A stretch of 64,000 bases of DNA from Phytopseudomonas punonensis (GTDB lineage Bacteria > Pseudomonadota > Gammaproteobacteria > Pseudomonadales > Pseudomonadaceae). Position 1 is the first letter of the stretch; the number at the start of each line of letters is the position of its first letter. Position numbers and translations under genes: made by a program. Under the pieces are notes generated by a model. It was not told the origin of the DNA. It did no database searches and worked only from the letters and a program-made list of their open reading frames with translations. Location of the stretch: NCBI RefSeq assembly GCF_900142655.1, contig NZ_FRBQ01000001.1:870115-934114 (forward strand), in the 5' to 3' direction. Shown one piece after another: positions 1 to 64,000 of the stretch.

Positions 1-283
1 AGAGGGCGTGGCCTGCTCGTCGAGCAAGGCGCTGACTGGCCATACGCTCGGCGCGGCCGGAGCGCTGGAAGCGGCGTTCTGCTGGCTGACGCTGAGCAAC
101 TACAACAGCGCCAAGCGCCTGCCGCCTCACGTCTGGGACGGCGTGGCCGATACGCAACTGCCGCGCCTGGCGCTGGTCGAAGCGCCCGGTGCGCTGCCAG
201 CGACTGGGCGCCGTTACCTGATGAGCAATTCGTTCGCCTTTGGCGGCAACAATATTTCCTTGATTCTGGGAGACCTGCCGTGA
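1..283 (+). CDS. apeO: Aryl-polyene-type beta-ketoacyl-ACP synthase, C-terminal fragment (5' end outside window)
   Basis: This is the last ~93 codons of a FabF-like condensing enzyme, open from the first bases of the window. A catalytic-type histidine lies in TGHTLGAAGA, and the C-terminus has the usual SFAFGGNN motif. Such enzymes perform decarboxylative Claisen condensation of malonyl-ACP with an acyl-ACP. The stop overlaps the GTG start of the next gene by 4 nt (GTGA), so it is co-translated with the dehydratase. The order KS-DH-KR-KS matches the apeO-P-Q-R end of described aryl-polyene clusters. The family call is firm; the exact ape letter is inferred from order because the active-site cysteine half is not in the window. 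Confidence 0.8.
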   Translation, partial: EGVACSSSKALTGHTLGAAGALEAAFCWLTLSNYNSAKRLPPHVWDGVADTQLPRLALVEAPGALPATGRRYLMSNSFAFGGNNISLILGDLP

Positions 284-750
284 GTGTTTGGCCCGTCGCC
301 GAGCTGGTGCCCCACGCCGGTGACATGATTCTGATCGACGAGGTGCTGGCGTTTGGCGCCGAACATATCGACACCCGTTTGGTGGTCCGCCCGGACGGCC
401 TGTTCAGCCAGGCCGACGGCAGCCTGCCAGCGACTGTCGGCATCGAGCTGATGGCCCAGAGCGTCGCCGCGTTCGCGGGCTGTCACGCCCGTGAACAAGG
501 GCTGCCGGTGGAGCTGGGCTTTCTGCTCGGCACGCGTAATTTCGTCTGCAACGTGGATCGCTTCCCGGCCGGCACTACACTGCACATCCACGCCACCCGC
601 TCGCTGCAGGACGACAACGGCATGTGCGTGTTCGAGTGCCGCCTGGAAGGCCCGGATATTCTCGTCGAGGCGCGCCTGAACGTGTTTCAGCCACGTGACG
701 TGACCACCTACATTCAAGAGTCGCCCATTTCTCAGGAGCCGTCTGCATGA
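280..750 (+). CDS. apeP: 3-hydroxyacyl-ACP dehydratase, hotdog fold, ApeP-like
   Basis: A 156-aa single hotdog-domain protein. The FabA/FabZ-type catalytic pair is visible: His12 in VPHAGDMILID and a Glu near residue 55 in GIELMAQ. It would remove water from 3-hydroxyacyl-ACP to give the trans-2-enoyl unit; without an enoyl reductase, repeated cycles leave conjugated double bonds. It starts with GTG overlapping the upstream ketosynthase stop and ends 4 nt inside the next gene (ATGA). In characterised APE systems the ApeP subunit works as a heterodimer with ApeI; no adjacent ApeI is visible here, and it would be expected upstream of the window. Confidence 0.8.
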   Translation: MSVWPVAELVPHAGDMILIDEVLAFGAEHIDTRLVVRPDGLFSQADGSLPATVGIELMAQSVAAFAGCHAREQGLPVELGFLLGTRNFVCNVDRFPAGTTLHIHATRSLQDDNGMCVFECRLEGPDILVEARLNVFQPRDVTTYIQESPISQEPSA

Positions 751-1475
751 GCGAGACCATTCTGGTCACCGGATCGAGCCGCGGTATCGGCCGTGCTATC
801 GCCCTGCGCCTGGCGCGCGCCGGTTTCGACCTGGTGCTGCACTGCCGTTCGCGACGCGACGAAGCCGAAATAGTCCAGCGCGAGATCGAAGGCCTCGGCC
901 AGCAAGCGCGCATCCTGCAGTTCGACGTCGCCGACCGCGTCGCCTGTCGTGACGCCCTGGAGACAGACGTGGAAGCCCACGGCGCCTATTACGGCGTGGT
1001 CTGCAACGCCGGGCTGACCCGCGATGGCGCCTTTCCGGCGCTCAGCGAGGAAGACTGGGATGTGGTGCTGCGCACAAATCTGGATGGTTTCTACAACGTC
1101 CTACATCCGCTGACGATGCCGATGGTGCGCCGTCGCAAGCCAGGGCGTATCGTCTGTATCACCTCGGTTTCCGGGTTGATCGGCAACCGCGGCCAGGTCA
1201 ATTACAGCGCCTCGAAGGCCGGCATCATCGGCGCGGCCAAGGCGCTGGCCATCGAACTGGGCAAGCGCAAGATAACCGTCAACTGCGTGGCACCGGGGCT
1301 GATCGATACCGAGATTCTCGACGAGCACGTACCGCTCGAGGAGATTCTCAAGATGATCCCCACGGCCCGCATGGGCACCCCGGAAGAAGTCGCCGGCACG
1401 GTGAATTTTCTGATGTCCGAAGAGGCGGCGTACATCACCCGCCAGGTAATCGCCGTCAATGGCGGTCTGTGTTGA
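747..1475 (+). CDS. apeQ: 3-ketoacyl-ACP reductase, SDR family, ApeQ/FabG-like
   Basis: A 242-aa short-chain dehydrogenase/reductase. The cofactor motif TGSSRGIGRA is at residues 8-17. The catalytic Ser and the Tyr-x-x-x-Lys pair appear in the ITSVSG and NYSASKAG stretches, and the C-terminus GGLC resembles FabG. It reduces 3-ketoacyl-ACP to the 3-hydroxy form with NADPH, between condensation and dehydration. The start overlaps the dehydratase by 4 nt. Length and motifs are standard for FabG; assignment to the polyene pathway rather than housekeeping fatty-acid synthesis comes from context. Confidence 0.85.
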   Translation: MSETILVTGSSRGIGRAIALRLARAGFDLVLHCRSRRDEAEIVQREIEGLGQQARILQFDVADRVACRDALETDVEAHGAYYGVVCNAGLTRDGAFPALSEEDWDVVLRTNLDGFYNVLHPLTMPMVRRRKPGRIVCITSVSGLIGNRGQVNYSASKAGIIGAAKALAIELGKRKITVNCVAPGLIDTEILDEHVPLEEILKMIPTARMGTPEEVAGTVNFLMSEEAAYITRQVIAVNGGLC

Positions 1476-1494
1476 TGAAGAGCGAAGTGGCACG

Positions 1495-2721
1495 ATGAAG
1501 CGCGTAGTCGTTACCGGCATGGCCGGCATTACCTCTCTGGGCGATAGCTGGGAGAGCATCTCGGCGAACTTTCGCGCCAACCGCAACGGCATTCGGTTCA
1601 TGCACGAGTGGGATCGCTTCGCCGAGCTGAACACCCGCCTGGGCGGCCCGGTTGACGAGTTCGTGGTGCCAAGCCACTGGACGCGTAAACAACTGCGCAG
1701 CATGGGCCGCGTTTCGAAACTCTCGGTGTATGCCGCCGAACGCGCACTGGAACATGCCGGGCTGCTTGGCGATGCCAGCATCAAGGACGGGCGCATGGGC
1801 GTGGCCTGCGGCTCATCCACCGGCAGCACCGATGAGGTGAAAGCGTTTGGCAACATGCTGATCAACTCGGTGGCCGACGGCCTCAACGCCAACTCCTACA
1901 TCCGCATGATGCCGCACACCACGGCGGCCAATATCAGCATCTTCTTCGGCCTCACCGGCCGGCTGATCCCGACATCCAGCGCCTGTACCAGTGGCAGCCA
2001 GGGCATCGGCTACGCGTACGAGGCGATCAAGTTCGGCCGCCTGCCGCTGATGCTCGCCGGCGGCGCCGAGGAGCTGTGCCCGACCGAAGCGATGGTGTTC
2101 GATGCGCTGTACGCCACCAGCCTGAAAAACGATGCACCGCACACCAGCCCACGCCCCTACGACAGCGGCCGCGACGGCCTGGTGATCGGTGAAGGCGCCG
2201 GCATGCTGGTGCTTGAGGAGCTGGAACACGCGCTGGCACGTGGCGCCACCATCCACGCAGAGATCGTCGGCTTTGCATGCAACGCCGACGGCCAGCACGC
2301 CACCAAACCGGTGCAATCGACCATGCGCCGCGCCATGGAGCTGGCTCTGGAAGATGCCGCGTTGCCGCCAGACGCCATCGGCTACGTGAATGGCCACGGC
2401 ACCGCTACCGAACAGGGCGACGTGGCGGAAACCCAGGCCACCAGTGAATTGTTCGGTGCGCGCATGCCGATCAGCTCGCAGAAGAGCTACTTCGGCCACA
2501 CCCTGGGTGCCTGCGGCGCGCTGGAATCCTGGTTCAGCATCGAGATGCTCAACAGCGACAGTTACGCACACACGCTCAACCTCGATCACATCGACCCGGC
2601 GTGTGGCGAGCTGGATTACCTGCGCGGTGAATTCCGCGAGATGAGTAATGAATACGTTATGAACAACAATTTCGCCTTTGGTGGGGTCAATACATCGCTT
2701 GTATTTCGCCGCTGGCGTTAA
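1495..2721 (+). CDS. apeR: Beta-ketoacyl-ACP synthase (FabF-like), ApeR-like
   Basis: A 408-aa condensing enzyme with an intact Cys-His-His triad: Cys164 in SSACTSGSQG, His301 in NGHGTATEQGD and His335 in YFGHTLGACG. An upstream in-frame start (1459) would lie inside apeQ. The ATG at 1495 gives the canonical MKRVVVTG opening, and a purine-rich stretch precedes it. It lies 19 nt after apeQ and is the last gene of the operon that can be followed. In known APE loci the last ketosynthase is thought to support priming or alternative chain extension; which role applies here cannot be read from sequence. Confidence 0.85.
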   Translation: MKRVVVTGMAGITSLGDSWESISANFRANRNGIRFMHEWDRFAELNTRLGGPVDEFVVPSHWTRKQLRSMGRVSKLSVYAAERALEHAGLLGDASIKDGRMGVACGSSTGSTDEVKAFGNMLINSVADGLNANSYIRMMPHTTAANISIFFGLTGRLIPTSSACTSGSQGIGYAYEAIKFGRLPLMLAGGAEELCPTEAMVFDALYATSLKNDAPHTSPRPYDSGRDGLVIGEGAGMLVLEELEHALARGATIHAEIVGFACNADGQHATKPVQSTMRRAMELALEDAALPPDAIGYVNGHGTATEQGDVAETQATSELFGARMPISSQKSYFGHTLGACGALESWFSIEMLNSDSYAHTLNLDHIDPACGELDYLRGEFREMSNEYVMNNNFAFGGVNTSLVFRRWR

Positions 2722-2752
2722 CCGCTGAAATCTTCACTGACAAGGAACATGG

Positions 2753-3157
2753 ATGATGTCTCGCTTCAATCGCTTCGCCCTGCTTGCCCTGCTGCTTCTG
2801 GGCATTACCGCCTGTACCTCGAAACCGGTGCTGAACATCTCCAGCAGCGTGCCGCCGGCCGCAGCCAAAAGTCAGGATGACATGCGCCGGGCGATTCTCA
2901 CTGCCCTGCAACGCCGCCAATGGACCATCGAGCGCGCCGATAAGGGTCAGATCCTGGCCTCGATCACCCGCCGCAGCCATGAGGCGCAAATCAGCATTCC
3001 TTACACCGCGTCGTCTTACTCGATCCGTTATCGCGACAGCCACAACCTAGGCTATAGCGACGGCAAGATCCACCGTAACTACAACAAGTGGGTCCTTAAC
3101 CTTGATCGCAGCATCCAGCAGGAACTGCGTAGTCCATCCCTTCCAATGCCCCAGTGA
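2753..3157 (+). CDS. Small uncharacterised lipoprotein
   Basis: A 134-aa protein with a lipoprotein signal: a short basic N-terminus, a Leu-rich hydrophobic core and lipobox ITAC, with Cys22 as the lipidated residue (start at 2753). An AAGGA lies 6-9 nt upstream of two consecutive ATGs (2753 and 2756), either of which could be used. The mature part is hydrophilic with a positively charged centre, and I do not recognise a family. It lies 31 nt after apeR on the same strand and could be co-transcribed, which makes an envelope role linked to the polyene lipid possible but unproven. Confidence 0.7.
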   Translation: MMSRFNRFALLALLLLGITACTSKPVLNISSSVPPAAAKSQDDMRRAILTALQRRQWTIERADKGQILASITRRSHEAQISIPYTASSYSIRYRDSHNLGYSDGKIHRNYNKWVLNLDRSIQQELRSPSLPMPQ

Positions 3158-3175
3158 CATCCCAGGAGAAACTCG

Positions 3176-3616
3176 ATGAACGCGAAACGTTTGACCGCCG
3201 TTGCACTGCTCACCGCTGCCCTGCTGCCTGCCGTCAGCCAGGCCCGTGACACCGCCCACTTCCTGGACTTCCAGTCGGTGGTCAATGAAGCCACCCAGGC
3301 TGGCCGCCTCGATGGCTCGGTGAAGTTCTACCTGAACAAGACCCCGGCTGGCGCCAAGATCATCAACGCCAACGTGACCACCAGCCAGAAGACCAACGCC
3401 TTCAACAAGACCGACGAAGCTGCCTGCAGCTGGGCGCTGCAATCCGCGCTGATCAAACTGCAGAACTCGGCCAAAGCCGCAGGCGCCAACGCCGTGGTCG
3501 ACCTGGCCAGCAACTACAAGAACAAGGAATACCGCGACAACAGCAAATACGAATGCCACGCCGGCGCCATCATGGCTGGCGTTGCGCTGAAGGCTAAGTA
3601 CGCGAACGTCAAGTAA
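3176..3616 (+). CDS. Periplasmic protein of unknown function
   Basis: A 146-aa protein with a classic Sec signal peptide: MNAKR, then a hydrophobic stretch, with predicted cleavage after VSQA near residue 23. The mature domain is ~120 aa with two cysteines (DEAACSW and KYECHAG) that could form a disulfide. The AGANAVVDL stretch is reminiscent of YbjQ-type small domains, but I do not claim homology. It starts 18 nt after the lipoprotein stop with an AGGAGA ribosome site, so the two are probably one transcript, ended by the hairpin at 3638-3663. Confidence 0.7.
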   Translation: MNAKRLTAVALLTAALLPAVSQARDTAHFLDFQSVVNEATQAGRLDGSVKFYLNKTPAGAKIINANVTTSQKTNAFNKTDEAACSWALQSALIKLQNSAKAAGANAVVDLASNYKNKEYRDNSKYECHAGAIMAGVALKAKYANVK

Positions 3617-3637
3617 GCGCGCGCTTTAGCCCTGCCA

Positions 3638-3663
3638 AATAAGCCGCCTGCGGGCGGCTTATT
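3638..3663 (+). terminator. Hairpin terminator after the exported-protein pair
   Basis: A perfect 11-bp inverted repeat (AATAAGCCGCC / GGCGGCTTATT) with a 4-nt loop. The downstream T-tract is weak. It separates the 3176 gene from the next lipoprotein gene, and the stem is A/T-flanked on both sides so it could act in both directions. Confidence 0.75.
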
Positions 3664-3685
3664 CATTACAAGGAAGTTGATCAGC

Positions 3686-4282
3686 ATGTCCAAGGTTCTA
3701 TCGACGCTATCCCTATCGTCTCTGGCGCTCATCCTCGCCGCCTGCACGTCGGTTCGCGTCACACCACTGCAAAGCGCGCCGAACACCATGTGTATCGAAG
3801 AAAACCCCAAGGTCATGGTCAGCGACTTCGTACCAGTGCTGCAGCAGGGCTTCGCCAGGCACGGCATCACGACCCGGCCGTATGCGACGATCCCGTGGGA
3901 CCAGTGCCCGTACGTGGTGAGGTATACGGCGCGCCGCTCGTGGGACATGGCGCCTTATCTTTCCAGCGCTGAGCTGACCATTCTTGGGCCGCGGCGGCAG
4001 ACAATGGCCACGGCGGCCTATCACCTGCGCGGCAAGGGCGGCCTGTCGCTGATGAAGTGGCAGGGCACGAAAAGCAAGATGGATCCTGTGATCGATGAGC
4101 TGCTGAGCGAGGCCCAGCTAATCACCGAGCCTGCCGTTAGCGCCCCGGCGACCATCTCGCCAACGGGCGGCGCCAGCCTGAATGAGCGGATTCGCGAGCT
4201 ACAGCAGCAAAATCTCGACTATGAGAGTTACCAACGCGCCTATCGCCAGCTGATGCTGGAAAACCAGCCGGCGCAGCAGTGA
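3686..4282 (+). CDS. Sbal_3080-family lipoprotein
   Basis: A 198-aa lipoprotein. The ATG at 3686 is 9 nt after AAGGAAG and is preferred over the in-frame TTG at 3677. Lipobox LAAC places the lipidated Cys near residue 20. The mature domain has the pattern I associate with Sbal_3080-type lipoproteins: MCIEENP, then RHGI.T, then YVVRYTARRSWD. Function is unknown. A Gln-rich, probably helical tail follows residue ~165. It ends 9 nt from the convergent methyltransferase stop. It is one of three exported small proteins between the two lipid-assembly operons. Confidence 0.7.
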   Translation: MSKVLSTLSLSSLALILAACTSVRVTPLQSAPNTMCIEENPKVMVSDFVPVLQQGFARHGITTRPYATIPWDQCPYVVRYTARRSWDMAPYLSSAELTILGPRRQTMATAAYHLRGKGGLSLMKWQGTKSKMDPVIDELLSEAQLITEPAVSAPATISPTGGASLNERIRELQQQNLDYESYQRAYRQLMLENQPAQQ

Positions 4283-4291
4283 GCGTTCAGC

Positions 4292-4846
4292 TCAAAGAAT
4301 GAAGGGTACGAACATCCGGCTACGGGTCATGTAGTCGCGGTAGGCGTCGCCGAAGTAGGCCAGCGATTCACGCTCTTCGCAGCGCGCCGCGAGCCACAGA
4401 AAGACGCTGGACAGCACGGCCAGCGCCAGCGCCAGGGCGGTCGGCTGTTTCCAGGCGATGCCCCACGCCAGCAGCAGCAGCGAGCAGTACATCGGGTGAC
4501 GGATGTAGTGAAAGATGCCGCTGGTGACCAGCTTCGAAGTGCGCTCGAAAGCGAACAGCTCATCATCCTGCCGTTTCTCATTGGCACGGCCAAAACGGCG
4601 CATCTGGTGTATGCCGGCGAACAGCACAACCAGCGAAACCGTCAGCAATACCCAGGAGATCTGCTGATGCACGGCGTCGCGGTTCTCGAACCAGAACGGC
4701 GCATTGAGCACCAGCATCACCAGCATCACTTCCCACGCGAAGAAGCGATAAAAACCATGGCTGCGCGGGTTACCCAGCGAGCGCCAGGATACGGCCGTCA
4801 ACACGACGCTCAAACCCACGAAAACCAATAATTGCCAGACCTCCAC
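4292..4846 (-). CDS. Membrane methyltransferase, ICMT/PEMT (Ste14/NnrU-like) family
   Basis: A ~184-aa integral membrane protein with about four to five hydrophobic segments and the family hallmark RHPMYCSLLLLAWG, followed near the C-terminus by EERE..YFGDAYRDY. Family members use SAM to methylate lipid-anchored substrates at the membrane. I chose GTG at 4846 because AGGGAGG lies 6 nt upstream; GTG 4849 is possible. A longer start at 4927 would overlap the divergent dehydratase gene. Related ICMT-type enzymes methylate phenolic lipids in Streptomyces (SrsB), so an O-methylation role on a resorcinol made by the neighbouring dar-like genes is plausible. That is inference. Confidence 0.8.
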   Translation of the reverse strand: MEVWQLLVFVGLSVVLTAVSWRSLGNPRSHGFYRFFAWEVMLVMLVLNAPFWFENRDAVHQQISWVLLTVSLVVLFAGIHQMRRFGRANEKRQDDELFAFERTSKLVTSGIFHYIRHPMYCSLLLLAWGIAWKQPTALALALAVLSSVFLWLAARCEERESLAYFGDAYRDYMTRSRMFVPFIL

Positions 4847-4906
4847 CACACTCCTCCCTAATAGTGCTCTGTTACACTGCTGCGCTCGCACGCTTAGACG
4901 CCCGCC

Positions 4907-5314
4907 ATGGATCGCACCCAACTGCACTCACTGCTGCCGCACCAGGGCAATGCACTCTGGCTGGACGCGCTGCTCGAACACGAGGCCAGCAGCATCCGCG
5001 GCCTGAGCGACTGGCAGTACCTCGAGAACCTCGGCGAACACGCCTCTCCCTGCCTGTTTTTCGAAGCCGCCGCTCAGTTGTGTGCCGCGCATGGTGCCTT
5101 ATACGGCAAGGACAGCGCCATCGAAATGGCCCTGGTCGGTAAGCTCTCGCAGCTGCAGCTGCATTATCACCCCAGCGGGCGTAGCGGCCCACTGCTGGTC
5201 AGCGCAGCCCAGGAGGCAATGAGCCCGGCGGGCGCGCTTTACGGCTTCAGCATCCACTGCCACGACCGCCTGTTGCTCGACGGCAAACTACTCCTGGTGC
5301 TCGTCCGTGCTTGA
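4907..5314 (+). CDS. FabA/FabZ-like hotdog dehydratase, first gene of the second lipid operon
   Basis: A 135-aa hotdog-fold protein. His12 (LLPHQGNALWLD) and Glu in FFEAAAQ near residue 52 occupy the dehydratase catalytic positions. It is divergent from the methyltransferase and overlaps the ABC ATPase gene by 8 nt, so it leads a tightly coupled operon: dehydratase, ATPase, permease, ACP, KS, CLF. It resembles the small dehydratase partner type found in polyene clusters, and it could pair with the larger ApeP-like protein or act alone on the ACP encoded downstream. No ketoreductase is encoded in this second operon, so it may borrow the one at 747-1475. Confidence 0.75.
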   Translation: MDRTQLHSLLPHQGNALWLDALLEHEASSIRGLSDWQYLENLGEHASPCLFFEAAAQLCAAHGALYGKDSAIEMALVGKLSQLQLHYHPSGRSGPLLVSAAQEAMSPAGALYGFSIHCHDRLLLDGKLLLVLVRA

Positions 5315-6191
5315 GCTCGACAACCTCAGCTACCGCTACCCGCAAGCCACGCAGCCGGCGCTACAAGGCATCGACCTGCAGTTGCAGGCGGGCCAATGCC
5401 TGGGCCTGCTCGGCAGCAACGGCGCGGGCAAGACCACGCTGCTGTCATTGCTCAGCGGCGTGCTGCAGCCCCAAGGGGGAGCGATCGTCTGGCAAGGCGA
5501 GCGCCGCCTCGGCCTGGTGCCGCAGCAACTGGCGTTTTACGCCGGGCTCAAGGTCAGGGAAAACCTCGAACTGTTCGCTGACCTGTACCAGTTGCGCGGC
5601 GCCGAGCGGCATCAGCGGCTGGACCGCTGCATCGCCAGCACCGCGCTGGCAGACAAACTCGAACGCCGCGCCGAACGGCTGTCTGGCGGCGAGCAGCGGC
5701 GCCTGAACTTCGCCATCGGCCTGCTGCAACCGGCCGAGTTGTACCTGTTCGACGAAGCCACCGTGGGCGTCGATGCCAGCAGCCGGCAGATGCTGCTCGA
5801 AGCCGTCGGGCTGCTGACCCGCGAAGGCAAGGCGGTGATTTACACCAGCCATTACCTTGATGAAGTGGAAAAGGTCGCCGACCGCATCCTGTTGCTCCAC
5901 GAAGGCCGCGTGCAGTTGGATATCGACAAGCACCAGTTGCTGGGCGACCAGCCCGGCCTGTTTCTGGAGTGGCCCGAGCAGCCCCCCGACGCCCTTCCAG
6001 CGCTACTTGCCGAGCTGGGCCTGAGTGCCGAACACACGTCCAACGGCGTGCGCATCGCCACGCTGAACGTCGACCAACTGCTGGCGATCACCCGGTTCAT
6101 CGCCGCACAGCCGCAAACGCCGAGCCTGCTGCGTTTCGGTCGGCCGTCACTGGAGCAGTTGTACCTGCGCCTCAATGGAGGCCAGCTATGA
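5307..6191 (+). CDS. ABC transporter ATP-binding protein
   Basis: A 294-aa ABC ATPase with Walker A GSNGAGKT (residues 36-43), signature LSGGEQRR, Walker B LYLFDEAT and switch-region TSHYLDE. The C-terminal ~70 residues extend beyond the ATPase core, as in CcmA/DrrA-type exporters. The start is GTG inside the dehydratase 3' end, and the stop overlaps the permease ATG (ATGA). With the next gene it forms an ABC-2-type exporter. Because it sits between a dehydratase and an ACP, the substrate is most likely the lipid or polyketide made by this locus. Confidence 0.88.
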   Translation: MLELDNLSYRYPQATQPALQGIDLQLQAGQCLGLLGSNGAGKTTLLSLLSGVLQPQGGAIVWQGERRLGLVPQQLAFYAGLKVRENLELFADLYQLRGAERHQRLDRCIASTALADKLERRAERLSGGEQRRLNFAIGLLQPAELYLFDEATVGVDASSRQMLLEAVGLLTREGKAVIYTSHYLDEVEKVADRILLLHEGRVQLDIDKHQLLGDQPGLFLEWPEQPPDALPALLAELGLSAEHTSNGVRIATLNVDQLLAITRFIAAQPQTPSLLRFGRPSLEQLYLRLNGGQL

Positions 6192-7375
6192 GGCTGCGCG
6201 CCCTGATCCGCAAGGAAACCCTGCTGTTGCTGCGCGACCCCCACGCGCTGGCGGTGTTGTTCCTTATGCCGACGCTGTTTCTGGTGATCATGGCTGGCGC
6301 CATGTCCAGCTACCTGCAGGATCGCCTGCCGCCATTGCAGTTAGTGATCGAAGCGCCGCAGCAGAGCGATTCCAGTCGTTTTTTCCAGAACGCCTTGCAG
6401 GCGCAGCTGCCGGACAGCAGCTTGCTGGCCAGCGGCCCGGCCGAACTGGCGCGTATCAGCCTGGCTGCCGACTTCGACGAAAGGCTGCTGGATATCCCAC
6501 ACCAAGGGCCCACGCTGAGCTTTCCCGCGCAATTCGATCGCCTCTCGCGCCAGCGCCTGCACGGTGCGGTGACCATCGCCCTAGCGCAAACCCGGTTACG
6601 CGCCTACCTGCAGGACAGTGGCGCGCTGCAAGAAGGCCTGACGTCAGCCGAGCAGCTCGAGCTGATCCAGCAACGCACCGAGAGCCAGATCGACGAACGC
6701 GAGCGCCTGGCCAGTGGCGACCTGAGCGACCGAGCCAACGCCACACAGATGAGCGTGCCGGCGTGGCTGATCTTTGGCATGTTCTTCGTGGTGCTACCAA
6801 TGGCCGGTAGTTTTCAGCGCGAGCAACAGAGCGGCGCGCTGCTGCGTTTTCGCTGCCTGGGCCTGGGGCTCGGCACGCTGGCGCTGAGCAAGATGCTGCC
6901 GTACCTGGCCATCAACCTCTTGCAGTTCGTGGTGCTGTTGAGCATCGGCATGCATGGCTTGCCGCTCGTCGGCCTGCCCGCGCTGGAACTCAATGGCAGC
7001 CTGCACGCTTACGCCCTGCTGGCGGCTAGCATCGCCCTGGCGACCAGCAGCCTAGGCCTACTGCTGGCGGCATTGGCACGCAGTAGTGAACAAGCCCTAT
7101 TGCTTGGCGGCGGGATCAATATCATCCTCGCAGCCATCGGCGGCATTATGGTGCCCAAGAGCGTGATGCCGGAGGCCATGCGCCAACTGGCGGAAGTTTC
7201 CCCGATGAGCTGGGCGCTCGACGCCTTCCTCACCCTGCTGGTGGGCCACGGTTCACTGGCTGACGTAATCCCGTGGTGTGCTCGCCTGTTGCTGTTCGCA
7301 GCCCTGGCCGGCGCGGGCGGCTTGTTCCTGTTCCACAAACGAGTACAGCAAACGCAATGGACCACACACTACTAG
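6188..7375 (+). CDS. ABC-2 type transporter permease
   Basis: A 395-aa permease of the ABC-2/YhhJ-like layout: one N-terminal membrane helix (about residues 20-40), a ~170-residue extracytoplasmic loop, then five to six helices with the family-typical MVPKSVMPEAM and SPMSWALDAF stretches. The ATG at 6188 overlaps the ATPase stop; a longer open frame back to 5969 is only an overlap artefact within the ATPase gene. Partner of the upstream ATPase in export of a hydrophobic product. It overlaps the ACP gene by 19 nt, which is unusually tight. Confidence 0.85.
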   Translation: MRLRALIRKETLLLLRDPHALAVLFLMPTLFLVIMAGAMSSYLQDRLPPLQLVIEAPQQSDSSRFFQNALQAQLPDSSLLASGPAELARISLAADFDERLLDIPHQGPTLSFPAQFDRLSRQRLHGAVTIALAQTRLRAYLQDSGALQEGLTSAEQLELIQQRTESQIDERERLASGDLSDRANATQMSVPAWLIFGMFFVVLPMAGSFQREQQSGALLRFRCLGLGLGTLALSKMLPYLAINLLQFVVLLSIGMHGLPLVGLPALELNGSLHAYALLAASIALATSSLGLLLAALARSSEQALLLGGGINIILAAIGGIMVPKSVMPEAMRQLAEVSPMSWALDAFLTLLVGHGSLADVIPWCARLLLFAALAGAGGLFLFHKRVQQTQWTTHY

Positions 7376-7623
7376 AAGAAAAGCTCAAGCAATTGCTGAT
7401 TCGCGAGTGCGACAAGGAAGACGATATCGACTGGCAAAGCATCGATAACGACGAGCCGCTGTTCGGCCAGCAGAGCCGTATCCAGATGGACAGTCTCGAC
7501 GCCCTGCAAGTCTCGCTGGCCCTGCAGCAACAGTACGGCGTGCGCATCGAAGGCGCTAAAGACGGCCGTCGTATCCTCAACAGCATTGCCAGCATTGCGG
7601 CCTTTATCAGGCAACAACAGTGA
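7357..7623 (+). CDS. Acyl carrier protein
   Basis: An 88-aa acidic helical protein. The phosphopantetheine attachment site is the Ser in IQMDSLDALQ, near residue 47, in the usual DSL context. It would carry the growing acyl or ketoacyl chain for the adjacent ketosynthase, the dehydratase and probably the DarB- and BtrH-like enzymes. The ATG at 7357 lies inside the permease gene; an open frame back to 7273 is unlikely to be used. It is followed with 4-nt overlap (GTGA) by the ketosynthase, so ACP and KS are translationally coupled. Confidence 0.88.
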   Translation: MDHTLLEEKLKQLLIRECDKEDDIDWQSIDNDEPLFGQQSRIQMDSLDALQVSLALQQQYGVRIEGAKDGRRILNSIASIAAFIRQQQ

Positions 7624-8726
7624 CGCCCGTCTACCTGCAGCGAGGCGCCATGCACAGCGCTCTCGGTGCTGACCTATGCACGGCCAATGAGGCGCTGCGC
7701 ACTGGCGTACTCCCGCACGCGGCCAGCTTCACGCTCAACGAGTTGCAGGAACCACGGCCATACCTGAGCGTGGCAGGCGGCGAGAGCCGCGATGAACACT
7801 TCGACCGGCTGATCCGCGAAACCCTGGGCGAAGCCCCAACTGCGCTGGACGATTGCCTACTGATCGTCGCCAGCACCAGCCTGGATATCGACGAGTTGGA
7901 AGTGCTGGCCGAACAGAGCGGCGGTTTCCATCCCGACCACTCGACTTCGCTGGATCTGATCGCCGAGCAACTGAGCAAGCGTTGGGGCTTCGCCGCAGCC
8001 TTCACCCTCAATACCGCCTGCACCAGCGCTGCCAACGGTTTACTGTACGGCGCGCGCATGCTCGGTGCCGACTTGTATCGCCGCGTGCTGGTGCTGGCCT
8101 TCGAAACACCCAGCGCCATCGCCCAACAAGGCTTTGGCGCGTTGGGGCTGGTGTCGCCGAGTGGCGACTACCGCCCCTTCCACCCGCAACGCGACGGCCT
8201 GGTACTCGGCGAGGCCTATGCAACGGCGCTGCTGAGCCTGCAGCCTGGGCCTGCGCCGCTGGCGCGCCTGCTGGGCGGCTTCAGCGCCTGCGACACCAGC
8301 AACCTGACCACCACCCGCGAAGACGGCAGCCATATCGAATGGGTGATGCGCGAGGCCTTGCGCAGTGCCGATGTCAGTGCCGAGCAGATCGGCCTGGTGA
8401 AACCCCATGGCACGGCCACCGGCGCCAATGACCGCGCCGAAAGCAATGGCGTGCGCCTGCTGTTCGGCGAGGCGCTGCCACCGCTGTGCGTGCTCAAACC
8501 CTGGCTCGGCCACACCCTGGGCGCCTGCGGCCTGACGGAAACCCTGCTGTTGGTGGAAAATCTCGCTCATCTGCCGGCCTGCGACTACGCCACCGAAGCG
8601 CTGCTGCCGCTGCCTGCCGAGCCTCTGGCCATAAGCGAAGACAGCCTGCTGCTCGCCAATTTCTTCGGCTTTGGCGGCAACAACGCCAGCCTGGTGTTGC
8701 AACGCTGCACGGGAGACGCACCATGA
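7620..8726 (+). CDS. Beta-ketoacyl-ACP synthase (FabF-like, compact)
   Basis: A 368-aa condensing enzyme, ~40 residues shorter than typical FabF, with all three catalytic residues present: Cys134 in NTACTSAANG, His263 in KPHGTATGAND and His298 in WLGHTLGACG. It ends with FFGFGGNNASLVL. The N-terminal ~60 residues are reduced compared with apeR. It starts with GTG overlapping the ACP stop and ends ATGA-coupled to a chain-length-factor-like protein, the arrangement of type II PKS KS/CLF pairs. It likely elongates chains on the operon's own ACP. Confidence 0.85.
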   Translation: MTPVYLQRGAMHSALGADLCTANEALRTGVLPHAASFTLNELQEPRPYLSVAGGESRDEHFDRLIRETLGEAPTALDDCLLIVASTSLDIDELEVLAEQSGGFHPDHSTSLDLIAEQLSKRWGFAAAFTLNTACTSAANGLLYGARMLGADLYRRVLVLAFETPSAIAQQGFGALGLVSPSGDYRPFHPQRDGLVLGEAYATALLSLQPGPAPLARLLGGFSACDTSNLTTTREDGSHIEWVMREALRSADVSAEQIGLVKPHGTATGANDRAESNGVRLLFGEALPPLCVLKPWLGHTLGACGLTETLLLVENLAHLPACDYATEALLPLPAEPLAISEDSLLLANFFGFGGNNASLVLQRCTGDAP

Positions 8727-9274
8727 GCCATGCCATAGCCGCCTGCAGCGTTCGTGGGGACGCGGATAACTCCGACAAGGACCTGAAAGCCACGCTGATC
8801 AACTGGCTGCCGACCACACCACGGCGTATCGACCGACTGATCCTGCAGGCCCTGCTCTGCGCTGCACCGCTGCGGGCCAAGATCCGCAGCGACTGTGGGC
8901 TGTACCTGGCCTCGCGGCACCCGGCCAGAGCCACCATGGGCTCGCTGCTCGACGCGGTGTGCGTGCACAAACAACAGCCCAAGCCCTTCGAGTTCGTCAA
9001 CAGCGTCAGCAACGCCGCGGGCTTTCATGTCGCCGCGCAGCTGGGGTTGGAAGGGCCAAACCTGTTTATCGGCGCCGGCCCGCACGTGTGGAAACACCTG
9101 CAGGCATTGGCTGGACTGGATCTGGCCGACGGCCTGATCGGCCAAGCGCTGCTCGTGCTGATCGATGAAGACGACGAGTTCGAGGCCCAGGCGGTGCTGG
9201 TTGAAGGCCCAAGCCAGGCCGCGGACTTTGCCGAGCTAACGGCGGGGATCGATGCGCTGCAGTTGCAGCTGTAA
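8723..9274 (+). CDS. Chain-length-factor-like protein (half-size ketosynthase N-terminal fold)
   Basis: A 183-aa protein that resembles the ketoacyl-synt_2 type domain seen in ApeC-like chain length factors. The NSVSNAAGFHVAAQL segment (residues 93-107) stands where an active-site region would be, but no nucleophilic Cys is present, so it should not condense by itself. The ATG at 8723 overlaps the KS stop; a longer frame from 8486 is rejected because it lies inside the KS gene. By analogy with KS-CLF heterodimers it may set chain length for the preceding ketosynthase. It ends this operon. Confidence 0.7.
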   Translation: MSHAIAACSVRGDADNSDKDLKATLINWLPTTPRRIDRLILQALLCAAPLRAKIRSDCGLYLASRHPARATMGSLLDAVCVHKQQPKPFEFVNSVSNAAGFHVAAQLGLEGPNLFIGAGPHVWKHLQALAGLDLADGLIGQALLVLIDEDDEFEAQAVLVEGPSQAADFAELTAGIDALQLQL

Positions 9275-9302
9275 ACCAGCGGCTGTTTAAGACGGGAGCA
9301 GA

Positions 9303-9380
9303 CGTAGGGTGGACAACGCTCTTTTTGTCCACCATTGCAATCGCAGAGCGGTGGACGGGTGAAGCGTCGCCCACCCTACG
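9303..9380. repeat. Long imperfect palindrome (REP-like)
   Basis: CGTAGGGTGG at 9303-9312 is inverted as CCACCCTACG at 9371-9380. Inside it a second pair (GTCCACC / GGTGGAC) continues the symmetry, giving a ~78-nt cruciform-like element. It lies between two converging operons, where REP-type elements are common in Pseudomonas, and may also serve as a bidirectional transcription stop or mRNA end. Confidence 0.75.
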
Positions 9381-9383
9381 ACT

Positions 9384-9433
9384 GTGGGAGCGGGCCATGC
9401 CCGCGAAGAAATCATGGCCGTGCCCCGCTCCCA
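9384..9433. repeat. REP-type element, GTGGGAGCGGG family
   Basis: GTGGGAGCGGGCCATGCCCGCG starts the element, with an inner hairpin GCGGGC/GCCCGC. The outer arm TGGGAGCGGG is closed by CCCGCTCCCA at 9424-9433. The sequence matches the well-known GTGGGAGCGGGC...GCCCGCG intergenic repeat of Pseudomonas genomes. It follows the preceding palindrome directly in the 203-nt convergent gap. Confidence 0.8.
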
Positions 9434-9477
9434 TAGGTATCACGCACATCTCTGCTTCGACCTTCTGCCGCCCTGCT

Positions 9478-10479
9478 TCAGCCCTTGCGCCTGGCCCAAG
9501 CACCCAGCTCCTTCATCAGCGCACGCTCCTGACCCGCGATCCCACGCAGCATCTCGGAAATCGGCCGGAAGTCTGGCGTCTCGCCCTTGCTGCGACTAGC
9601 CCGTACACAAGCCGAAGCGAACTGGCGCCAATCGTCGCCGACTGCGGTCATGCGCGCCGAGGCGGCCTGCAACGTGGCATCACCGATCTTCTCGCCGGCC
9701 TCCTGCAGAAAGCTGGCGTACATGAAGCGAAAACCCGCACCACCGGTGCCGATCTCTTCCTGCATGCGCACGATGTGGGTGAGGTACAAGCGGTTGTACT
9801 TTGCCTGCGCCGGATCGAGCGCCTCAACACGCTTGGCCAGATGGCCGATACCGCGAATGCCGATCCACGGCAGCGGCATGCCGTCGAGAATCCGCGCGGT
9901 GGACAGCACGCTCTTGCGAATTAGCGCTTCCCAGTCCTGATCCGGTGACACATCGTCCAGGTAATACATCAGCCCTTTGGCCGCCAGAGCGCCTTTGGCG
10001 AAGCGCGCTTTCTGCAGATCCTCGGCAGCACAACGCACCGGCGCCTCGAACACCGGGTCGCTGAGCAGGTATTCGTTGCCCTCGCGCCCATAGGCCAGCA
10101 GGTTGTGGGCGTTAAAGTGAAAGCGCATCTCCGGCGGAAAGTACGGCAGCCAGAACACCGAGCTCTGCAGCCCAGCCAGGCGGCCGCTGTCGAGGGCGGC
10201 ATCGAGCGCGATGCGGCCTTGCTCGGGATTGTTGAAGGTGCGACTGGTCAGGCGTACGCCAAGGCGCTTGCTCAGTGTCTTGATCAGGTGCCGGGGCGGC
10301 ATGCGGTAGGCAATCAACGGCATGCCGCCAAGCTTGACGATCGGCAGGTAGGCGAACGCCAGCCCCGACGCCAGGCCGAACGCCATCGGCTCACTCATTG
10401 GCAGGCCGGCGTGGGTCAGCAGACTGGCCATCACGCCGCTTTCGCAGTGAGCGCTCTGGCGATGCTCGAACGGGGTCAT
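9478..10479 (-). CDS. BtrH-type acyltransferase (BtrH N-terminal plus DUF4872-like)
   Basis: A 333-aa protein. The N-terminal half has the BtrH/cysteine-peptidase-like signature: HCES with Cys12, His125 in FNAHNLLAYG and Asp141 in LLSDPVF, a plausible Cys-His-Asp triad. The C-terminal half is helical. BtrH in butirosin biosynthesis transfers an acyl group from an acyl carrier protein to an acceptor. Here it is the last gene of the darA-darB-orf operon, ATGA-coupled to the small orf. My inference is that it moves an ACP-bound acyl chain onto a hydroxyl or amine acceptor, possibly the resorcinol. Confidence 0.8.
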   Translation of the reverse strand: MTPFEHRQSAHCESGVMASLLTHAGLPMSEPMAFGLASGLAFAYLPIVKLGGMPLIAYRMPPRHLIKTLSKRLGVRLTSRTFNNPEQGRIALDAALDSGRLAGLQSSVFWLPYFPPEMRFHFNAHNLLAYGREGNEYLLSDPVFEAPVRCAAEDLQKARFAKGALAAKGLMYYLDDVSPDQDWEALIRKSVLSTARILDGMPLPWIGIRGIGHLAKRVEALDPAQAKYNRLYLTHIVRMQEEIGTGGAGFRFMYASFLQEAGEKIGDATLQAASARMTAVGDDWRQFASACVRASRSKGETPDFRPISEMLRGIAGQERALMKELGAWARRKG

Positions 10480-10883
10480 GGCAATTCCTTCTGATAACGA
10501 CGCAGCTCGGCGACGGTCAGGCCAAAGGCCTCGGCATAGCGGCCCAGCACGGAATCACTCAGGCGACGATAGATTTGCGGGCGAAAATGCCGCCGCACCC
10601 GCCACTGCCAGAGCCCGGAAATCTGCGCCAGCGCCGGCTCATCCATGCGGTAGCGGAACATCAGGCATTTGAGCGGCGACAGCTCACCGCGCTGCCAGCC
10701 GGCATAGGCCTCGGCTTCCTGGGCCTGCAACTCGGCCACGGCCAGTTGCGTGGAAAACGACTCGGCCTCCCAGCCGGCACTCTTGGCGCCCGTGTAATGA
10801 CCCTTGTCATCCACGGCGTAGAGCAATTTGCTGTGCCCGCCGTAGGCGGAATCCGGGTCCTGCGGAACCTCGTCAAGCTTCAT
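10476..10883 (-). CDS. Small protein of unknown function in the dar-like operon
   Basis: A 135-aa protein I do not recognise. The ATG at 10883 is preferred over the upstream frame start at 10979, which lies within darB. It overlaps darB by 11 nt and btrH by 4 nt, so all are co-translated. It has no signal peptide or membrane helix. The C-terminal half (residues ~85-135) reads LAQISGLWQWRVRRH, then LGRYAEAFGLTVAEL, which looks like two helix-turn-helix-like segments rich in Arg. Whether that means DNA binding or a helical partner of BtrH or ACP is unclear. Confidence 0.7.
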   Translation of the reverse strand: MKLDEVPQDPDSAYGGHSKLLYAVDDKGHYTGAKSAGWEAESFSTQLAVAELQAQEAEAYAGWQRGELSPLKCLMFRYRMDEPALAQISGLWQWRVRRHFRPQIYRRLSDSVLGRYAEAFGLTVAELRRYQKELP

Positions 10884-12030
10884 TGCCGACCACCGTGAGG
10901 TGCATGAATGCACTGGAGAAACGCCCGCTTTCCGGCACGTAGCAGAGCAGTTTCTGGCCGCTGCGCAGATGCCCGCCATTGAACAGTTCTTCGAGGATGA
11001 TGAAGATCGACGCCGCGCCGGTATTGCCCTTGCTGGTCAGGTTGGTGAACCAGCGTTCCTGGGGAATCGGCAGGCCAACATTGGCCAGGCCCACGGCCAG
11101 GCGGTCGCGGAAGAACTCCGAGGAGTAATGCGGCAGGAACCAGTCGATGTCCGCCACGCGCAGCTCGCGGCGCGCCATGATGCGTTTCAGCGCTTCTTCC
11201 ACGGTGTATTTGACAATGTTGTCGTTGAGCAGCTTGACGTCCTGCTTGACCGCCATCACCGACTGCCGGGCGCGCTCGTCTGCGTCATAACGGCTCCAGC
11301 CGCGCAGGCTGCCGTCCTGCATCTCGGCGCCGGCGTACATGCAGGCCGGCATCTGGTCGGCGAAGGAGAGAATGTCCAGCCAGTCGACCCGCAGGCTGAG
11401 CCCACTGGCGTTGGGTCGATCCTGCAGCAGCACGGCGCCGGCGCCATCGGAAAGCATCCAGCGCAGGAAGTCCTTCTCGAAGGCGATTTCCGGATGGTTC
11501 TCCAGCTCTTCGACGCGGCTCTCGTACTCGGCGTTGAAGTTGCGCGCCTGCATCATTGCCGAGGCGACCTCCGAGCCGCAGGCCACGGCGTTGCGGCTTT
11601 CACCGCTGGCCACGCTCATCCAGGCGTATTTCAGCGCCGTCATCCCGCACAGGCAGATTCCCGCCGTGGTGGCGACTTCGCAAGACGGGTTGCCCAGCTC
11701 GCCGTGCACCATCACCCCATGACCCGGCATCAGCTGATCGGGTGACGAGGTGCTGGCAACCAGGCAATCCAGGCTGTCCAGCGCGAAACCGTCGCCAACC
11801 AGGCCACGAATCGCCGCGGCACTGAGCTGCGCATTGTTCATGCTCGGCTCGCCGGTCAGCGGGTCGATGACGTAGTGACGCTGCTGGATGCCGTTACGGC
11901 GCAACACCAGCTTGCGCGCGCGCGAGGGTTTGCCACCGACCATGCCGAGCCGTGCTTCCATTTGCTCGTTGTCGACCGGATCATGGGGCAGGCTGGCACT
12001 GATACGGTTGATGAATACGGGTGCTACCAC
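10873..12030 (-). CDS. darB: Ketosynthase III, DarB-like
   Basis: A 385-aa thiolase-fold condensing enzyme of the KAS III/DarB type. Candidate nucleophile Cys126/Cys128 lies in TAGICLCGMTAL, His301 in FLPHYSSEFF and Asn336 in SKGNTGAAS. DarB enzymes join two beta-ketoacyl thioesters head-to-head and cyclise them to cyclohexanediones, which DarA then aromatises to dialkylresorcinols. GTG at 12030 is preceded by GAGG at suitable spacing. It lies 18 nt after darA. Its length exceeds FabH (~320 aa), as expected for DarB-like proteins. FabH-type function is the main alternative, but the pairing with darA argues against it. Confidence 0.82.
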   Translation of the reverse strand: MVAPVFINRISASLPHDPVDNEQMEARLGMVGGKPSRARKLVLRRNGIQQRHYVIDPLTGEPSMNNAQLSAAAIRGLVGDGFALDSLDCLVASTSSPDQLMPGHGVMVHGELGNPSCEVATTAGICLCGMTALKYAWMSVASGESRNAVACGSEVASAMMQARNFNAEYESRVEELENHPEIAFEKDFLRWMLSDGAGAVLLQDRPNASGLSLRVDWLDILSFADQMPACMYAGAEMQDGSLRGWSRYDADERARQSVMAVKQDVKLLNDNIVKYTVEEALKRIMARRELRVADIDWFLPHYSSEFFRDRLAVGLANVGLPIPQERWFTNLTSKGNTGAASIFIILEELFNGGHLRSGQKLLCYVPESGRFSSAFMHLTVVGNEA

Positions 12031-12048
12031 GGGATTACCTCGGTCACT

Positions 12049-12966
12049 TCACTCGCCGGACGGGCCGGCGAAGTAGGCCTTTTGACGCTGGATTCGCGCC
12101 TTGAACAGCGGGGCCAACAACTTTTTCAACAATGCACTGATCGGCACCACGGTAAGAATCAGGCAGATCAGGAACACGATATACACCACCAGCCCGACGC
12201 CACGACGCCTGCTCTGCTGCGGGCCGAGCGCGGAGAGCAGGCGGCTCCACAGGGTAAAGCTGCGGTTGCCGACCTTTTCGCTGGCGATCAGCTTTTCATC
12301 TACCTTCACTGCACCCAGGCCACCCAGCATCGGCTGTTCGATGGGCCGCTCATCAGCCTGCAGGCGCCTCACCATGGCATCGCCAAAGCGGCTGGCAGCG
12401 GCCATTTCCGCCTCGTCGATGCCGGCACGCGGCACCCAGCTGTAGGGTTTCTGCCGGCCGGTGAACATCCACAACGGCGTCGCCAGAAAGCTCGCGGCGG
12501 TGCCGCAGGCATCGGTCAGCACGGCGTTGTCGACCAGTTTTGCGCCCAGCGCGTGCAGGCGCGCCTTGACCTTCTCCTGCGCCATCAGCCACATATTGCG
12601 GCAGCCGATCAGGGTCACCACTGGAGTATCCTTCAACAGCCGGGAAGCCTCAGGCGATGCAAGGAAACTGGTGAAAGGCAACGATGGCGACAGGAACCAC
12701 ACCTGATAGGCGAGAATGATCAGGTCATAGCGCTTGTCGGCATCGACCTTCAGCGGCAGCAGTGGCTGCGGCTTCATCAGCACGGTTTCCGGGAAGATCC
12801 GGAAGAAGCCGAGAAAGGGCCAGGGAAATGGAAACGGCTCTGCCGGCTCAAGGGCCAGGAAATCGACCTGAATGCCGTCACTGGCCTGCAATGGCGCACA
12901 GACCGATTGCACCAGGCGGTTCAATTGGCCAGTCTGTGAGAAGTGAACGACTAGAACCTGACGCAT
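12049..12966 (-). CDS. darA: DarA-like aromatase / dialkylresorcinol condensing enzyme, flavodoxin fold
   Basis: A 305-aa protein. The N-terminal ~190 residues look like a flavodoxin/NADPH-dependent oxidoreductase fold, with FMN-phosphate loop VHFSQTGQLNR at residues 6-16. A conserved-looking centre (GCRNMWLMAQEKVK) follows. A C-terminal hydrophobic helix (VVYIVFLICLILTVV, around residues 255-275) is followed by a basic tail, so the enzyme is probably membrane-anchored. DarA oxidises DarB-made cyclohexanediones to resorcinols. It is first in the minus-strand operon and diverges from the DUF2141 gene with only 31 nt between the two starts, so promoters must overlap the coding regions. Confidence 0.8.
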   Translation of the reverse strand: MRQVLVVHFSQTGQLNRLVQSVCAPLQASDGIQVDFLALEPAEPFPFPWPFLGFFRIFPETVLMKPQPLLPLKVDADKRYDLIILAYQVWFLSPSLPFTSFLASPEASRLLKDTPVVTLIGCRNMWLMAQEKVKARLHALGAKLVDNAVLTDACGTAASFLATPLWMFTGRQKPYSWVPRAGIDEAEMAAASRFGDAMVRRLQADERPIEQPMLGGLGAVKVDEKLIASEKVGNRSFTLWSRLLSALGPQQSRRRGVGLVVYIVFLICLILTVVPISALLKKLLAPLFKARIQRQKAYFAGPSGE

Positions 12967-12997
12967 TTAAAGCGGATCCCTGCTAAATAGGCGGATT

Positions 12998-13450
12998 ATG
13001 CCACAGAGAATTCTTCAAATCGTAACCAAACGCTGCGCGGCATGCGCAGTGGTTCTCTTGTTTGGCTGCTTATCAGCGCAAGCGGGCGATCTATTGATAC
13101 GCGTGGAGGGCAATCAGAGTGCTGCCCCGCTGTACCTGGGACTGGTCAGCGCCGACCAGAAAACTTGGGAGTCGCTGCTGCGCGAGCAACGCGGAAGCGG
13201 CGAGCAACTGATCCTCAAGGACGTGCCGCCGGGGCGCTTTGCCCTGCAGCTGTATCAGGACAGCAACGGCAACGGTCACCTTGACCTCAGCCCCCGCGGC
13301 ATTCCGCTGGAGCCCGTCGGGTTCTCCGCCAACCCTACCTTGCTCAAGGGCAAGCCAGCGCCAAAGGCGGCGCAGTTCGAGCATGGCGACGATGACACGC
13401 TGATCGACATCCGCCTGCACCAGCCTCGCGGCAAGGTGCAGAAGGACTGA
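12998..13450 (+). CDS. DUF2141-family periplasmic protein
   Basis: A 150-aa protein with a Sec signal peptide cleaved after SAQA, near residue 29. The mature beta-rich domain has the DUF2141 hallmark: LQLYQDSNGNGHLD, then GIPLEPVGFSANP. The Asp/Asn loop looks like a calcium-type binding loop. It is divergent from darA and convergent with hemE (6 nt between stops). Function of the family is unknown. Placement beside the dar-like operon may be accidental, because it also marks the edge of the conserved core. Confidence 0.8.
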   Translation: MPQRILQIVTKRCAACAVVLLFGCLSAQAGDLLIRVEGNQSAAPLYLGLVSADQKTWESLLREQRGSGEQLILKDVPPGRFALQLYQDSNGNGHLDLSPRGIPLEPVGFSANPTLLKGKPAPKAAQFEHGDDDTLIDIRLHQPRGKVQKD

Positions 13451-13456
13451 GCACGA

Positions 13457-14524
13457 TCAGCCGTGGTATTGGGCCGACAGCTCGTGCACCGCTTCGAGGA
13501 AGGCGCCAGCGTGGGCCGGATCGACTTCCGGGGTGATGCCGTGGCCCAGGTTGAAGACATGCCCAGTGCCACTGCCGTAGCTGGCGAGGATGCGCGCGAC
13601 TTCGGCGCGAATCGCCGCCGGCTTGGCGTAAAGCACGGTCGGATCCATGTTGCCCTGCAGCGCCACCTGATTGCCGACGCGGCGGCGCGCTTCGCCGATA
13701 TCGCAGCTCCAGTCCAGGCCCAGCGCATCGGCGCCAGTAGCGGCCATCGACTCCAGCCACAGGCCACCGTTCTTGGTGAACAGGATCACCGGGATCTTGC
13801 GGCCGTCCTGCTCGCGGATCAGGCCATCGACGATCTTCTGCATGTAAGCCAGGGAGAAGGTCTGATAGGCGGCTGACGACAGGTTGCCACCCCAGGTATC
13901 GAAGATCTGCACCGCCTGGGCGCCAGCGCGAATCTGCCCGTTGAGGTAGGCGGTCACGGACTGCGCCAACTTGTCGAGCAGTGCGTGCATGGCCTCGGGC
14001 TGGTCGTAGACCATCGCCTTGATCTTGCGGAAATCCTTCGACGAGCCGCCTTCGACCATGTAGGTCGCCAACGTCCACGGGCTGCCGGAAAAGCCGATCA
14101 GTGGTACGCGGCCACCCAGCGCCGACTTGATGGTGCGCACGGCATCCATCACATAGCCCAGGTCATTTTCAGGATCGGGAATCGGCAGTGCCTCGATATC
14201 GGCAGCGCTGCTGATCACCTTCTTGAAGCGCGGTCCCTCGCCGGTCTCGAAGTACAAGCCCTGGCCCATGGCGTGGGGGATGGTGAGGATGTCGGAGAAG
14301 AGGATCGCGGCGTCGAGTTGCGGATAGCGGTCGAGCGGCTGCAGGGTGACTTCGCACGCGAATTCGGGGTTCATCATCAGGCTCATGAAATCCCCGGCCT
14401 TGGCGCGACTGGCGCGGTACTCGGGCAGGTAACGACCGGCCTGGCGCATCATCCACACCGGCGTGACGTCGACGGGCTGCTTGAGCAGGGCACGCAGAAA
14501 ACGGTCGTTCTTCAAGGCAGTCAT
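13457..14524 (-). CDS. hemE: Uroporphyrinogen decarboxylase
   Basis: A 355-aa enzyme of heme biosynthesis that decarboxylates the four acetate side chains of uroporphyrinogen III to coproporphyrinogen III in the cytosol. The family signature [11 protein letters not shown] is near residue 30, and [13 protein letters not shown] and QIFDTWGG follow. ATG at 14524 gives the standard length; the open frame back to 14668 is not needed. It marks the start of conserved synteny (hemE, gltD, gltB, DamX-like, aroB, aroK, pilQ) and lies downstream of gltD, separated from it by a terminator. Confidence 0.96.
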
Positions 14525-14680
14525 GGGTATTTCCCGGGCAGAAGCAGTGAGCAAAAAGTGCGCACATTGTCGCAGAGCAGGCTTTAAAAGGCACGGCATG
14601 GGACGCCGTGCCGCAGGCGCGGGAGGATGAGGCAAGCGGTGGCGCTGCGCATTGCCCCAGGTCAGCACGGGGCCAGAAAC

Positions 14681-14709
14681 GACGAAGCCGGCACTCGGCC
14701 GGCTTCGTC
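14681..14709 (-). terminator. Rho-independent terminator downstream of gltD
   Basis: A perfect 12-bp stem (GACGAAGCCGGC / GCCGGCTTCGTC) with a 5-nt loop, 15 nt after the gltD stop on the minus strand. On that strand it is followed by GTTTCT. It should separate gltBD transcripts from hemE. Confidence 0.8.
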
Positions 14710-14723
14710 ACGACGCGAAGAAT

Positions 14724-16154
<1,431 letters not shown>

Positions 16155-16245
16155 TTAGCAGCAGCGCCGGGCGACACGCCCAGGGCTGCAAGACAATCAC
16201 GTTGAGCAACGCGCCCTGCTGACAGGGCGCACCGCTTGAAGCTGC

Positions 16246-19200
16246 TTATTGCGGGTTGGCGCGGATGCTGGAAAGCAACGACTTGAGGTTCGCGGCTTTC
16301 GGCTTGACCAGCCAGAACTTGCGCAGGTAGTCGTCCAGGTTTTCCAGCAGATTACGACCCCACTCGCTCGACGTCTCTTCGACGTACTCGGTCAACACGC
16401 GCTCCAGGTGGCTACGGTACGCCTCCATGGACTCGTTGTTGATGCGCTGGATTTCCACCAGTTCGTGGTTCACACGGTCATAGAAGCTGTTGTCCAGGTC
16501 GAGCACATAGGCGAAACCACCGGTCATGCCGGAACCGAAGTTGTAGCCGGTCTTGCCCAGTACGCAGACGAAGCCGCCAGTCATGTATTCGCAGCAGTGG
16601 TCACCCACACCTTCCACGACCGCATGAGCGCCGGAGTTGCGCACCGCGAAACGCTCGCCGGCGGTGCCGGCAGCGAACAGCTTGCCACCGGTGGCGCCGT
16701 ACAGGCAGGTGTTGCCAATGATCGCGCTTTCCTGGGTTTTGAACGGGCTGCCCTTCGGCGGCACGATCACCAGCTTGCCAGCGGTCATGCCTTTACCGAC
16801 GTAATCGTTGGCATCGCCTTCCAGATACAGGTTAAGGCCACCGGCGTTCCACACACCAAAGCTCTGCCCGGCAGTCCCCTTGAAGCGGAAGGTGATCGGC
16901 GCCTTGACCATGCCCTGGTTGCCATGCACCCGGGCGATCTCGCCGGACACGCGGGCACCAATGGAGCGGTCGCAGTTGCAGATATCCAGCGCGAAGTCGC
17001 CGCCACTGGCGCTGTCGATTGCCGACTTGGCCATGGACAGCATTTCCTCGGCCAGCAGGCCCTGGTCGAACGGCGGGTTGCGGTCGACTTCACAGAACTG
17101 CGGTTTTTCCGCAGGAATGTGGTCGCTGCCGAGCAGCGGCGTCAGATCCAGATGATTCTGCTTGGCGCTTTCGCCCGGCAGCACGTCGAGCAGATCAGTA
17201 CGACCTATCAGCTCGCCGAGGCTGCGCACGCCCAGCTTGGCCAGCCATTCACGGGTTTCCTCGGCGACGAAGGTGAAGAAATTCACCACCATGTCGACGG
17301 TGCCGATGAAGTGATCCTTGCGCAGTTTGTCGTTCTGGGTCGCCACGCCAGTGGCGCAGTTGTTCAGGTGGCAGATGCGCAGGTATTTGCAGCCCAGGGC
17401 GACCATCGGCGCGGTGCCGAAGCCGAAGCTCTCGGCGCCGAGAATGGCCGCCTTGATCACGTCGAGGCCGGTTTTCAGGCCGCCATCGGTCTGCACCCGC
17501 ACCTTGCCGCGCAGGTCATTACCACGCAGGGTCTGGTGGGTTTCCGCCAGGCCGAGTTCCCACGGCGCGCCAGCGTACTTGATCGAGGTCAGCGGCGAAG
17601 CGCCGGTGCCGCCGTCGTAACCGGAGATAGTGATCAGGTCGGCATAGGCCTTGGCGACGCCGGCAGCGATGGTGCCGACGCCGGCTTCGGAGACCAGCTT
17701 GACCGACACCAGCGCGCTGGGGTTGACCTGTTTGAGGTCATAGATCAGCTGCGCCAGGTCTTCGATCGAGTAGATATCGTGGTGCGGCGGCGGCGAAATC
17801 AGCGTCACGCCGGGTACGGCGTAGCGCAGCTTGGCGATCAGGCCGTTGACCTTGCCACCGGGCAGCTGACCACCCTCGCCGGGCTTGGCGCCTTGGGCCA
17901 CCTTGATCTGCAGCACCTCGGCATTGACCAGGTACTCCGGGGTCACCCCGAAACGGCCGGTAGCGATCTGCTTGATCTTCGAGCTCTTGATGGTGCCGTA
18001 ACGCGCCGGATCTTCGCCGCCTTCACCGGAGTTGGAGCGTGCGCCAAGGCGGTTCATCGCCTCAGCCAGGGCTTCGTGAGCCTCTGGCGACAGCGCACCC
18101 AGGGAGATACCGGCGGCGTCGAAACGCTTGAAGATCGCTTCCAGCGGCTCGACTTCGTCCAGGCTCAGCGGCGTATCGGCCAGTTTGACCTGCAGCAGGT
18201 CGCGCAGCATCGACACCGGGCGGGTATCGACCAGCTTGGTGTATTCCTTGAAGGTCTCGTAACTACCCTGCTTGACCGCCGCCTGCAGAGTGTTGACCAC
18301 ATCCGGGTTGTAGGCGTGGTACTCGCCGCCGTAAACGAATTTCAGCAGGCCACCCTGCTGGATTGCCTTGCGGTTGTTCCAGGCTTCGCCCGCCAGCGCC
18401 TTTTGCTCGGCTTCCAGGTCGACGAAACGCGCGCCCTTGAGGCGGCTCGGCACGCCACGGAAGCACAGCTCGGTGACTTCGTCAGCCAGGCCGACGGCCT
18501 CGAACAGCTGGGCACCGCGGTAGGAACCGACGGTGGAGATGCCCATCTTCGAGAGGATCTTCAGCAGGCCCTTGGAAATGCCCTTGCGGTAGTACTTGAA
18601 CACTTCGTACAGATCGCCCAGCACTTCGCCGGTACGGATCAGGTCGCCCAGCACTTCGTAGGCCAGGAACGGGTAGACCGCCGAAGCACCAAAGCCGATC
18701 AGCACCGCATAGTGGTGCGGGTCACGGGCGGTGGCGGTTTCCACCAGGATGTTGCAGTCGCAACGCAGGCCGGTTTCGGTCAGGCGGTGGTGCACCGCGC
18801 CGGTGACCAGCGCGGCGTGCGCCGGCAGTTTGCCTGGGGCGATATGCCGGTCGGTCAGCACCAGCAACACCTTGCCGGAACGCACCGCTTCTTCGGCCTG
18901 ATCGGCCATGTTGCGCACGGCTGCTTCCAGGCCGATCGACTCGTCGTAGTTGAGATCGATGATCTGCCGCTCGAAACCCGGGCGCTCCAGGTTCATCAGG
19001 CTGCGCCACTTGGCCGGGGAGATCACCGGCGAGCTGAGGATCACCCGCGAAGCGTGCTCCGGCGACTCTTCGAAGATGTTGCGCTCGGCACCGAGGCAGA
19101 TCTCCAGCGACATGACGATGGCTTCGCGCAGCGGGTCGATCGGCGGGTTGGTAACCTGCGCGAACTGCTGGCGGAAATAGTCGTATGGCGAGCGTACGCG

Positions 19201-20694
19201 CTGGCTCAGCACGGCCATCGGTGTGTCGTCGCCCATGGAGCCGACCGCTTCCTGGCCCTGCTCGGCGAGCGGGCGCAGCACTTGGTCACGCTCCTCGAAG
19301 GTGACCTGGAACATCTTCATGTACTGCTTGAGCTGATCGGCCTCGTAGAAGGCCGAACCATGGTCGTTGTCTTCCATGGTCGCGCGAATGCGCAGCGCGC
19401 TCTTGCGCAGCCACTGCTTGTAGGGGTGGCGCGACTTGAGACGGTTATCGATGTCGTCGGTGGTCAGCACCTGGCCGGTTTCGGTATCCACGGCAAGAAT
19501 CTGACCCGGGCCGACACGGCCTTTGGCAACCACGTCTTCGGGCTGGTAATTCCACACGCCGATTTCCGAGGCGAGGGTGATGTAGCCGTTGGTGGTGGTC
19601 ACCCAACGCGCCGGGCGCAGACCGTTACGGTCGAGCAGGCATACGGCATGGCGGCCGTCGGTCAGTACCACGCCGGCCGGGCCATCCCAAGGCTCCATAT
19701 GCATGGAGTTGTACTCGTAGAACGCACGCAGGTCGGCGTCCATGGTCTCGACGTTCTGCCACGCAGGCGGAATGATCATACGCACGCCGCGGAACAGGTC
19801 GATGCCGCCGGTGACCATCAGCTCGAGCATGTTGTCCATGCTCGAGGAGTCGGAGCCGACACGGTTGACCAGCGGGCCGAGCTCTTCGAGGGCCGGGATC
19901 TGGCCATTCTCGAACTTGGTGCGGCGCGCCTGGGCCCAGTTACGGTTACCGGTGATGGTATTGATCTCGCCGTTGTGGGCGAGGAAACGGAACGGCTGAG
20001 CCAGCGGCCACTTCGGCAGGGTGTTGGTGGAGAAGCGCTGGTGAAAGACGCAGATGGCGGTCTGCAGGCGCTCGTCACCCAGGTCCGGGTAGAACTGCTG
20101 CAGGTCGGCCGGCATCATCAGGCCTTTATAGATGATGGTCTTGTGCGAAAAGCTGCAGATGTAGTGCTCGGTATCGGCAGCGTTGGCCACCGACGAGCGA
20201 CGACGCGCACAGAACAGCTTGATGGCGAATTCCTGATCGCTTAGGCCATCGGCACTGATAAACACCTGCTCGATCTGCGGCAGGCGCTCAAGAGCCAGCT
20301 GGCCGAGCACGCTGGTGTCGATCGGCACTTTGCGCCAGCCGACTAGGGTCAGACCGGCCGCTTGAATTTCGCGGTTCATGTTCTCGCGGGCAGCGTTGGC
20401 CTTGGCGTCATCCTGGTTGAGGAAGACCATGCCGACGGCATATTGCTTGGGCAGCTCGACACTAAAGATGTCCTTGGCGACAGCACGCAGGAACAGGTCG
20501 GGCTTTTGAATCAGCAAACCGCAGCCATCACCCGTCTTACCGTCGGCATTGATGCCACCACGGTGGGTCATGCAGGTCAGTGCTTCTATCGCCGTCTGCA
20601 ACAGGTGATGGCTCGCCTCACCTTGCATGTGGGCGATCAGGCCGAAGCCGCAGTTATCCTTGAACTCATCAGGACGGTACAAACCTGCTTTCAT
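16246..20694 (-). CDS. gltB: Glutamate synthase (NADPH) large subunit
   Basis: A 1482-aa protein. The N-terminal propeptide of 14 residues precedes Cys15 ([13 protein letters not shown]), the Ntn-type glutaminase nucleophile after maturation. The central FMN/ferredoxin-type synthase domain carries the barrel motifs ([38 protein letters not shown], with Fe-S cysteines). The C-terminal GXGXG beta-helix domain follows. It catalyses amide transfer from glutamine to 2-oxoglutarate with GltD. Complete and standard in length. The opposite strand is open for 1331 codons purely from codon bias. Confidence 0.97.
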
Positions 20695-20857
20695 AGGGGA
20701 CTCTCACCAGACAGCCTTTCTCAGGCGTTTTCTCTAATCCGCGCGCAGGTCTAAACGCCGCGTTGCGCAGGCAAACGGAGGGCATTGTACATAGCGAGAT
20801 AAACGTCACAAAGAATAATGTGACGAAAAACAGGAATAAAATGTCGCAAAAACGAAA

Positions 20858-20891
20858 GAGCCCGTTGCATCAGCTCGTACGCAGCGGGCTC
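20858..20891 (-). terminator. Terminator downstream of the DamX-like gene
   Basis: A stem GAGCCCGTTGC / GCAGCGGGCTC (11 nt per arm, one G-T-type imperfection) with a 12-nt loop, followed on the minus strand by CTTTCGTTTTTG, a T-rich tail. It lies 8 nt after the stop of the SPOR-domain gene and upstream of gltB. Confidence 0.8.
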
Positions 20892-20898
20892 ACTTCGA

Positions 20899-22518
20899 TC
20901 AGTTCGACATTTCCTGGGTGACGCTGGCGAAGGTCTTCGGCCAGGGCTTGCCGGCTTGAACCTTGGCAGGCAGGGACTTCACGGCGGCCTGGGCGGCATC
21001 GCGGCTGGCAAAACTACCATATGTGATGACGAAAAGTGGTTTGCCCTGGTGCATCTTCTTGAAGTAACGGTACTGAGCGCCATTCTGACTCACAAAAGCG
21101 CGTGCGCCAGCTTCGGTACTGGTACCAAGAACCTGCAGGGTGTAATGGCTTTTGTTCTGGCCGGCATACCAACTATTGCCTGACGCACCAGCCGAAGCAG
21201 CGGGCGCCTGAGCGGTCGCAGCTGGCTTGGCAGCCGGGGCAGACTGGGCCACCGGCTTGGGCTGCTCAGCCGGCTTTGGCTGTTGCGCGGGTTTCGGTTG
21301 CTCAACCGGTTTCGGCGCCGCAGCGGGAGCCGCCACCTGAGGAACTGGCGCAGGCGTTGGAGCAGGCACATTCTGCGAAGCAGTCGGTGGCACGCTGACC
21401 GGCGCAGTAGGCACCGACTCGGGCAGCTCCACGTTCGCCTCGCCATCCGTTTCACCGGCGGCCTGAGCCAATGGCTGACGAATGACCGGTTGCGACTGCC
21501 CAACCAGCGGCAAAGGCAGCGGCTGATTGCTACCGGCAAATTCGATCGGTGGGCGGCCATCGGCACTCTGTTCGGCCACAATCGGTGCTGCAGGCGCAGC
21601 TTCAGGTTGCGGAGCTGCGCCCATTGGCAGCTGCGCCTGCGCGGGCGCAGGTGCATCGGTAGTTTCCGAGCGCCCTTGCATAAGCAGCGCAGCAGCCACA
21701 CCGATAGCCACCACGCCAAGTGCCAGCAGGTGCTTCTTGGGCAGCTTGAATGGCAAACCAGCGCTTTTAACGGCACCACGACGGGCCGCCATGGCTTCGA
21801 TCAGCACATCACGCGCAACCCGGTTGATCTCACCTGGCCAGCCACCAGAGCGGTCATGAATCAGTTCGACCTGCTCCTCGGACAAAAGCTCGATGCCCTG
21901 CGCAGCGCCTTCCAGGCGAACGGCCAGGTATTCACGGGTTTCATCTTCGCTGTAAGGCTGCAGCTCGATGATGTGAAACGACTCTTCTGCGTTGCTCAAC
22001 GCATCAACACGCGAAATCAGATCGGTATCGGCGAACAGAAAGACATGGGGCCGCCCTTCCGGATTACCCTGCGCCAGAACCAGCAGCTCATCGAGCGCGG
22101 CATCGCTGAGCTCTTCAGCATCGTCGATCAGCAGATAAACCTCTTGCCCGGTCAACGATAGTTGGCCAACCTGGGCCAGCAAGGATGAGCGATCGGTCTG
22201 CTGAGTATTCAACCCCTGCGCGATGTGGCGCATCAGCGTTGCCGGATCGGCGGCGCCCTGGGCCGAGACCACCACATTGTGCACAGCCTGTTTATTGGTG
22301 CTGGCAACAAGCGCCTGGCGCAGCAAGGTCTTGCCACTGCCTTCAGGGCCGGTCACCACCAGCAGCAACTGGCTATAGCGGGCCAAGTGATGCAGCTGGC
22401 CTAGCACAGGCTTGCGCTGCGCGGGGAAGAACTTGAACCCAGGCACCCGCGCCGCGAACGGATCATGAGTGAATTGATAGTGGTCGAGAAACGCTTCGTC
22501 GGCGTGCAAACTGGTCAT
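20899..22518 (-). CDS. AAA ATPase with C-terminal SPOR domain (DamX-like)
   Basis: A 539-aa protein. The N-terminal AAA/ExeA-like ATPase has Walker A GPEGSGKT (57-64) and a Walker B-like LLIDDAEEL. A single membrane helix follows at about 265-282, then a long Pro/Ala/Gln-rich periplasmic linker and a SPOR peptidoglycan-binding domain over the last ~80 residues. SPOR domains bind denuded glycan at division septa, so a cell-division role like DamX is likely. ATG at 22518 is used; the frame back to 22581 lies in the aroB end. It directly follows aroB (7 nt), as in other pseudomonads. Confidence 0.85.
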   Translation of the reverse strand: MTSLHADEAFLDHYQFTHDPFAARVPGFKFFPAQRKPVLGQLHHLARYSQLLLVVTGPEGSGKTLLRQALVASTNKQAVHNVVVSAQGAADPATLMRHIAQGLNTQQTDRSSLLAQVGQLSLTGQEVYLLIDDAEELSDAALDELLVLAQGNPEGRPHVFLFADTDLISRVDALSNAEESFHIIELQPYSEDETREYLAVRLEGAAQGIELLSEEQVELIHDRSGGWPGEINRVARDVLIEAMAARRGAVKSAGLPFKLPKKHLLALGVVAIGVAAALLMQGRSETTDAPAPAQAQLPMGAAPQPEAAPAAPIVAEQSADGRPPIEFAGSNQPLPLPLVGQSQPVIRQPLAQAAGETDGEANVELPESVPTAPVSVPPTASQNVPAPTPAPVPQVAAPAAAPKPVEQPKPAQQPKPAEQPKPVAQSAPAAKPAATAQAPAASAGASGNSWYAGQNKSHYTLQVLGTSTEAGARAFVSQNGAQYRYFKKMHQGKPLFVITYGSFASRDAAQAAVKSLPAKVQAGKPWPKTFASVTQEMSN

Positions 22519-22525
22519 TGAATAC

Positions 22526-23632
22526 TCACTGATTGTTAAGCCGGGCCACCAGCGCCGGGTAATCGGCTGCCAGGGTGGCACTCAATATCTCTGCGGGGTA
22601 ATCACTGGTCACCACCGCCTCGCCCAGCGAACGCAGCAGCACCAGACGCAATTGCCCATCCAGCACCTTCTTGTCCACTGCCATGTGTTCCATAAACTGC
22701 TCGGGCGTCATCTCCTGCGGCGGCACCACAGGCAGGCCCGCGGCCTGGAACAGACGAATACCACGATCACGCTCGTCAGCATTGATCCAGCCCAAGCGGT
22801 AAGACATCTCCAATGCCATCACCGTTCCTGCGGCCACGGCCTCGCCATGCAGCCATACGCCATAGCCCATTTCGGTCTCGATCGCATGGCCAAAGGTATG
22901 CCCCAGGTTCAGCGTCGCGCGCACGCCGGTTTCTTTCTCATCAGCGCCAACCACTCGCGCCTTGGCAGCACAGGAGCGCTCGATGGCCTGGGTCAATGCA
23001 GCCTGATCCAGGCTACGCAACGCGGTCATGTTCTGCTCAAGCCAGGCGAGGAACGGCTCGTCGCAAATCAACCCATACTTGATCACTTCAGCCATGCCAG
23101 CCGACAGCTCACGGGGCGGCAAGGTATCCAGGCTCTGGGTGTCGATCAGCACAGCCTGCGGCTGATAGAACGCGCCGACCATGTTCTTGCCCAGCGGATG
23201 ATTGATGCCGGTCTTGCCACCGACAGAGGAATCGACCTGGGAAAGCAAGGTGGTTGGCAGCTGGATAAAATTCACACCACGCTGATAACAGGCAGCAGCG
23301 AAACCGGCCATATCTCCAATTACCCCACCACCCAGCGCGATCACGGTGGTGCGACGATCATGACGAGCGCCAAGCAGGCCATCGAAAATGGTTTGCAGGG
23401 TTTCCCAGCTTTTGAACGCTTCACCGTCGGGCAATACGATCGGCGTCACCCGGTAGGCCGCCAGGGTATCCTGCAGCGCCTGCAAATAGAGCGGCGCGAT
23501 GGTCTCGTTAGTGACGATGGCAACCTGACGACCAACGATATGCGGCGCCAACAGATCGACTCGGCTCAACAAGCCAGCCCCGATATAAATGGGGTAGCTG
23601 CGCTCAGCGAGATCAACATGAAGTGTTTGCAT
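22526..23632 (-). CDS. aroB: 3-dehydroquinate synthase
   Basis: A 368-aa NAD- and metal-dependent enzyme of the shikimate pathway that converts DAHP to 3-dehydroquinate. The NAD-binding [13 protein letters not shown] and the [19 protein letters not shown] signature are present, with metal-ligand histidines in [12 protein letters not shown] and WLHGEA. ATG at 23632 follows GGGGGCTCC; two further upstream codons in frame are not needed. It is downstream of aroK by 51 nt, in the classical aroK-aroB pair after pilQ. Confidence 0.96.
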
Positions 23633-23683
23633 GGAGCCCCCGATCAAAAAAGGGCTCTAGGATAGCGCAGTTCTGCCCTGCCA

Positions 23684-24202
23684 TTAACGGGGCGTCAGCG
23701 CTTCCAGCCGCTCGAGAATTTCCTGAACCACCATCCGTGGCGGACGTTCATCGGTTTCGATGATCACATCAGCGATTTCCCGATAAAGCGGATCACGAAT
23801 GGCCAGCAGGTCAGCCAGCACCTGGCCGGGATTGGGTGCGCGCAGTAAAGGTCGGTTGCGATCGCGAGCGGTACGATCGATCTGCTGCTCGACAGAGGCA
23901 TGCAAATAGACAACACGACCGCAATTTCGCAACGCCTCGCGGTTCTGTGGCCTCAACACCGCGCCACCGCCAGTTGCCAAAACCAGGCCATCGCTTTCGC
24001 ACAACGAGCAAATGACTGCCTGCTCACGCTCGCGAAAACCCTGCTCACCCTCGACATCGAAAATCCAGGGAATATCGGCACCGGTACGCTGTTCGATCTC
24101 CTTGTCGGAGTCCTTGAATGGCAACCGCAACTCTTTGGCAAGTAAACGCCCGATGGTGCTTTTTCCAGCACCCATCGGGCCGACAAGGATCAGATTACGC
24201 AC
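23684..24202 (-). CDS. aroK: Shikimate kinase
   Basis: A 172-aa P-loop kinase: Walker [12 protein letters not shown] at residues 8-18, shikimate-binding Asp and Arg in KDSDKEIE and [16 protein letters not shown] at about 80, and lid RDRNRPLL. It phosphorylates shikimate at O3. It begins with GTG only 3 nt after the pilQ stop, so it may be read from the pil transcript as well as its own promoter. Confidence 0.95.
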
Positions 24203-24205
24203 AAA

Positions 24206-26413
24206 TTACCGACTCACGGCCACCGCAGAGGTGTTCATGATGCGCGGAGTGATGAAAACCAGCAACTCGGTCTTGTTGTCCTGCACGATGTCGCGACGGA
24301 ACAAGCGACCCAGATAAGGTACATCACCAAGGAATGGAACCTTCTCTGTAGACTTGGTTTGAGTATTTTCAAAGACCCCACCAATCACAATAGTTTCACC
24401 GTCTGCCACCAAGACTTTCGCATTCACTTCATTCTTGTTGATCGGTGGCACATTATTGACCGTGTTAGAGAAATCCGGGGCGTCCTTGGTTACTTTAACT
24501 TCCATGATAATCCGGTTATCGGGTGTGATCTGAGGGGTAACTTCAAGAGACAACGCTGCCTCTTTGAATGATGTCGAGGTAGCACCACTTGAACTAGCCT
24601 CCTGATACGGAACCTCTTGCCCTTTGAGAATTTTGGCAGTTTCCTTGTCCGATGTAACGACTTTAGGCTGTGACACAACCTCACCGTTACCGGAGCTTTC
24701 CATAGCTGAGAGCTGGAGGTCGAGCACCACATTGTTACTAAGGAAGCCTATACCGATACCCGAAGTACTATCAGCCACCCCCATATCAACAAAGGGCAAG
24801 CGAGCCAAGCCATCATCCAATGTAGTACTGCCAATAGTGTCAGTCCCAACGAAACCTGCACGCTGACCTGTATCCTCATCAAAAGCCTGGACACCATCCT
24901 TACCGCTTACATCCCAGCCGCCCCTCCTTGCGCTTCCGCCCCAACGGACACCCAATGCTTTGTCGTAGTTGACTCTAGCCTCAACGATACGCGCTTCAAT
25001 CATCACCTGGCGAACCGCAACGTCGAGCTGAGCCACAATTCGGCGAAGCTCGTCCAGACGCTCCTGAGTCTGGTAGGCGATGATGCTGTTGGTGCGCTCA
25101 TCGACAGTAATGGAGCCACGATCGTCCGCCACGCCGCCATTGGCACTGGTCACCGACTGGAACAACTTGGCCATATCCGCCGCTTTGGCGTAGTTGACCT
25201 GAATCAGCTCGCGGCGCAGCGGTGCCAGTTCGGCAATCTGCTTCTGCGATTCCAGCTCCTGACGCTCACGAGCGGCGATCTCTTCAGCGGGCGCCACTAG
25301 CAGCACGTTGCCAACCTGACGCTTATCCAGCCCCTTGGTTTTCAGCACCAGATCCAGCGCCTGATCCCAAGGCACGTTCTGCAGACGCAGAGTGATATTG
25401 CCGGCCACGGTGTCACTGGCCACCAGATTGAGGTCGGTGAAATCCGCGATCAGCTGCAGCACCGAACGCACGTCGATGTCCTGGAAGTTCAGCGACAACT
25501 TCTCGCCGGTATAAGCGAAACGCTCGGCCTGACGCTTGTCGGCATCTTCCTGGGTCAGTGGCTTGACGCTCAGGGTCAGCTTGTTCTCGGTTTGATAGGC
25601 CAGATAGTCGAAAGCACCAACCGGCTCAATGACGATACTGGCATCGTCGCCCGTGCCGCTGGCACTGACGAACTGCACCGGAGTGGCGAAATCCTTGACG
25701 TCCAGACGGACACGCAGCGCCTCAGGCAGCTGGGTGCGGTTGAAGTTGAGAATGATTTTTCCACCACGCTCCTGGATATCTGGGCTGACGGAAGCATCAG
25801 ACAGGTTAATGACAACATTGCCCTCACCCTGCTCGCCACGCTGGAAGTCGATGTTGCTGATCGACTTGTTTACCGCGCCGAACACCTTGGGCGCTGCCGG
25901 CGCCGCAACAGGCGTGGCTGCCTGAGCAGGGCGGGCGGCCGCTGCGGCAGGTGCGCTCACTGGAGCCGCAGCTGTGGCGGCTGCAGAAGTGGCAACGCCG
26001 GCGCCCACCTGCACGAACAGATTGTTGCCTTCGGTGCGGGTGTTGTACGGCGACAAGTTGGTAAGGTTGATGATCAGCCGCGTACGATCCTTGGCCTCGA
26101 CCACGGTCACGCTACGCGCATTGCCCATCCCCAACTCGCGGTTCTTGACGCCCAGCTTGTTGGCAACGCCAGGCAGGTCGAGCGCGATGCGCGCGGGCTG
26201 CTCAATGGTGTAGCCACGAGGCGCTGTTACTGGTTCATCGAAAGACAACTTGAGCTCGACACGGTCACCCGGCAGAGCAGCCACATCCAGCGCCTGCAGG
26301 TTGGCGGCCAGAACGGCAGGAGAGAGCATAGCCACCAGCAGCGAAATGCTTAGGCGAGAGAGAGAGCTGTTCATGCTTGGGTTCCGTTTGGCAGACCGGT
26401 TATTTCTATTCAT
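24206..26413 (-). CDS. pilQ: Type IV pilus secretin PilQ
   Basis: A 735-aa outer-membrane secretin through which pili exit. A signal peptide ends after AVLA. Two AMIN-like regions (~40-290), an STN/N0-N1 region (NFQDIDVRSVLQLIADF) and the C-terminal secretin domain (VPYQEASSSG, then VIGGVFENTQ, then VPFLGDVPYLGRLFR) follow. I chose ATG at 26413 because GAGG lies 6 nt upstream; an internal ATG at 26374 lacks a good site. The secretin half of the gene is visibly more AT-rich than the first half. It is last of pilMNOPQ, 15 nt after pilP. Confidence 0.95.
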   Translation of the reverse strand: MNRNNRSAKRNPSMNSSLSRLSISLLVAMLSPAVLAANLQALDVAALPGDRVELKLSFDEPVTAPRGYTIEQPARIALDLPGVANKLGVKNRELGMGNARSVTVVEAKDRTRLIINLTNLSPYNTRTEGNNLFVQVGAGVATSAAATAAAPVSAPAAAAARPAQAATPVAAPAAPKVFGAVNKSISNIDFQRGEQGEGNVVINLSDASVSPDIQERGGKIILNFNRTQLPEALRVRLDVKDFATPVQFVSASGTGDDASIVIEPVGAFDYLAYQTENKLTLSVKPLTQEDADKRQAERFAYTGEKLSLNFQDIDVRSVLQLIADFTDLNLVASDTVAGNITLRLQNVPWDQALDLVLKTKGLDKRQVGNVLLVAPAEEIAARERQELESQKQIAELAPLRRELIQVNYAKAADMAKLFQSVTSANGGVADDRGSITVDERTNSIIAYQTQERLDELRRIVAQLDVAVRQVMIEARIVEARVNYDKALGVRWGGSARRGGWDVSGKDGVQAFDEDTGQRAGFVGTDTIGSTTLDDGLARLPFVDMGVADSTSGIGIGFLSNNVVLDLQLSAMESSGNGEVVSQPKVVTSDKETAKILKGQEVPYQEASSSGATSTSFKEAALSLEVTPQITPDNRIIMEVKVTKDAPDFSNTVNNVPPINKNEVNAKVLVADGETIVIGGVFENTQTKSTEKVPFLGDVPYLGRLFRRDIVQDNKTELLVFITPRIMNTSAVAVSR

Positions 26414-26423
26414 GATTCACCTC
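26414..26423 (-). promoter_or_regulatory. Ribosome binding site deciding the pilQ start
   Basis: On the minus strand GAGGTGAATC sits directly before ATG 26413. The alternative ATG at 26374 has only a weak purine stretch, so the longer protein is preferred. Confidence 0.7.
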
Positions 26424-26428
26424 GCTCC

Positions 26429-26947
26429 TCAGGAGCGCTCCTTCAGAGTGAGGGTACGGGGACGCTCGAGCCAGCCGCCCTCACCGTCAGGTACGATCTC
26501 GACAACGTCGATTTTGGCGCTGTCGATGGCTACGATGCGGCCTTCATTACGCCCAAGGTAATCCCCAACCTTGACGCGATGGACCCCGCCCGCACCGCTC
26601 ACCAGAGCGAACGAACCATTGTCATTGGCCAGCGTGCCGACCATTTCGAACATTTCTATATTGAAGCCTTCAAGGAACTGCTTGACGCGAGTCTCATCAG
26701 GCTTGATTTCCTTGCTTCCCTTAGCCCGGCTGACCAAATCGATCTTTACCGGAGGCTGGAATGGGCTACGCAGGGCAGCAGCACTGTAAGTGAAACTTTC
26801 GTACGGCTCTGGCTGAGGCAACGGCTCTATCTGACCCTTGGGCCTGGCCCGTACTTCATCCATATACGCCTGTAGATCGCTGAAATCTCCACCGCCGCAA
26901 CCGCTTAGCGTCGTCAGCACAAGCCCCATAAGAAGGACACGTTTCAT
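26429..26947 (-). CDS. pilP: Type IV pilus alignment lipoprotein PilP
   Basis: A 172-aa lipoprotein with lipobox LSGC (Cys17). A disordered Pro-rich N-terminal stretch is followed by the FEMVGTLANDN...HRVKVGDYLGRNEG beta-domain typical of PilP. It links the inner-membrane PilN-PilO dimer to the PilQ secretin. The start overlaps the pilO stop by 4 nt. Confidence 0.94.
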   Translation of the reverse strand: MKRVLLMGLVLTTLSGCGGGDFSDLQAYMDEVRARPKGQIEPLPQPEPYESFTYSAAALRSPFQPPVKIDLVSRAKGSKEIKPDETRVKQFLEGFNIEMFEMVGTLANDNGSFALVSGAGGVHRVKVGDYLGRNEGRIVAIDSAKIDVVEIVPDGEGGWLERPRTLTLKERS

Positions 26948-27567
26948 TGATGTGCCCCCTTGTCGTTATAGCGGTATGTCTTGGCCAATACGCTCATTCG
27001 CAGTTTTGAGGTGCTGCCTTGCTCAGCAGGAACCAGCTCGAAATCATGCAGCGTGACGATACGCGGCTGGCTGGCGACGCCACTGACGAAGGTGGCCAGA
27101 TCATGGTAACCACCGACTACCTGGATCTGGATAGGCAGCTCGATATAGAAAGGCTGCGTGACTTCCGGTAGCAACTTGATCTCCTCGAACTCCAGGCCGC
27201 TGTCCAGGCCAATGCGAGTGATGTCTTCAAGCAGCCCCGGCACTTCAGTATCGCTGGGCAGTTGCTTGAGCAGAGCGCCGAAGGAAATCTCCGCCTCTTT
27301 CATCTGCTCGCGGTAGGACTCGAGATTAGCGGCCTGGAATGCCTTACTGGAGAACTGCTCTTTTAAGGTTTCTTCATCAAGGCGCTGCTGATCGAGGGTG
27401 GCCTGCAGGTCTTTCAGGTGAAAGTTGTAGCCAAGCGCTAGCACCAGAACAACGGAGATGATGCCAGCGATAACCTTGGCCGCAGCCGGCCAGGAGCCAA
27501 TATTATTGACATCGAGGTCGTTGATATCGATCTTGCGTATGCTTGCCAGCGAATCATTCAGGCTCAT
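26944..27567 (-). CDS. pilO: Type IV pilus alignment protein PilO
   Basis: A 207-aa bitopic inner-membrane protein: a cytoplasmic N-terminus, one membrane helix (~residues 31-49), a coiled coil (DLQATLDQQRLDEETLKEQF) and a C-terminal ferredoxin-like domain. It pairs with PilN in the alignment complex joining motor and secretin. The start overlaps the pilN stop by 4 nt. Confidence 0.94.
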   Translation of the reverse strand: MSLNDSLASIRKIDINDLDVNNIGSWPAAAKVIAGIISVVLVLALGYNFHLKDLQATLDQQRLDEETLKEQFSSKAFQAANLESYREQMKEAEISFGALLKQLPSDTEVPGLLEDITRIGLDSGLEFEEIKLLPEVTQPFYIELPIQIQVVGGYHDLATFVSGVASQPRIVTLHDFELVPAEQGSTSKLRMSVLAKTYRYNDKGAHQ

Positions 27568-28135
27568 GGTTTGACCTCCGCCTGAGCCTTGACTGGCTGG
27601 GCTTGCTGCACGGTCAGCTGGAAGGTATTGGCCTGATCCACTGCTCCTGCGGTAACCGCCTTGACCTCGGTCAGGTTAGGAGCAGTCAGCCAGTCGGAAG
27701 CATCCATATCGCGCATCAGCTTGGAAACCCGGCTGTTGGACTCGGCAGCGCCGACGATTGCAACACTCTTACCGGTCATTTTCACCCCAGTGAAATACAC
27801 GCCATCGGGTAGCGTTCTCACCAACTGGTCGAATACATGACCAATGATCGGACGGTTGCCCTGCAAATCCTGAATGATCTTCATCCGCTCCAGAAGCTGC
27901 TGCTTACGGGTACGCAGCTCACTGATTTCAGCGATGCGCGTGTCTAGCACGACAATCTCCTTGCGCACGAAATCGTTACGAGCCTGCTGGTTTTCAATTT
28001 CACCGTTAAGGTATTGATCACCCAAAAATATCAACGCTGCGGCGGCTACAAGCAGGCCGCCCAATGACGCCAGAAAGCGCTGTTTGCGCTCTTCACGCAG
28101 CTGTTCGCGCCAAGGGAGAAGGTTAATCCGCGCCA

Positions 28136-28136
<1 letters not shown>
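27564..28136 (-). CDS. pilN: Type IV pilus alignment protein PilN
   Basis: A 190-aa bitopic protein beginning MARINLLPWRE, the conserved N-terminal INLLP motif by which PilN docks into the PilM groove. A membrane helix (~22-42), a coiled coil and a ferredoxin-like periplasmic domain follow. It shares one nucleotide with the pilM stop (TGATG), so translation is coupled. Confidence 0.95.
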
Positions 28137-29227
<1,091 letters not shown>

Positions 29228-29252
29228 TTACGGATGATTTATGTTTTTCCAC

Positions 29253-29281
29253 ATTAAATAGCAGACTTGACAGAAGCGCAA
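29253..29281 (-). promoter_or_regulatory. Candidate sigma-70 promoter of pilMNOPQ
   Basis: On the minus strand TTGCGC (29281-29276) and TTTAAT (29258-29253) are separated by exactly 17 nt, in the AT-rich intergenic region 53 nt before the pilM start. Not experimentally supported. Confidence 0.45.
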
Positions 29282-29306
29282 ATGGCTCCCAGGCAAAAAA
29301 AACGCT

Positions 29307-29312
29307 TATAAT
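29307..29312 (+). promoter_or_regulatory. Candidate -10 element of ponA
   Basis: A perfect TATAAT, 72 nt before the ponA ATG. No good -35 lies at 16-18 nt; TTGACA at 29267-29272 is 34 nt away, too far to pair with it. Low confidence. Confidence 0.3.
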
Positions 29313-29384
29313 GTGATCAGCTTTTGCCTTTTCGTTTTGCCTTCCGCTTAACTCATTCTTTTATCTGGAAATCCAAAAATCTTG

Positions 29385-31820
29385 ATGCGTTTGCTGAAGT
29401 TTTTCTGCTGGTCCGTCATCGCTGTTTTTTGTGCGCTGGTACTCAGCCTCAGCGGTGCCTTCCTCTACCTGAGCCCGACTCTACCCTCCGTCGATGCCTT
29501 GCGCAGTATAGAGCTGCAAATACCGCTTCGCGTCTACAGCAGCGATGGAAAGCTCATCGCCGAATTCGGGGAAATGCGCCGCTCCCCCATTGCCTTCGCC
29601 GACATTCCGCCGGACTTCACCAGCGCGCTGCTAGCGGCCGAAGACGATAACTTCGCAAACCATTATGGCGTTGATCTTACGAGTCTGATGCGCGCTGCCA
29701 CGCAATTATTGAAAACGGGTCAAATTCAGTCCGGCGGCAGCACCATTACCATGCAGGTGGCGAAGAACTTCTTCCTTACCAGCGAGCGCAGCTTTTCGCG
29801 CAAGATCACCGAGATTCTTCTCGCCCTGCAGATCGAGCGCGAGCTGAGCAAGAATGAAATTCTCGAGCTGTACGTCAACAAGATCTATCTGGGCCATCGT
29901 GCATACGGCATCGAAGCCGCCGCCCAAGTCTATTACGGCAAATCCATCCGAGACTTGAGCCTCTCTCAGCTTGCGACGATAGCCGGTCTTCCCAAGGCAC
30001 CTTCTGCTTTCAACCCGCTGACCAACCCGACACGCGCCAAAGAACGCCGCGACTGGATTCTTGGCCGCATGTACCGCCTTGGCCGCATCGACCAGGCACG
30101 CTACGAGACCGCTCTGGCCGAGCCGGTGAACGCCAGCTACCACGCACCGACACCTGAAGTGCAGGCGCCTTACGTGGCCGAGATGGCCCGTGCCGAAATG
30201 GTCGGCCGCTATGGCAGCGATGCTTATACCCAGGGTTTCAACGTCACTACCACGGTTCCGAGCGACCTACAGGGCATGGCCAACAAGGCGCTGCGTGACG
30301 GGCTGATCGAGTACGACCAGCGTCACGGCTATCGTGGCCCGGAAAGCCGCCTGCCTGGCATGACTCGCGAAACCTGGCAAACCGAACTGAGCAAACAAGG
30401 TCTTCGCGGCGGCCTGGAGCCGGCAATCGTCACTCAGGTCGAGAAGAGCGGCATCCTGGTACTGACCCGTCGCGGCACTGAAGAAGCTGTGTCGTGGGAC
30501 AGCATGAAATGGGCCCGTCCGTTCCTCAACACCAACAGCCTAGGCCCACGCCCGCAGCAACCTGCTGATGTCGTACAGATCGGCGACCTGATTCGCGTAC
30601 AGCGCCAGGACGATGAAAGTCTGCGCTTCGCGCAACTGCCAAGCGCACAAAGCGCGCTGGTTTCTCTGGACCCACAAAACGGCGCGATCCGCGCCTTGGT
30701 CGGCGGCTTCTCCTTCGAGCAGAGCAACTACAACCGCGCCGTTCAGGCCAAGCGTCAGCCGGGTTCGAGCTTCAAACCATTCGTTTATAGCGCCGCACTG
30801 GATAACGGCTACACCGCATCCAGTCTGGTCAACGACGCACCGATCGTGTTCGTCGACGATTACATGGATCAGGTTTGGCGCCCGAAGAACGACAACAACA
30901 CTTTCCTCGGCCCGATCCGGCTACGTGAGGCGCTGTACAAATCGCGCAACCTAGTCTCGATTCGCCTGCTGCAGGCGATGGGGATCGAAAACACCCTGAC
31001 CTACATCGAGCGCTTCGGCTTCAACCGCCAGGATCTGCCCCGCAACCTGTCACTAGCACTCGGCACCGCCAACCTGACACCGATGGAAATCGCCACCGGC
31101 TGGACGGTATTTGCCAATGGCGGCCACAAGGTGCAGCCGTACCTGATTCAGCGTATCGACAACCGTCATGGCGACCCGCTGTTCATTGCCAACCCGCCGA
31201 CCGTGCCGAACGCTGCCAAGCCCGAAGTGCCACCACCGGTTAACGAAGAAGGCGTAATGAGCACCACCGAGGCCTCGCCAGAGCAATTGCCAGAGGCGCC
31301 TCAGCCGGCAACGGCAGAGAGCATCATCGACGAGCGAACCGCCTACATCATGACCAGCATGCTGCAGGACGTGATCAAGCGCGGTACCGGGCGCCGCGCC
31401 ATGGCGCTGGGCCGCACCGACCTGGCGGGCAAGACCGGCACCACCAACGAGTCCAAGGACAGCTGGTTCTCCGGTTACAACGCCGATTACGTGACCACCG
31501 TGTGGGCCGGCTTCGACCAGCCGGAAAGCTTGGGCCGCAACGAGTACGGTGGCACCGTGGCCCTGCCGATCTGGATGAACTACATGGGCGCGGCCCTCAA
31601 GGACAAGCCCAACCGCGCCCCGGCCGAACCCGAAGGCATCCTCACCCTGCGCGTCGATCCGCACAGCGGCCGCGCCGCGGCACCGGGCACGCCGGATGCG
31701 TATTTCGAGCTATTCAAGAGCGAAGATTCACCGCCACCGATGAACGAACTCGATCCAGGCATAGGCGCACCGAACAGCCCGCTGCCAGCGGATGAGAGCG
31801 CGCCAATCGATCTGTTTTAA
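29385..31820 (+). CDS. ponA: Penicillin-binding protein 1A (bifunctional glycosyltransferase/transpeptidase)
   Basis: An 811-aa class A PBP. An N-terminal membrane anchor (5-27) precedes the glycosyltransferase domain (catalytic Glu in AAEDDNFANHYG; GGSTITMQVAKN; ELYVNKIYLG). A linker/OB-like region follows. The transpeptidase domain has SxxK in GSSFKP, SRN in YKSRNLVS and KTG in GKTGTTNESKD. It polymerises and cross-links peptidoglycan at the periplasmic face. ATG 29385 is preferred to TTG 29382. The divergent ponA/pilM arrangement is conserved in Pseudomonas. Confidence 0.96.
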   Translation: MRLLKFFCWSVIAVFCALVLSLSGAFLYLSPTLPSVDALRSIELQIPLRVYSSDGKLIAEFGEMRRSPIAFADIPPDFTSALLAAEDDNFANHYGVDLTSLMRAATQLLKTGQIQSGGSTITMQVAKNFFLTSERSFSRKITEILLALQIERELSKNEILELYVNKIYLGHRAYGIEAAAQVYYGKSIRDLSLSQLATIAGLPKAPSAFNPLTNPTRAKERRDWILGRMYRLGRIDQARYETALAEPVNASYHAPTPEVQAPYVAEMARAEMVGRYGSDAYTQGFNVTTTVPSDLQGMANKALRDGLIEYDQRHGYRGPESRLPGMTRETWQTELSKQGLRGGLEPAIVTQVEKSGILVLTRRGTEEAVSWDSMKWARPFLNTNSLGPRPQQPADVVQIGDLIRVQRQDDESLRFAQLPSAQSALVSLDPQNGAIRALVGGFSFEQSNYNRAVQAKRQPGSSFKPFVYSAALDNGYTASSLVNDAPIVFVDDYMDQVWRPKNDNNTFLGPIRLREALYKSRNLVSIRLLQAMGIENTLTYIERFGFNRQDLPRNLSLALGTANLTPMEIATGWTVFANGGHKVQPYLIQRIDNRHGDPLFIANPPTVPNAAKPEVPPPVNEEGVMSTTEASPEQLPEAPQPATAESIIDERTAYIMTSMLQDVIKRGTGRRAMALGRTDLAGKTGTTNESKDSWFSGYNADYVTTVWAGFDQPESLGRNEYGGTVALPIWMNYMGAALKDKPNRAPAEPEGILTLRVDPHSGRAAAPGTPDAYFELFKSEDSPPPMNELDPGIGAPNSPLPADESAPIDLF

Positions 31821-31834
31821 GGCCTCTCGAGATA

Positions 31835-31869
31835 GCTCAAGCCTGCTGGGCAACCCAGCAGGCTTGAGC
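31835..31869 (+). terminator. Strong hairpin after ponA
   Basis: A perfect 16-bp stem (GCTCAAGCCTGCTGGG / CCCAGCAGGCTTGAGC) with a 3-nt loop, 14 nt after the ponA stop. There is no T-tract, so it may act as an mRNA 3'-end stabiliser or a factor-assisted stop. Confidence 0.7.
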
Positions 31870-32032
31870 GAATAGTCAGCAGCTGTCCAGCGCGTTCACG
31901 TTTGCCAATGCGAGATCACCGCCCAGCACCAAACTTCGGCACTCGCCTTGCTATTCCCGCTTTAGTTACTCACCACACAGCTACCGTTTCAGGCGCAACG
32001 TCCTGCGCGCCTTTCCTAAAACTCAGCCATAA

Positions 32033-32056
32033 AAAAACCCGCCGAAGCGGGTTTTT
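32033..32056. terminator. Bidirectional terminator between ponA and maeB
   Basis: AAAAACCCGC / GCGGGTTTTT with a 4-nt loop: a 10-bp stem with A and T runs on both sides, 18 nt from the malic enzyme stop. It fits termination of maeB on the minus strand and of ponA read-through. The 254-nt gap 31821-32074 holds only this and the preceding hairpin. Confidence 0.88.
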
Positions 32057-32074
32057 ATGTCTCCAGCCGATTAC

Positions 32075-33343
32075 TCAGCCTTTGAACACGTCATCTACCG
32101 ACTGCAGCGGGTAGTGCTTCGGATACGGCAGGGTCGCCACACCGCTTTCGATGGCGGCCTTGGCCACGGCATCGCACACCACGTTGATCAGGCGTACGTC
32201 CATAGGCTTCGGAATGATGTACTCACGACCGAACTCCAGCTTGATACCGCCGTAGGCATCACACACTTCCTGCGGAACCGGCAGCTTGGCCAGCTCGCGC
32301 AGGGCGTTGGCAGCAGCGATCTTCATCTCTTCGTTGATGCGGGTAGCACGAACGTCGAGCGCGCCGCGGAAGATGAACGGGAAACCCAGAACGTTGTTGA
32401 CCTGGTTCGGGTAGTCGGAACGACCGGTCGCCATGATCACATCGTTACGGGTGGCGTGGGCCAGCTCCGGCTTGATTTCCGGATCCGGGTTCGAGCAGGC
32501 GAACACGATCGGGTTCGGCGCCATCAGTTTGAGGCCTTCGGCGCTCAGCAGATCCGGGCCGGACAGGCCGACGAATACGTCAGCGCCGGTCAGGGCATCG
32601 TCCAGAGTACGCTTGGTGGTTTCGGTGGCGAACACCGCCTTGTACTGGTTCAGGTCGTCGCGGCCAGCGTGGATCACGCCTTTACGGTCGATCATGAAGA
32701 TGTTCTCGACCTTGGCACCCATGCTCACCAGCAGCTTCATGCAGGAGATGGCTGCAGCGCCGGCGCCGAGGCAGACGATCTTGGCTTCAGGCAGGGTCTT
32801 GCCGGCGATTTCCAGGGCGTTGAGCATGCCGGCAGCGGTCACGATCGCGGTGCCGTGCTGGTCATCGTGGAACACCGGAATGTCGCACTGTTCGATCAGC
32901 GCGCGCTCGATCTCGAAGCACTCGGGTGCCTTGATATCTTCCAGGTTGATGCCGCCGAAGGTGATGGAGATACGCTTGACGGTGTCGATGAACGCTTGTG
33001 GGCTTTCAGCATCGACTTCGATGTCGAACACGTCGACGCCGGCGAAACGCTTGAACAGGACACCCTTGCCTTCCATGACCGGCTTTGACGCCAGCGGACC
33101 GAGGTCGCCCAGGCCGAGGATTGCGGTGCCGTCGGAAATGACTGCTACCAGGTTGCCTTTACCGGTGTAGCGGTAGGCGAGCTCCGGATCGCGAGCGATC
33201 TCGCGCACTGGCTCGGCGACACCTGGGCTGTAGGCCAGCGACAGGTCACGGGCAGTGGCGGTGGGCTTGGTGAGCTCGACGCTCAACTTACCCGGACGGG
33301 GCTTCTCATGGTATTCGAGAGCGGCAGTTTTCAGATCAGACAT
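32075..33343 (-). CDS. maeB: Malic enzyme (NADP-dependent type, short form)
   Basis: A 422-aa oxidative decarboxylase converting malate to pyruvate, CO2 and NAD(P)H. Visible are LAYSPGVAEPVREI, the metal-binding region VFHDDQHGTAIVTAAG, and a Rossmann motif GAGAAAISC. It lacks the phosphotransacetylase-like C-terminal domain of long MaeB proteins, so it is the ~420-aa form seen in Pseudomonas. ATG at 33343 is chosen over a frame start at 33397. Confidence 0.9.
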   Translation of the reverse strand: MSDLKTAALEYHEKPRPGKLSVELTKPTATARDLSLAYSPGVAEPVREIARDPELAYRYTGKGNLVAVISDGTAILGLGDLGPLASKPVMEGKGVLFKRFAGVDVFDIEVDAESPQAFIDTVKRISITFGGINLEDIKAPECFEIERALIEQCDIPVFHDDQHGTAIVTAAGMLNALEIAGKTLPEAKIVCLGAGAAAISCMKLLVSMGAKVENIFMIDRKGVIHAGRDDLNQYKAVFATETTKRTLDDALTGADVFVGLSGPDLLSAEGLKLMAPNPIVFACSNPDPEIKPELAHATRNDVIMATGRSDYPNQVNNVLGFPFIFRGALDVRATRINEEMKIAAANALRELAKLPVPQEVCDAYGGIKLEFGREYIIPKPMDVRLINVVCDAVAKAAIESGVATLPYPKHYPLQSVDDVFKG

Positions 33344-33444
33344 AGTGGCATTCCGCTTTTTTTGGGCTATTGACTGGCAGTCGGCGAGGATACGCAAAGT
33401 GCAGGGGCCTGCACAAGACTATGCAGTCAGCCTGCAAACGTGCC

Positions 33445-34878
33445 TCAGCGAACCGTCTTGAACCATTCACCAGGGCGAGGCTCGCCCTGTGGATAAAGAT
33501 TGTTGAGCAGCCGCAGGGTGCCCTCGGCGTCAGAGGCAAGACCACTGCCTGCAGCGAATGACTTGACTGTTTGGCCCTGCGTTACGCGTACCAACTGCAA
33601 CCTCAGCGGCCCGGCCAGCTTGCGCTCGGCTGGCTGCAGCGACCTGAAGCTGCCTATTGCGGCAAGCATCTGCGCATCGTCCTGAGCTGTCGTTCTGCGG
33701 CCTCTGACCGCACCCACGAACAGATAAGCCTGATCGCCCTTGAGTATCACCGCTACCCGACGCGGCTCGCTGCCGTCGATCAGGCCGGTATAACCCTGCA
33801 AGCCCGCTTGCTGCAGTGGCGCCCCGTCAAGCAGGCGCCTGCCGCCGATGCGCTGGCGCAACAAGGTGGCAGCATCCAGCTGACGCGGATTGTCTTCCAG
33901 CGTCATGGCGACGAGTACCTGCTTGTCCGCCGACTGGCCGACCAGTTGCTGCGGCTGGTTGATGATGCTCCAGCCCTCCGCAAAGGTTAGGGTGAAATCA
34001 AGATCACGGTGGTAGAAGCGCTCAGCACGGCGGATACCGCTATCGGCTGAATCACCAAACGGCAAACCCTGCAAACGCTTAAGAAAGGCCTCGCGATTGA
34101 TCTCCTGCTGCCCGCCGACCAATGCCTTCGCCGGGCCGATCACCTGCTGCAGTCGTCGGTCATTGTCCGGGTGGGTATCGAACAGGCCGTGATAGCTACC
34201 CGCCGGCTGCCCTTCGCCGTGCCGGGCGGCCTGATCGCGAGCGAAGTCTTCCTGCAGCTTGAGCACCTCTACCACTTCGATCATCGCCTGCGGGTCGTAA
34301 CCGCCGCGAGCCAGATACTGAGCGCCAAGGCCGTCAGCCTCCAGCTCCATGTCGCGGCCATAACCGCGAACCACGGCGGTACCCAACGCACCGGTGACAT
34401 CCGCTGCCGCGCCAACGCCGGTGCCCATCGCCACGGCCTGGCCAAGAAGCCCCCAGGCTGTCGACTGGCTTTGCTGACGCACGCCATGCCGCGCAGTGAC
34501 ATGGCCGACTTCATGCCCAAGCACCGCAGCCAACTCAGCCTCCGAGCTCAGATAGGCCATCAGCCCACGGTGGATATAGATGTAACCGCCGGGCAGCGCA
34601 AAGGCGTTGATGTCCGGACTGTCGATCACCGTGAAGTGATAGTCCAACTGGCCACGATGACTATGCCGCGCCACGCGCTCGCCAACCTGCTGCACGTAGG
34701 CCTGAAGGGCCTCATCGGGGTAACGCGGGTATTGCTTGAGAATCTGCTGATGGGCATCACGGCCGAGGGACAGCTCCTGGGCCTCACTCATCATCACGAA
34801 GTCGGTACGCCCGGTGGCCGGATTCACCGCGCAGCCCGCCAGTGTCGCCAGCACCACGATCAGCAAGCACAACTTCAT
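33445..34878 (-). CDS. M48-family metallopeptidase lipoprotein
   Basis: A 477-aa lipoprotein with lipobox LAGC (Cys16) and zinc-binding HEVGH at residues 122-126 in AAVLGHEVGHVTARHG; the third ligand is likely the Glu in MELEADGLGAQYLA. The C-terminal ~200 residues form a separate domain with no TPR repeats, unlike BepA. Probable periplasmic or outer-membrane quality-control protease of the BepA/LoiP group. It follows the nuclease gene with 4-nt overlap. Confidence 0.87.
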   Translation of the reverse strand: MKLCLLIVVLATLAGCAVNPATGRTDFVMMSEAQELSLGRDAHQQILKQYPRYPDEALQAYVQQVGERVARHSHRGQLDYHFTVIDSPDINAFALPGGYIYIHRGLMAYLSSEAELAAVLGHEVGHVTARHGVRQQSQSTAWGLLGQAVAMGTGVGAAADVTGALGTAVVRGYGRDMELEADGLGAQYLARGGYDPQAMIEVVEVLKLQEDFARDQAARHGEGQPAGSYHGLFDTHPDNDRRLQQVIGPAKALVGGQQEINREAFLKRLQGLPFGDSADSGIRRAERFYHRDLDFTLTFAEGWSIINQPQQLVGQSADKQVLVAMTLEDNPRQLDAATLLRQRIGGRRLLDGAPLQQAGLQGYTGLIDGSEPRRVAVILKGDQAYLFVGAVRGRRTTAQDDAQMLAAIGSFRSLQPAERKLAGPLRLQLVRVTQGQTVKSFAAGSGLASDAEGTLRLLNNLYPQGEPRPGEWFKTVR

Positions 34879-35672
34879 CGCAGCACCTCCAGCATGGCGC
34901 CATGGGTCAACGGCAACATCCAGCGCGCCTGGCCGACCTTGAGGCCGCCACCGCGCGAGCGGTCGATCATCCAGCCGCGAGCTTCGACTCGCTTGCCTTG
35001 CAGATCACGCAAATCCGAGGCGGCAAAGGTGTCCAGCACCTGAGGCGCAATCCGCAATACCACCGAATTACCCAGCTCGACCCAGACACCGCCACGATTA
35101 CGCTCGACGCGCTGCACCTGCCCCTCGAGCAAGACAAAGCCGCCGCTACGCACCGCCCTGGCAGGCAATGGTCGCAGCTGCGCCCACAAACCGGCCCGCG
35201 CACTGCGTGCCTGGCGCTCGGCCGCGCGGTGACAGGTAACGAGGCTTACATTCGGCGTGATGGCCACCAACTGGCCAAAACCCTCGGCGAGCAGCTGCGC
35301 TTCCAGGTTATTGCCACGGCTGTCGTACAGATGCGCCAGGGTGCGCCCGTAGCGATCCTGCTTCTGCTCGCCGGTTTTTACCCCAACACGGCCATCATTG
35401 GCAGCTACCAACTCGACGAGACGCTTGCGCGCTGCCTCGGCAAAAGGCTCGGCAGGCTGGCCCTTGCGCGCCAACTCTGGGGCATTGAGGCCGATCAGGC
35501 GTACGCTGCGGCCATCGACCAGGCGCACGGTGTCGCCATCCACCACACGCTGCACCTTTGCCTGCGGCAACTTCCCGGGCGCCGGGCAGAGTGCATGGGC
35601 CGGCAGACAAAAGACAGAAACGAAAAAGGCGCCCACAAGGGACGCCTTTTTCAATGATGCGAAAACAGCCAT
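34875..35672 (-). CDS. Secreted thermonuclease-like (SNase) protein
   Basis: A 265-aa protein with a Sec signal peptide cleaved after PAHA (~residue 26). The SNase domain has calcium/active-site motifs VVDGDTVRL, RLIGLNAPE and DRYGRTLAHLY. The C-terminal ~90 residues after WAQ form a small OB-like extra domain ending in a hydrophobic strand. It likely cleaves nucleic acid outside the cytoplasm. ATG at 35672 is chosen because the longer frame runs antisense through rpmE. A terminator-shaped hairpin (35623-35651) lies inside the signal-peptide codons. Confidence 0.85.
   Translation of the reverse strand: MAVFASLKKASLVGAFFVSVFCLPAHALCPAPGKLPQAKVQRVVDGDTVRLVDGRSVRLIGLNAPELARKGQPAEPFAEAARKRLVELVAANDGRVGVKTGEQKQDRYGRTLAHLYDSRGNNLEAQLLAEGFGQLVAITPNVSLVTCHRAAERQARSARAGLWAQLRPLPARAVRSGGFVLLEGQVQRVERNRGGVWVELGNSVVLRIAPQVLDTFAASDLRDLQGKRVEARGWMIDRSRGGGLKVGQARWMLPLTHGAMLEVLR
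35623..35651 (-). terminator. Terminator-like hairpin inside the 5' coding region of the nuclease gene
   Basis: On the minus strand AAAAAGGCG pairs with CGCCTTTTT, with an inner CCC/GGG extension, ending in a T-run. It lies 48 nt after the rpmE stop and 21-49 nt inside the nuclease gene. It would end rpmE transcripts, so nuclease expression depends on read-through. Confidence 0.6.
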
Positions 35673-35698
35673 ATGGGCCTCTTTCGCTACTCGGTCGC

Positions 35699-35911
35699 TT
35701 ACTTGGCGCCGAACACACCAAAACGCTGTTTGAAGCGATCGATACGGCCGCCGGTATCCAGCACTTTTTGCTTGCCGGTGTAGAACGGGTGGCACTCGGA
35801 GCAGACGTCCAGGCTCAGCGGCTTGGCCAGAGTAGAGCGAGTCTTGATGACGTTGCCACAGCTGCAGGTAGCGTCGATGGCGACGTATTCCGGATGGATA
35901 TCGGCTTTCAT
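35699..35911 (-). CDS. rpmE: 50S ribosomal protein L31, zinc-binding form
   Basis: A 70-aa ribosomal protein. Four zinc ligands are present: Cys16 and Cys18 (CSCG) and Cys37 and Cys40 (CSECH), the C+ type that is normally replaced by a C- paralogue in zinc starvation. It is divergent from priA, as in other Pseudomonas, with ~165 nt between starts. Confidence 0.95.
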
Positions 35912-36076
35912 GATTTTTCCTCAGGTTTTGTGCCGCCACCGGACACGATGTCAGGTACCGCACTTAGGTTGGCCGCGGATCATACCAGAGCGCAGCCATG
36001 ATGCAACTCGGCCATGGCTACCGGCCGTCGCACATCGGCGTGTTAATATCGCGCCTCGCTTGCCTGGAGCCTTTGC

Positions 36077-38296
36077 GTGCCCGACGTCATCCTGCGACTC
36101 GCCCTGCCCTCGCCGCTGCGCAGGCTGTTCGATTATCTCGCCCCGCCCGGCGTGTCGGCCCGCGACCTGCAGCCTGGCGCACGACTGCGCGTACCCTTCG
36201 GGCGCCGCGAGATGATCGGCGTGCTGATCGAGGTCAGCGATCACAGCGAGGTACCGGCAGGCAAGCTCAAGCCGGCGCTGCAACTGCTCGACCTGCAATC
36301 GCCCGTGCCGTCCGCGATGATGCGCTTGTGCCAGTGGACCGCTCAGTACTACCAGCACAGCCTCGGTGATACCTTGAACTGGGCGCTGCCAGTGCTGCTG
36401 CGCCAGGGCGAACCGGCTGAGGCTCGCCAGGAGCGGTTCTGGTTGATCGCCAAAGACGCCCGCGCGGACGATCCACGCCTCGCTCGCGCGCCGCGACAGC
36501 GCGACGCGCTGAAAACCATCGCCCAGCACCCCCATGGCGTTTCCCATCAGTTGCTCAGCCAGTTGCAGATCAACCGCGACAGCCTGCAGTTGCTGCAGGA
36601 GAAGGGCCTGGTACGCGTCGAAGTGCGTCGCCTGAGCAGCCCCGAGCGCCACGCCAACTGGCTGGCCCAGCCGGAATTGCCACTCAACGATGAGCAGCGC
36701 GCCGCGGCCGAAGCAGTGCGCGCCGGCTTCGACGGTTTCAATGCTTTTCTGCTCGCTGGCGTGACCGGCAGCGGCAAGACCGAGGTGTACCTGCAGCTGA
36801 TCCGCGAAACGCTGGAGGCGGGCAAACAGGCGCTGGTACTGATCCCCGAGATTAACCTCGGCCCGCAGACCTTGGCGCGCTTCGAGCGCCGCTTCAACGC
36901 ACGCATCGCCCTGCTGCACTCGGCGGTCAACGACCGCGAGCGCCTCGACGCCTGGCTGGCAGCGCGCGATGGCGAGGCCGATATCATCATCGGTACCCGC
37001 TCGGCGCTGTTCACGCCGATGAAGCGCCCTGGGCTGATCATCATCGATGAAGAGCACGACGCCTCCTATAAACAGCAGGAAGGCCTGCGCTATCACGCCC
37101 GTGACCTGGCGGTGGTGCGCGCCCATAAGGAAAACGTGCCGATCGTGCTCGGCTCGGCCACGCCATCACTGGAAAGCCTGCACAACGCCCACAACGGCCG
37201 TTACGCAATGCTGCGCATGAGCAAACGCGCCGGTGGCGCCCAGCCGCCGCGCTTTCTGCGCCTGGATATCAAGAGCCGTCCGCTCGACGCCGGCATTTCG
37301 CCACCGCTGCAGCAGGCAATCACCCAAACCCTGGCGGCAGGCCAGCAAGTGCTGGTGTTCCTCAACCGCCGCGGCTTCGCGCCGACGCTGTTGTGCCACG
37401 AATGCGGCTGGCTGTCCGAGTGCCCGCGCTGCGATGCGCGCATGACCGTGCACCAGCGCAGCCGTGAGCTGCGCTGCCACCACTGCGGCCACGCCGAGCG
37501 CCAGCCGAGCAACTGCCCGAGCTGCAACAACGTCGACCTGCGCCCGGTCGGCGCCGGCACCGAGCGCGCCGAAGAACGCCTGGAGATTCTCTTTCCTGAG
37601 GTGCCGGTGCTGCGCGTGGACCGCGACAGCACCTCGCGCAAGGAAGCGATGACCACCCTGTTCAACACCGTGCAACGTGGCGAGCCGTGCATCCTCGTTG
37701 GCACCCAGATGCTCGCCAAGGGTCACCATTTTCCGCGCGTCACCCTGGTGGCGATTCTCGACGCAGACGGCGGCCTGTTTTCTGCCGACTTCCGCGCCAG
37801 CGAGCGCATGGCCCAGCTGATCGTCCAGGTGGCTGGTCGTGCCGGACGCGCGGAGGAGCCGGGCAAGGTGATCATCCAGAGTCACTTGGCCGATCACCCG
37901 CTACTCGTGCAGCTGACCGAGCAGGGTTATTTCGCCTTCGCCGAACAAGCGCTGAGCGAGCGCCGCGCTGCCGGCCTACCGCCGTTCTGCCACCTGGCCT
38001 TGCTGCGTGCCGAAGCGCACAAGCCCGGCCAGGCGGAAGGCTTTCTCGATGAGGCCTGCAGTGAGGCCGAGCAGTTGCTGAACGAACTAGCACTAAGCGG
38101 CATCGAACTGCTTGGCCCGGTGCCAGCGCCCATGGAACGCCGCGCCGGGCGTTATCGCGCGCAGTTGCTGCTGCAGGGCAATGCCCGGGCGCCGCTGCAC
38201 AAGTTGCTGGCGCACTGGCTGTTGGTTCTGGAGAGCCTGCCAAGTGGCCGAGCCGTGCGCTGGTCGCTGGATGTCGACCCTATCGACCTGTTCTGA
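36077..38296 (+). CDS. priA: Primosomal protein N' (replication restart helicase PriA)
   Basis: A 739-aa DEAH-type helicase with GTG start. The N-terminal DNA-binding region recognises fork 3' ends. Walker [13 protein letters not shown] and DEEH in [15 protein letters not shown] mark the helicase. Between helicase lobes the zinc-binding cysteine array ([14 protein letters not shown], then CHHCGHAE, then CPSC) is complete. It reloads replisomes at stalled forks. Confidence 0.96.
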
Positions 38297-38441
38297 GCAC
38301 GCTCCACTCGCATCCGGCGACAACTACACCGTGCTTTATCCAAGCCGCCGGTGGCTTGCCGCCTGCCGCTGCTTTTATAATGCGCAGTTTTCCACCCACG
38401 CTTTCGAGCGGCGCCGCACCTCGCGGCCGAATGAGCAGACC

Positions 38442-40181
38442 ATGAAAGACAGTATTCGCCACCTGATCCAGCAAGCCCTGACCCGCCTGACCGCCGAAGG
38501 CGTGCTGCCCGAAGGCCTGAGCCCGACGATCCAGGTGGAGAACACCCGGGACAAGACCCACGGCGACTTCGCCAGCAATATCGCCATGATGCTGGCCAAG
38601 CCGGCCGGCATGAAGCCGCGCGACCTGGCCCAGAAGCTGATCGACGCGCTGCCTGCCGATGCGCAGATCAGCAAGGTCGAAATCGCCGGCCCGGGCTTTC
38701 TCAACTTCTTCCAGAACAGCGACGCCTTGGCCGAGCGCCTGGAAGCGGCCCTGGCCGATGAGCACCTGGGCGTGCGCAAGAGCGGCGCGGCGCAGCGCGT
38801 GGTCGTCGACCTGTCGTCGCCGAACCTGGCCAAGGAAATGCACGTCGGTCACCTGCGCTCGACCATCATCGGCGACGCCGTGGCGCGAGTGCTGGAATTC
38901 CTCGGTGACGAGGTGATCCGTCAGAACCACGTGGGCGACTGGGGCACCCAGTTCGGCATGCTGCTGGCTTTTATGGAAGAGAACCCGGCCGCTGCAGAAA
39001 GCGAGCTGGCCGACCTTGAAGGCTTCTACCGCGCAGCCAAGAAGCGCTTTGACGAGTCGCCGGAGTTCGCCGAGCGCGCCCGCGCCCTGGTCGTCGCGCT
39101 GCAGGCCGGCGAGCCGGAATGCCTGCGCCTGTGGAACCGTTTCAACGCCATTTCCCTGAGCCACTGCCAAAAGGCCTACGACCGCCTGGGCGTCAAGCTG
39201 ACCCCGGCCGACGTCAAGGGCGAGAGCGCCTACAACGCCGATCTGGCCAACGTAGTCGCCGACCTGCGCAGCAAAGGCCTGCTCACCGAGGACAACGGCG
39301 CCCAGTGCGTCTTCCTCGACGAATACAAGAACGCCGAAGGCAACCCGCTGCCGGTAATCGTGCAGAAGGCCGGCGGCGGCTACCTGTACTCGACCACCGA
39401 CCTGGCAGCCATGCGTTATCGCAGCCAAGTGCTAAAGGCCGACCGCGCGTTGTATTTCGTCGACCAGCGCCAGGCCCTGCACTTCCAAATGGCTTTCGAA
39501 GTCGCCCGCCGCGCCGGCTTCGTGCATGCGGGCATGGACCTGGAGCACATGGGCTTCGGCACCATGAACGGCGCCGATGGCCGCCCGTTCAAGACCCGTG
39601 ATGGCGGCACCGTGAAGCTGATTGACCTGCTCGACGAAGCCGAGTCGCGCGCCTACGAGCTGGTCAAAGCCAAGAACCCGGAACTGGATGAGGCCGAGCT
39701 GCGCCAGATCGCTCGCGCCGTCGGTATCGGCGCCGTGAAATACGCCGACCTGTCCAAGCACCGTACTAGCGACTACAGCTTCAACTTCGAGCTGATGCTC
39801 AGCTTCGAAGGCAACACCGCGCCTTACCTGCTGTACGCCTACACCCGCACAGCGAGCATCTTCCGCAAGCTGGGCAAGGGCATCGAGGAGATCGGCGGGC
39901 ACATCGAACTTCAGGCACCCCAGGAAATCGAATTGGCCGGCAAGCTGGCGCAGTTCGGCGAAGTGCTGAGCAGCGTCGCCGACAAGGGCACGCCGCACCT
40001 GCTGTGCGCTTACCTCTACGACGTGGCCGGGCTGTTCTCCAGCTTCTACGAGCACTGCCCGGTTCTTAGCGCCGAAGACGAAAGCACTCGTCAGAGCCGC
40101 TTGCGCCTGGCTGGCCTGACTCGCCGCACCCTCAAGCAAGGCCTGGAACTGCTGGGCCTGGAAACTCTGGAGCGCATGTAA
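38442..40181 (+). CDS. argS: Arginyl-tRNA synthetase
   Basis: A 579-aa class I synthetase. An N-terminal Arg-tRNA add-1 domain is followed by the HIGH-type motif [12 protein letters not shown] and the C-terminal DALR anticodon-binding domain ([19 protein letters not shown]). It charges tRNA-Arg. ATG at 38442 gives the usual MKDSIRHLI opening; the upstream frame overlaps priA. The SPOR gene follows with no spacer. Confidence 0.96.
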
Positions 40182-40883
40182 GTGGCAGCTCGCAAGAAGC
40201 CAGCACCCAAACGCGGCGCCAGCCGCTACAAGGCCCCGAGCAAACGCCCGGTCCCGGGCTGGATCTGGCTAGCCTGCGGCCTGGCCGTGGGCGTGTTCGT
40301 TACCCTGCTGCTCAACCTCAAGCCGGGTGACGAAGCGGTCAAACGCGACAAGCCCCAGCCCGAACGCGCCAGCACCTCGGCCAAACCGACACCGTCGGCG
40401 ACCAGCCAGGAACCGGGCAAGCCCAAGTACGATTTCTATACGCTGCTGCCCGAATCGGAAGTCATCGTGCCGCCGGATGCCGTACCGCCGCCCACCACGC
40501 CAACGCCCGAGCAGAAACCGGTAACCCCGGAGGAAGCCGCCAAGATCGATGCTGCCCGTGCCCAGGCGGCGCTCAACGGTGAAACGCCGCCACCACCGCC
40601 TCCGGTCGCCAAACCTGCGGAAACCAATCAGGCTCCGCTGACCACGCAGTTCTTCCTGCAGGCCGGCTCGTTCCCGAGCAAGGACAAGGCCGAAAGCATG
40701 CGTGCGCAGATCATCTTACTCGGCCAGAGCGTGCGCGTGGAATCCGGTACGGTTGCGGACAAAACCTGGCACCGCGTGCTGGTCGGCCCCTTCGCCAACC
40801 GCGAGCAACTGGCCGCTGCACAGAAGTCCCTGGCTGCTGGCGGCTTCAGCAACCTGCTGTTGCAACAGCGCCAGTTGCGCTGA
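40182..40883 (+). CDS. SPOR-domain membrane protein (FtsN-like layout)
   Basis: A 233-aa bitopic protein: a basic cytoplasmic N-terminus, one membrane helix (~27-44), a Pro/Lys-rich periplasmic linker and a C-terminal SPOR domain (FFLQAGSFPSKDKAESMRAQ..., residues ~155-233). It starts with GTG immediately after the argS stop, so translation is coupled. Likely localises to the septum by binding denuded peptidoglycan. It follows argS and precedes hslV as in other pseudomonads. Confidence 0.85.
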   Translation: MAARKKPAPKRGASRYKAPSKRPVPGWIWLACGLAVGVFVTLLLNLKPGDEAVKRDKPQPERASTSAKPTPSATSQEPGKPKYDFYTLLPESEVIVPPDAVPPPTTPTPEQKPVTPEEAAKIDAARAQAALNGETPPPPPPVAKPAETNQAPLTTQFFLQAGSFPSKDKAESMRAQIILLGQSVRVESGTVADKTWHRVLVGPFANREQLAAAQKSLAAGGFSNLLLQQRQLR

Positions 40884-40892
40884 TCCCTTTCA

Positions 40893-40921
40893 CCCGCCGC
40901 CGGTTGAAAAACCGCGGCGGG
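40893..40921 (+). terminator. GC-rich hairpin between the SPOR gene and hslV
   Basis: CCCGCCGC-C-GGTT pairs with AACCGCGGCGGG, one bulged C, with GAAA loop. No T-run follows, so termination would be weak or it may mark an mRNA boundary before hslVU. Confidence 0.5.
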
Positions 40922-40965
40922 CACCCCATCTGAGTTTTCATCAGGGCCATTTCGCCCCGCAGCGT

Positions 40966-40969
40966 GGAG
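40966..40969 (+). promoter_or_regulatory. Ribosome binding site selecting the TTG start of hslV
   Basis: GGAG lies 9 nt before TTG 40979. The in-frame GTG at 40964 overlaps this site and would add residues before the catalytic threonine. Confidence 0.65.
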
Positions 40970-40978
40970 ACTCTCCCC

Positions 40979-41515
40979 TTGACCACCATCGTTTCAGTCC
41001 GCCGCCATGGCAAAGTCGTCCTCGGTGGCGATGGCCAGGTTTCTCTCGGCAATACCGTCATGAAAGGTAACGCCAAGAAAGTCCGCCGCCTCTACCACGG
41101 TCAGGTCATCGCCGGCTTTGCCGGTGCCACCGCCGACGCTTTCACCCTGTTCGAGCGCTTCGAAGCACAGCTGGAAAAACACCAAGGCCACCTGGTACGT
41201 GCCGCCGTCGAACTGGCCAAGGACTGGCGTACCGATCGCTCCCTGAGCCGTCTGGAAGCCATGCTGGCGGTCGCCAACAAGGACGCATCGCTGATCATCA
41301 CCGGCAACGGTGACGTGGTCGAACCCGAGCATGGCCTGATCGCCATGGGCTCCGGTGGCGGATTTGCCCAGGCAGCGGCCCTGGCGCTGCTGCAGAAAGG
41401 CAGCGAAGAACTGAGCGCCCGTGAGATCGCCGAAACCGCGCTGAACATCGCTGGTTCGATCTGCGTGTTCACCAACCAGAATCTGACTATCGAGGAGCTG
41501 GACTCGGCTATCTAA
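40979..41515 (+). CDS. hslV: ATP-dependent protease proteolytic subunit HslV
   Basis: A 178-aa Ntn-hydrolase. I place the start at TTG 40979, giving Met-Thr-Thr-Ile-Val: removal of Met exposes the N-terminal Thr that is the nucleophile, so a start upstream would leave an inactive extension. Typical features: [21 protein letters not shown] and GNGDVVEP. It forms a double hexamer that degrades substrates unfolded by HslU, encoded 24 nt downstream. Confidence 0.95.
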
Positions 41516-41539
41516 GCCAGTCCGGATCGGAGCACGCTC

Positions 41540-42880
41540 ATGTCCATGACACCCCGCGAGATCGTCCACGAACTTAACCATCACATCATCGGCCAGGACG
41601 ACGCCAAGCGCGCCGTCGCCATCGCACTGCGCAACCGCTGGCGGCGCATGCAGCTGCCCGCCGAGCTGCGCGCTGAAGTCACCCCCAAAAACATCCTGAT
41701 GATCGGCCCGACCGGTGTCGGCAAGACCGAGATCGCCCGTCGCCTGGCCAAGCTGGCCAACGCGCCGTTCCTGAAGGTCGAAGCCACCAAATTTACCGAG
41801 GTCGGCTACGTCGGCCGCGATGTCGAATCGATCATCCGTGATCTCGCCGACGCCGCCCTGAAGATGCTCCGCGAGCAGGAAATCATCCGCGTTCGCCACC
41901 GTGCTGAAGACGCCGCCGAAGACCGTATTCTCGATGCACTGTTGCCGCCGGCACGTAGCGGTTTTGCCGAAGAAGCGGCGTCGAGTAGCGACTCGAACAC
42001 CCGCCAGCTGTTCCGCAAGCGTCTGCGCGAAGGCCAGCTGGACGACAAGGAAATCGAGATCGAAGTGGCCGACAGCCCCGCCGGCATCGAAATCATGACC
42101 CCGCCCGGCATGGAAGAAATGACCAGCCAGTTGCAGAACCTGTTCTCCAACATGGGCAAGGGCAAGAAGAAAAGCCGCAAGCTCAAGGTCAAGGACGCAC
42201 TCAAGCTGGTGCGTGACGAGGAAGCCGGTCGTCTGGTCAACGAGGAAGAACTCAAGGCCAAGGCACTGGAAGCAGTCGAGCAGCACGGCATCGTGTTCAT
42301 CGACGAAATCGACAAAGTGGCCAAGCGTGCCAATGCTGGCGGTGCCGACGTATCCCGTGAAGGTGTACAGCGCGACCTGCTGCCGCTGATCGAAGGCTGC
42401 ACCGTCAACACCAAACTGGGTATGGTCAAGACCGACCACATCCTGTTCATCGCCTCGGGCGCCTTCCACCTCAGCAAGCCGAGCGATCTGGTGCCGGAGC
42501 TGCAGGGTCGCCTGCCGATTCGCGTAGAACTCAAGGCGCTGAGCCCGGAAGATTTCGAGCGCATCCTCAGCGAGCCGCACGCATCGCTGACTGAGCAATA
42601 CGTGGCGTTGCTGCAGACCGAAGGCCTGGGCGTCGAGTTCGCCGCAGACGGCATCAAGCGCATCGCCGAGATCGCCTGGCAGGTCAACGAGAAGACCGAG
42701 AACATCGGTGCCCGTCGCCTACACACGTTGCTGGAGCGTCTGCTCGAAGAAGTCTCCTTCAGCGCCGGTGACCTGGCTGGCCAGCAGAACGGTGAGACCA
42801 TTCGCATCGACGCGACCTACGTCAACAGCCACCTCGGCGAGCTGGCGCAGGACGAAGACCTGTCGCGCTACATTCTCTAA
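41540..42880 (+). CDS. hslU: ATP-dependent protease ATPase subunit HslU
   Basis: A 446-aa AAA+ unfoldase. Walker [10 protein letters not shown] is at ~56-64, Walker B in [12 protein letters not shown], and the C-terminus EDLSRYIL is the tail that inserts into HslV. The I-domain (~110-240) carries the acidic/lysine stretch. ATG-start, with GGAGC upstream. Complete and standard in length. Confidence 0.97.
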
Positions 42881-42892
42881 ACAGCCACGAAC

Positions 42893-42918
42893 TGCGCGGC
42901 GCCCAAAGGCGCCGCGCA
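42893..42918 (+). terminator. Hairpin after hslU
   Basis: A perfect 11-bp stem TGCGCGGCGCC / GGCGCCGCGCA with CAAA loop, 12 nt after the hslU stop. No T-run. It lies before the DUF971 gene and may limit read-through. Confidence 0.55.
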
Positions 42919-42947
42919 CTCTCTGGAGTCCGGCCTGGAGCCTTGCT

Positions 42948-43319
42948 GTGCTTATCCCCACTTCGATCAAGCTGCACAAGGCGTCGCGGACCCTGGAATT
43001 GCAATACGGTGCTGACAGCTACCTGCTGCCCGCCGAATTTCTGCGCGTGCACTCGCCCTCTGCCGAGGTGCAGGGCCACGGCAAACCCATTCTGCAAACC
43101 GGCAAGCTCAACGTCGCACTGATCGGCATCGAGCCCGCGGGGAATTACGCCCTCAAACTGACCTTTGACGACGGCCACGACAGTGGGCTGTTCACCTGGG
43201 ACTACCTGCAGCAACTGGCTTTGCGCCAGGACGAGTTATGGCGCGACTACCTGGCTGAACTGGCCGCTGCTGGCAAATCCCGCGACCCCGCCGAATCCGT
43301 CGTCCGCCTGATGCTCTGA
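42948..43319 (+). CDS. DUF971-family protein
   Basis: A 123-aa protein of the DUF971 family: LHKASRTLELQYGADSYLLPAEFLRVHSPSAEVQGH near the N-terminus, then LTFDDGHDSGLFTWDYLQQL. GTG 42948 has GGAG 7 nt upstream; the longer frame back to 42708 is antisense-like overlap with hslU. The domain also occurs in Fe-S related proteins (for example fused to ApbC); its function here is unknown. It sits between hslU and phaC1 as in other pseudomonads. Confidence 0.85.
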   Translation: MLIPTSIKLHKASRTLELQYGADSYLLPAEFLRVHSPSAEVQGHGKPILQTGKLNVALIGIEPAGNYALKLTFDDGHDSGLFTWDYLQQLALRQDELWRDYLAELAAAGKSRDPAESVVRLML

Positions 43320-43531
43320 AGCCCCATCGATCGGTAGTACTCGGCCGCGCTCGCGCCTGGCTGATCTTGCGCTAATGTCTAAACTCGGGTAACCAGAGCA
43401 CTTCAGGTTCACCCAGCCATCCTCTGGATGCCGCAAAGCGCCACTACTACTGCCAATCGCAAGCCTCGACAGGATCAGCGCCGCTGTTCGCAACAGATGG
43501 CTGCCTGCCGCTGGCAAAGGGAGCGTTGTCG

Positions 43532-45211
43532 ATGAGTGAAAAGCAGAACGATGACCTGAAACACACGTCGGCCAAGAGCACCATGGGCCTCAACCCGGTC
43601 ATCGGTATCCGTGGCAGAGACCTGCTGACATCCGCCCGCCTGGTGCTGACCCAGGCCATGCGCCAACCGCTGCATAGCGCCCGTCACGTCGCGCATTTCG
43701 GGGTCGAAATGAAAAACGTGCTGCTCGGCCAGTCGCAACTGCAGCCCGACGACAACGACCGCCGCTTCAACGACCCGGCCTGGAGCCATAACCCGCTCTA
43801 CCGCCGCTACCTGCAAACCTACCTGGCCTGGCGCAAGGAACTGCACGACTGGGTCGAGCATAGCTCACTGTCCGAACAGGACGTCAGCCGCGGGCACTTC
43901 ATCATCAACCTGATGACCGAGGCGATGGCGCCGAGCAACAGCCTGGCCAACCCGGCAGCGGTAAAACGCTTCTTCGATACCGGCGGCAAGAGCCTGCTCG
44001 ACGGCCTTTCGCACATGGCCAAAGACCTGCTGCACAACGGCGGCATGCCCAGCCAAGTGGACATGAAGGCCTTCGAAGTGGGCCGCAACGTCGCCACCAC
44101 CGAAGGCGCCGTGGTATTTCGCAACGAAGTGCTGGAGCTGATCCAGTACACACCGGTCACCGAGCAGGTATTCAAACGCCCGCTGCTGGTGGTACCGCCA
44201 CAGATCAACAAGTACTACGTATTCGACCTGTCACCGGAAAAAAGCCTGGCGCGCTTTCTGCTGCGCAACCAGGTGCAGACCTTTATCGTCAGCTGGCGCA
44301 ACCCGACCAAGGCGCAGCGCGAATGGGGCCTTTCGACCTATATCGAAGCACTCAAGGAAGCCGTCGACGTGGTTTGCACGATCACCGGTAGCGCCGATGT
44401 GAACGTGCTCGGCGCCTGCTCCGGCGGCGCGACCACGGCGTCACTGCTGGGCCATTACGCTGCACTCGGCGAGAAGAAAGTGCATGCGCAGACGCTGCTG
44501 GTCAGCGTGCTGGATACCCGCCTGGACAGCCAGTACGCGCTGTTCGCCGACGAGCAGACCCTTGAGGCAGCCAAGCGCCGCTCCTACCAGGCCGGCGTGC
44601 TGGAAGGCAGCGACATGGCCAAGGTATTCGCCTGGATGCGCCCCAACGACCTGATCTGGAATTACTGGGTCAACAACTACCTGCTCGGCAACGAGCCGCC
44701 AGTATTCGACATCCTCTACTGGAACAACGACACCACGCGCCTGCCCGCCGCCCTGCATGGCGAATTCATCGATATGTTCCAGACCAACCCGTTGACCCGC
44801 GCTGGCGCGCTCGAAGTCTGTGGAACGCCCATCGACCTCAGCCAGGTCACCTGCGATTACTACGTTGTCGCCGGCAGTAACGATCACATCACGCCCTGGA
44901 CGTCCTGCTACAAATCGGCCCGGCTATTTGGCGGGCAGTGCGAATTCGTGCTTTCCAGCAGCGGGCATATCCAGAGCATTCTCAACCCACCGGGCAACCC
45001 CAAGGCGCGCTACATGACCAACCCCGACATGCCCGCCGACCCGAAAGCCTGGCAGGAGGACGCCACCAAACACACCGACTCCTGGTGGCTGCATTGGCAG
45101 AAATGGCTGACTGCCCGTTCCGGAGAAACCAAGAAGGCGCCTGCCAAGCTGGGTAACAAGCGCTACCCGGCCGCTGAGGCAGCGCCGGGCACCTACGTGC
45201 ACGAACGCTAA
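43532..45211 (+). CDS. phaC1: Class II poly(3-hydroxyalkanoate) synthase PhaC1
   Basis: A 559-aa PHA synthase. Nucleophile Cys296 lies in GACSGGATT, and the Asp and His are in the NDHITPW and SSGHIQSIL regions. It polymerises medium-chain 3-hydroxyacyl-CoA on granule surfaces. N-terminus (MSEKQNDDLKH...LNPVIGIRG) and C-terminus (PGTYVHER) are PhaC1-like rather than PhaC2-like. ATG 43532 has AAAGGGAG upstream; TTG 43526 is less likely. The upstream 212 nt carry no clear promoter I would defend. It heads phaC1-phaZ-phaD; phaC2 is missing. Confidence 0.95.
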   Translation: MSEKQNDDLKHTSAKSTMGLNPVIGIRGRDLLTSARLVLTQAMRQPLHSARHVAHFGVEMKNVLLGQSQLQPDDNDRRFNDPAWSHNPLYRRYLQTYLAWRKELHDWVEHSSLSEQDVSRGHFIINLMTEAMAPSNSLANPAAVKRFFDTGGKSLLDGLSHMAKDLLHNGGMPSQVDMKAFEVGRNVATTEGAVVFRNEVLELIQYTPVTEQVFKRPLLVVPPQINKYYVFDLSPEKSLARFLLRNQVQTFIVSWRNPTKAQREWGLSTYIEALKEAVDVVCTITGSADVNVLGACSGGATTASLLGHYAALGEKKVHAQTLLVSVLDTRLDSQYALFADEQTLEAAKRRSYQAGVLEGSDMAKVFAWMRPNDLIWNYWVNNYLLGNEPPVFDILYWNNDTTRLPAALHGEFIDMFQTNPLTRAGALEVCGTPIDLSQVTCDYYVVAGSNDHITPWTSCYKSARLFGGQCEFVLSSSGHIQSILNPPGNPKARYMTNPDMPADPKAWQEDATKHTDSWWLHWQKWLTARSGETKKAPAKLGNKRYPAAEAAPGTYVHER

Positions 45212-45243
45212 GCGTGCGCGCCGACCACTGACAGGGGTGCCAC

Positions 45244-46107
45244 ATGTCTCCAGCCTTCGTGTTTCGCACTATCGTTCTCGATCAGCAGACGATCCGTACC
45301 GCGGTGCGTGCCGGCAGCCCCGACAAGGTGCCGCTGCTGATCTTTAACGGCATAGGTGCCAACCTTGAACTGGTCATGCCGTTCGTCAACGCCCTGGACA
45401 AGGATCAGGAAATCATCGCCTTCGATGTACCGGGCGTCGGCGGTTCTTCTACGCCAAGCATTCCCTACCGCTTCCCCGGCCTGGCCAAGCTGGCCGCACG
45501 TATGCTCGACTATCTGGATTACGGCCAGGTCAACGCCATCGGCGTGTCGTGGGGCGGCGCGCTGGCGCAGCAGTTCGCCCGCGATTACCCGGAGCGCTGC
45601 AAGAAGCTCGTACTGGCCGCGACCTCGGCGGGTGCGGTGATGATTCCAGGCAAGCCCAAGGTACTCTGGCGAATGGCCAGTCCGCGCCGCTACCTGCAGC
45701 CGTCCTACGGCGTGCACATCGCCGCCGACATCTACGGCGGCGCCTTTCGCCGCGATCCTAAACTCGCGCTATCGCATGCCAGCAAGGTGCGCTCGGGCGG
45801 CAAGCTGGGCTACTACTGGCAGCTGTTCGCCGGCATGGGCTGGACGAGCATCCACTGGCTGCACAAGATCCGCCAACCGACGCTGGTGCTGGCCGGCGAT
45901 GACGACCCGATCATTCCGCTGCTCAACATGCGCCTGCTCGCCTGGCGCATTCCCAACTCCGAACTGCACGTGATCGACGACGGTCACCTGTTTCTGGTGA
46001 CGCGCGCCGAAGTGGTGGCGCCCATCATCATGAAATTCCTCGCCGAGGAGCGGCAGCCAGCGGTCATGCATCCGAATACGGTAGCCGCTGCTCGGGGACC
46101 ATCCTGA
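45244..46107 (+). CDS. phaZ: Intracellular PHA depolymerase PhaZ
   Basis: A 287-aa alpha/beta hydrolase with lipase box GVSWGGA (Ser102), Asp in VLAGDDDPIIP and His in DDGHLFLV. It degrades stored medium-chain PHA from the granule surface. It follows phaC1 by 32 nt. In the usual order phaC2 comes next, but here the TetR-type phaD follows after only 91 nt. Confidence 0.94.
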   Translation: MSPAFVFRTIVLDQQTIRTAVRAGSPDKVPLLIFNGIGANLELVMPFVNALDKDQEIIAFDVPGVGGSSTPSIPYRFPGLAKLAARMLDYLDYGQVNAIGVSWGGALAQQFARDYPERCKKLVLAATSAGAVMIPGKPKVLWRMASPRRYLQPSYGVHIAADIYGGAFRRDPKLALSHASKVRSGGKLGYYWQLFAGMGWTSIHWLHKIRQPTLVLAGDDDPIIPLLNMRLLAWRIPNSELHVIDDGHLFLVTRAEVVAPIIMKFLAEERQPAVMHPNTVAAARGPS

Positions 46108-46198
46108 GTGCTTCGCGTCTGTAGAAATTCGCTGTGTGGCTGGAGCCTGCGGCCAACTCACAGCCATACCGCCGCCGGCATTCGGATGCCCTGAACAG

Positions 46199-46822
46199 AT
46201 GAAAACCCGCGACCGCATTCTCCAGGCCACCCTGCAGCTGTTCAACGAGCGCGGCGAACCCAATGTATCGACGCTAGAAATCGCCAACGAGCTAAATATC
46301 AGCCCGGGTAACCTCTACTACCACTTCCACGGCAAGGAGCCGCTGGTCCTGGCGCTCTTCGAGCAGCTTCAGGTGACACTGGCGCCGTTGCTAACACCAC
46401 CTGACGACGTGGATCTAGATGCCCAGGATTACTGGCTTTTCGTTCATCTGATCGCCGAAGGCATGTCAGCTTATCGGTTTCTGTTCCAGGACCTTTCCCA
46501 CCTCAGCGGGCGACTGCCCAAGCTCGCATCCGGCATGCGCCTTTGGCTTGGCAAACTCAGGTGCACGCTGGCGTGCTTGTTGGCGCGCCTGCAAGCCAGG
46601 CATGCGCTGGTGGGCGAGCAAAACACCCTGCAGCAACTGGTCGAGCAAATCGTGCTGACCTTGCTGTTCGCCCAGGATTACCAACGTATCGTCGCGCAAC
46701 CTGACGACAGCAGGCTGGTGGTCTATCACGTCATGATGCTGGTCGCGCCCCATCTACGTGACGATGCACGACACACCACCGAGCTGCTGGCCCACAGTTA
46801 CCTACACGACAGCCCTGCCTGA
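46199..46822 (+). CDS. phaD: TetR-family regulator PhaD
   Basis: A 207-aa TetR-type protein: an N-terminal helix-turn-helix (KTRDRILQATLQLFNERGEPNVSTLEIANELNISPGNLYYHFHGKEPL, residues 2-49) and an all-helical ligand domain. In Pseudomonas PhaD activates pha genes in response to an intermediate of fatty-acid metabolism. ATG 46199; transcription ends at the bidirectional terminator that also serves phaF. Confidence 0.92.
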   Translation: MKTRDRILQATLQLFNERGEPNVSTLEIANELNISPGNLYYHFHGKEPLVLALFEQLQVTLAPLLTPPDDVDLDAQDYWLFVHLIAEGMSAYRFLFQDLSHLSGRLPKLASGMRLWLGKLRCTLACLLARLQARHALVGEQNTLQQLVEQIVLTLLFAQDYQRIVAQPDDSRLVVYHVMMLVAPHLRDDARHTTELLAHSYLHDSPA

Positions 46823-46825
46823 AAC

Positions 46826-46856
46826 GAAAACGCCCGATACAGGATCGGGCGTTTTC
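46826..46856. terminator. Bidirectional terminator between phaD and phaF
   Basis: A perfect 13-bp stem GAAAACGCCCGAT / ATCGGGCGTTTTC with a 5-nt loop, with A/T-rich flanks on both sides. It lies between the convergent phaD and phaF genes. Confidence 0.9.
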
Positions 46857-46872
46857 ATTTCAGACGACTACC

Positions 46873-47697
46873 TCAGGATTGGTTGCCGGCGGCAGGCGTC
46901 GTGCCGGTTGCTGCGGCGGTGTCCACCGGCGTACTGACCGGTGCAGTTGGGGCAGCGGCTTTGCTGGCTGCCGGCTTCTTCGCTGCTGGTTTGCTGGCCG
47001 GCTTGGCAGCTGGTTTTGCAGCAGCTTTTATCGCCGGCTTGGCTGGTGCTTTTACCGGGCTCTTGGCAGCGCTAGCCGTTTTGCTCGCCGCGGGTTTGCT
47101 TGCCGGAGCCTTCTTTACTGCCGCCGGCTTGGCAGCAGCAGGCTTGGCTGTGGGTTTCGCCGCAGTAGCGCTGGCAGCCTTGTTGGCAGCAGGTGCCTTA
47201 CTCGCTGTAGAAGGCTTGCTGGCTGGCTTGGCCGCGGCTTTCTTCACCGCCGGTTTGGCCGCTGGCTTGCTGGAGAAACCGGTGAGGGTCTCGAGCTGAC
47301 GGGTCAGAATGTCGACCTTGTCATTGAGCGCCTTGACCTCATTGCGGCTCGGCACACCCAGACGGGAAATGGCGTTGTTCAAACGTTTGTCGAAGGCTTC
47401 TTCGAGTTCGCTCCACTTGCCAATCGCCTTGCCCTTGACCTCATCGACCCGCGAGCGGGCGCTGCTGACCGATGAATCGACCGACGATTTCACCGCCTCG
47501 GCCTGCTTGTCGACGTTGCTCTTGGCAGCCTTCTCGGCCTTTTCGCCATCTTTGACCAGCGTGTCGAACAGCTTGGTGCCGTCCTTGCTGACCTTGGAAT
47601 AAGCGCCCAAACCGGCCAACCAGATTTGTCGCGAGTACTTTTCAACCTCGCCAATCCACGAGCCTGTCTGTTTCTCGGATTTCTTTTTGACAGCCAT
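46873..47697 (-). CDS. phaF: PHA granule-associated phasin PhaF
   Basis: A 274-aa protein. The N-terminal ~140 residues form the phasin domain (SRQIWLAGLGAYSKV, amphipathic helix, coiled coil). The C-terminal ~105 residues (144-247) are Lys/Ala/Pro-rich, histone-H1-like repeats that bind DNA, helping segregate granules with the nucleoid. ATG 47697 follows AGGAGAGCAGG. The gene pairs with phaI just upstream (10 nt). Confidence 0.94.
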   Translation of the reverse strand: MAVKKKSEKQTGSWIGEVEKYSRQIWLAGLGAYSKVSKDGTKLFDTLVKDGEKAEKAAKSNVDKQAEAVKSSVDSSVSSARSRVDEVKGKAIGKWSELEEAFDKRLNNAISRLGVPSRNEVKALNDKVDILTRQLETLTGFSSKPAAKPAVKKAAAKPASKPSTASKAPAANKAASATAAKPTAKPAAAKPAAVKKAPASKPAASKTASAAKSPVKAPAKPAIKAAAKPAAKPASKPAAKKPAASKAAAPTAPVSTPVDTAAATGTTPAAGNQS

Positions 47698-47707
47698 CCT
47701 GCTCTCC

Positions 47708-48136
47708 TTATTGGGTACGCGCGACACGCTCGAGCAACGCGCTCAGCTCATCCAGCTTAGCAGACAGGGCCTGGATATCCTGTCGGGCGGGAATACCAAG
47801 ACGGTTGAGTGCACCAGCCACGCGAGAATCGAAGGCCTGCTCGATCTTCTCGATTCGGGCGGCGACCTGGTTCTTCACAACGGACACTTTGCTTCTGGCT
47901 TCGTCGATCTGGTCATTGACCTGCTCGACTTGTTCATTGACCTGCTTCTTGCCGCGCTGTTCCGCTTGCTCACCAAGCTGAACCAGCGTCTGGAAATAGC
48001 CCAGTCCTTCCTGACCAGCCTTGGCATAGGCGCCCAAACCGGCAAGCCACAACGTCCTGACCCGCGATGGGCGCTCAATTGCAATGCTACGGCGGGCACT
48101 GACAAGCGGCTTTTTGCTGACGGTAGCGTTGAACAT
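47708..48136 (-). CDS. phaI: PHA granule-associated phasin PhaI
   Basis: A 142-aa phasin with the same TLWLAGLGAYAKAGQEGLGYF core as PhaF but no DNA-binding tail. Coats PHA granules. ATG 48136 has GAGGTG upstream; an in-frame GTG at 48148 is less likely. First gene of the phaI-phaF operon. Confidence 0.93.
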   Translation of the reverse strand: MFNATVSKKPLVSARRSIAIERPSRVRTLWLAGLGAYAKAGQEGLGYFQTLVQLGEQAEQRGKKQVNEQVEQVNDQIDEARSKVSVVKNQVAARIEKIEQAFDSRVAGALNRLGIPARQDIQALSAKLDELSALLERVARTQ

Positions 48137-48269
48137 GCTGCACCTCACAGTTGTTTGGAGATGGCCTGTACGACACAGGCTTGTCGAGCACCGTAACGAG
48201 GAAAAATAGAAAACGCATACTAATCAGCGCAGGGGGAAACGGCTGATTGCGCTGGAGCTGAGGACTAAG

Positions 48270-48303
48270 CAAAGCCTGCGAGCTTGGCAGCTCGCAGGCT
48301 TTG
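48270..48303 (-). terminator. Terminator downstream of algP
   Basis: A 14-bp perfect stem CAAAGCCTGCGAGC / GCTCGCAGGCTTTG with a 6-nt loop, 10 nt past the algP stop on the minus strand. The tail is only partly T-rich. Confidence 0.75.
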
Positions 48304-48313
48304 GATGCCTTGA

Positions 48314-49342
48314 TCAGCTATTGGCTGGCGGCGTTGCGCCGTTTGCAGCACTGTTAGCTGGAGTCGAGGCAGCGGCAGGCTCGGCTGCCGGCTTGCTGGC
48401 TTCAGGCTTTGCGGCGGGCTTGGCAGCCGCCGGTTTTGCTGCAGGTTTAGCGGCTGGCTTGGTAGCCGCAGGTTTGGCATTGGCCGGCTTGGTGGCAGCA
48501 GGCTTCGCGGCTGTCTGAGGGGCCGGCTTCGCGGCAGCCTTGGCAGCTGGCTTGGCAGCAGGTTTAGCAGCGGCCTTGACTGCTGGCTTGGCAGCAGCGG
48601 ATTTCGCAACCGGTTTTGCAGCTGTCTTGCTAGCGGGTTTAGCTGCAGTCAGTTTAGCTGCAGATTTAGCGGCAGGCTTTGCCGCTGGCTTAGCAGTAGC
48701 CGGCTTCGCAGCAGCTTGAGGGGCTGGTTTGGCTACAGGTTTCGCAGCGGCTTTGGCAGCCGGCTTGGCGGCAGGTTTAGCTGCAGCCTTGGCCGCTGGC
48801 TTAGCGGTAGTCGGTTTTGCAGCAGCCTGGCTGGCTGGCTTGGCAGCAGGTTTAGCAACCGCCTTCGCGGCTGGTTTGGCTGCTGGCTTCGCTGCCGCTT
48901 TGCCGGCAACCGGCTTGGCCTGCGCCTTGTCACGGCTGGACAGCACCTTGCCGGCAGCTTCGCGAACCTTGCCAACACCCTGGGCCAGCTTCAGGCTTTC
49001 CTGAGCATCGCGCTTGAGCTGCACGATGTACTGGCGGGTTTCGGTTTGGCGGGCCTGCAGTGCATCGAGCACACCTTCGAGCTCATCGACCGCGGCCTTC
49101 GCTTTGGACTGCGCCTTAGCCTTGCCGTCGGCGACTGCAGACTGCAGCTTGCCGCGTGCCTTGTGCAGTTTTTCCTGGGCGCTACCGCGCTGCTTTTCCA
49201 GTTTGGCGAGAATTTTTTCAGCATCTACCAGCGCTTGCGAGCAGGCGTTTTCAAGGTGCTCGAGCAAGCTTCCGGACAGTTGCTGCAGCAGATGCAAAGG
49301 GGTGGTAACCGATTTTTTCTTCACGTTTTTTGTGGCCGGCAT
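48314..49342 (-). CDS. algP: Histone-H1-like transcriptional regulator AlgP
   Basis: A 342-aa protein. The N-terminal ~135 residues are helical and coiled-coil-rich. From residue ~141 to ~320 it consists of degenerate KPAA/KAAAKP repeats similar to eukaryotic histone H1 tails. AlgP (AlgR3) binds DNA and influences alginate gene expression. The repeats are prone to expansion and deletion. It is separated from phaI by 178 nt and followed upstream by algQ. Confidence 0.92.
   Translation of the reverse strand: MPATKNVKKKSVTTPLHLLQQLSGSLLEHLENACSQALVDAEKILAKLEKQRGSAQEKLHKARGKLQSAVADGKAKAQSKAKAAVDELEGVLDALQARQTETRQYIVQLKRDAQESLKLAQGVGKVREAAGKVLSSRDKAQAKPVAGKAAAKPAAKPAAKAVAKPAAKPASQAAAKPTTAKPAAKAAAKPAAKPAAKAAAKPVAKPAPQAAAKPATAKPAAKPAAKSAAKLTAAKPASKTAAKPVAKSAAAKPAVKAAAKPAAKPAAKAAAKPAPQTAAKPAATKPANAKPAATKPAAKPAAKPAAAKPAAKPEASKPAAEPAAASTPANSAANGATPPANS
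48382..48922 (-). repeat. Degenerate KPAA-encoding tandem repeats in algP
   Basis: About 540 nt coding for roughly 180 residues of Lys-Pro-Ala-Ala units, e.g. GGCTTGGCAGC and GGCTTAGCGG variants recurring every 12-24 nt. The copies are divergent and lie within one protein, which rules out a CRISPR array. Slippage-prone. Confidence 0.85.
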
Positions 49343-49463
49343 GACGCGCCTCCAGGCGGATGGAATAAAGCCGTACTAGCTATATGAATTTGCGCCCGCC
49401 GCAAGCGCTTTGCAAGCACCTGCAAGGTCCGTGGAACACGTTCGGGCAGGCCGCTAAAACGAC

Positions 49464-49486
49464 AACGCCGCGATGGTCGCGGCGTT
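49464..49486 (-). terminator. Terminator downstream of algQ
   Basis: A perfect 10-bp stem AACGCCGCGA / TCGCGGCGTT with a 3-nt loop, followed on the minus strand by GTCGTTTTAG. It lies 6 nt from the algQ stop. Confidence 0.85.
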
Positions 49487-49491
49487 ATGGC

Positions 49492-49953
49492 TTAAACGAC
49501 TGCAGCAGTGGCCTGCTGCTTGTGGGCGGTATGCAGCACTTCGATGAGGCAGTCCTCGAGTTCGAAACGCTCGTGGAGCATCTGCCCCAGGCGTTTGAGC
49601 TCGCTGCTCACCGCATCGACATCGCCGCAATCTCCGGCATCACAGCGATCATTGAACGCCAGAGCGGCTTCAGTGATCACCTCGATTCGCGGGTAGATCT
49701 GCTTGGCAAGCTCCAGGCCGCGCTGATCATCGAACGCGCGCGCCTCTTCGTTGAGCTGCTGATAAACCTCGAAGTGCCCAGCGGACACATAGTCGACGAG
49801 GATTTCACAGAAACGCTGCATCACCGCCGCGTCACTGACGTCGCTGATGGCAACGTAGCCCTTGATCAACTCGGCACGTTCCTGCAACCAGCGGTCAATC
49901 AACTGGTGTACGCCGCCCCACCGCTCCTGCGCATTCTGGCAACTTTCGAGCAT
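49492..49953 (-). CDS. algQ: Rsd/AlgQ family anti-sigma-70 factor AlgQ
   Basis: A 153-aa all-helical protein of the Rsd/AlgQ family ([29 protein letters not shown]...). It binds the sigma-70 region 4 and modulates alginate and siderophore genes. Complete, standard length. dsbH, which I recall between algQ and hemY in P. aeruginosa, is absent; a 306-nt gap lies in its place. Confidence 0.93.
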
Positions 49954-50259
49954 GGTGATCTCGCTCCCTTATCGGTATGTCCTGTGGGCATCGGGCGTTG
50001 ACCGTTGTTCACCTGTCGTCGCCGCGAATCGGAAGTTGGCTGGTCGCCTGTCGGCATTCCCTCCGGCCAAATGTCGCTGCGTACAGCGACGGCAAACGCA
50101 TCACGAATCGATCCCTGAACGTGCAGCCGAGTCCGGACACTAGCATGATTCTTATTGCAGTCCGACCACTCATTTCGTCTCAGGTTATGCCTGCGCCAAG
50201 CGCCCTTCAAGACACTTGATGGCGAGCGCCGACCGGGGGTCGACGCCAGCACTCTTTGC
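49954..50259. other. 306-nt gap between algQ and hemY
   Basis: No supported gene, RNA or repeat. Short open frames across it look random, and I see no trace of a DsbB-like protein. It must contain the algQ promoter, as algQ reads leftwards from here. It is also the tail of the hemY operon. Confidence 0.6.
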
Positions 50260-51522
50260 TCAGTCGCCAGTAGGCATGCGCTGCGGCTCAGTGCCTACCG
50301 TTGCAACCTGACCACTCAGACGACGATCCAGCAACCCCAGGCCTTCCTGAAACAACCGGTTACTGCGCTCCACTTCACCCAGCTGCGCGAGCAGGCGCGC
50401 CAGCTCAGCACAGGTCTCGGGATGACGCTCAAGGGTCAGGCTGGCTTCGAAATAATCGCGTGCCTTGCCCCACAACTGGTTGTGCAGGCTCAGGCGACCG
50501 AGTGTGAGCAGCAAACCGGCATCATTGGGATGCTGCTTGAGCCAACCCTCTGCATTCTGCAGTTGCCGGGCCGAATCACGACCACGCAGGAGCCCGTAAA
50601 GACGCGCCAGCCGGCTATCGTACTCGCGGTTCAGCGCCTTACTGAGCAGTTCTTCAGCACCGGGCTCAGCGCCCAACGCACGCAACCGGTCGGCATATAC
50701 CTCGAGCAACTCGGGCTCACCACGCAGGTTGGGCGACAGTCGATCCCAGGCCTGCGCCAAAGGCGGCAGTGCACTATCGTCGGCACCGTTGAAATCGAGC
50801 CCCAGCAGGTACTCACGCCAGGCGCGGCGCTCCAGCGCCATCAGCTCGGCGGGCGCCATGGCCTTCTCTTTACGCAGTACTGGCAACAGCTTGAGTACCG
50901 CCTGCCAGTCACCACGCACGCCATACAGCTCCTGCAGTTGGCGCAGCACCTGTGGGTTGTGCGGGTGGCGCTCGTGCATCACTTGCAAGGTTTCTTGGGC
51001 GCTATCGACTTCACCGCGCGCCAGTTGCAACTCGGCGTGGGTCAGGGCAATCGCCAATTCAGCATTCGGCTGACGCTCGAGCGCCTCACTCAGCAGGGCA
51101 TCGCTTTCTTCGTAATGCTCCAGACTGTGAGCGGCGCGCGCGGCCCCGAGATAGTGGATCAACGGGCGCGGCTCATTACGAGCGATACGGCTCAGGTGCG
51201 CCTGCGCCTTGGCCCAGCGCCCTTCGATCAGCTCCTGAAAACCATGTTCAGAAGCGCTGCGCACGCGACGTTCGTGATGCAGCCGCGACCAGGGATTGAT
51301 CAGCCCGACCGACACCAGCAATGCACGAATCAATACCCGCAGCAGCCACATCGCCAAGCAGAACGCGACCACCAGCAACACGAATGCCCACAGGGTCGAC
51401 TCGTAACGGAACCCTTTGTAGGCGAACAGGACGTAGCCTTTGTGCTCGGAGATGGCCAGGCCAAGCAGCGCCAGCCCACCGATCACCAATACGGTGAGTA
51501 GCAGCAGGTAAACGCGTTTCAT
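50260..51522 (-). CDS. hemY: Heme biosynthesis-associated TPR protein HemY
   Basis: A 420-aa inner-membrane protein: two N-terminal membrane helices (~4-26 and 42-64), then TPR-type helical repeats (e.g. ALERQPNAELAIALTHAELQLARGE). Associated with heme synthesis; precise role unclear. The ATG overlaps the hemX stop by 4 nt. Last gene of the hemC-hemD-hemX-hemY operon. Confidence 0.92.
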   Translation of the reverse strand: MKRVYLLLLTVLVIGGLALLGLAISEHKGYVLFAYKGFRYESTLWAFVLLVVAFCLAMWLLRVLIRALLVSVGLINPWSRLHHERRVRSASEHGFQELIEGRWAKAQAHLSRIARNEPRPLIHYLGAARAAHSLEHYEESDALLSEALERQPNAELAIALTHAELQLARGEVDSAQETLQVMHERHPHNPQVLRQLQELYGVRGDWQAVLKLLPVLRKEKAMAPAELMALERRAWREYLLGLDFNGADDSALPPLAQAWDRLSPNLRGEPELLEVYADRLRALGAEPGAEELLSKALNREYDSRLARLYGLLRGRDSARQLQNAEGWLKQHPNDAGLLLTLGRLSLHNQLWGKARDYFEASLTLERHPETCAELARLLAQLGEVERSNRLFQEGLGLLDRRLSGQVATVGTEPQRMPTGD

Positions 51523-52664
51523 GGATGCGCCTCCCCATCACCGCCAGCGTCTTCACCCGGGGCATCCTTGAGGCGCTCACGGGCAGATTGCTTGTGTTCG
51601 ATATAAGCCTGCACCGCGTTGAGCGATGCGCCCAGTTCCGGCGCCTTGACTTCGATAGGCTGGTCGACCAGCTCGCCAACCCGAGCACGCAGGGCACGGC
51701 TGTCCGGATTGTCGCGATTGAAGTTGGCGTCCAGCACCTCAGCAGCCTGTTGCAGTGCCTGCCGGTAAACCTGGGTTTGCCCATGCAGCGCGGCCCACTG
51801 TGCCTGCTCGAGCGCCAGGCTCAGCGCCAGGCGCACCTGGCTCAGGCTCTGCCCGGCCAGCAGCGGCCGTACGTTCTGGTCGGCGTTGAAATCAAGGCGG
51901 AAATATTGCGAGAGCTTGTGCAGGGTCTGACTCCACCAGGTGCCGGGCTCGCTTTCGGCGGCCAGCTCACCGAGTACACCACCATCGGCAACGAACTTGG
52001 GATTGAGAGAGTTGAGTTGCGCCGCCTGCTCACGCAATGCGCCGAGCTGCAGGAACAAGCCGGTACGATCAGGGTTGTCAGTGGCGCGCAGTGCTTCGAG
52101 GCTTTTCGCCAGTTGCTCGCGGGCAGCGAAAGCAGCCGGGTCATCCTGATCACGCAGAATCTCGTCGGCGGCCTGCACCAGCGCGGTGGCGCTGTTGATG
52201 TCCTGCAGCGCAGACAAGCGCAGGCTAGCCAGTCGCAGCAAGTGCTCGGCTTCGGCCAAACGCCAATCCTGGCGACTGGCACCCAGTACGGTTTCCAGAC
52301 GGCGGTTGAGCAGTTGCTGATCGCCCTGCAGCTGAGCCACCAGCCGACGACGCTCGTCGAGCTCTTCTACGCTGGGCAGTTGCTCGAAACGGTCGTCAAG
52401 GCTCTCGGTGCGCTGCGTCAACGCCTGAGCCTGGCTACGCGCCTGCTCGAGCTGCGCGGACTGCTGCTGCGTCTCGCTCTGCAGCGCACGCAACTGCCAG
52501 GCACTCCAGCCGCCGACACCAACGCCGACGACGCCAACCAGCAGCGCCACGGCAGCAATCGCGGTACCACGCGCAGCGGGCTTGGCCTCGGCAGCGACAG
52601 GGGACGATTCGGGGGCGGGTTGCACAGGTTGTTCCTGGTCTTTTGGGGAATTCGCTTCGCTCAC
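51519..52664 (-). CDS. hemX: HemX-like uroporphyrinogen-III C-methyltransferase family protein
   Basis: A 381-aa bitopic protein: an acidic/Pro N-terminus, one membrane helix (~36-58), then a coiled-coil and helical periplasmic region (LQSETQQQSAQLEQ..., LRLASLRLSALQDINSATALV). Despite the database name it lacks methyltransferase motifs; it is thought to be a scaffold. GTG 52664 has AAGGATGG upstream; the longer frame to 52760 overlaps hemD. Confidence 0.85.
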   Translation of the reverse strand: MSEANSPKDQEQPVQPAPESSPVAAEAKPAARGTAIAAVALLVGVVGVGVGGWSAWQLRALQSETQQQSAQLEQARSQAQALTQRTESLDDRFEQLPSVEELDERRRLVAQLQGDQQLLNRRLETVLGASRQDWRLAEAEHLLRLASLRLSALQDINSATALVQAADEILRDQDDPAAFAAREQLAKSLEALRATDNPDRTGLFLQLGALREQAAQLNSLNPKFVADGGVLGELAAESEPGTWWSQTLHKLSQYFRLDFNADQNVRPLLAGQSLSQVRLALSLALEQAQWAALHGQTQVYRQALQQAAEVLDANFNRDNPDSRALRARVGELVDQPIEVKAPELGASLNAVQAYIEHKQSARERLKDAPGEDAGGDGEAHP

Positions 52665-52680
52665 GTATCCATCCTTTGCT

Positions 52681-53454
52681 TCAAGAGTCGGGCGAAGCCT
52701 GCGCACGCAAGGCCGCCAACAACGCCGCGGTATCGGCACCACGGCAATCCACAACATCAACCGCGCCGAGCTCGCGGGCCATTTCGGCGACGCGCGGGCT
52801 GGGTACGAACAAGGGTAGCTGCGCCAGCGTGGGCCAGTTATCCGCCGCCAGTTGGCGCAGGTGCATCAGGCCCTGCCCACTGCTGACCACCAGCCCATTC
52901 AGGCGTTCCACCTGTATCAGTTCCTGCAACGCGCCAGTTGGGTAAGTAGGCAGCACGCGACGGTAGACCGGCAGATAGTCCACCTCGACGCCCTGCGCCT
53001 GCAAGCGTTCTGCGAGCAGGGTTCGGCCATCTTCGCCGCGAATGATCAACACCCGGGGGAACAAGGCAGCTTTAAGAGGCGCTTGCAGCTCGGGCAGCTC
53101 CAGCAACGCCTCGCTGTCATCACCACTGCTCGGCCAGAACACTGTCAGACCGTAGTCAGCGAGGATCTGTCCGGTGCCGGCACCAACACTGAACCAGGGC
53201 TGATCGGATAGTGGCTGCGGCCAGTAGCGATCCATCAGCTCAAGACCGAAACGGGCTGCCGGCTTGCTCACCACGATCACCGCGGTATAGCGGTGCAGGT
53301 CGCAAATGGTCGCGCTGTGCTGCGGCGTTTCTGGCAATTGCTCGATGCCGAGCAACGGCAGACAAGCACTTTGAATACCTTCGCCCGCGAGCGCTTGGGC
53401 CAGCGCCTGGCACTCCTGCTCGGGACGAGTCAGCAGCAGGCGCCAGCGGCTCAC
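52681..53454 (-). CDS. hemD: Uroporphyrinogen-III synthase
   Basis: A 257-aa two-lobed enzyme that closes and rearranges hydroxymethylbilane to uroporphyrinogen [16 protein letters not shown] at the N-terminus and [12 protein letters not shown] in the second lobe fit the family. Starts with GTG overlapping the hemC stop by 4 nt. The family is poorly conserved; the position after hemC settles it. Confidence 0.92.
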
Positions 53455-54389
53455 TCGCTAGCTGCCTCGCCGTAGATCGCGGTCAGAATGCTGCCGGCGC
53501 CCTGAGCCAGCAATGCCTCGGCGACCTCGATACCAAGGCCTTCGGCGTCTTCGGCGGCGCCACGCTGCTCGGCACGCAGCAAGCGGCTGCCATCGGGCTC
53601 GCCAACCAGGCCACGCAGCCACAGCTGCTCTCCTTCGAGGATCGCGTAGCAGGCAATCGGCACTTGGCAACCGCCGTTAAGGCGCTTGTTCATGGCACGC
53701 TCTGCCGTGACTCGCAGGGCAGTTTCGGTGTGATTGAGCGGCGCCAGCAAACGCTGCAATTCGGCGTCGCCAACCCGGCACTCGATGCCGACGGCGCCCT
53801 GGCCGCCAGCCGGCAGGCTGTGCTCAATGCTGATCGAATCGCGGATGCGATCCTCGAAGCCTAGGCGGATCAGACCAGCCGCCGCGAGGATGATGGCGTC
53901 GTACTCGCCGGCATCCAGCTTGGCCAGGCGCGTATTGACGTTGCCACGCAGGAAGTGAATTTTCAGGTCTGGCCGACGCGCCAGCAGCTGAGCCTGGCGA
54001 CGCAGGCTGGAGGTACCGACGACGCTGCCAGCCGGTAGTGCATCGAGGCTTTCGTAGGTATTGGAGACGAAGGCGTCGCGTGGATCTTCACGCTCGCAGA
54101 TGCAGAACAGCCCGAGCCCCTCGGGGAAATCCATCGGCACATCTTTCATCGAGTGCACGGCGATGTCGGCCTGATTTTCGAGCAGCGCGGTTTCCAGCTC
54201 TTTGACGAAGAGGCCCTTGCCGCCAATCTTGGCCAGCGGTGCATCGAGCAGTTTGTCACCACGACTGACCATCGGCACCAGGCTCACCTGCAAGCCAGGG
54301 TGGGCTTGTTCTAGACGAGCTTTGACGTGTTCGGCCTGCCACAGGGCGAGGGCACTCTTGCGGGTAGCGATGCGAATTTCGCGGGGCAT
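53451..54389 (-). CDS. hemC: Porphobilinogen deaminase (hydroxymethylbilane synthase)
   Basis: A 312-aa enzyme polymerising four porphobilinogens. The dipyrromethane cofactor Cys is in the [13 protein letters not shown] stretch. [13 protein letters not shown] and [11 protein letters not shown] are typical substrate-binding motifs. First gene of the heme run. Separated from algR by 98 nt. Confidence 0.96.
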
Positions 54390-54487
54390 GGGTACGATCC
54401 AGAAAACAGTTGCCGCGAATAATAACAGGCTCGCGGGCCGCCAGCCCGGAGCTGGATGCGACCCTTCGCCCTACTCGCGGCTGCCTG

Positions 54488-55234
54488 TCATATCTGGTTC
54501 ATCAACTTGCGCACACCTGCGACATGGCGGCGGCTGACCACCAGCGCCTCGCCGTTGAGCCCTCGCAGATAGAGCTGGAAGTGGCCGAGAGGCGTGCGCT
54601 GTAGGCGCTCGATACGCTCGCGAGCCACCAGCGCGTTGCGGTGAATGCGCACGAAGCGATCACCGAACTCGTCTTCCAGCGCCTTGAGCGGCTCGTCGAG
54701 CAATACCTCGCCGCCATCGTGGCGCAGGGTCACGTATTTGTGGTCGGCGATGAAATAGATCACATCATCCAGCGGGATAAGTTCGATGCCTTTGCGAGTT
54801 CGCGCGCTGATATGGCTACGCGGGCCTACACCGCTCTCGGCAGCCGGCCGAGTCAGTGCAGCCAACTGCACACGATTGAGGCGTTCGGCTTTTTTCAAGG
54901 CATCTTCAAGATGCTCGGGGCGCACGGGCTTGACCAGATAGCCAACCGCACTGACCTGAAACGCCTCGACTGCAAATTCATCATGGGCGGTGCAGAAAAT
55001 CACCGCTGGCGGCGCTTCGCGCTCGCAGAGCCTGGCAGCAGCCTGCAAACCATCGAGGCCGGGCATGCGGATATCGAGCAGCACCACGTCGGGCTTGAGG
55101 CTTTCAACCAACGCCAAGGCCTCTTCGCCATTGCTCGCAGAGGGCTCGACCACACGATAGCCGTCCAGCGCAGACACCATTCGGCTCAGGCGCTCTCGGG
55201 CAAGGGGTTCGTCATCAACGATCAAGACATTCAT
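54488..55234 (-). CDS. algR: LytTR response regulator AlgR
   Basis: A 248-aa protein: a receiver domain (acidic DD at 7-8, phospho-acceptor Asp54 in LLDIRMPG, Thr and Lys further on in FCTAHDEF and LVKPV) and a C-terminal LytTR DNA-binding domain (ELIPLDDVIYFIADHKYVTLRHDGGEVLLDEPLKALE). It controls alginate, twitching and virulence genes. ATG 55234 overlaps the algZ stop by 4 nt; length equals AlgR. Confidence 0.95.
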   Translation of the reverse strand: MNVLIVDDEPLARERLSRMVSALDGYRVVEPSASNGEEALALVESLKPDVVLLDIRMPGLDGLQAAARLCEREAPPAVIFCTAHDEFAVEAFQVSAVGYLVKPVRPEHLEDALKKAERLNRVQLAALTRPAAESGVGPRSHISARTRKGIELIPLDDVIYFIADHKYVTLRHDGGEVLLDEPLKALEDEFGDRFVRIHRNALVARERIERLQRTPLGHFQLYLRGLNGEALVVSRRHVAGVRKLMNQI

Positions 55235-56307
55235 AATGATCTGGCTTCCTGCATGGGTCTTGCACATGGGTAGCGTAGACGGGTGTAGTGAAGGCCATCG
55301 CGGCGCTCCACACTCAGATTGGCCTGCGGGCCGAAAAGTGCCGCAAGCCGCGCATCGATATTAGCCAACGCCTGGTGAGTACCGCGCGAGGCCATGGGCG
55401 TACTGCCCTCCTCGTAGGGATTGCAGACGCTAAGATGGAATACACCATCGTTGTATGTGGCTGAAATCTGCACCAGTCCCCCTTCGATACGTGGCTGGAT
55501 ACCGTAGATCAGAGCGTTCTCCAGCAAAGGCTGCAGAGTCAGCTGGGGAATCGGCAAGTCAGCGGGAACATCGTCAACCTCCCACTGCAACTGTAGCCGT
55601 TCGCCAAGCCGATATTGCTCGATCGACAAGTACCGCTGTGCCAGTTCCAGTTCCTCGCTCCAGCTGACGAGGCTACCGGGCTTGGCCAGGCTTGCCCGGA
55701 ACAGGTCGGACAGATCCAGCACTGCCTGTTCCGCCCTGGCAGAATCTGTGACAACTAGGCTTGCGATGCTGTTCAAACTGTTGAAAAGGAAATGCGGGCG
55801 GATGCGTGCCTGCAACGATTCGATACGCGCACGCAGCTCGGCCTGTTCCTGGCGCCGCCACTGGCTCTGCAGATAGAAATAGCGCAGCAGCAATGCTGAC
55901 ATGATCAGGCTGATCAGCGCATGACGCAGGTATAGATTCACCTCACCCTCATGGGGCAGCGGCCCACCGAGATCGTAATAGTCGGCCACCGCCGTGCAGC
56001 TCAGCGTGAGCCCCACCACCAGGGCGCAGCAAGCCGCGCCAGCCCACATTGCGCGCAGCCGCGCCAGCAGCGGCCGCAGACGACACAGCAGCGCCGAAGA
56101 CAACAGCACGATCCATTGCACGAACAGCGAGGTCAGCGCCAGGCGCACCCAGTCAAAACCAGGCAGCATCGGCTCGGCAAGCACCAGCACCAACACCAGC
56201 AGCTCGGCGAGCAACACGGTGCTGAGCAGCGCTTCTGGCTGACACAGCTCGGGCACGAAAAAGTCGTTCGGCGCAGCAGGGGGCGAGGTGTTGCGATTGG
56301 CGTTCAT
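55231..56307 (-). CDS. algZ: Sensor kinase AlgZ/FimS (LytS-type)
   Basis: A 358-aa histidine-kinase-family sensor. Membrane helices fill the first ~145 residues; a His_kinase region follows with His172 in RIRPHFLFNSLNS, and the ATP-binding LTLQPLLENALIYGIQP. Non-canonical kinase domain, as in LytS-type sensors. ATG 56307 is used; an open frame continuing to 57285 is antisense to argH and rejected. It forms the fimS-algR pair. Confidence 0.93.
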   Translation of the reverse strand: MNANRNTSPPAAPNDFFVPELCQPEALLSTVLLAELLVLVLVLAEPMLPGFDWVRLALTSLFVQWIVLLSSALLCRLRPLLARLRAMWAGAACCALVVGLTLSCTAVADYYDLGGPLPHEGEVNLYLRHALISLIMSALLLRYFYLQSQWRRQEQAELRARIESLQARIRPHFLFNSLNSIASLVVTDSARAEQAVLDLSDLFRASLAKPGSLVSWSEELELAQRYLSIEQYRLGERLQLQWEVDDVPADLPIPQLTLQPLLENALIYGIQPRIEGGLVQISATYNDGVFHLSVCNPYEEGSTPMASRGTHQALANIDARLAALFGPQANLSVERRDGLHYTRLRYPCARPMQEARSL

Positions 56308-56526
56308 CGCTGCAGTTTCGACGGGCGCTGCGCAACCGGCAAGAGAGGCCATGGCGGGAGGGCGAAATAAGCCGCGTAAAACCATAGCGAAGGGTGAAAA
56401 TGTGACCCACACGACACTCGCACGGGCCGCTGCGTGCGGTGCCGGGTCTGTTATCATCGGCACACTTTTCCGCCATGACGGGCAGTCTTTGATCCGTCCG
56501 AACACGCCTACAGTCGAGCCACATTC

Positions 56527-57921
56527 ATGAGCCAAGAAAAAACCAATCAGTCCTGGGGCGGCCGCTTCAGCGAGCCCGTCGACGCCTTCGTCGCCCGCTT
56601 CACCGCCTCGGTGGAATTCGACAAGCGCCTGTACCGCCACGACATCATGGGCTCCATCGCCCACGCCACCATGCTGGCCAAGGTTGGCGTGCTGAGCGAC
56701 GCCGAGCGCGACTCGATCATCGACGGCCTCAAGCAGATACAGAGCGAAATCGAAGCCGGCCAGTTCGATTGGCGTGTTGATCTCGAAGACGTGCACATGA
56801 ACATCGAAGCGCGCCTGACCGACCGCATCGGCGTGACCGGCAAGAAGCTGCACACCGGCCGCTCGCGCAACGATCAGGTGGCCACCGACATCCGCCTCTG
56901 GCTGCGTGACGAGATCGACCTGATCCTCGCCGAGATCACCCGCCTGCAACAGGGCCTGCTGGAGCAGGCCGAGCGTGAGGCCGAGACCATCATGCCCGGC
57001 TTCACCCACCTGCAGACCGCCCAGCCGGTGACCTTCGGCCACCATCTGCTGGCCTGGTTCGAAATGCTGTCGCGCGACTACGAGCGCCTGGTCGACTGCC
57101 GCAAGCGCACCAACCGCATGCCATTGGGCAGCGCCGCACTGGCCGGCACCACCTACCCGATTCAGCGGGAAATCACCGCCGAACTGCTGGGCTTCGACGC
57201 CGTGGGCGGCAACTCGCTGGACGGTGTGTCGGATCGCGACTTCGCCATCGAATTCTGCGCCGCCGCGTCCATCGCCATGATGCACCTGTCGCGCTTTTCC
57301 GAAGAGCTGGTGCTGTGGACCAGCGCACAGTTCCAGTTCATCGATCTGCCCGATCGTTTCTGCACCGGTTCCTCGATCATGCCGCAGAAAAAGAACCCCG
57401 ATGTACCCGAACTGGTACGTGGCAAGACCGGCCGCGTATTCGGCGCCCTGACCGGCCTGCTGACCCTGATGAAAGGCCAGCCATTGGCTTACAACAAGGA
57501 CAACCAGGAAGACAAGGAGCCGCTATTCGACGCCGCCGATACGCTGCGTGACTCGCTGCGAGCCTTTGCCGACATGATCCCCGCCATCAAGCCCAAGCAC
57601 GCGATCATGCGTGAAGCGGCGCTGCGTGGTTTCTCCACCGCTACGGATCTGGCCGACTACCTGGTGCGCAAAGGCCTCCCGTTCCGCGATTGCCACGAAA
57701 TCGTCGGCCATGCCGTGAAATACGGCGTCGACAGCGGCAAAGACCTGGCCGAAATGAGCCTGGAAGAACTGCGCCAGTTCAGCGACCAGATCGAGCAGGA
57801 CGTGTTTGCCGTACTGACCCTCGAAGGTTCGGTGAACGCCCGTGATCATATCGGCGGTACCGCGCCCAATCAGGTGCGTGCGGCGGTAGCTCGCGGCAAG
57901 AATCTGCTGGCTACACGATGA
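56527..57921 (+). CDS. argH: Argininosuccinate lyase
   Basis: A 464-aa enzyme that cleaves argininosuccinate to arginine and fumarate. The fumarase-superfamily signature [12 protein letters not shown] is present, as are [14 protein letters not shown] and [10 protein letters not shown]. Divergent from algZ with a 219-nt gap. The stop overlaps the next gene (ATGA). Confidence 0.97.
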
Positions 57922-58463
57922 TCACGCCCGGCCGCCGGATTTCGGTGGTCGGCTGCTCAGGCGCCGGCAAGAGCACCTTGTCGCGCCGCCTGGCCCAACG
58001 CCTCGGCTATCGCCATGTCGAGCTGGACGCGCTGTTTCATCAGCCCAATTGGCAACCGTTACCCACCGAACAATTTCAGCAGGCAACGCGTGAAGCGCTG
58101 CACGGTGACGGCTGGATCGCGGAAGGCAATTATTCCGCCGTGCGCCCGCTGGTGCGCGAGCGTTCGGACATGGTCATCTGGCTTGACCTGCCACGCTACA
58201 CAGTGATGCGCCAAGTGCTGTGGCGCACCCTGCGACGCCTTGGCACCCGTGAAGAGCTGTGGAATGGCAATCGCGAGCGCTGGAGCAATCTGTTCAGGCT
58301 CAACCCGGGGCAATCCATCCTCGCTTGGTCGTGGACGCGTCACCCGATATACCGGCAGCGCTACAGCGAGGAAATGCGCAACACGCCCGCAGGCTGCCAG
58401 TATGTTCGCCTGAACTCACGCCAGGCAGTAGAGGCCTTCCTGGCCAGCCTGCCGCCTCGTTAA
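57918..58463 (+). CDS. P-loop adenylate-kinase-like protein (FlaR/topology-modulation family)
   Basis: A 181-aa P-loop protein: Walker [10 protein letters not shown] (~12-20), then [10 protein letters not shown] and WIAEGNY, and a lid-like Arg-rich region ([22 protein letters not shown]). It resembles small nucleotide-kinase-like ATPases annotated as topology modulation proteins; substrate unknown. ATGA-coupled to argH. Confidence 0.8.
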
Positions 58464-58488
58464 CACCCTTTCTTTCGGAATGATTGCA

Positions 58489-58968
58489 ATGACCCTGAAC
58501 ATCCGCCCTGCCGTACGCGAAGACGCTGCCCTGATTCTGCGCTTCATCACCGACCTGGCCATCTACGAGAAGGCCGAGCATGAGGTGAAGACCGATGTCG
58601 CCGGCATCGAAAGCAGCCTGTTCGGTGAGAGCAGCACGGCTCACGGCCTGATCTGCGAGCTGAGTGGCGAGCCCATTGGTTATGCAGTGTATTTCTTCAA
58701 CTACTCGACCTGGCTCGGCAAGCACGGCCTGTACCTGGAAGACCTGTACGTCACCCCGCAGCAGCGCGGCGTCGGTGCCGGCAAGGCGCTGCTACGCCAC
58801 CTGGCCAAGCTGGCAGTGGCGCGTGGTTGCGGGCGCTTCGAGTGGTCAGTACTGGACTGGAACACCCCGGCCATCGAGTTCTACGATTCCATCGGCGCCA
58901 AGCCGCAGAACGAGTGGATCGGCTATCGTCTGACCGGCGAAGCACTGACGAGCTTCGCCGCCGGCTGA
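58489..58968 (+). CDS. GNAT acetyltransferase, SSAT-like
   Basis: A 159-aa GNAT protein: IRPAVREDAALILRFITDLAIYEK at the N-terminus, acetyl-CoA loop QQRGVGAGKALL (~90-101) and a C-terminal EFYDSIGAKPQNEW. This pattern resembles spermidine/spermine or thialysine acetyltransferases. ATG 58489 has GGA 10 nt upstream; ATG 58480 is too close. It ends directly at the converging GST gene (0 nt between stops). Confidence 0.85.
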   Translation: MTLNIRPAVREDAALILRFITDLAIYEKAEHEVKTDVAGIESSLFGESSTAHGLICELSGEPIGYAVYFFNYSTWLGKHGLYLEDLYVTPQQRGVGAGKALLRHLAKLAVARGCGRFEWSVLDWNTPAIEFYDSIGAKPQNEWIGYRLTGEALTSFAAG

Positions 58969-59634
58969 TCAGTTGCCGAAGCGCGCCTTCATGTGGGCCA
59001 GGAACGGCCCCATCAGCGCGTCCTTGTCGGCCGCGATGCGCTGCACATTGGGGTTCTCGGCGAAGCGCCCGAGCAGTGCTTGGGCTTTCGGGAAATCCCC
59101 CAGCAGGTCGATGGCGAACACCTTGTGCGCCACGGCCGCGGCAAGATCGAGGCTGTACAGGAAATACAGGTCGGCCAGGCTCAGGCTATCGCCCGCCACA
59201 TAGGGCGAGAACCTGCCCAGGCGCTTGAGCGAATCGATACCCGCTAACAACTCCTCACGGCTCTTGGCCTGAATCGCCGGATCGACCTGCTGGCCGAAGA
59301 ACGCCTGGGCGTAGCAGGCCCGGGCCGGCAGCTCGATATACAGCTCGATATGCTTGGCCAGTTCACGCACCCGCGCCTGCTCGTAGGCGCCACTGGGCAG
59401 CAGTGCCGGCCCCTGCCCCAGCGCCTCGAGGTACTCGAGAATCGCCGACGTCTCGCTGATATAGCCCTGCTCGCACTGCAGCACCGGCACCTTGCCGCGC
59501 GGGCTGATTGCCAGGAACGCCTCATCGCGGGAGGTAAAAACTTGCACTTCCTCAAAGGGCAGGCCCTTTTCCAGCAGGGCGAGTTTGACCATGTTGTAAT
59601 AGTTGCTGACGCCGAAGCCATGGAGCCTGAGCAT
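58969..59634 (-). CDS. Glutathione S-transferase family protein
   Basis: A 221-aa protein: an N-terminal thioredoxin-like domain (MLRLHGFGVSNYYNMVKLALLEKG; GKVPVLQ with cis-Pro; ETSAILEYLE) and a C-terminal helical domain with an N-capping-type SLSLADLYFLYSL. Likely conjugates or binds glutathione. ATG 59634 is chosen over a frame start at 59682. Confidence 0.88.
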   Translation of the reverse strand: MLRLHGFGVSNYYNMVKLALLEKGLPFEEVQVFTSRDEAFLAISPRGKVPVLQCEQGYISETSAILEYLEALGQGPALLPSGAYEQARVRELAKHIELYIELPARACYAQAFFGQQVDPAIQAKSREELLAGIDSLKRLGRFSPYVAGDSLSLADLYFLYSLDLAAAVAHKVFAIDLLGDFPKAQALLGRFAENPNVQRIAADKDALMGPFLAHMKARFGN

Positions 59635-59836
59635 GGATACGTTTCCTCTGATAGGCGGGCCGGGCTGTCGGCCAGACGCCACACGCTAGCGACATTTGCC
59701 AGGTGCCGCCAGCGGCATTTCGGACAACTGGCCGCAGCCTCGAACGGCTGCTAATCTGCGCCCGCCCGACAGATCGGGATACGCCTGGCGGCGCCAGCTG
59801 CCGGAGATTTGCCAACCCACGGAATGGAGTTACCCC

Positions 59837-60079
59837 ATGAAGAACCTGTTCTTCTTCGACGCGATGCTCACCCCGAAAATCATCACCTTCGTCTACTGGT
59901 TGCTGCTGCTCAGCGTGACCGTGAGTGGCCTGACGATGATGTTCGGCGCCTACGGCAGCTTCATCGGTGGCCTCGGCACGCTGATCGGCGGCGCCATCGG
60001 TGCGCGTATCTGGTGCGAGCTGATGATCGTGCTGTTCAAGATTCACGAGAATCTGCAGAAAATCGCCAGCCGCGAGTGA
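59837..60079 (+). CDS. Small DUF4282-like membrane protein
   Basis: An 80-aa protein: FFFDAMLTPKIITFVYWLLLL then two membrane helices (~15-35 and 40-60) with a glycine-rich turn and a C-terminal IWCELMIVLFKIHENLQKI. This fits the DUF4282 pattern. Function unknown. ATG 59837 has GGAATGGAG upstream. Nothing else in the preceding 202 nt is recognisable. Confidence 0.75.
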   Translation: MKNLFFFDAMLTPKIITFVYWLLLLSVTVSGLTMMFGAYGSFIGGLGTLIGGAIGARIWCELMIVLFKIHENLQKIASRE

Positions 60080-60085
60080 CCCAGA

Positions 60086-60115
60086 CGTGCCAGCGTGGCG
60101 ATCCACACTGGCACG
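60086..60115. terminator. Hairpin between the DUF4282 gene and dgoA
   Basis: CGTGCCAGCGTGG / CCACACTGGCACG: a 13-nt stem with one mismatch, and a 4-nt loop, in the 43-nt convergent gap. Without T-tract but positioned for both genes. Confidence 0.6.
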
Positions 60116-60122
60116 AAGTGAC

Positions 60123-60746
60123 TCAGCGCTGGATTGCCTGCCAGGCAGCAACGAAGGCCGCCGCGTTATCGCCCACTTCACTGGCGCTCATGCCAGGTTT
60201 GTACAATGCCGAACCCAGCCCGAAGCCACTGGCGCCAGCATCCATATAGGGCGCCATGTTGGTCGGCGTGATGCCGCCCACCGGCAACAGCGCGATGTCC
60301 TTCGCGAACACTGCGCGCCATGCTTTGACGATCTGCGGGCTGAACTGCTCGGCCGGAAACAGCTTGAGTACCTGAGCCCCAGCCGCCAAAGCCGCAAAAC
60401 CTTCGCTTGGCGTTGCCACACCCGGCGCACTGAACAGCCCCAGCTTGCGGCTCGCCTGAATCACCTGCGCATTGCAGTTCGGCGAGACGATCAGCCGGCC
60501 ACCAGCCTGCGCCACGTCTTCGACCTGCTGAACACTGAGCACCGTACCAGCACCGATCAATGCTCGGTCGCTCAGCTCGGCGGCCAGCAGCTTGATGCTT
60601 TGCAGCGGCTGCGGTGAGTTCAGAGGAATCTCGATTATCCGGAAGCCGGCCTGATAAAGCGCCAGGCCAATCGGAACGATTTCCTGGGGCGTGACGCCAC
60701 GCAGGATGGCGATCAGTGGCAGCTCGCGCAGATAGGAATCGGACAT
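60123..60746 (-). CDS. dgoA: 2-dehydro-3-deoxy-6-phosphogalactonate aldolase
   Basis: A 207-aa KDPG/KDPGal aldolase: LPLIAILRGVTP, FRIIEIPLNSPQ with the general-acid/base Glu, GAGTVLS, and the Schiff-base Lys in VLKLFPAEQF. It cleaves KDPGal to pyruvate and glyceraldehyde 3-phosphate in D-galactonate catabolism. EIPLNSPQ favours DgoA over Eda. ATG 60746. It follows the IclR regulator by 58 nt; no dgoK or dgoD is nearby. Confidence 0.88.
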   Translation of the reverse strand: MSDSYLRELPLIAILRGVTPQEIVPIGLALYQAGFRIIEIPLNSPQPLQSIKLLAAELSDRALIGAGTVLSVQQVEDVAQAGGRLIVSPNCNAQVIQASRKLGLFSAPGVATPSEGFAALAAGAQVLKLFPAEQFSPQIVKAWRAVFAKDIALLPVGGITPTNMAPYMDAGASGFGLGSALYKPGMSASEVGDNAAAFVAAWQAIQR

Positions 60747-60804
60747 TACAGGCCCTCCTCGGGCGTGATGGAAACGGGATAAGCAGCAACTGAGAATTCG
60801 ATCA

Positions 60805-61596
60805 TCAGGGTCGCCAGCCCAGCTCGGCAGAAATGACAGCCGCACAGGCGATCACTTCAGGGCGTAGCTCATACAAGCGGGCTTCAGGCATATAGGGCAC
60901 GGCGCTGGCGACGCTCAAGGCCGCGACGATCTGCCCACCAGCATCGCGTATCGGTGCGGCGACACAGCGAATGCCCAGCTCGTTATCTTCCAAGTCGAGG
61001 CTGAAGCCACCGCTGGCATAGTCGCGCATTCGATCGCGGAAAACCTCCCAGGACGGCACGTCAGCAGTTTCGCGCTGCGCTGCACGCTGCTGGCGGCCTT
61101 GCTGATACAGCGCCAGCCATTCGGCTTCCTGCAGATCGAGCATCAGCGACTTGCCGATACCGGTCATCGCCAGCGGCATGCGCAGGCCTATTCGCGAGCG
61201 CATTTCCAGGCCGCGACTGCCTGGCAACTTCTCGATGTACAGCACATCACCGGCTTCGCGAACGCCCAGGTGCACGGTGTCCTGTGTGGCGTGCGAGAGC
61301 CGCTCGAGGTGCGGATGCGCCAGCTTTGCCAGCGGCATTTGCGCACGAGCCTTGTAACCGAGCTCGATCAGCCGCGGGCCCAATTGGTAGCCGCCACTGT
61401 TGCCGCCCAATGCACGCAAATAGCCCGCCTGCACCAATGCTGCGATCAGCCGGTGAGTGGTGCTGCGTGTGCAGCCGATGGCAGCGCTAATGTCGGCGAG
61501 GCTACGGGCGCCCTGAGCCACGGCTTCGATGACCGCGAGGCCGCGAAACAGTGCCTGGGCGCCAGCCGGCGCCTGATTGTCGGATTGTTCGAGCAT
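60805..61596 (-). CDS. IclR-family regulator, probably of galactonate/sugar-acid genes
   Basis: A 263-aa regulator: winged helix-turn-helix (ALFRGLAVIEAVAQGARSLADISAAIGCTRSTTHRLIAALVQAGYL, ~15-60) and the IclR effector domain (HPHLERLSHATQDTVHLGV; GIGKSLMLDL; GIRCVAAPIRDAGGQIVAALSV). ATG 61596. It heads a two-gene unit with dgoA, so it likely regulates that gene in response to a sugar-acid ligand. Confidence 0.87.
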   Translation of the reverse strand: MLEQSDNQAPAGAQALFRGLAVIEAVAQGARSLADISAAIGCTRSTTHRLIAALVQAGYLRALGGNSGGYQLGPRLIELGYKARAQMPLAKLAHPHLERLSHATQDTVHLGVREAGDVLYIEKLPGSRGLEMRSRIGLRMPLAMTGIGKSLMLDLQEAEWLALYQQGRQQRAAQRETADVPSWEVFRDRMRDYASGGFSLDLEDNELGIRCVAAPIRDAGGQIVAALSVASAVPYMPEARLYELRPEVIACAAVISAELGWRP

Positions 61597-61766
61597 GGGA
61601 TTCTCCAGACAACGGACTCTAGTCGGCCATGGCTCAATTCTCAATATGAGAAATATACTCCCATATTGCGGGAACATCCTGAGACAAGTGCATTTCGCGT
61701 GGTCAGCGGCCAACCGCCCTGTCTAAACTGGGGACTCTTTTCCCTGCATTCACTGGATCTGCCTAC

Positions 61767-62042
61767 ATGAGCGCTGCTGACGAAAACGACGACGAGTTCA
61801 CCGAAAACACTCTAGTTCAGGCCATCGAGAACCAGCTGGAGTCCGGCGAGCCAGCATTCGCTCAGGCGGTGCTGAACAAGTTGACGCTGGTCGGCCACGA
61901 GCGCGAAGAAAGCGTGCAGATGATGGCCATGGTGCTCGCCAATGAAGTGGATAGAATGCTGCGTGAGGATCGCCCGTTCGATGCTGAACGTTACGAGCGA
62001 CTGCTGCGCGCCCTACCAACGCTGCCAGACGACAACAACTGA
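61767..62042 (+). CDS. Small acidic protein of unknown function
   Basis: A 91-aa, strongly acidic, helical protein (ENTLVQAIENQLESGEPAFAQAVLNKLTLVGHEREESVQMMAMVLANEVDRML) with no signal peptide. I recall homologous small hypothetical genes near cyaA in other pseudomonads. No function can be assigned. Confidence 0.75.
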   Translation: MSAADENDDEFTENTLVQAIENQLESGEPAFAQAVLNKLTLVGHEREESVQMMAMVLANEVDRMLREDRPFDAERYERLLRALPTLPDDNN

Positions 62043-62112
62043 GCCGGTAGCGGCAGCACGCCATCTTCTGCCTTGCCCGGCGCGCTGGTAAGGTTGCTCG
62101 AACTCCCCGTGG

Positions 62113-62979
62113 ATGAGCTTACGGATGCGCCACTCCACAACTGCCAGCCTGTGCCTCGCACTGCTGCTTGCCACCAGCGCCCTGGCCTTAGGCCAGGAGG
62201 TGCTGCGTATTGGCGCCGAGGACGATTGGTACCCCTACACGGCCTATCGCGACGGCAAGATTCAGGGCATGTCGGTCGATATCGTTGAGGCCGCGTTCGC
62301 CGCCAGCGGCATCCCCATCGAACTGGTACCGTATCCCTATTCGCGCTGCATGCAGATGACCCAGGAAGGGCGGCTGGCCGCCTGCTTCAATACAGCCCCC
62401 GATCAGCGCGTCGACGAAGCCTTCCTGATTCCTCAGGAGCCGCTGTTCAGCGATGACATCCTGCTTTGGGCCCGCCGCAGTGACGCACCACAGGCCAGTA
62501 GCCCACAGAGCCTTGCCGGTCGCAAGGTGGCCGTGACCATCGGCTATGAGTACGGCGCACGCCTGGACAATGATCCGCAGGTCATTCGCGTACCCGTGCG
62601 CCGCGATCTCAGCGGTTTCCTGATGCTGCAGCATGAGCGGGTCGACTTCGTCGCCGCCTACCGCGGTACGGCACAAGCGCTGTTTCGCGAAAAGCCCGAG
62701 CTGCAGGGGCAGTTCGTGCCACTGGAAATTCTCGACAGCCCCACGCTCTACCTGAGTTTTTCTCGCAAGCTGCCCGGCGCTGATACAGTGATGACGCGCT
62801 TCGAGCAGGGCATCCGCAAGCTACGCAAGGATGGTCGTTATCAGGCCATTCTTGATCGCTGGCAGCATGCTCCAGCGAAGTGTCACCCGCTTGACTACAC
62901 TTCGCCTGCGGGCAAGATCCGCAACCCGCGGCCTACGCCGTGCACCACAACAATAGGCAGGAGTCACCATGGTCTTTAA
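62113..62979 (+). CDS. Periplasmic solute-binding protein (SBP_bac_3 type)
   Basis: A 288-aa protein: signal peptide ending near ALALG, then an amino-acid-type binding fold (VLRIGAEDDWYPYTAYRDGKIQGMSVDIVEAAFAA; MTQEGRLAACFNTAPDQR). No transport genes adjoin, so it may be an orphan receptor or scavenger. ATG 62113 or 62125 could be used. The last ~35 residues (after WQHAPAK) are Pro/Thr-rich, non-homologous in appearance, and run into the next gene's ribosome site, which is odd. Confidence 0.8.
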   Translation: MSLRMRHSTTASLCLALLLATSALALGQEVLRIGAEDDWYPYTAYRDGKIQGMSVDIVEAAFAASGIPIELVPYPYSRCMQMTQEGRLAACFNTAPDQRVDEAFLIPQEPLFSDDILLWARRSDAPQASSPQSLAGRKVAVTIGYEYGARLDNDPQVIRVPVRRDLSGFLMLQHERVDFVAAYRGTAQALFREKPELQGQFVPLEILDSPTLYLSFSRKLPGADTVMTRFEQGIRKLRKDGRYQAILDRWQHAPAKCHPLDYTSPAGKIRNPRPTPCTTTIGRSHHGL

Positions 62980-63214
62980 CGCCGATCTGGTCGCCGAACT
63001 GGAAATTCTTTTGCTGTTCAATCTGGGCAACGGCCAGGAGGGCCTGAAAATCCACCACGATGCCGCATCCTCCGCAGTCGCCGCTGCCGGACGCCTGCAT
63101 GACAAAGGCTTGATCACCCTACCCGACGGCGGCTACTTGACCCGACTGGGTCACGAAGCAGCCGAACACGCCCAAGGGCTGCGCACCATCCTCACCACTG
63201 CACGGGCAAGCTGA
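62969..63214 (+). CDS. TIGR02647-family protein
   Basis: An 81-aa protein matching the TIGR02647 pattern: FNADLVAELEILLLFNLGNGQEGLKIHHDA then RLHDKGLITLPDGGYLTRLGHEAAEHAQ, which looks like a winged-helix-type small domain. AGGAG precedes the ATG by 5 nt. It overlaps the solute-binding gene by 11 nt. Confidence 0.85.
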   Translation: MVFNADLVAELEILLLFNLGNGQEGLKIHHDAASSAVAAAGRLHDKGLITLPDGGYLTRLGHEAAEHAQGLRTILTTARAS

Positions 63215-63226
63215 CCACCTGAATGC

Positions 63227-63249
63227 GCCTGCCGCCTAACGCGGCAGGC
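63227..63249 (+). terminator. Hairpin downstream of the TIGR02647 gene
   Basis: A perfect 9-bp stem GCCTGCCGC / GCGGCAGGC, 5-nt loop, 12 nt past the stop. No T-run. It lies before cyaA. Confidence 0.6.
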
Positions 63250-63321
63250 CCCTCCCTGCGGCCATTGCGAGTAGGCACTGCGCGCCTGTAGGCTTGCTCA
63301 TCACCCGGCCGAGCCCGAGCA

Positions 63322-64000
63322 TGACGCGCCACCTCCCGCTGCGACCCGATATCGATGACGGCATCGACCGCAAGGTGCTGACGCAGCTGCGTGCACGCTT
63401 CCTGCGTATAAATCACGGCCGCCGGCAGCGCGCCATGCAGGCCCTGTCGAGCCGCCAGCAGCGGGTGCTGACGCTGCTGCCGCTGCTGTTTCACGTCAAT
63501 CACCCACTGCTGCCCGGCTATGTCTCGGCGCTGACGCCTGCTGGCCTGGCCGGCTTCGAGCCGAGCGCCGAGCTGCTCGCCGAAGCCCAGCGTCTGACTC
63601 GTTCGTTCGCCTACAAGCCGGCCCGTGCGCCGGCGCCAACGCCGATCCACGGCCTGTTTCTGATGGGCAGCCTGGGCACCGTGGCTCAGGCCGAACAGAG
63701 CGACATGGATTTGTGGGTCTGCCATGCCAGCGAGCTGGACAACGATGCCCGCAACGCCCTTCGCCGCAAGTGCGACCTGCTGCAGAGCTGGGCGGCCAGC
63801 CAGGGAACCGAAGCACACTTTTTCCTTATCGATCCCGAGCGCTTTCGCAGCGGCGACCGCGAAGCGCGGCTCACCTCGGACGACTGCGGTACCACCCAGC
63901 ACTTCCTGCTGCTCGACGAGTTCTATCGCACCGCCATCTGGCTCGCTGGTCGCACGCCGCTCTGGTGGTTGGTGCCGGCCATAGATGAGCATCGCTACGA
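63322..64000 (+). CDS. cyaA: Class I adenylate cyclase, 5' part (3' end outside window)
   Basis: The first ~226 codons of CyaA, open to the window edge. Catalytic nucleotidyltransferase-type motif GSLGTVAQAEQSDMDLWVCH is present with the two metal-binding Asp residues in SDMD. MTRHLPLRPDIDDGIDRKVLTQLRARFLRIN opens the protein. It makes cAMP for Vfr-type regulation. ATG 63322. The hairpin at 63227 ends the previous transcript. Confidence 0.93.

Follow-up and report, generated by a model that had tools for sequence, protein, structure and literature searches.

The aryl-polyene (APE) genes and the dialkylresorcinol (dar) genes of Phytopseudomonas punonensis adjoin in a pseudomonad chromosome, as the families of their products confirm. 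Together they probably make an ester of the flexirubin/arcuflavin type; a predicted cysteine acyltransferase, DarE, would attach the polyene acyl chain to a hydroxyl group of the resorcinol. The window, which is the whole stretch of 64,000 nucleotides analysed, covers positions 870115-934114 of its contig in a host genome of 4.81 Mb that contains one ApeP match and one DarB match. Family searches and a reading of the frames recovered every gene called by an earlier, sequence-only reading of this DNA, each at the same position. The features are as follows.

1..283, plus strand: ApeO-type ketosynthase, 3' end, the start lying upstream of the window (read across the boundary on the same contig; [ST]AC[ST] motif)
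280..750, plus strand: ApeP-like dehydratase (PF22817, E 2.7e-22)
747..1475, plus strand: ketoreductase of the ApeQ type (PF13561/PF00106)
1459..2721, plus strand: ketosynthase of the ApeR type, the final gene of the APE operon (PF00109/PF02801)
4292..4927, minus strand: PEMT/ICMT-like membrane methyltransferase adjoining the dar unit (PF04191; 51/80 loci)
4907..5314, plus strand: dehydratase-like protein of the dar unit (motif only; 53/80 loci)
5307..6191, plus strand: DarF, ABC transporter ATPase (PF00005; same kind as Azoarcus darF)
6188..7375, plus strand: DarI, ABC-2 type permease (PF12698/PF01061)
7357..7623, plus strand: DarC, acyl carrier protein with a DSL serine (PF00550 slightly under cut-off; DSL motif)
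7620..8726, plus strand: DarJ, ketosynthase with Cys, His and His motifs (PF02801/PF00109; motifs)
8723..9274, plus strand: DarK, small KS/CLF-like partner, conserved after DarJ (no Pfam match; labelled from position and the earlier reading)
9478..10479, minus strand: DarE, BtrH-like papain-fold protein, NCBIfam 'DarH_acyl' (NF053550, 472.7 bits, cut-off 300; PF14399, PF16169)
10476..10883, minus strand: DarD, NCBIfam DarG family (NF053536, 170 bits, cut-off 70)
10873..12030, minus strand: DarB, ketosynthase of the StlD/DarB family (NF005293, 596.8 bits, cut-off 450)
12049..12966, minus strand: DarA-like protein with a flavodoxin-like SQTGQ motif, predicted aromatase (about 47% identity to ORFs beside DarB in genomes G132 and G254)
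12998..13450, plus strand: DUF2141 protein, divergent from darA (PF09912; conserved neighbour in 58/80 loci)

Adjacent frames overlap or almost abut in a two-operon pattern, and the plus-strand run at 4907-9274 and the minus-strand run at 12966-9478 converge. Scans for promoters and terminators were uninformative, returning 0 promoter-like sites against 2.0 expected and 10 terminator-like sites against 8.9. The methyltransferase at 4292..4927 is a possible tailoring enzyme, a role inferred for it here.

APE operons of the E. coli/V. fischeri type comprise an ApeP-type dehydratase, a ketoreductase, two ketosynthases, an AMP-ligase with an ApeI-type domain, and LolA-like and MMPL proteins. All of these are present in one operon here. 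The sequence-only reading rightly took 1-2721 for an operon tail and omitted the remainder, which extends upstream by as much as roughly 15 kb beyond the window edge (same contig, L009 from about position 4889 to its end). Family searches of this upstream part identified an AMP-ligase fused to an ApeI-type dehydratase, a family 2 glycosyltransferase, an LpxL-like acyltransferase, a 4HBT thioesterase, an MMPL protein, an FAD-dependent oxidoreductase and a methyltransferase. It also encodes an aromatic amino acid ammonia-lyase (PF00221, E 4.7e-157) and a LolA-like protein whose match lies slightly under the Pfam cut-off. Three more ORFs were assigned by eye, without family support: one at the start resembles acyltransferases, another would encode a multi-pass membrane protein, and the third, a small one, looks like a lipoprotein gene. 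These upstream ORFs are followed by the ketosynthase that runs into the window.

The run at 4907-9274 had been described as an operon separate from dar. Relatives have it together with darA-B-D-E, including where APE genes are absent from the neighbourhood, and on the same ground its classification as a second polyene operon was rejected. The dar cluster of Azoarcus sp. BH72 contains the same kinds of genes, namely darK, J, C, I, F, a BtrH-like E, D, B and A (compared by description with Table 1 in the available text of PMC3949708). Because the gene kinds match those of Azoarcus and because relatives keep both runs together, we treat 4907-9274 and 12966-9478 as one dar cluster. The product of the first gene of the plus-strand half (4907..5314) matched nothing in Pfam or NCBIfam and begins with a weakly ApeP-like segment (BLASTP E 0.011), and its dehydratase label is a motif-level guess.

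Conservation of the cluster was followed in 80 named loci, the best 80 of 308 found by DarE. The closest named DarE relatives among them are from Pseudomonas, with 95% identity to the proteins of Pseudomonas sp. URMO17WK12:I2, P. dryadis and P. daroniae; the best 120 of 8000 hits in a DarE protein search are likewise close relatives, of the Pseudomonas type where named. The genes darA>darB>darD>darE are contiguous, on the same strand and in the same order in all 80 loci, and so the arrangement is not due to chance. At least three of darF, I, C, J and K accompany them in 69 loci, and all five in 63. APE genes near dar number three or more in 33/80 loci, one or two in 9/80 and none in 38/80, counts that are lower bounds because flanks extended for at most 10 kb and some ended with the contig. 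Taken together, these gene counts indicate that the conserved unit is dar, to which APE has been added in certain lineages.

Where the two are joined, the builds differ. In two of the four Neisseria loci (L066 and L068), darABDE is flanked by the LolA-like and MMPL genes of the APE operon, with every gene in the same orientation; a third (L078) shares their upstream genes over the part of its DNA that was matched, and in the fourth (L070) no ape gene was found within flanks of at most 10 kb. Actinobacillus, Rodentibacter and Conservatibacter, which belong to the Pasteurellaceae, carry darA-B-D-E and darF after apeP-Q-R in the same orientation (L069, L071, L073 and L076). In L084 and L090 apeR faces the darK end; two small ORFs stand between apeR and the darA that follows it in Thiopseudomonas (L058 and L060); and in Rheinheimera (L063) the opposite end of the APE operon adjoins darA. 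Such repeated linkage in varied builds is what would be expected if the two products meet, although it is not proof of this. Two of eight plasmid records matching DarB were examined (Prevotella and Bacteroides), and no further dar or ape gene was annotated nearby in either.

How often APE and dar occur together, a question raised by the sequence-only reading, depends on the sample. The family sample comprised 298 genomes of uneven relatedness, of which 37 had DarE and 39 had DarB over the cut-off, and 170 had an ApeP match. Every one of the 37 DarE genomes carried both DarB and ApeP (hypergeometric probability 1.4e-10, uncorrected for relatedness). The distance between DarE and ApeP, in the 31 genomes with a listed place, was at most 10 kb in 12, 18 kb in one, 48-60 kb in six and far in two, the genes lying on different contigs in the other 10. 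Co-occurrence was less strict in the class sample (274 genomes, two of them common to the family sample), in which 13 genomes had DarE and 16 had DarB over the cut-off and 36 had an ApeP match, with ApeP in 9 of the 13 DarE genomes. Among the other four, G368 and G537 carry diverged ape-like genes beside dar, and the stretches examined in G369 and G428, the latter on a contig of only 12 kb, contained no ape genes. Matches under the cut-off were left out of these counts: DarE-like matches in G066 and G186 (family sample) and in G310 and G435 (class sample), and DarB matches in G316, G374 and G520 (class sample) together with many weak ones in the family sample.

Five genomes (G132, G254, G401, G494 and G517) have DarB over the cut-off and lack DarE; their DarA and DarB are 44-54% and 53-60% identical to the window proteins, respectively. 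No match to darD, E, F, I, C, J or K was found near darA-darB in any of the five, two of which are incomplete genomes (G401, 85%; G517, 82%). We presume that these loci perhaps resemble the resorcinol cluster of P. chlororaphis. All five carry ApeP elsewhere, and the combination of APE and DarB thus does not require DarE.

These counts bear on whether the locus simply houses two adjoining independent pathways, one for a conventional aryl-polyene lipid as in V. fischeri/E. coli and one for a free dialkylresorcinol, linked by chance or by shared regulation. The 38 loci without a nearby ape gene, many of them from Pseudomonas and Stutzerimonas, would fit such a reading, as would the commonness of APE in the family at large and the five genomes with darAB and ApeP but no DarE. 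We nevertheless consider it unlikely, given the invariable company of DarE and ApeP in the family sample, the same-strand placement of dar inside the APE genes or immediately behind them in two Neisseria loci (L066 and L068) and in the Pasteurellaceae loci L069, L071, L073 and L076, and the Azoarcus precedent, where free dialkylresorcinol was undetectable in the native strain (PMC3949708, in the available text). Very unlikely, in our judgement, is a second alternative, in which the dar product is a phenolic lipid that is extended by DarJ/DarK and the dehydratase-like protein, exported by DarF/DarI and never meets the polyene. It would account for the unit having its own ketosynthase, CLF-like partner, acyl carrier protein, dehydratase-like protein and ABC transporter, and for the completeness of F, I, C, J and K in most loci. 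However, the same gene kinds accompany the dialkylresorcinol half of arcuflavin in the available account (PMC3949708), and ApeP is found in every DarE genome of the family sample.

Among the core dar proteins, DarB matched the StlD structure 5gk0 at E 2.6e-148, and it falls under the cut-off of the narrower NF053539 resorcinol_DarB model (488.3 against 550). No curated family model matched the DarA-like window protein, and no solved structure matched its sequence at E values up to 1; marginal flavodoxin matches were obtained for up to 6 of 16 relatives and for none with the window protein itself. A DarA-like ORF adjoins DarB, and DarD is present, in 80/80 loci, all chosen by DarE. The structural model of DarD, built with 28 DarD sequences, is confident only C-terminally, with blocks above 90 from about residue 60. 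A fold search with it returned nothing at E 0.001 or better, the top rows being NGO0477 and repressor-type proteins at E 0.014 or above. The model suggests an XRE-like helix-turn-helix in the C-terminal half, and a regulatory role for DarD is our guess. The gene letters differ between sources: DarD and DarE as used here are the 'DarG family' and 'DarH_acyl' of NCBIfam, and in Azoarcus the names darG and darH denote Phd/PilT-like genes.

DarE was modelled as a papain fold, using 28 of the 81 DarE sequences. The sequence had no match among solved structures at E values up to 1, and its profile hit nothing but helical proteins (designed bundles and apolipophorin III), in each case with the C-terminal part. 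By fold, full-length matches were AziU3/U2, which was the best, CtaG and CcbD. AziU3/U2 is not known to be an ester-forming acyltransferase, and this counts against the role proposed for DarE. Cys12, His125 and Asp141 are invariant in 81/81 DarE sequences and are predicted to form a papain-type Cys-His-acid set, placed by its spacing relative to CtaG variants rather than by geometry. DarE is like the BtrH/CcbD/CtaG papain-fold family in its Cys-His-acid set and in a fold shared across its whole length with CtaG and CcbD, the likeness to BtrH being by domain; it would differ from CcbD, which makes an amide, in making a phenol ester. DarE is predicted to be an ester-forming acyltransferase acting on polyene and resorcinol. 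The name that NCBIfam gives to the family already labels the protein an acyltransferase. In the available text of the arcuflavin paper, darE is described just as a BtrH-like peptidase and no dar mutant was tested (PMC3949708).

The ester could instead be formed by another enzyme, for example an FlxW-like ligase, with DarE serving as a thioesterase or hydrolase or moving an acyl group elsewhere. A ligase-like enzyme, FlxW, was indeed proposed for flexirubin coupling (PMC3992019, in the available text), and the papain fold includes peptidases and hydrolases. We regard this alternative as somewhat unlikely, since DarE and DarD adjoin darAB in every locus of the DarE-chosen set, neither has a match beside the five darAB-only loci, and the full-length fold matches of DarE are those named above. 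We propose further, with slightly less than even confidence, that DarE is the missing coupling enzyme of flexirubin/arcuflavin pigments. It would then represent a branch of the BtrH/CcbD papain-fold acyltransferases that forms esters, linking two polyketides built separately, a carrier-bound polyene and a resorcinol, and the helix-turn-helix-like DarD would be its invariable partner.

In the preferred pathway, which ends in the polyene-resorcinol ester, the ammonia-lyase would provide a cinnamate-type starter for the polyene, and the APE operon, with its AMP-ligase/ApeI-type dehydratase fusion and its set of ketosynthases, ketoreductase and dehydratase, would build an aryl-polyene acyl-ACP. 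DarB would condense two fatty-acyl-type units, and DarA would aromatise the ring to give the resorcinol, an acyl unit being supplied by the DarC carrier protein, DarJ/DarK and the dehydratase-like protein. Cys12 of DarE, assisted by His125 and Asp141, would then take the polyene off its carrier protein and pass it to the phenolic hydroxyl. DarF/DarI and the APE-type MMPL and LolA proteins may move the pigment towards the outer membrane.

The main testable prediction of this work is that DarE is the ester-forming enzyme. In the available text, the enzyme that joins the two pigment halves is either just a proposal (FlxW; PMC3992019) or left unassigned (arcuflavin; PMC3949708), and DarE offers a conserved, deletable candidate carried by culturable Pseudomonas species. 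New here are the union of the two supposed operons in a single dar unit, the counts of co-occurrence together with the genomes that depart from it, and the designation of DarE as a specific, testable joining enzyme.

Flexirubins have been used as chemotaxonomic markers of Bacteroidetes (PMC3949708). As described in the available text, their clusters (Chitinophaga pinensis, PMC3992019; Flavobacterium) resemble the window in combining APE genes with darA/darB, an aromatic ammonia-lyase, LolA and exporter genes. The locus had been called a flexirubin-type system, a label that the NCBIfam flexirubin models do not bear out, as DarG (119.3 against 170 bits), FlxA (307.1 against 700) and LolA2 (43 against 125) all score under their cut-offs. 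A flexirubin cluster in the strict sense was rejected on these missed equivalog cut-offs.

Arcuflavin, from the betaproteobacterium Azoarcus sp. BH72, is a proposed xanthomonadin-dialkylresorcinol hybrid whose ester link was deduced from mass spectrometry, and its authors expected such pigments in Pseudomonas too (PMC3949708). According to the available text of that paper, the polyene genes of Azoarcus lie in two loci apart from dar, whereas the window has a single adjoining APE operon; the starter there comes from a XanB2-type chorismatase, whereas the APE operon here carries an ammonia-lyase; and PilT/Phd-like genes lie inside the Azoarcus dar cluster and are absent from that of the window. 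The sequence-only reading knew of no characterised product of this arrangement. This holds for the APE-DAR clusters of Pseudomonas, for which we found none in the literature searched, as far as its text was available (including PMC3949708, PMC10165715, PMC3992019, PMC12945683 and PMC10318531), although one may already be in print; arcuflavin is a precedent with a proposed product.

The arrangement has been reported before. APE-DAR hybrid clusters were described in 2023 in marine Pseudomonadaceae, including Pseudomonas sp. 8O and P. chaetocerotis, the latter forming yellow colonies; in the available text the APE part is of the E. coli/V. fischeri type, and the product is uncharacterised, with chemistry called for (PMC10165715). 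Arcuflavin and the APE-DAR clusters extend the same pigment logic across Proteobacteria. The locus of strain 8O (L015) has the same gene order as the window from apeP to hemE, with 59-93% protein identity. Thus, because strain 8O shares its layout, the window locus represents a further case of the reported APE-DAR arrangement.

The dialkylresorcinol (dar) unit of P. punonensis is bordered by the following genes:

4292-4927, minus strand: PEMT/ICMT-like membrane methyltransferase, adjoining the dar unit
12998-13450, plus strand: DUF2141 protein, divergent from darA
2753-4282, plus strand: three small ORFs in the gap separating apeR, the last aryl-polyene gene, from the dar unit

Among the best 80 of the 308 loci found by DarE, the predicted ester-forming acyltransferase, the DUF2141 gene is retained in 58, and a PEMT/ICMT-like methyltransferase gene flanks dar in 51. 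The methyltransferase encoded at 4292-4927 may modify the pigment, a predicted polyene-resorcinol ester. Comparison of loci revealed a DUF2141 gene at the dar locus of Pseudoalteromonas as well.

Retention of the three small ORFs varies among relatives, and a Pfam search with them gave no match. Judged by eye, their N-termini resemble those of lipoproteins or signal peptides.

In two relatives' loci, L050 and L051, the gap between darE and the KS/CLF-like gene darK, at about 11.0-14 kb in these loci, is ~3 kb wider than in other relatives, which suggests that an inserted element may separate the two genes.

Homologs were also found on plasmids:

L161, 19935-21071: DarB-like ketosynthase, Prevotella plasmid
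L162, 12001-13143: DarB-like ketosynthase, Bacteroides plasmid

Each has a regulator of the TetR or HTH type as its neighbour, and the annotation of the surrounding DNA shows no further dar or ape genes. In the plasmid search, 44 Acinetobacter plasmid records encode a BtrH-like protein; among the matches listed, these proteins share 27.5% identity with DarE.
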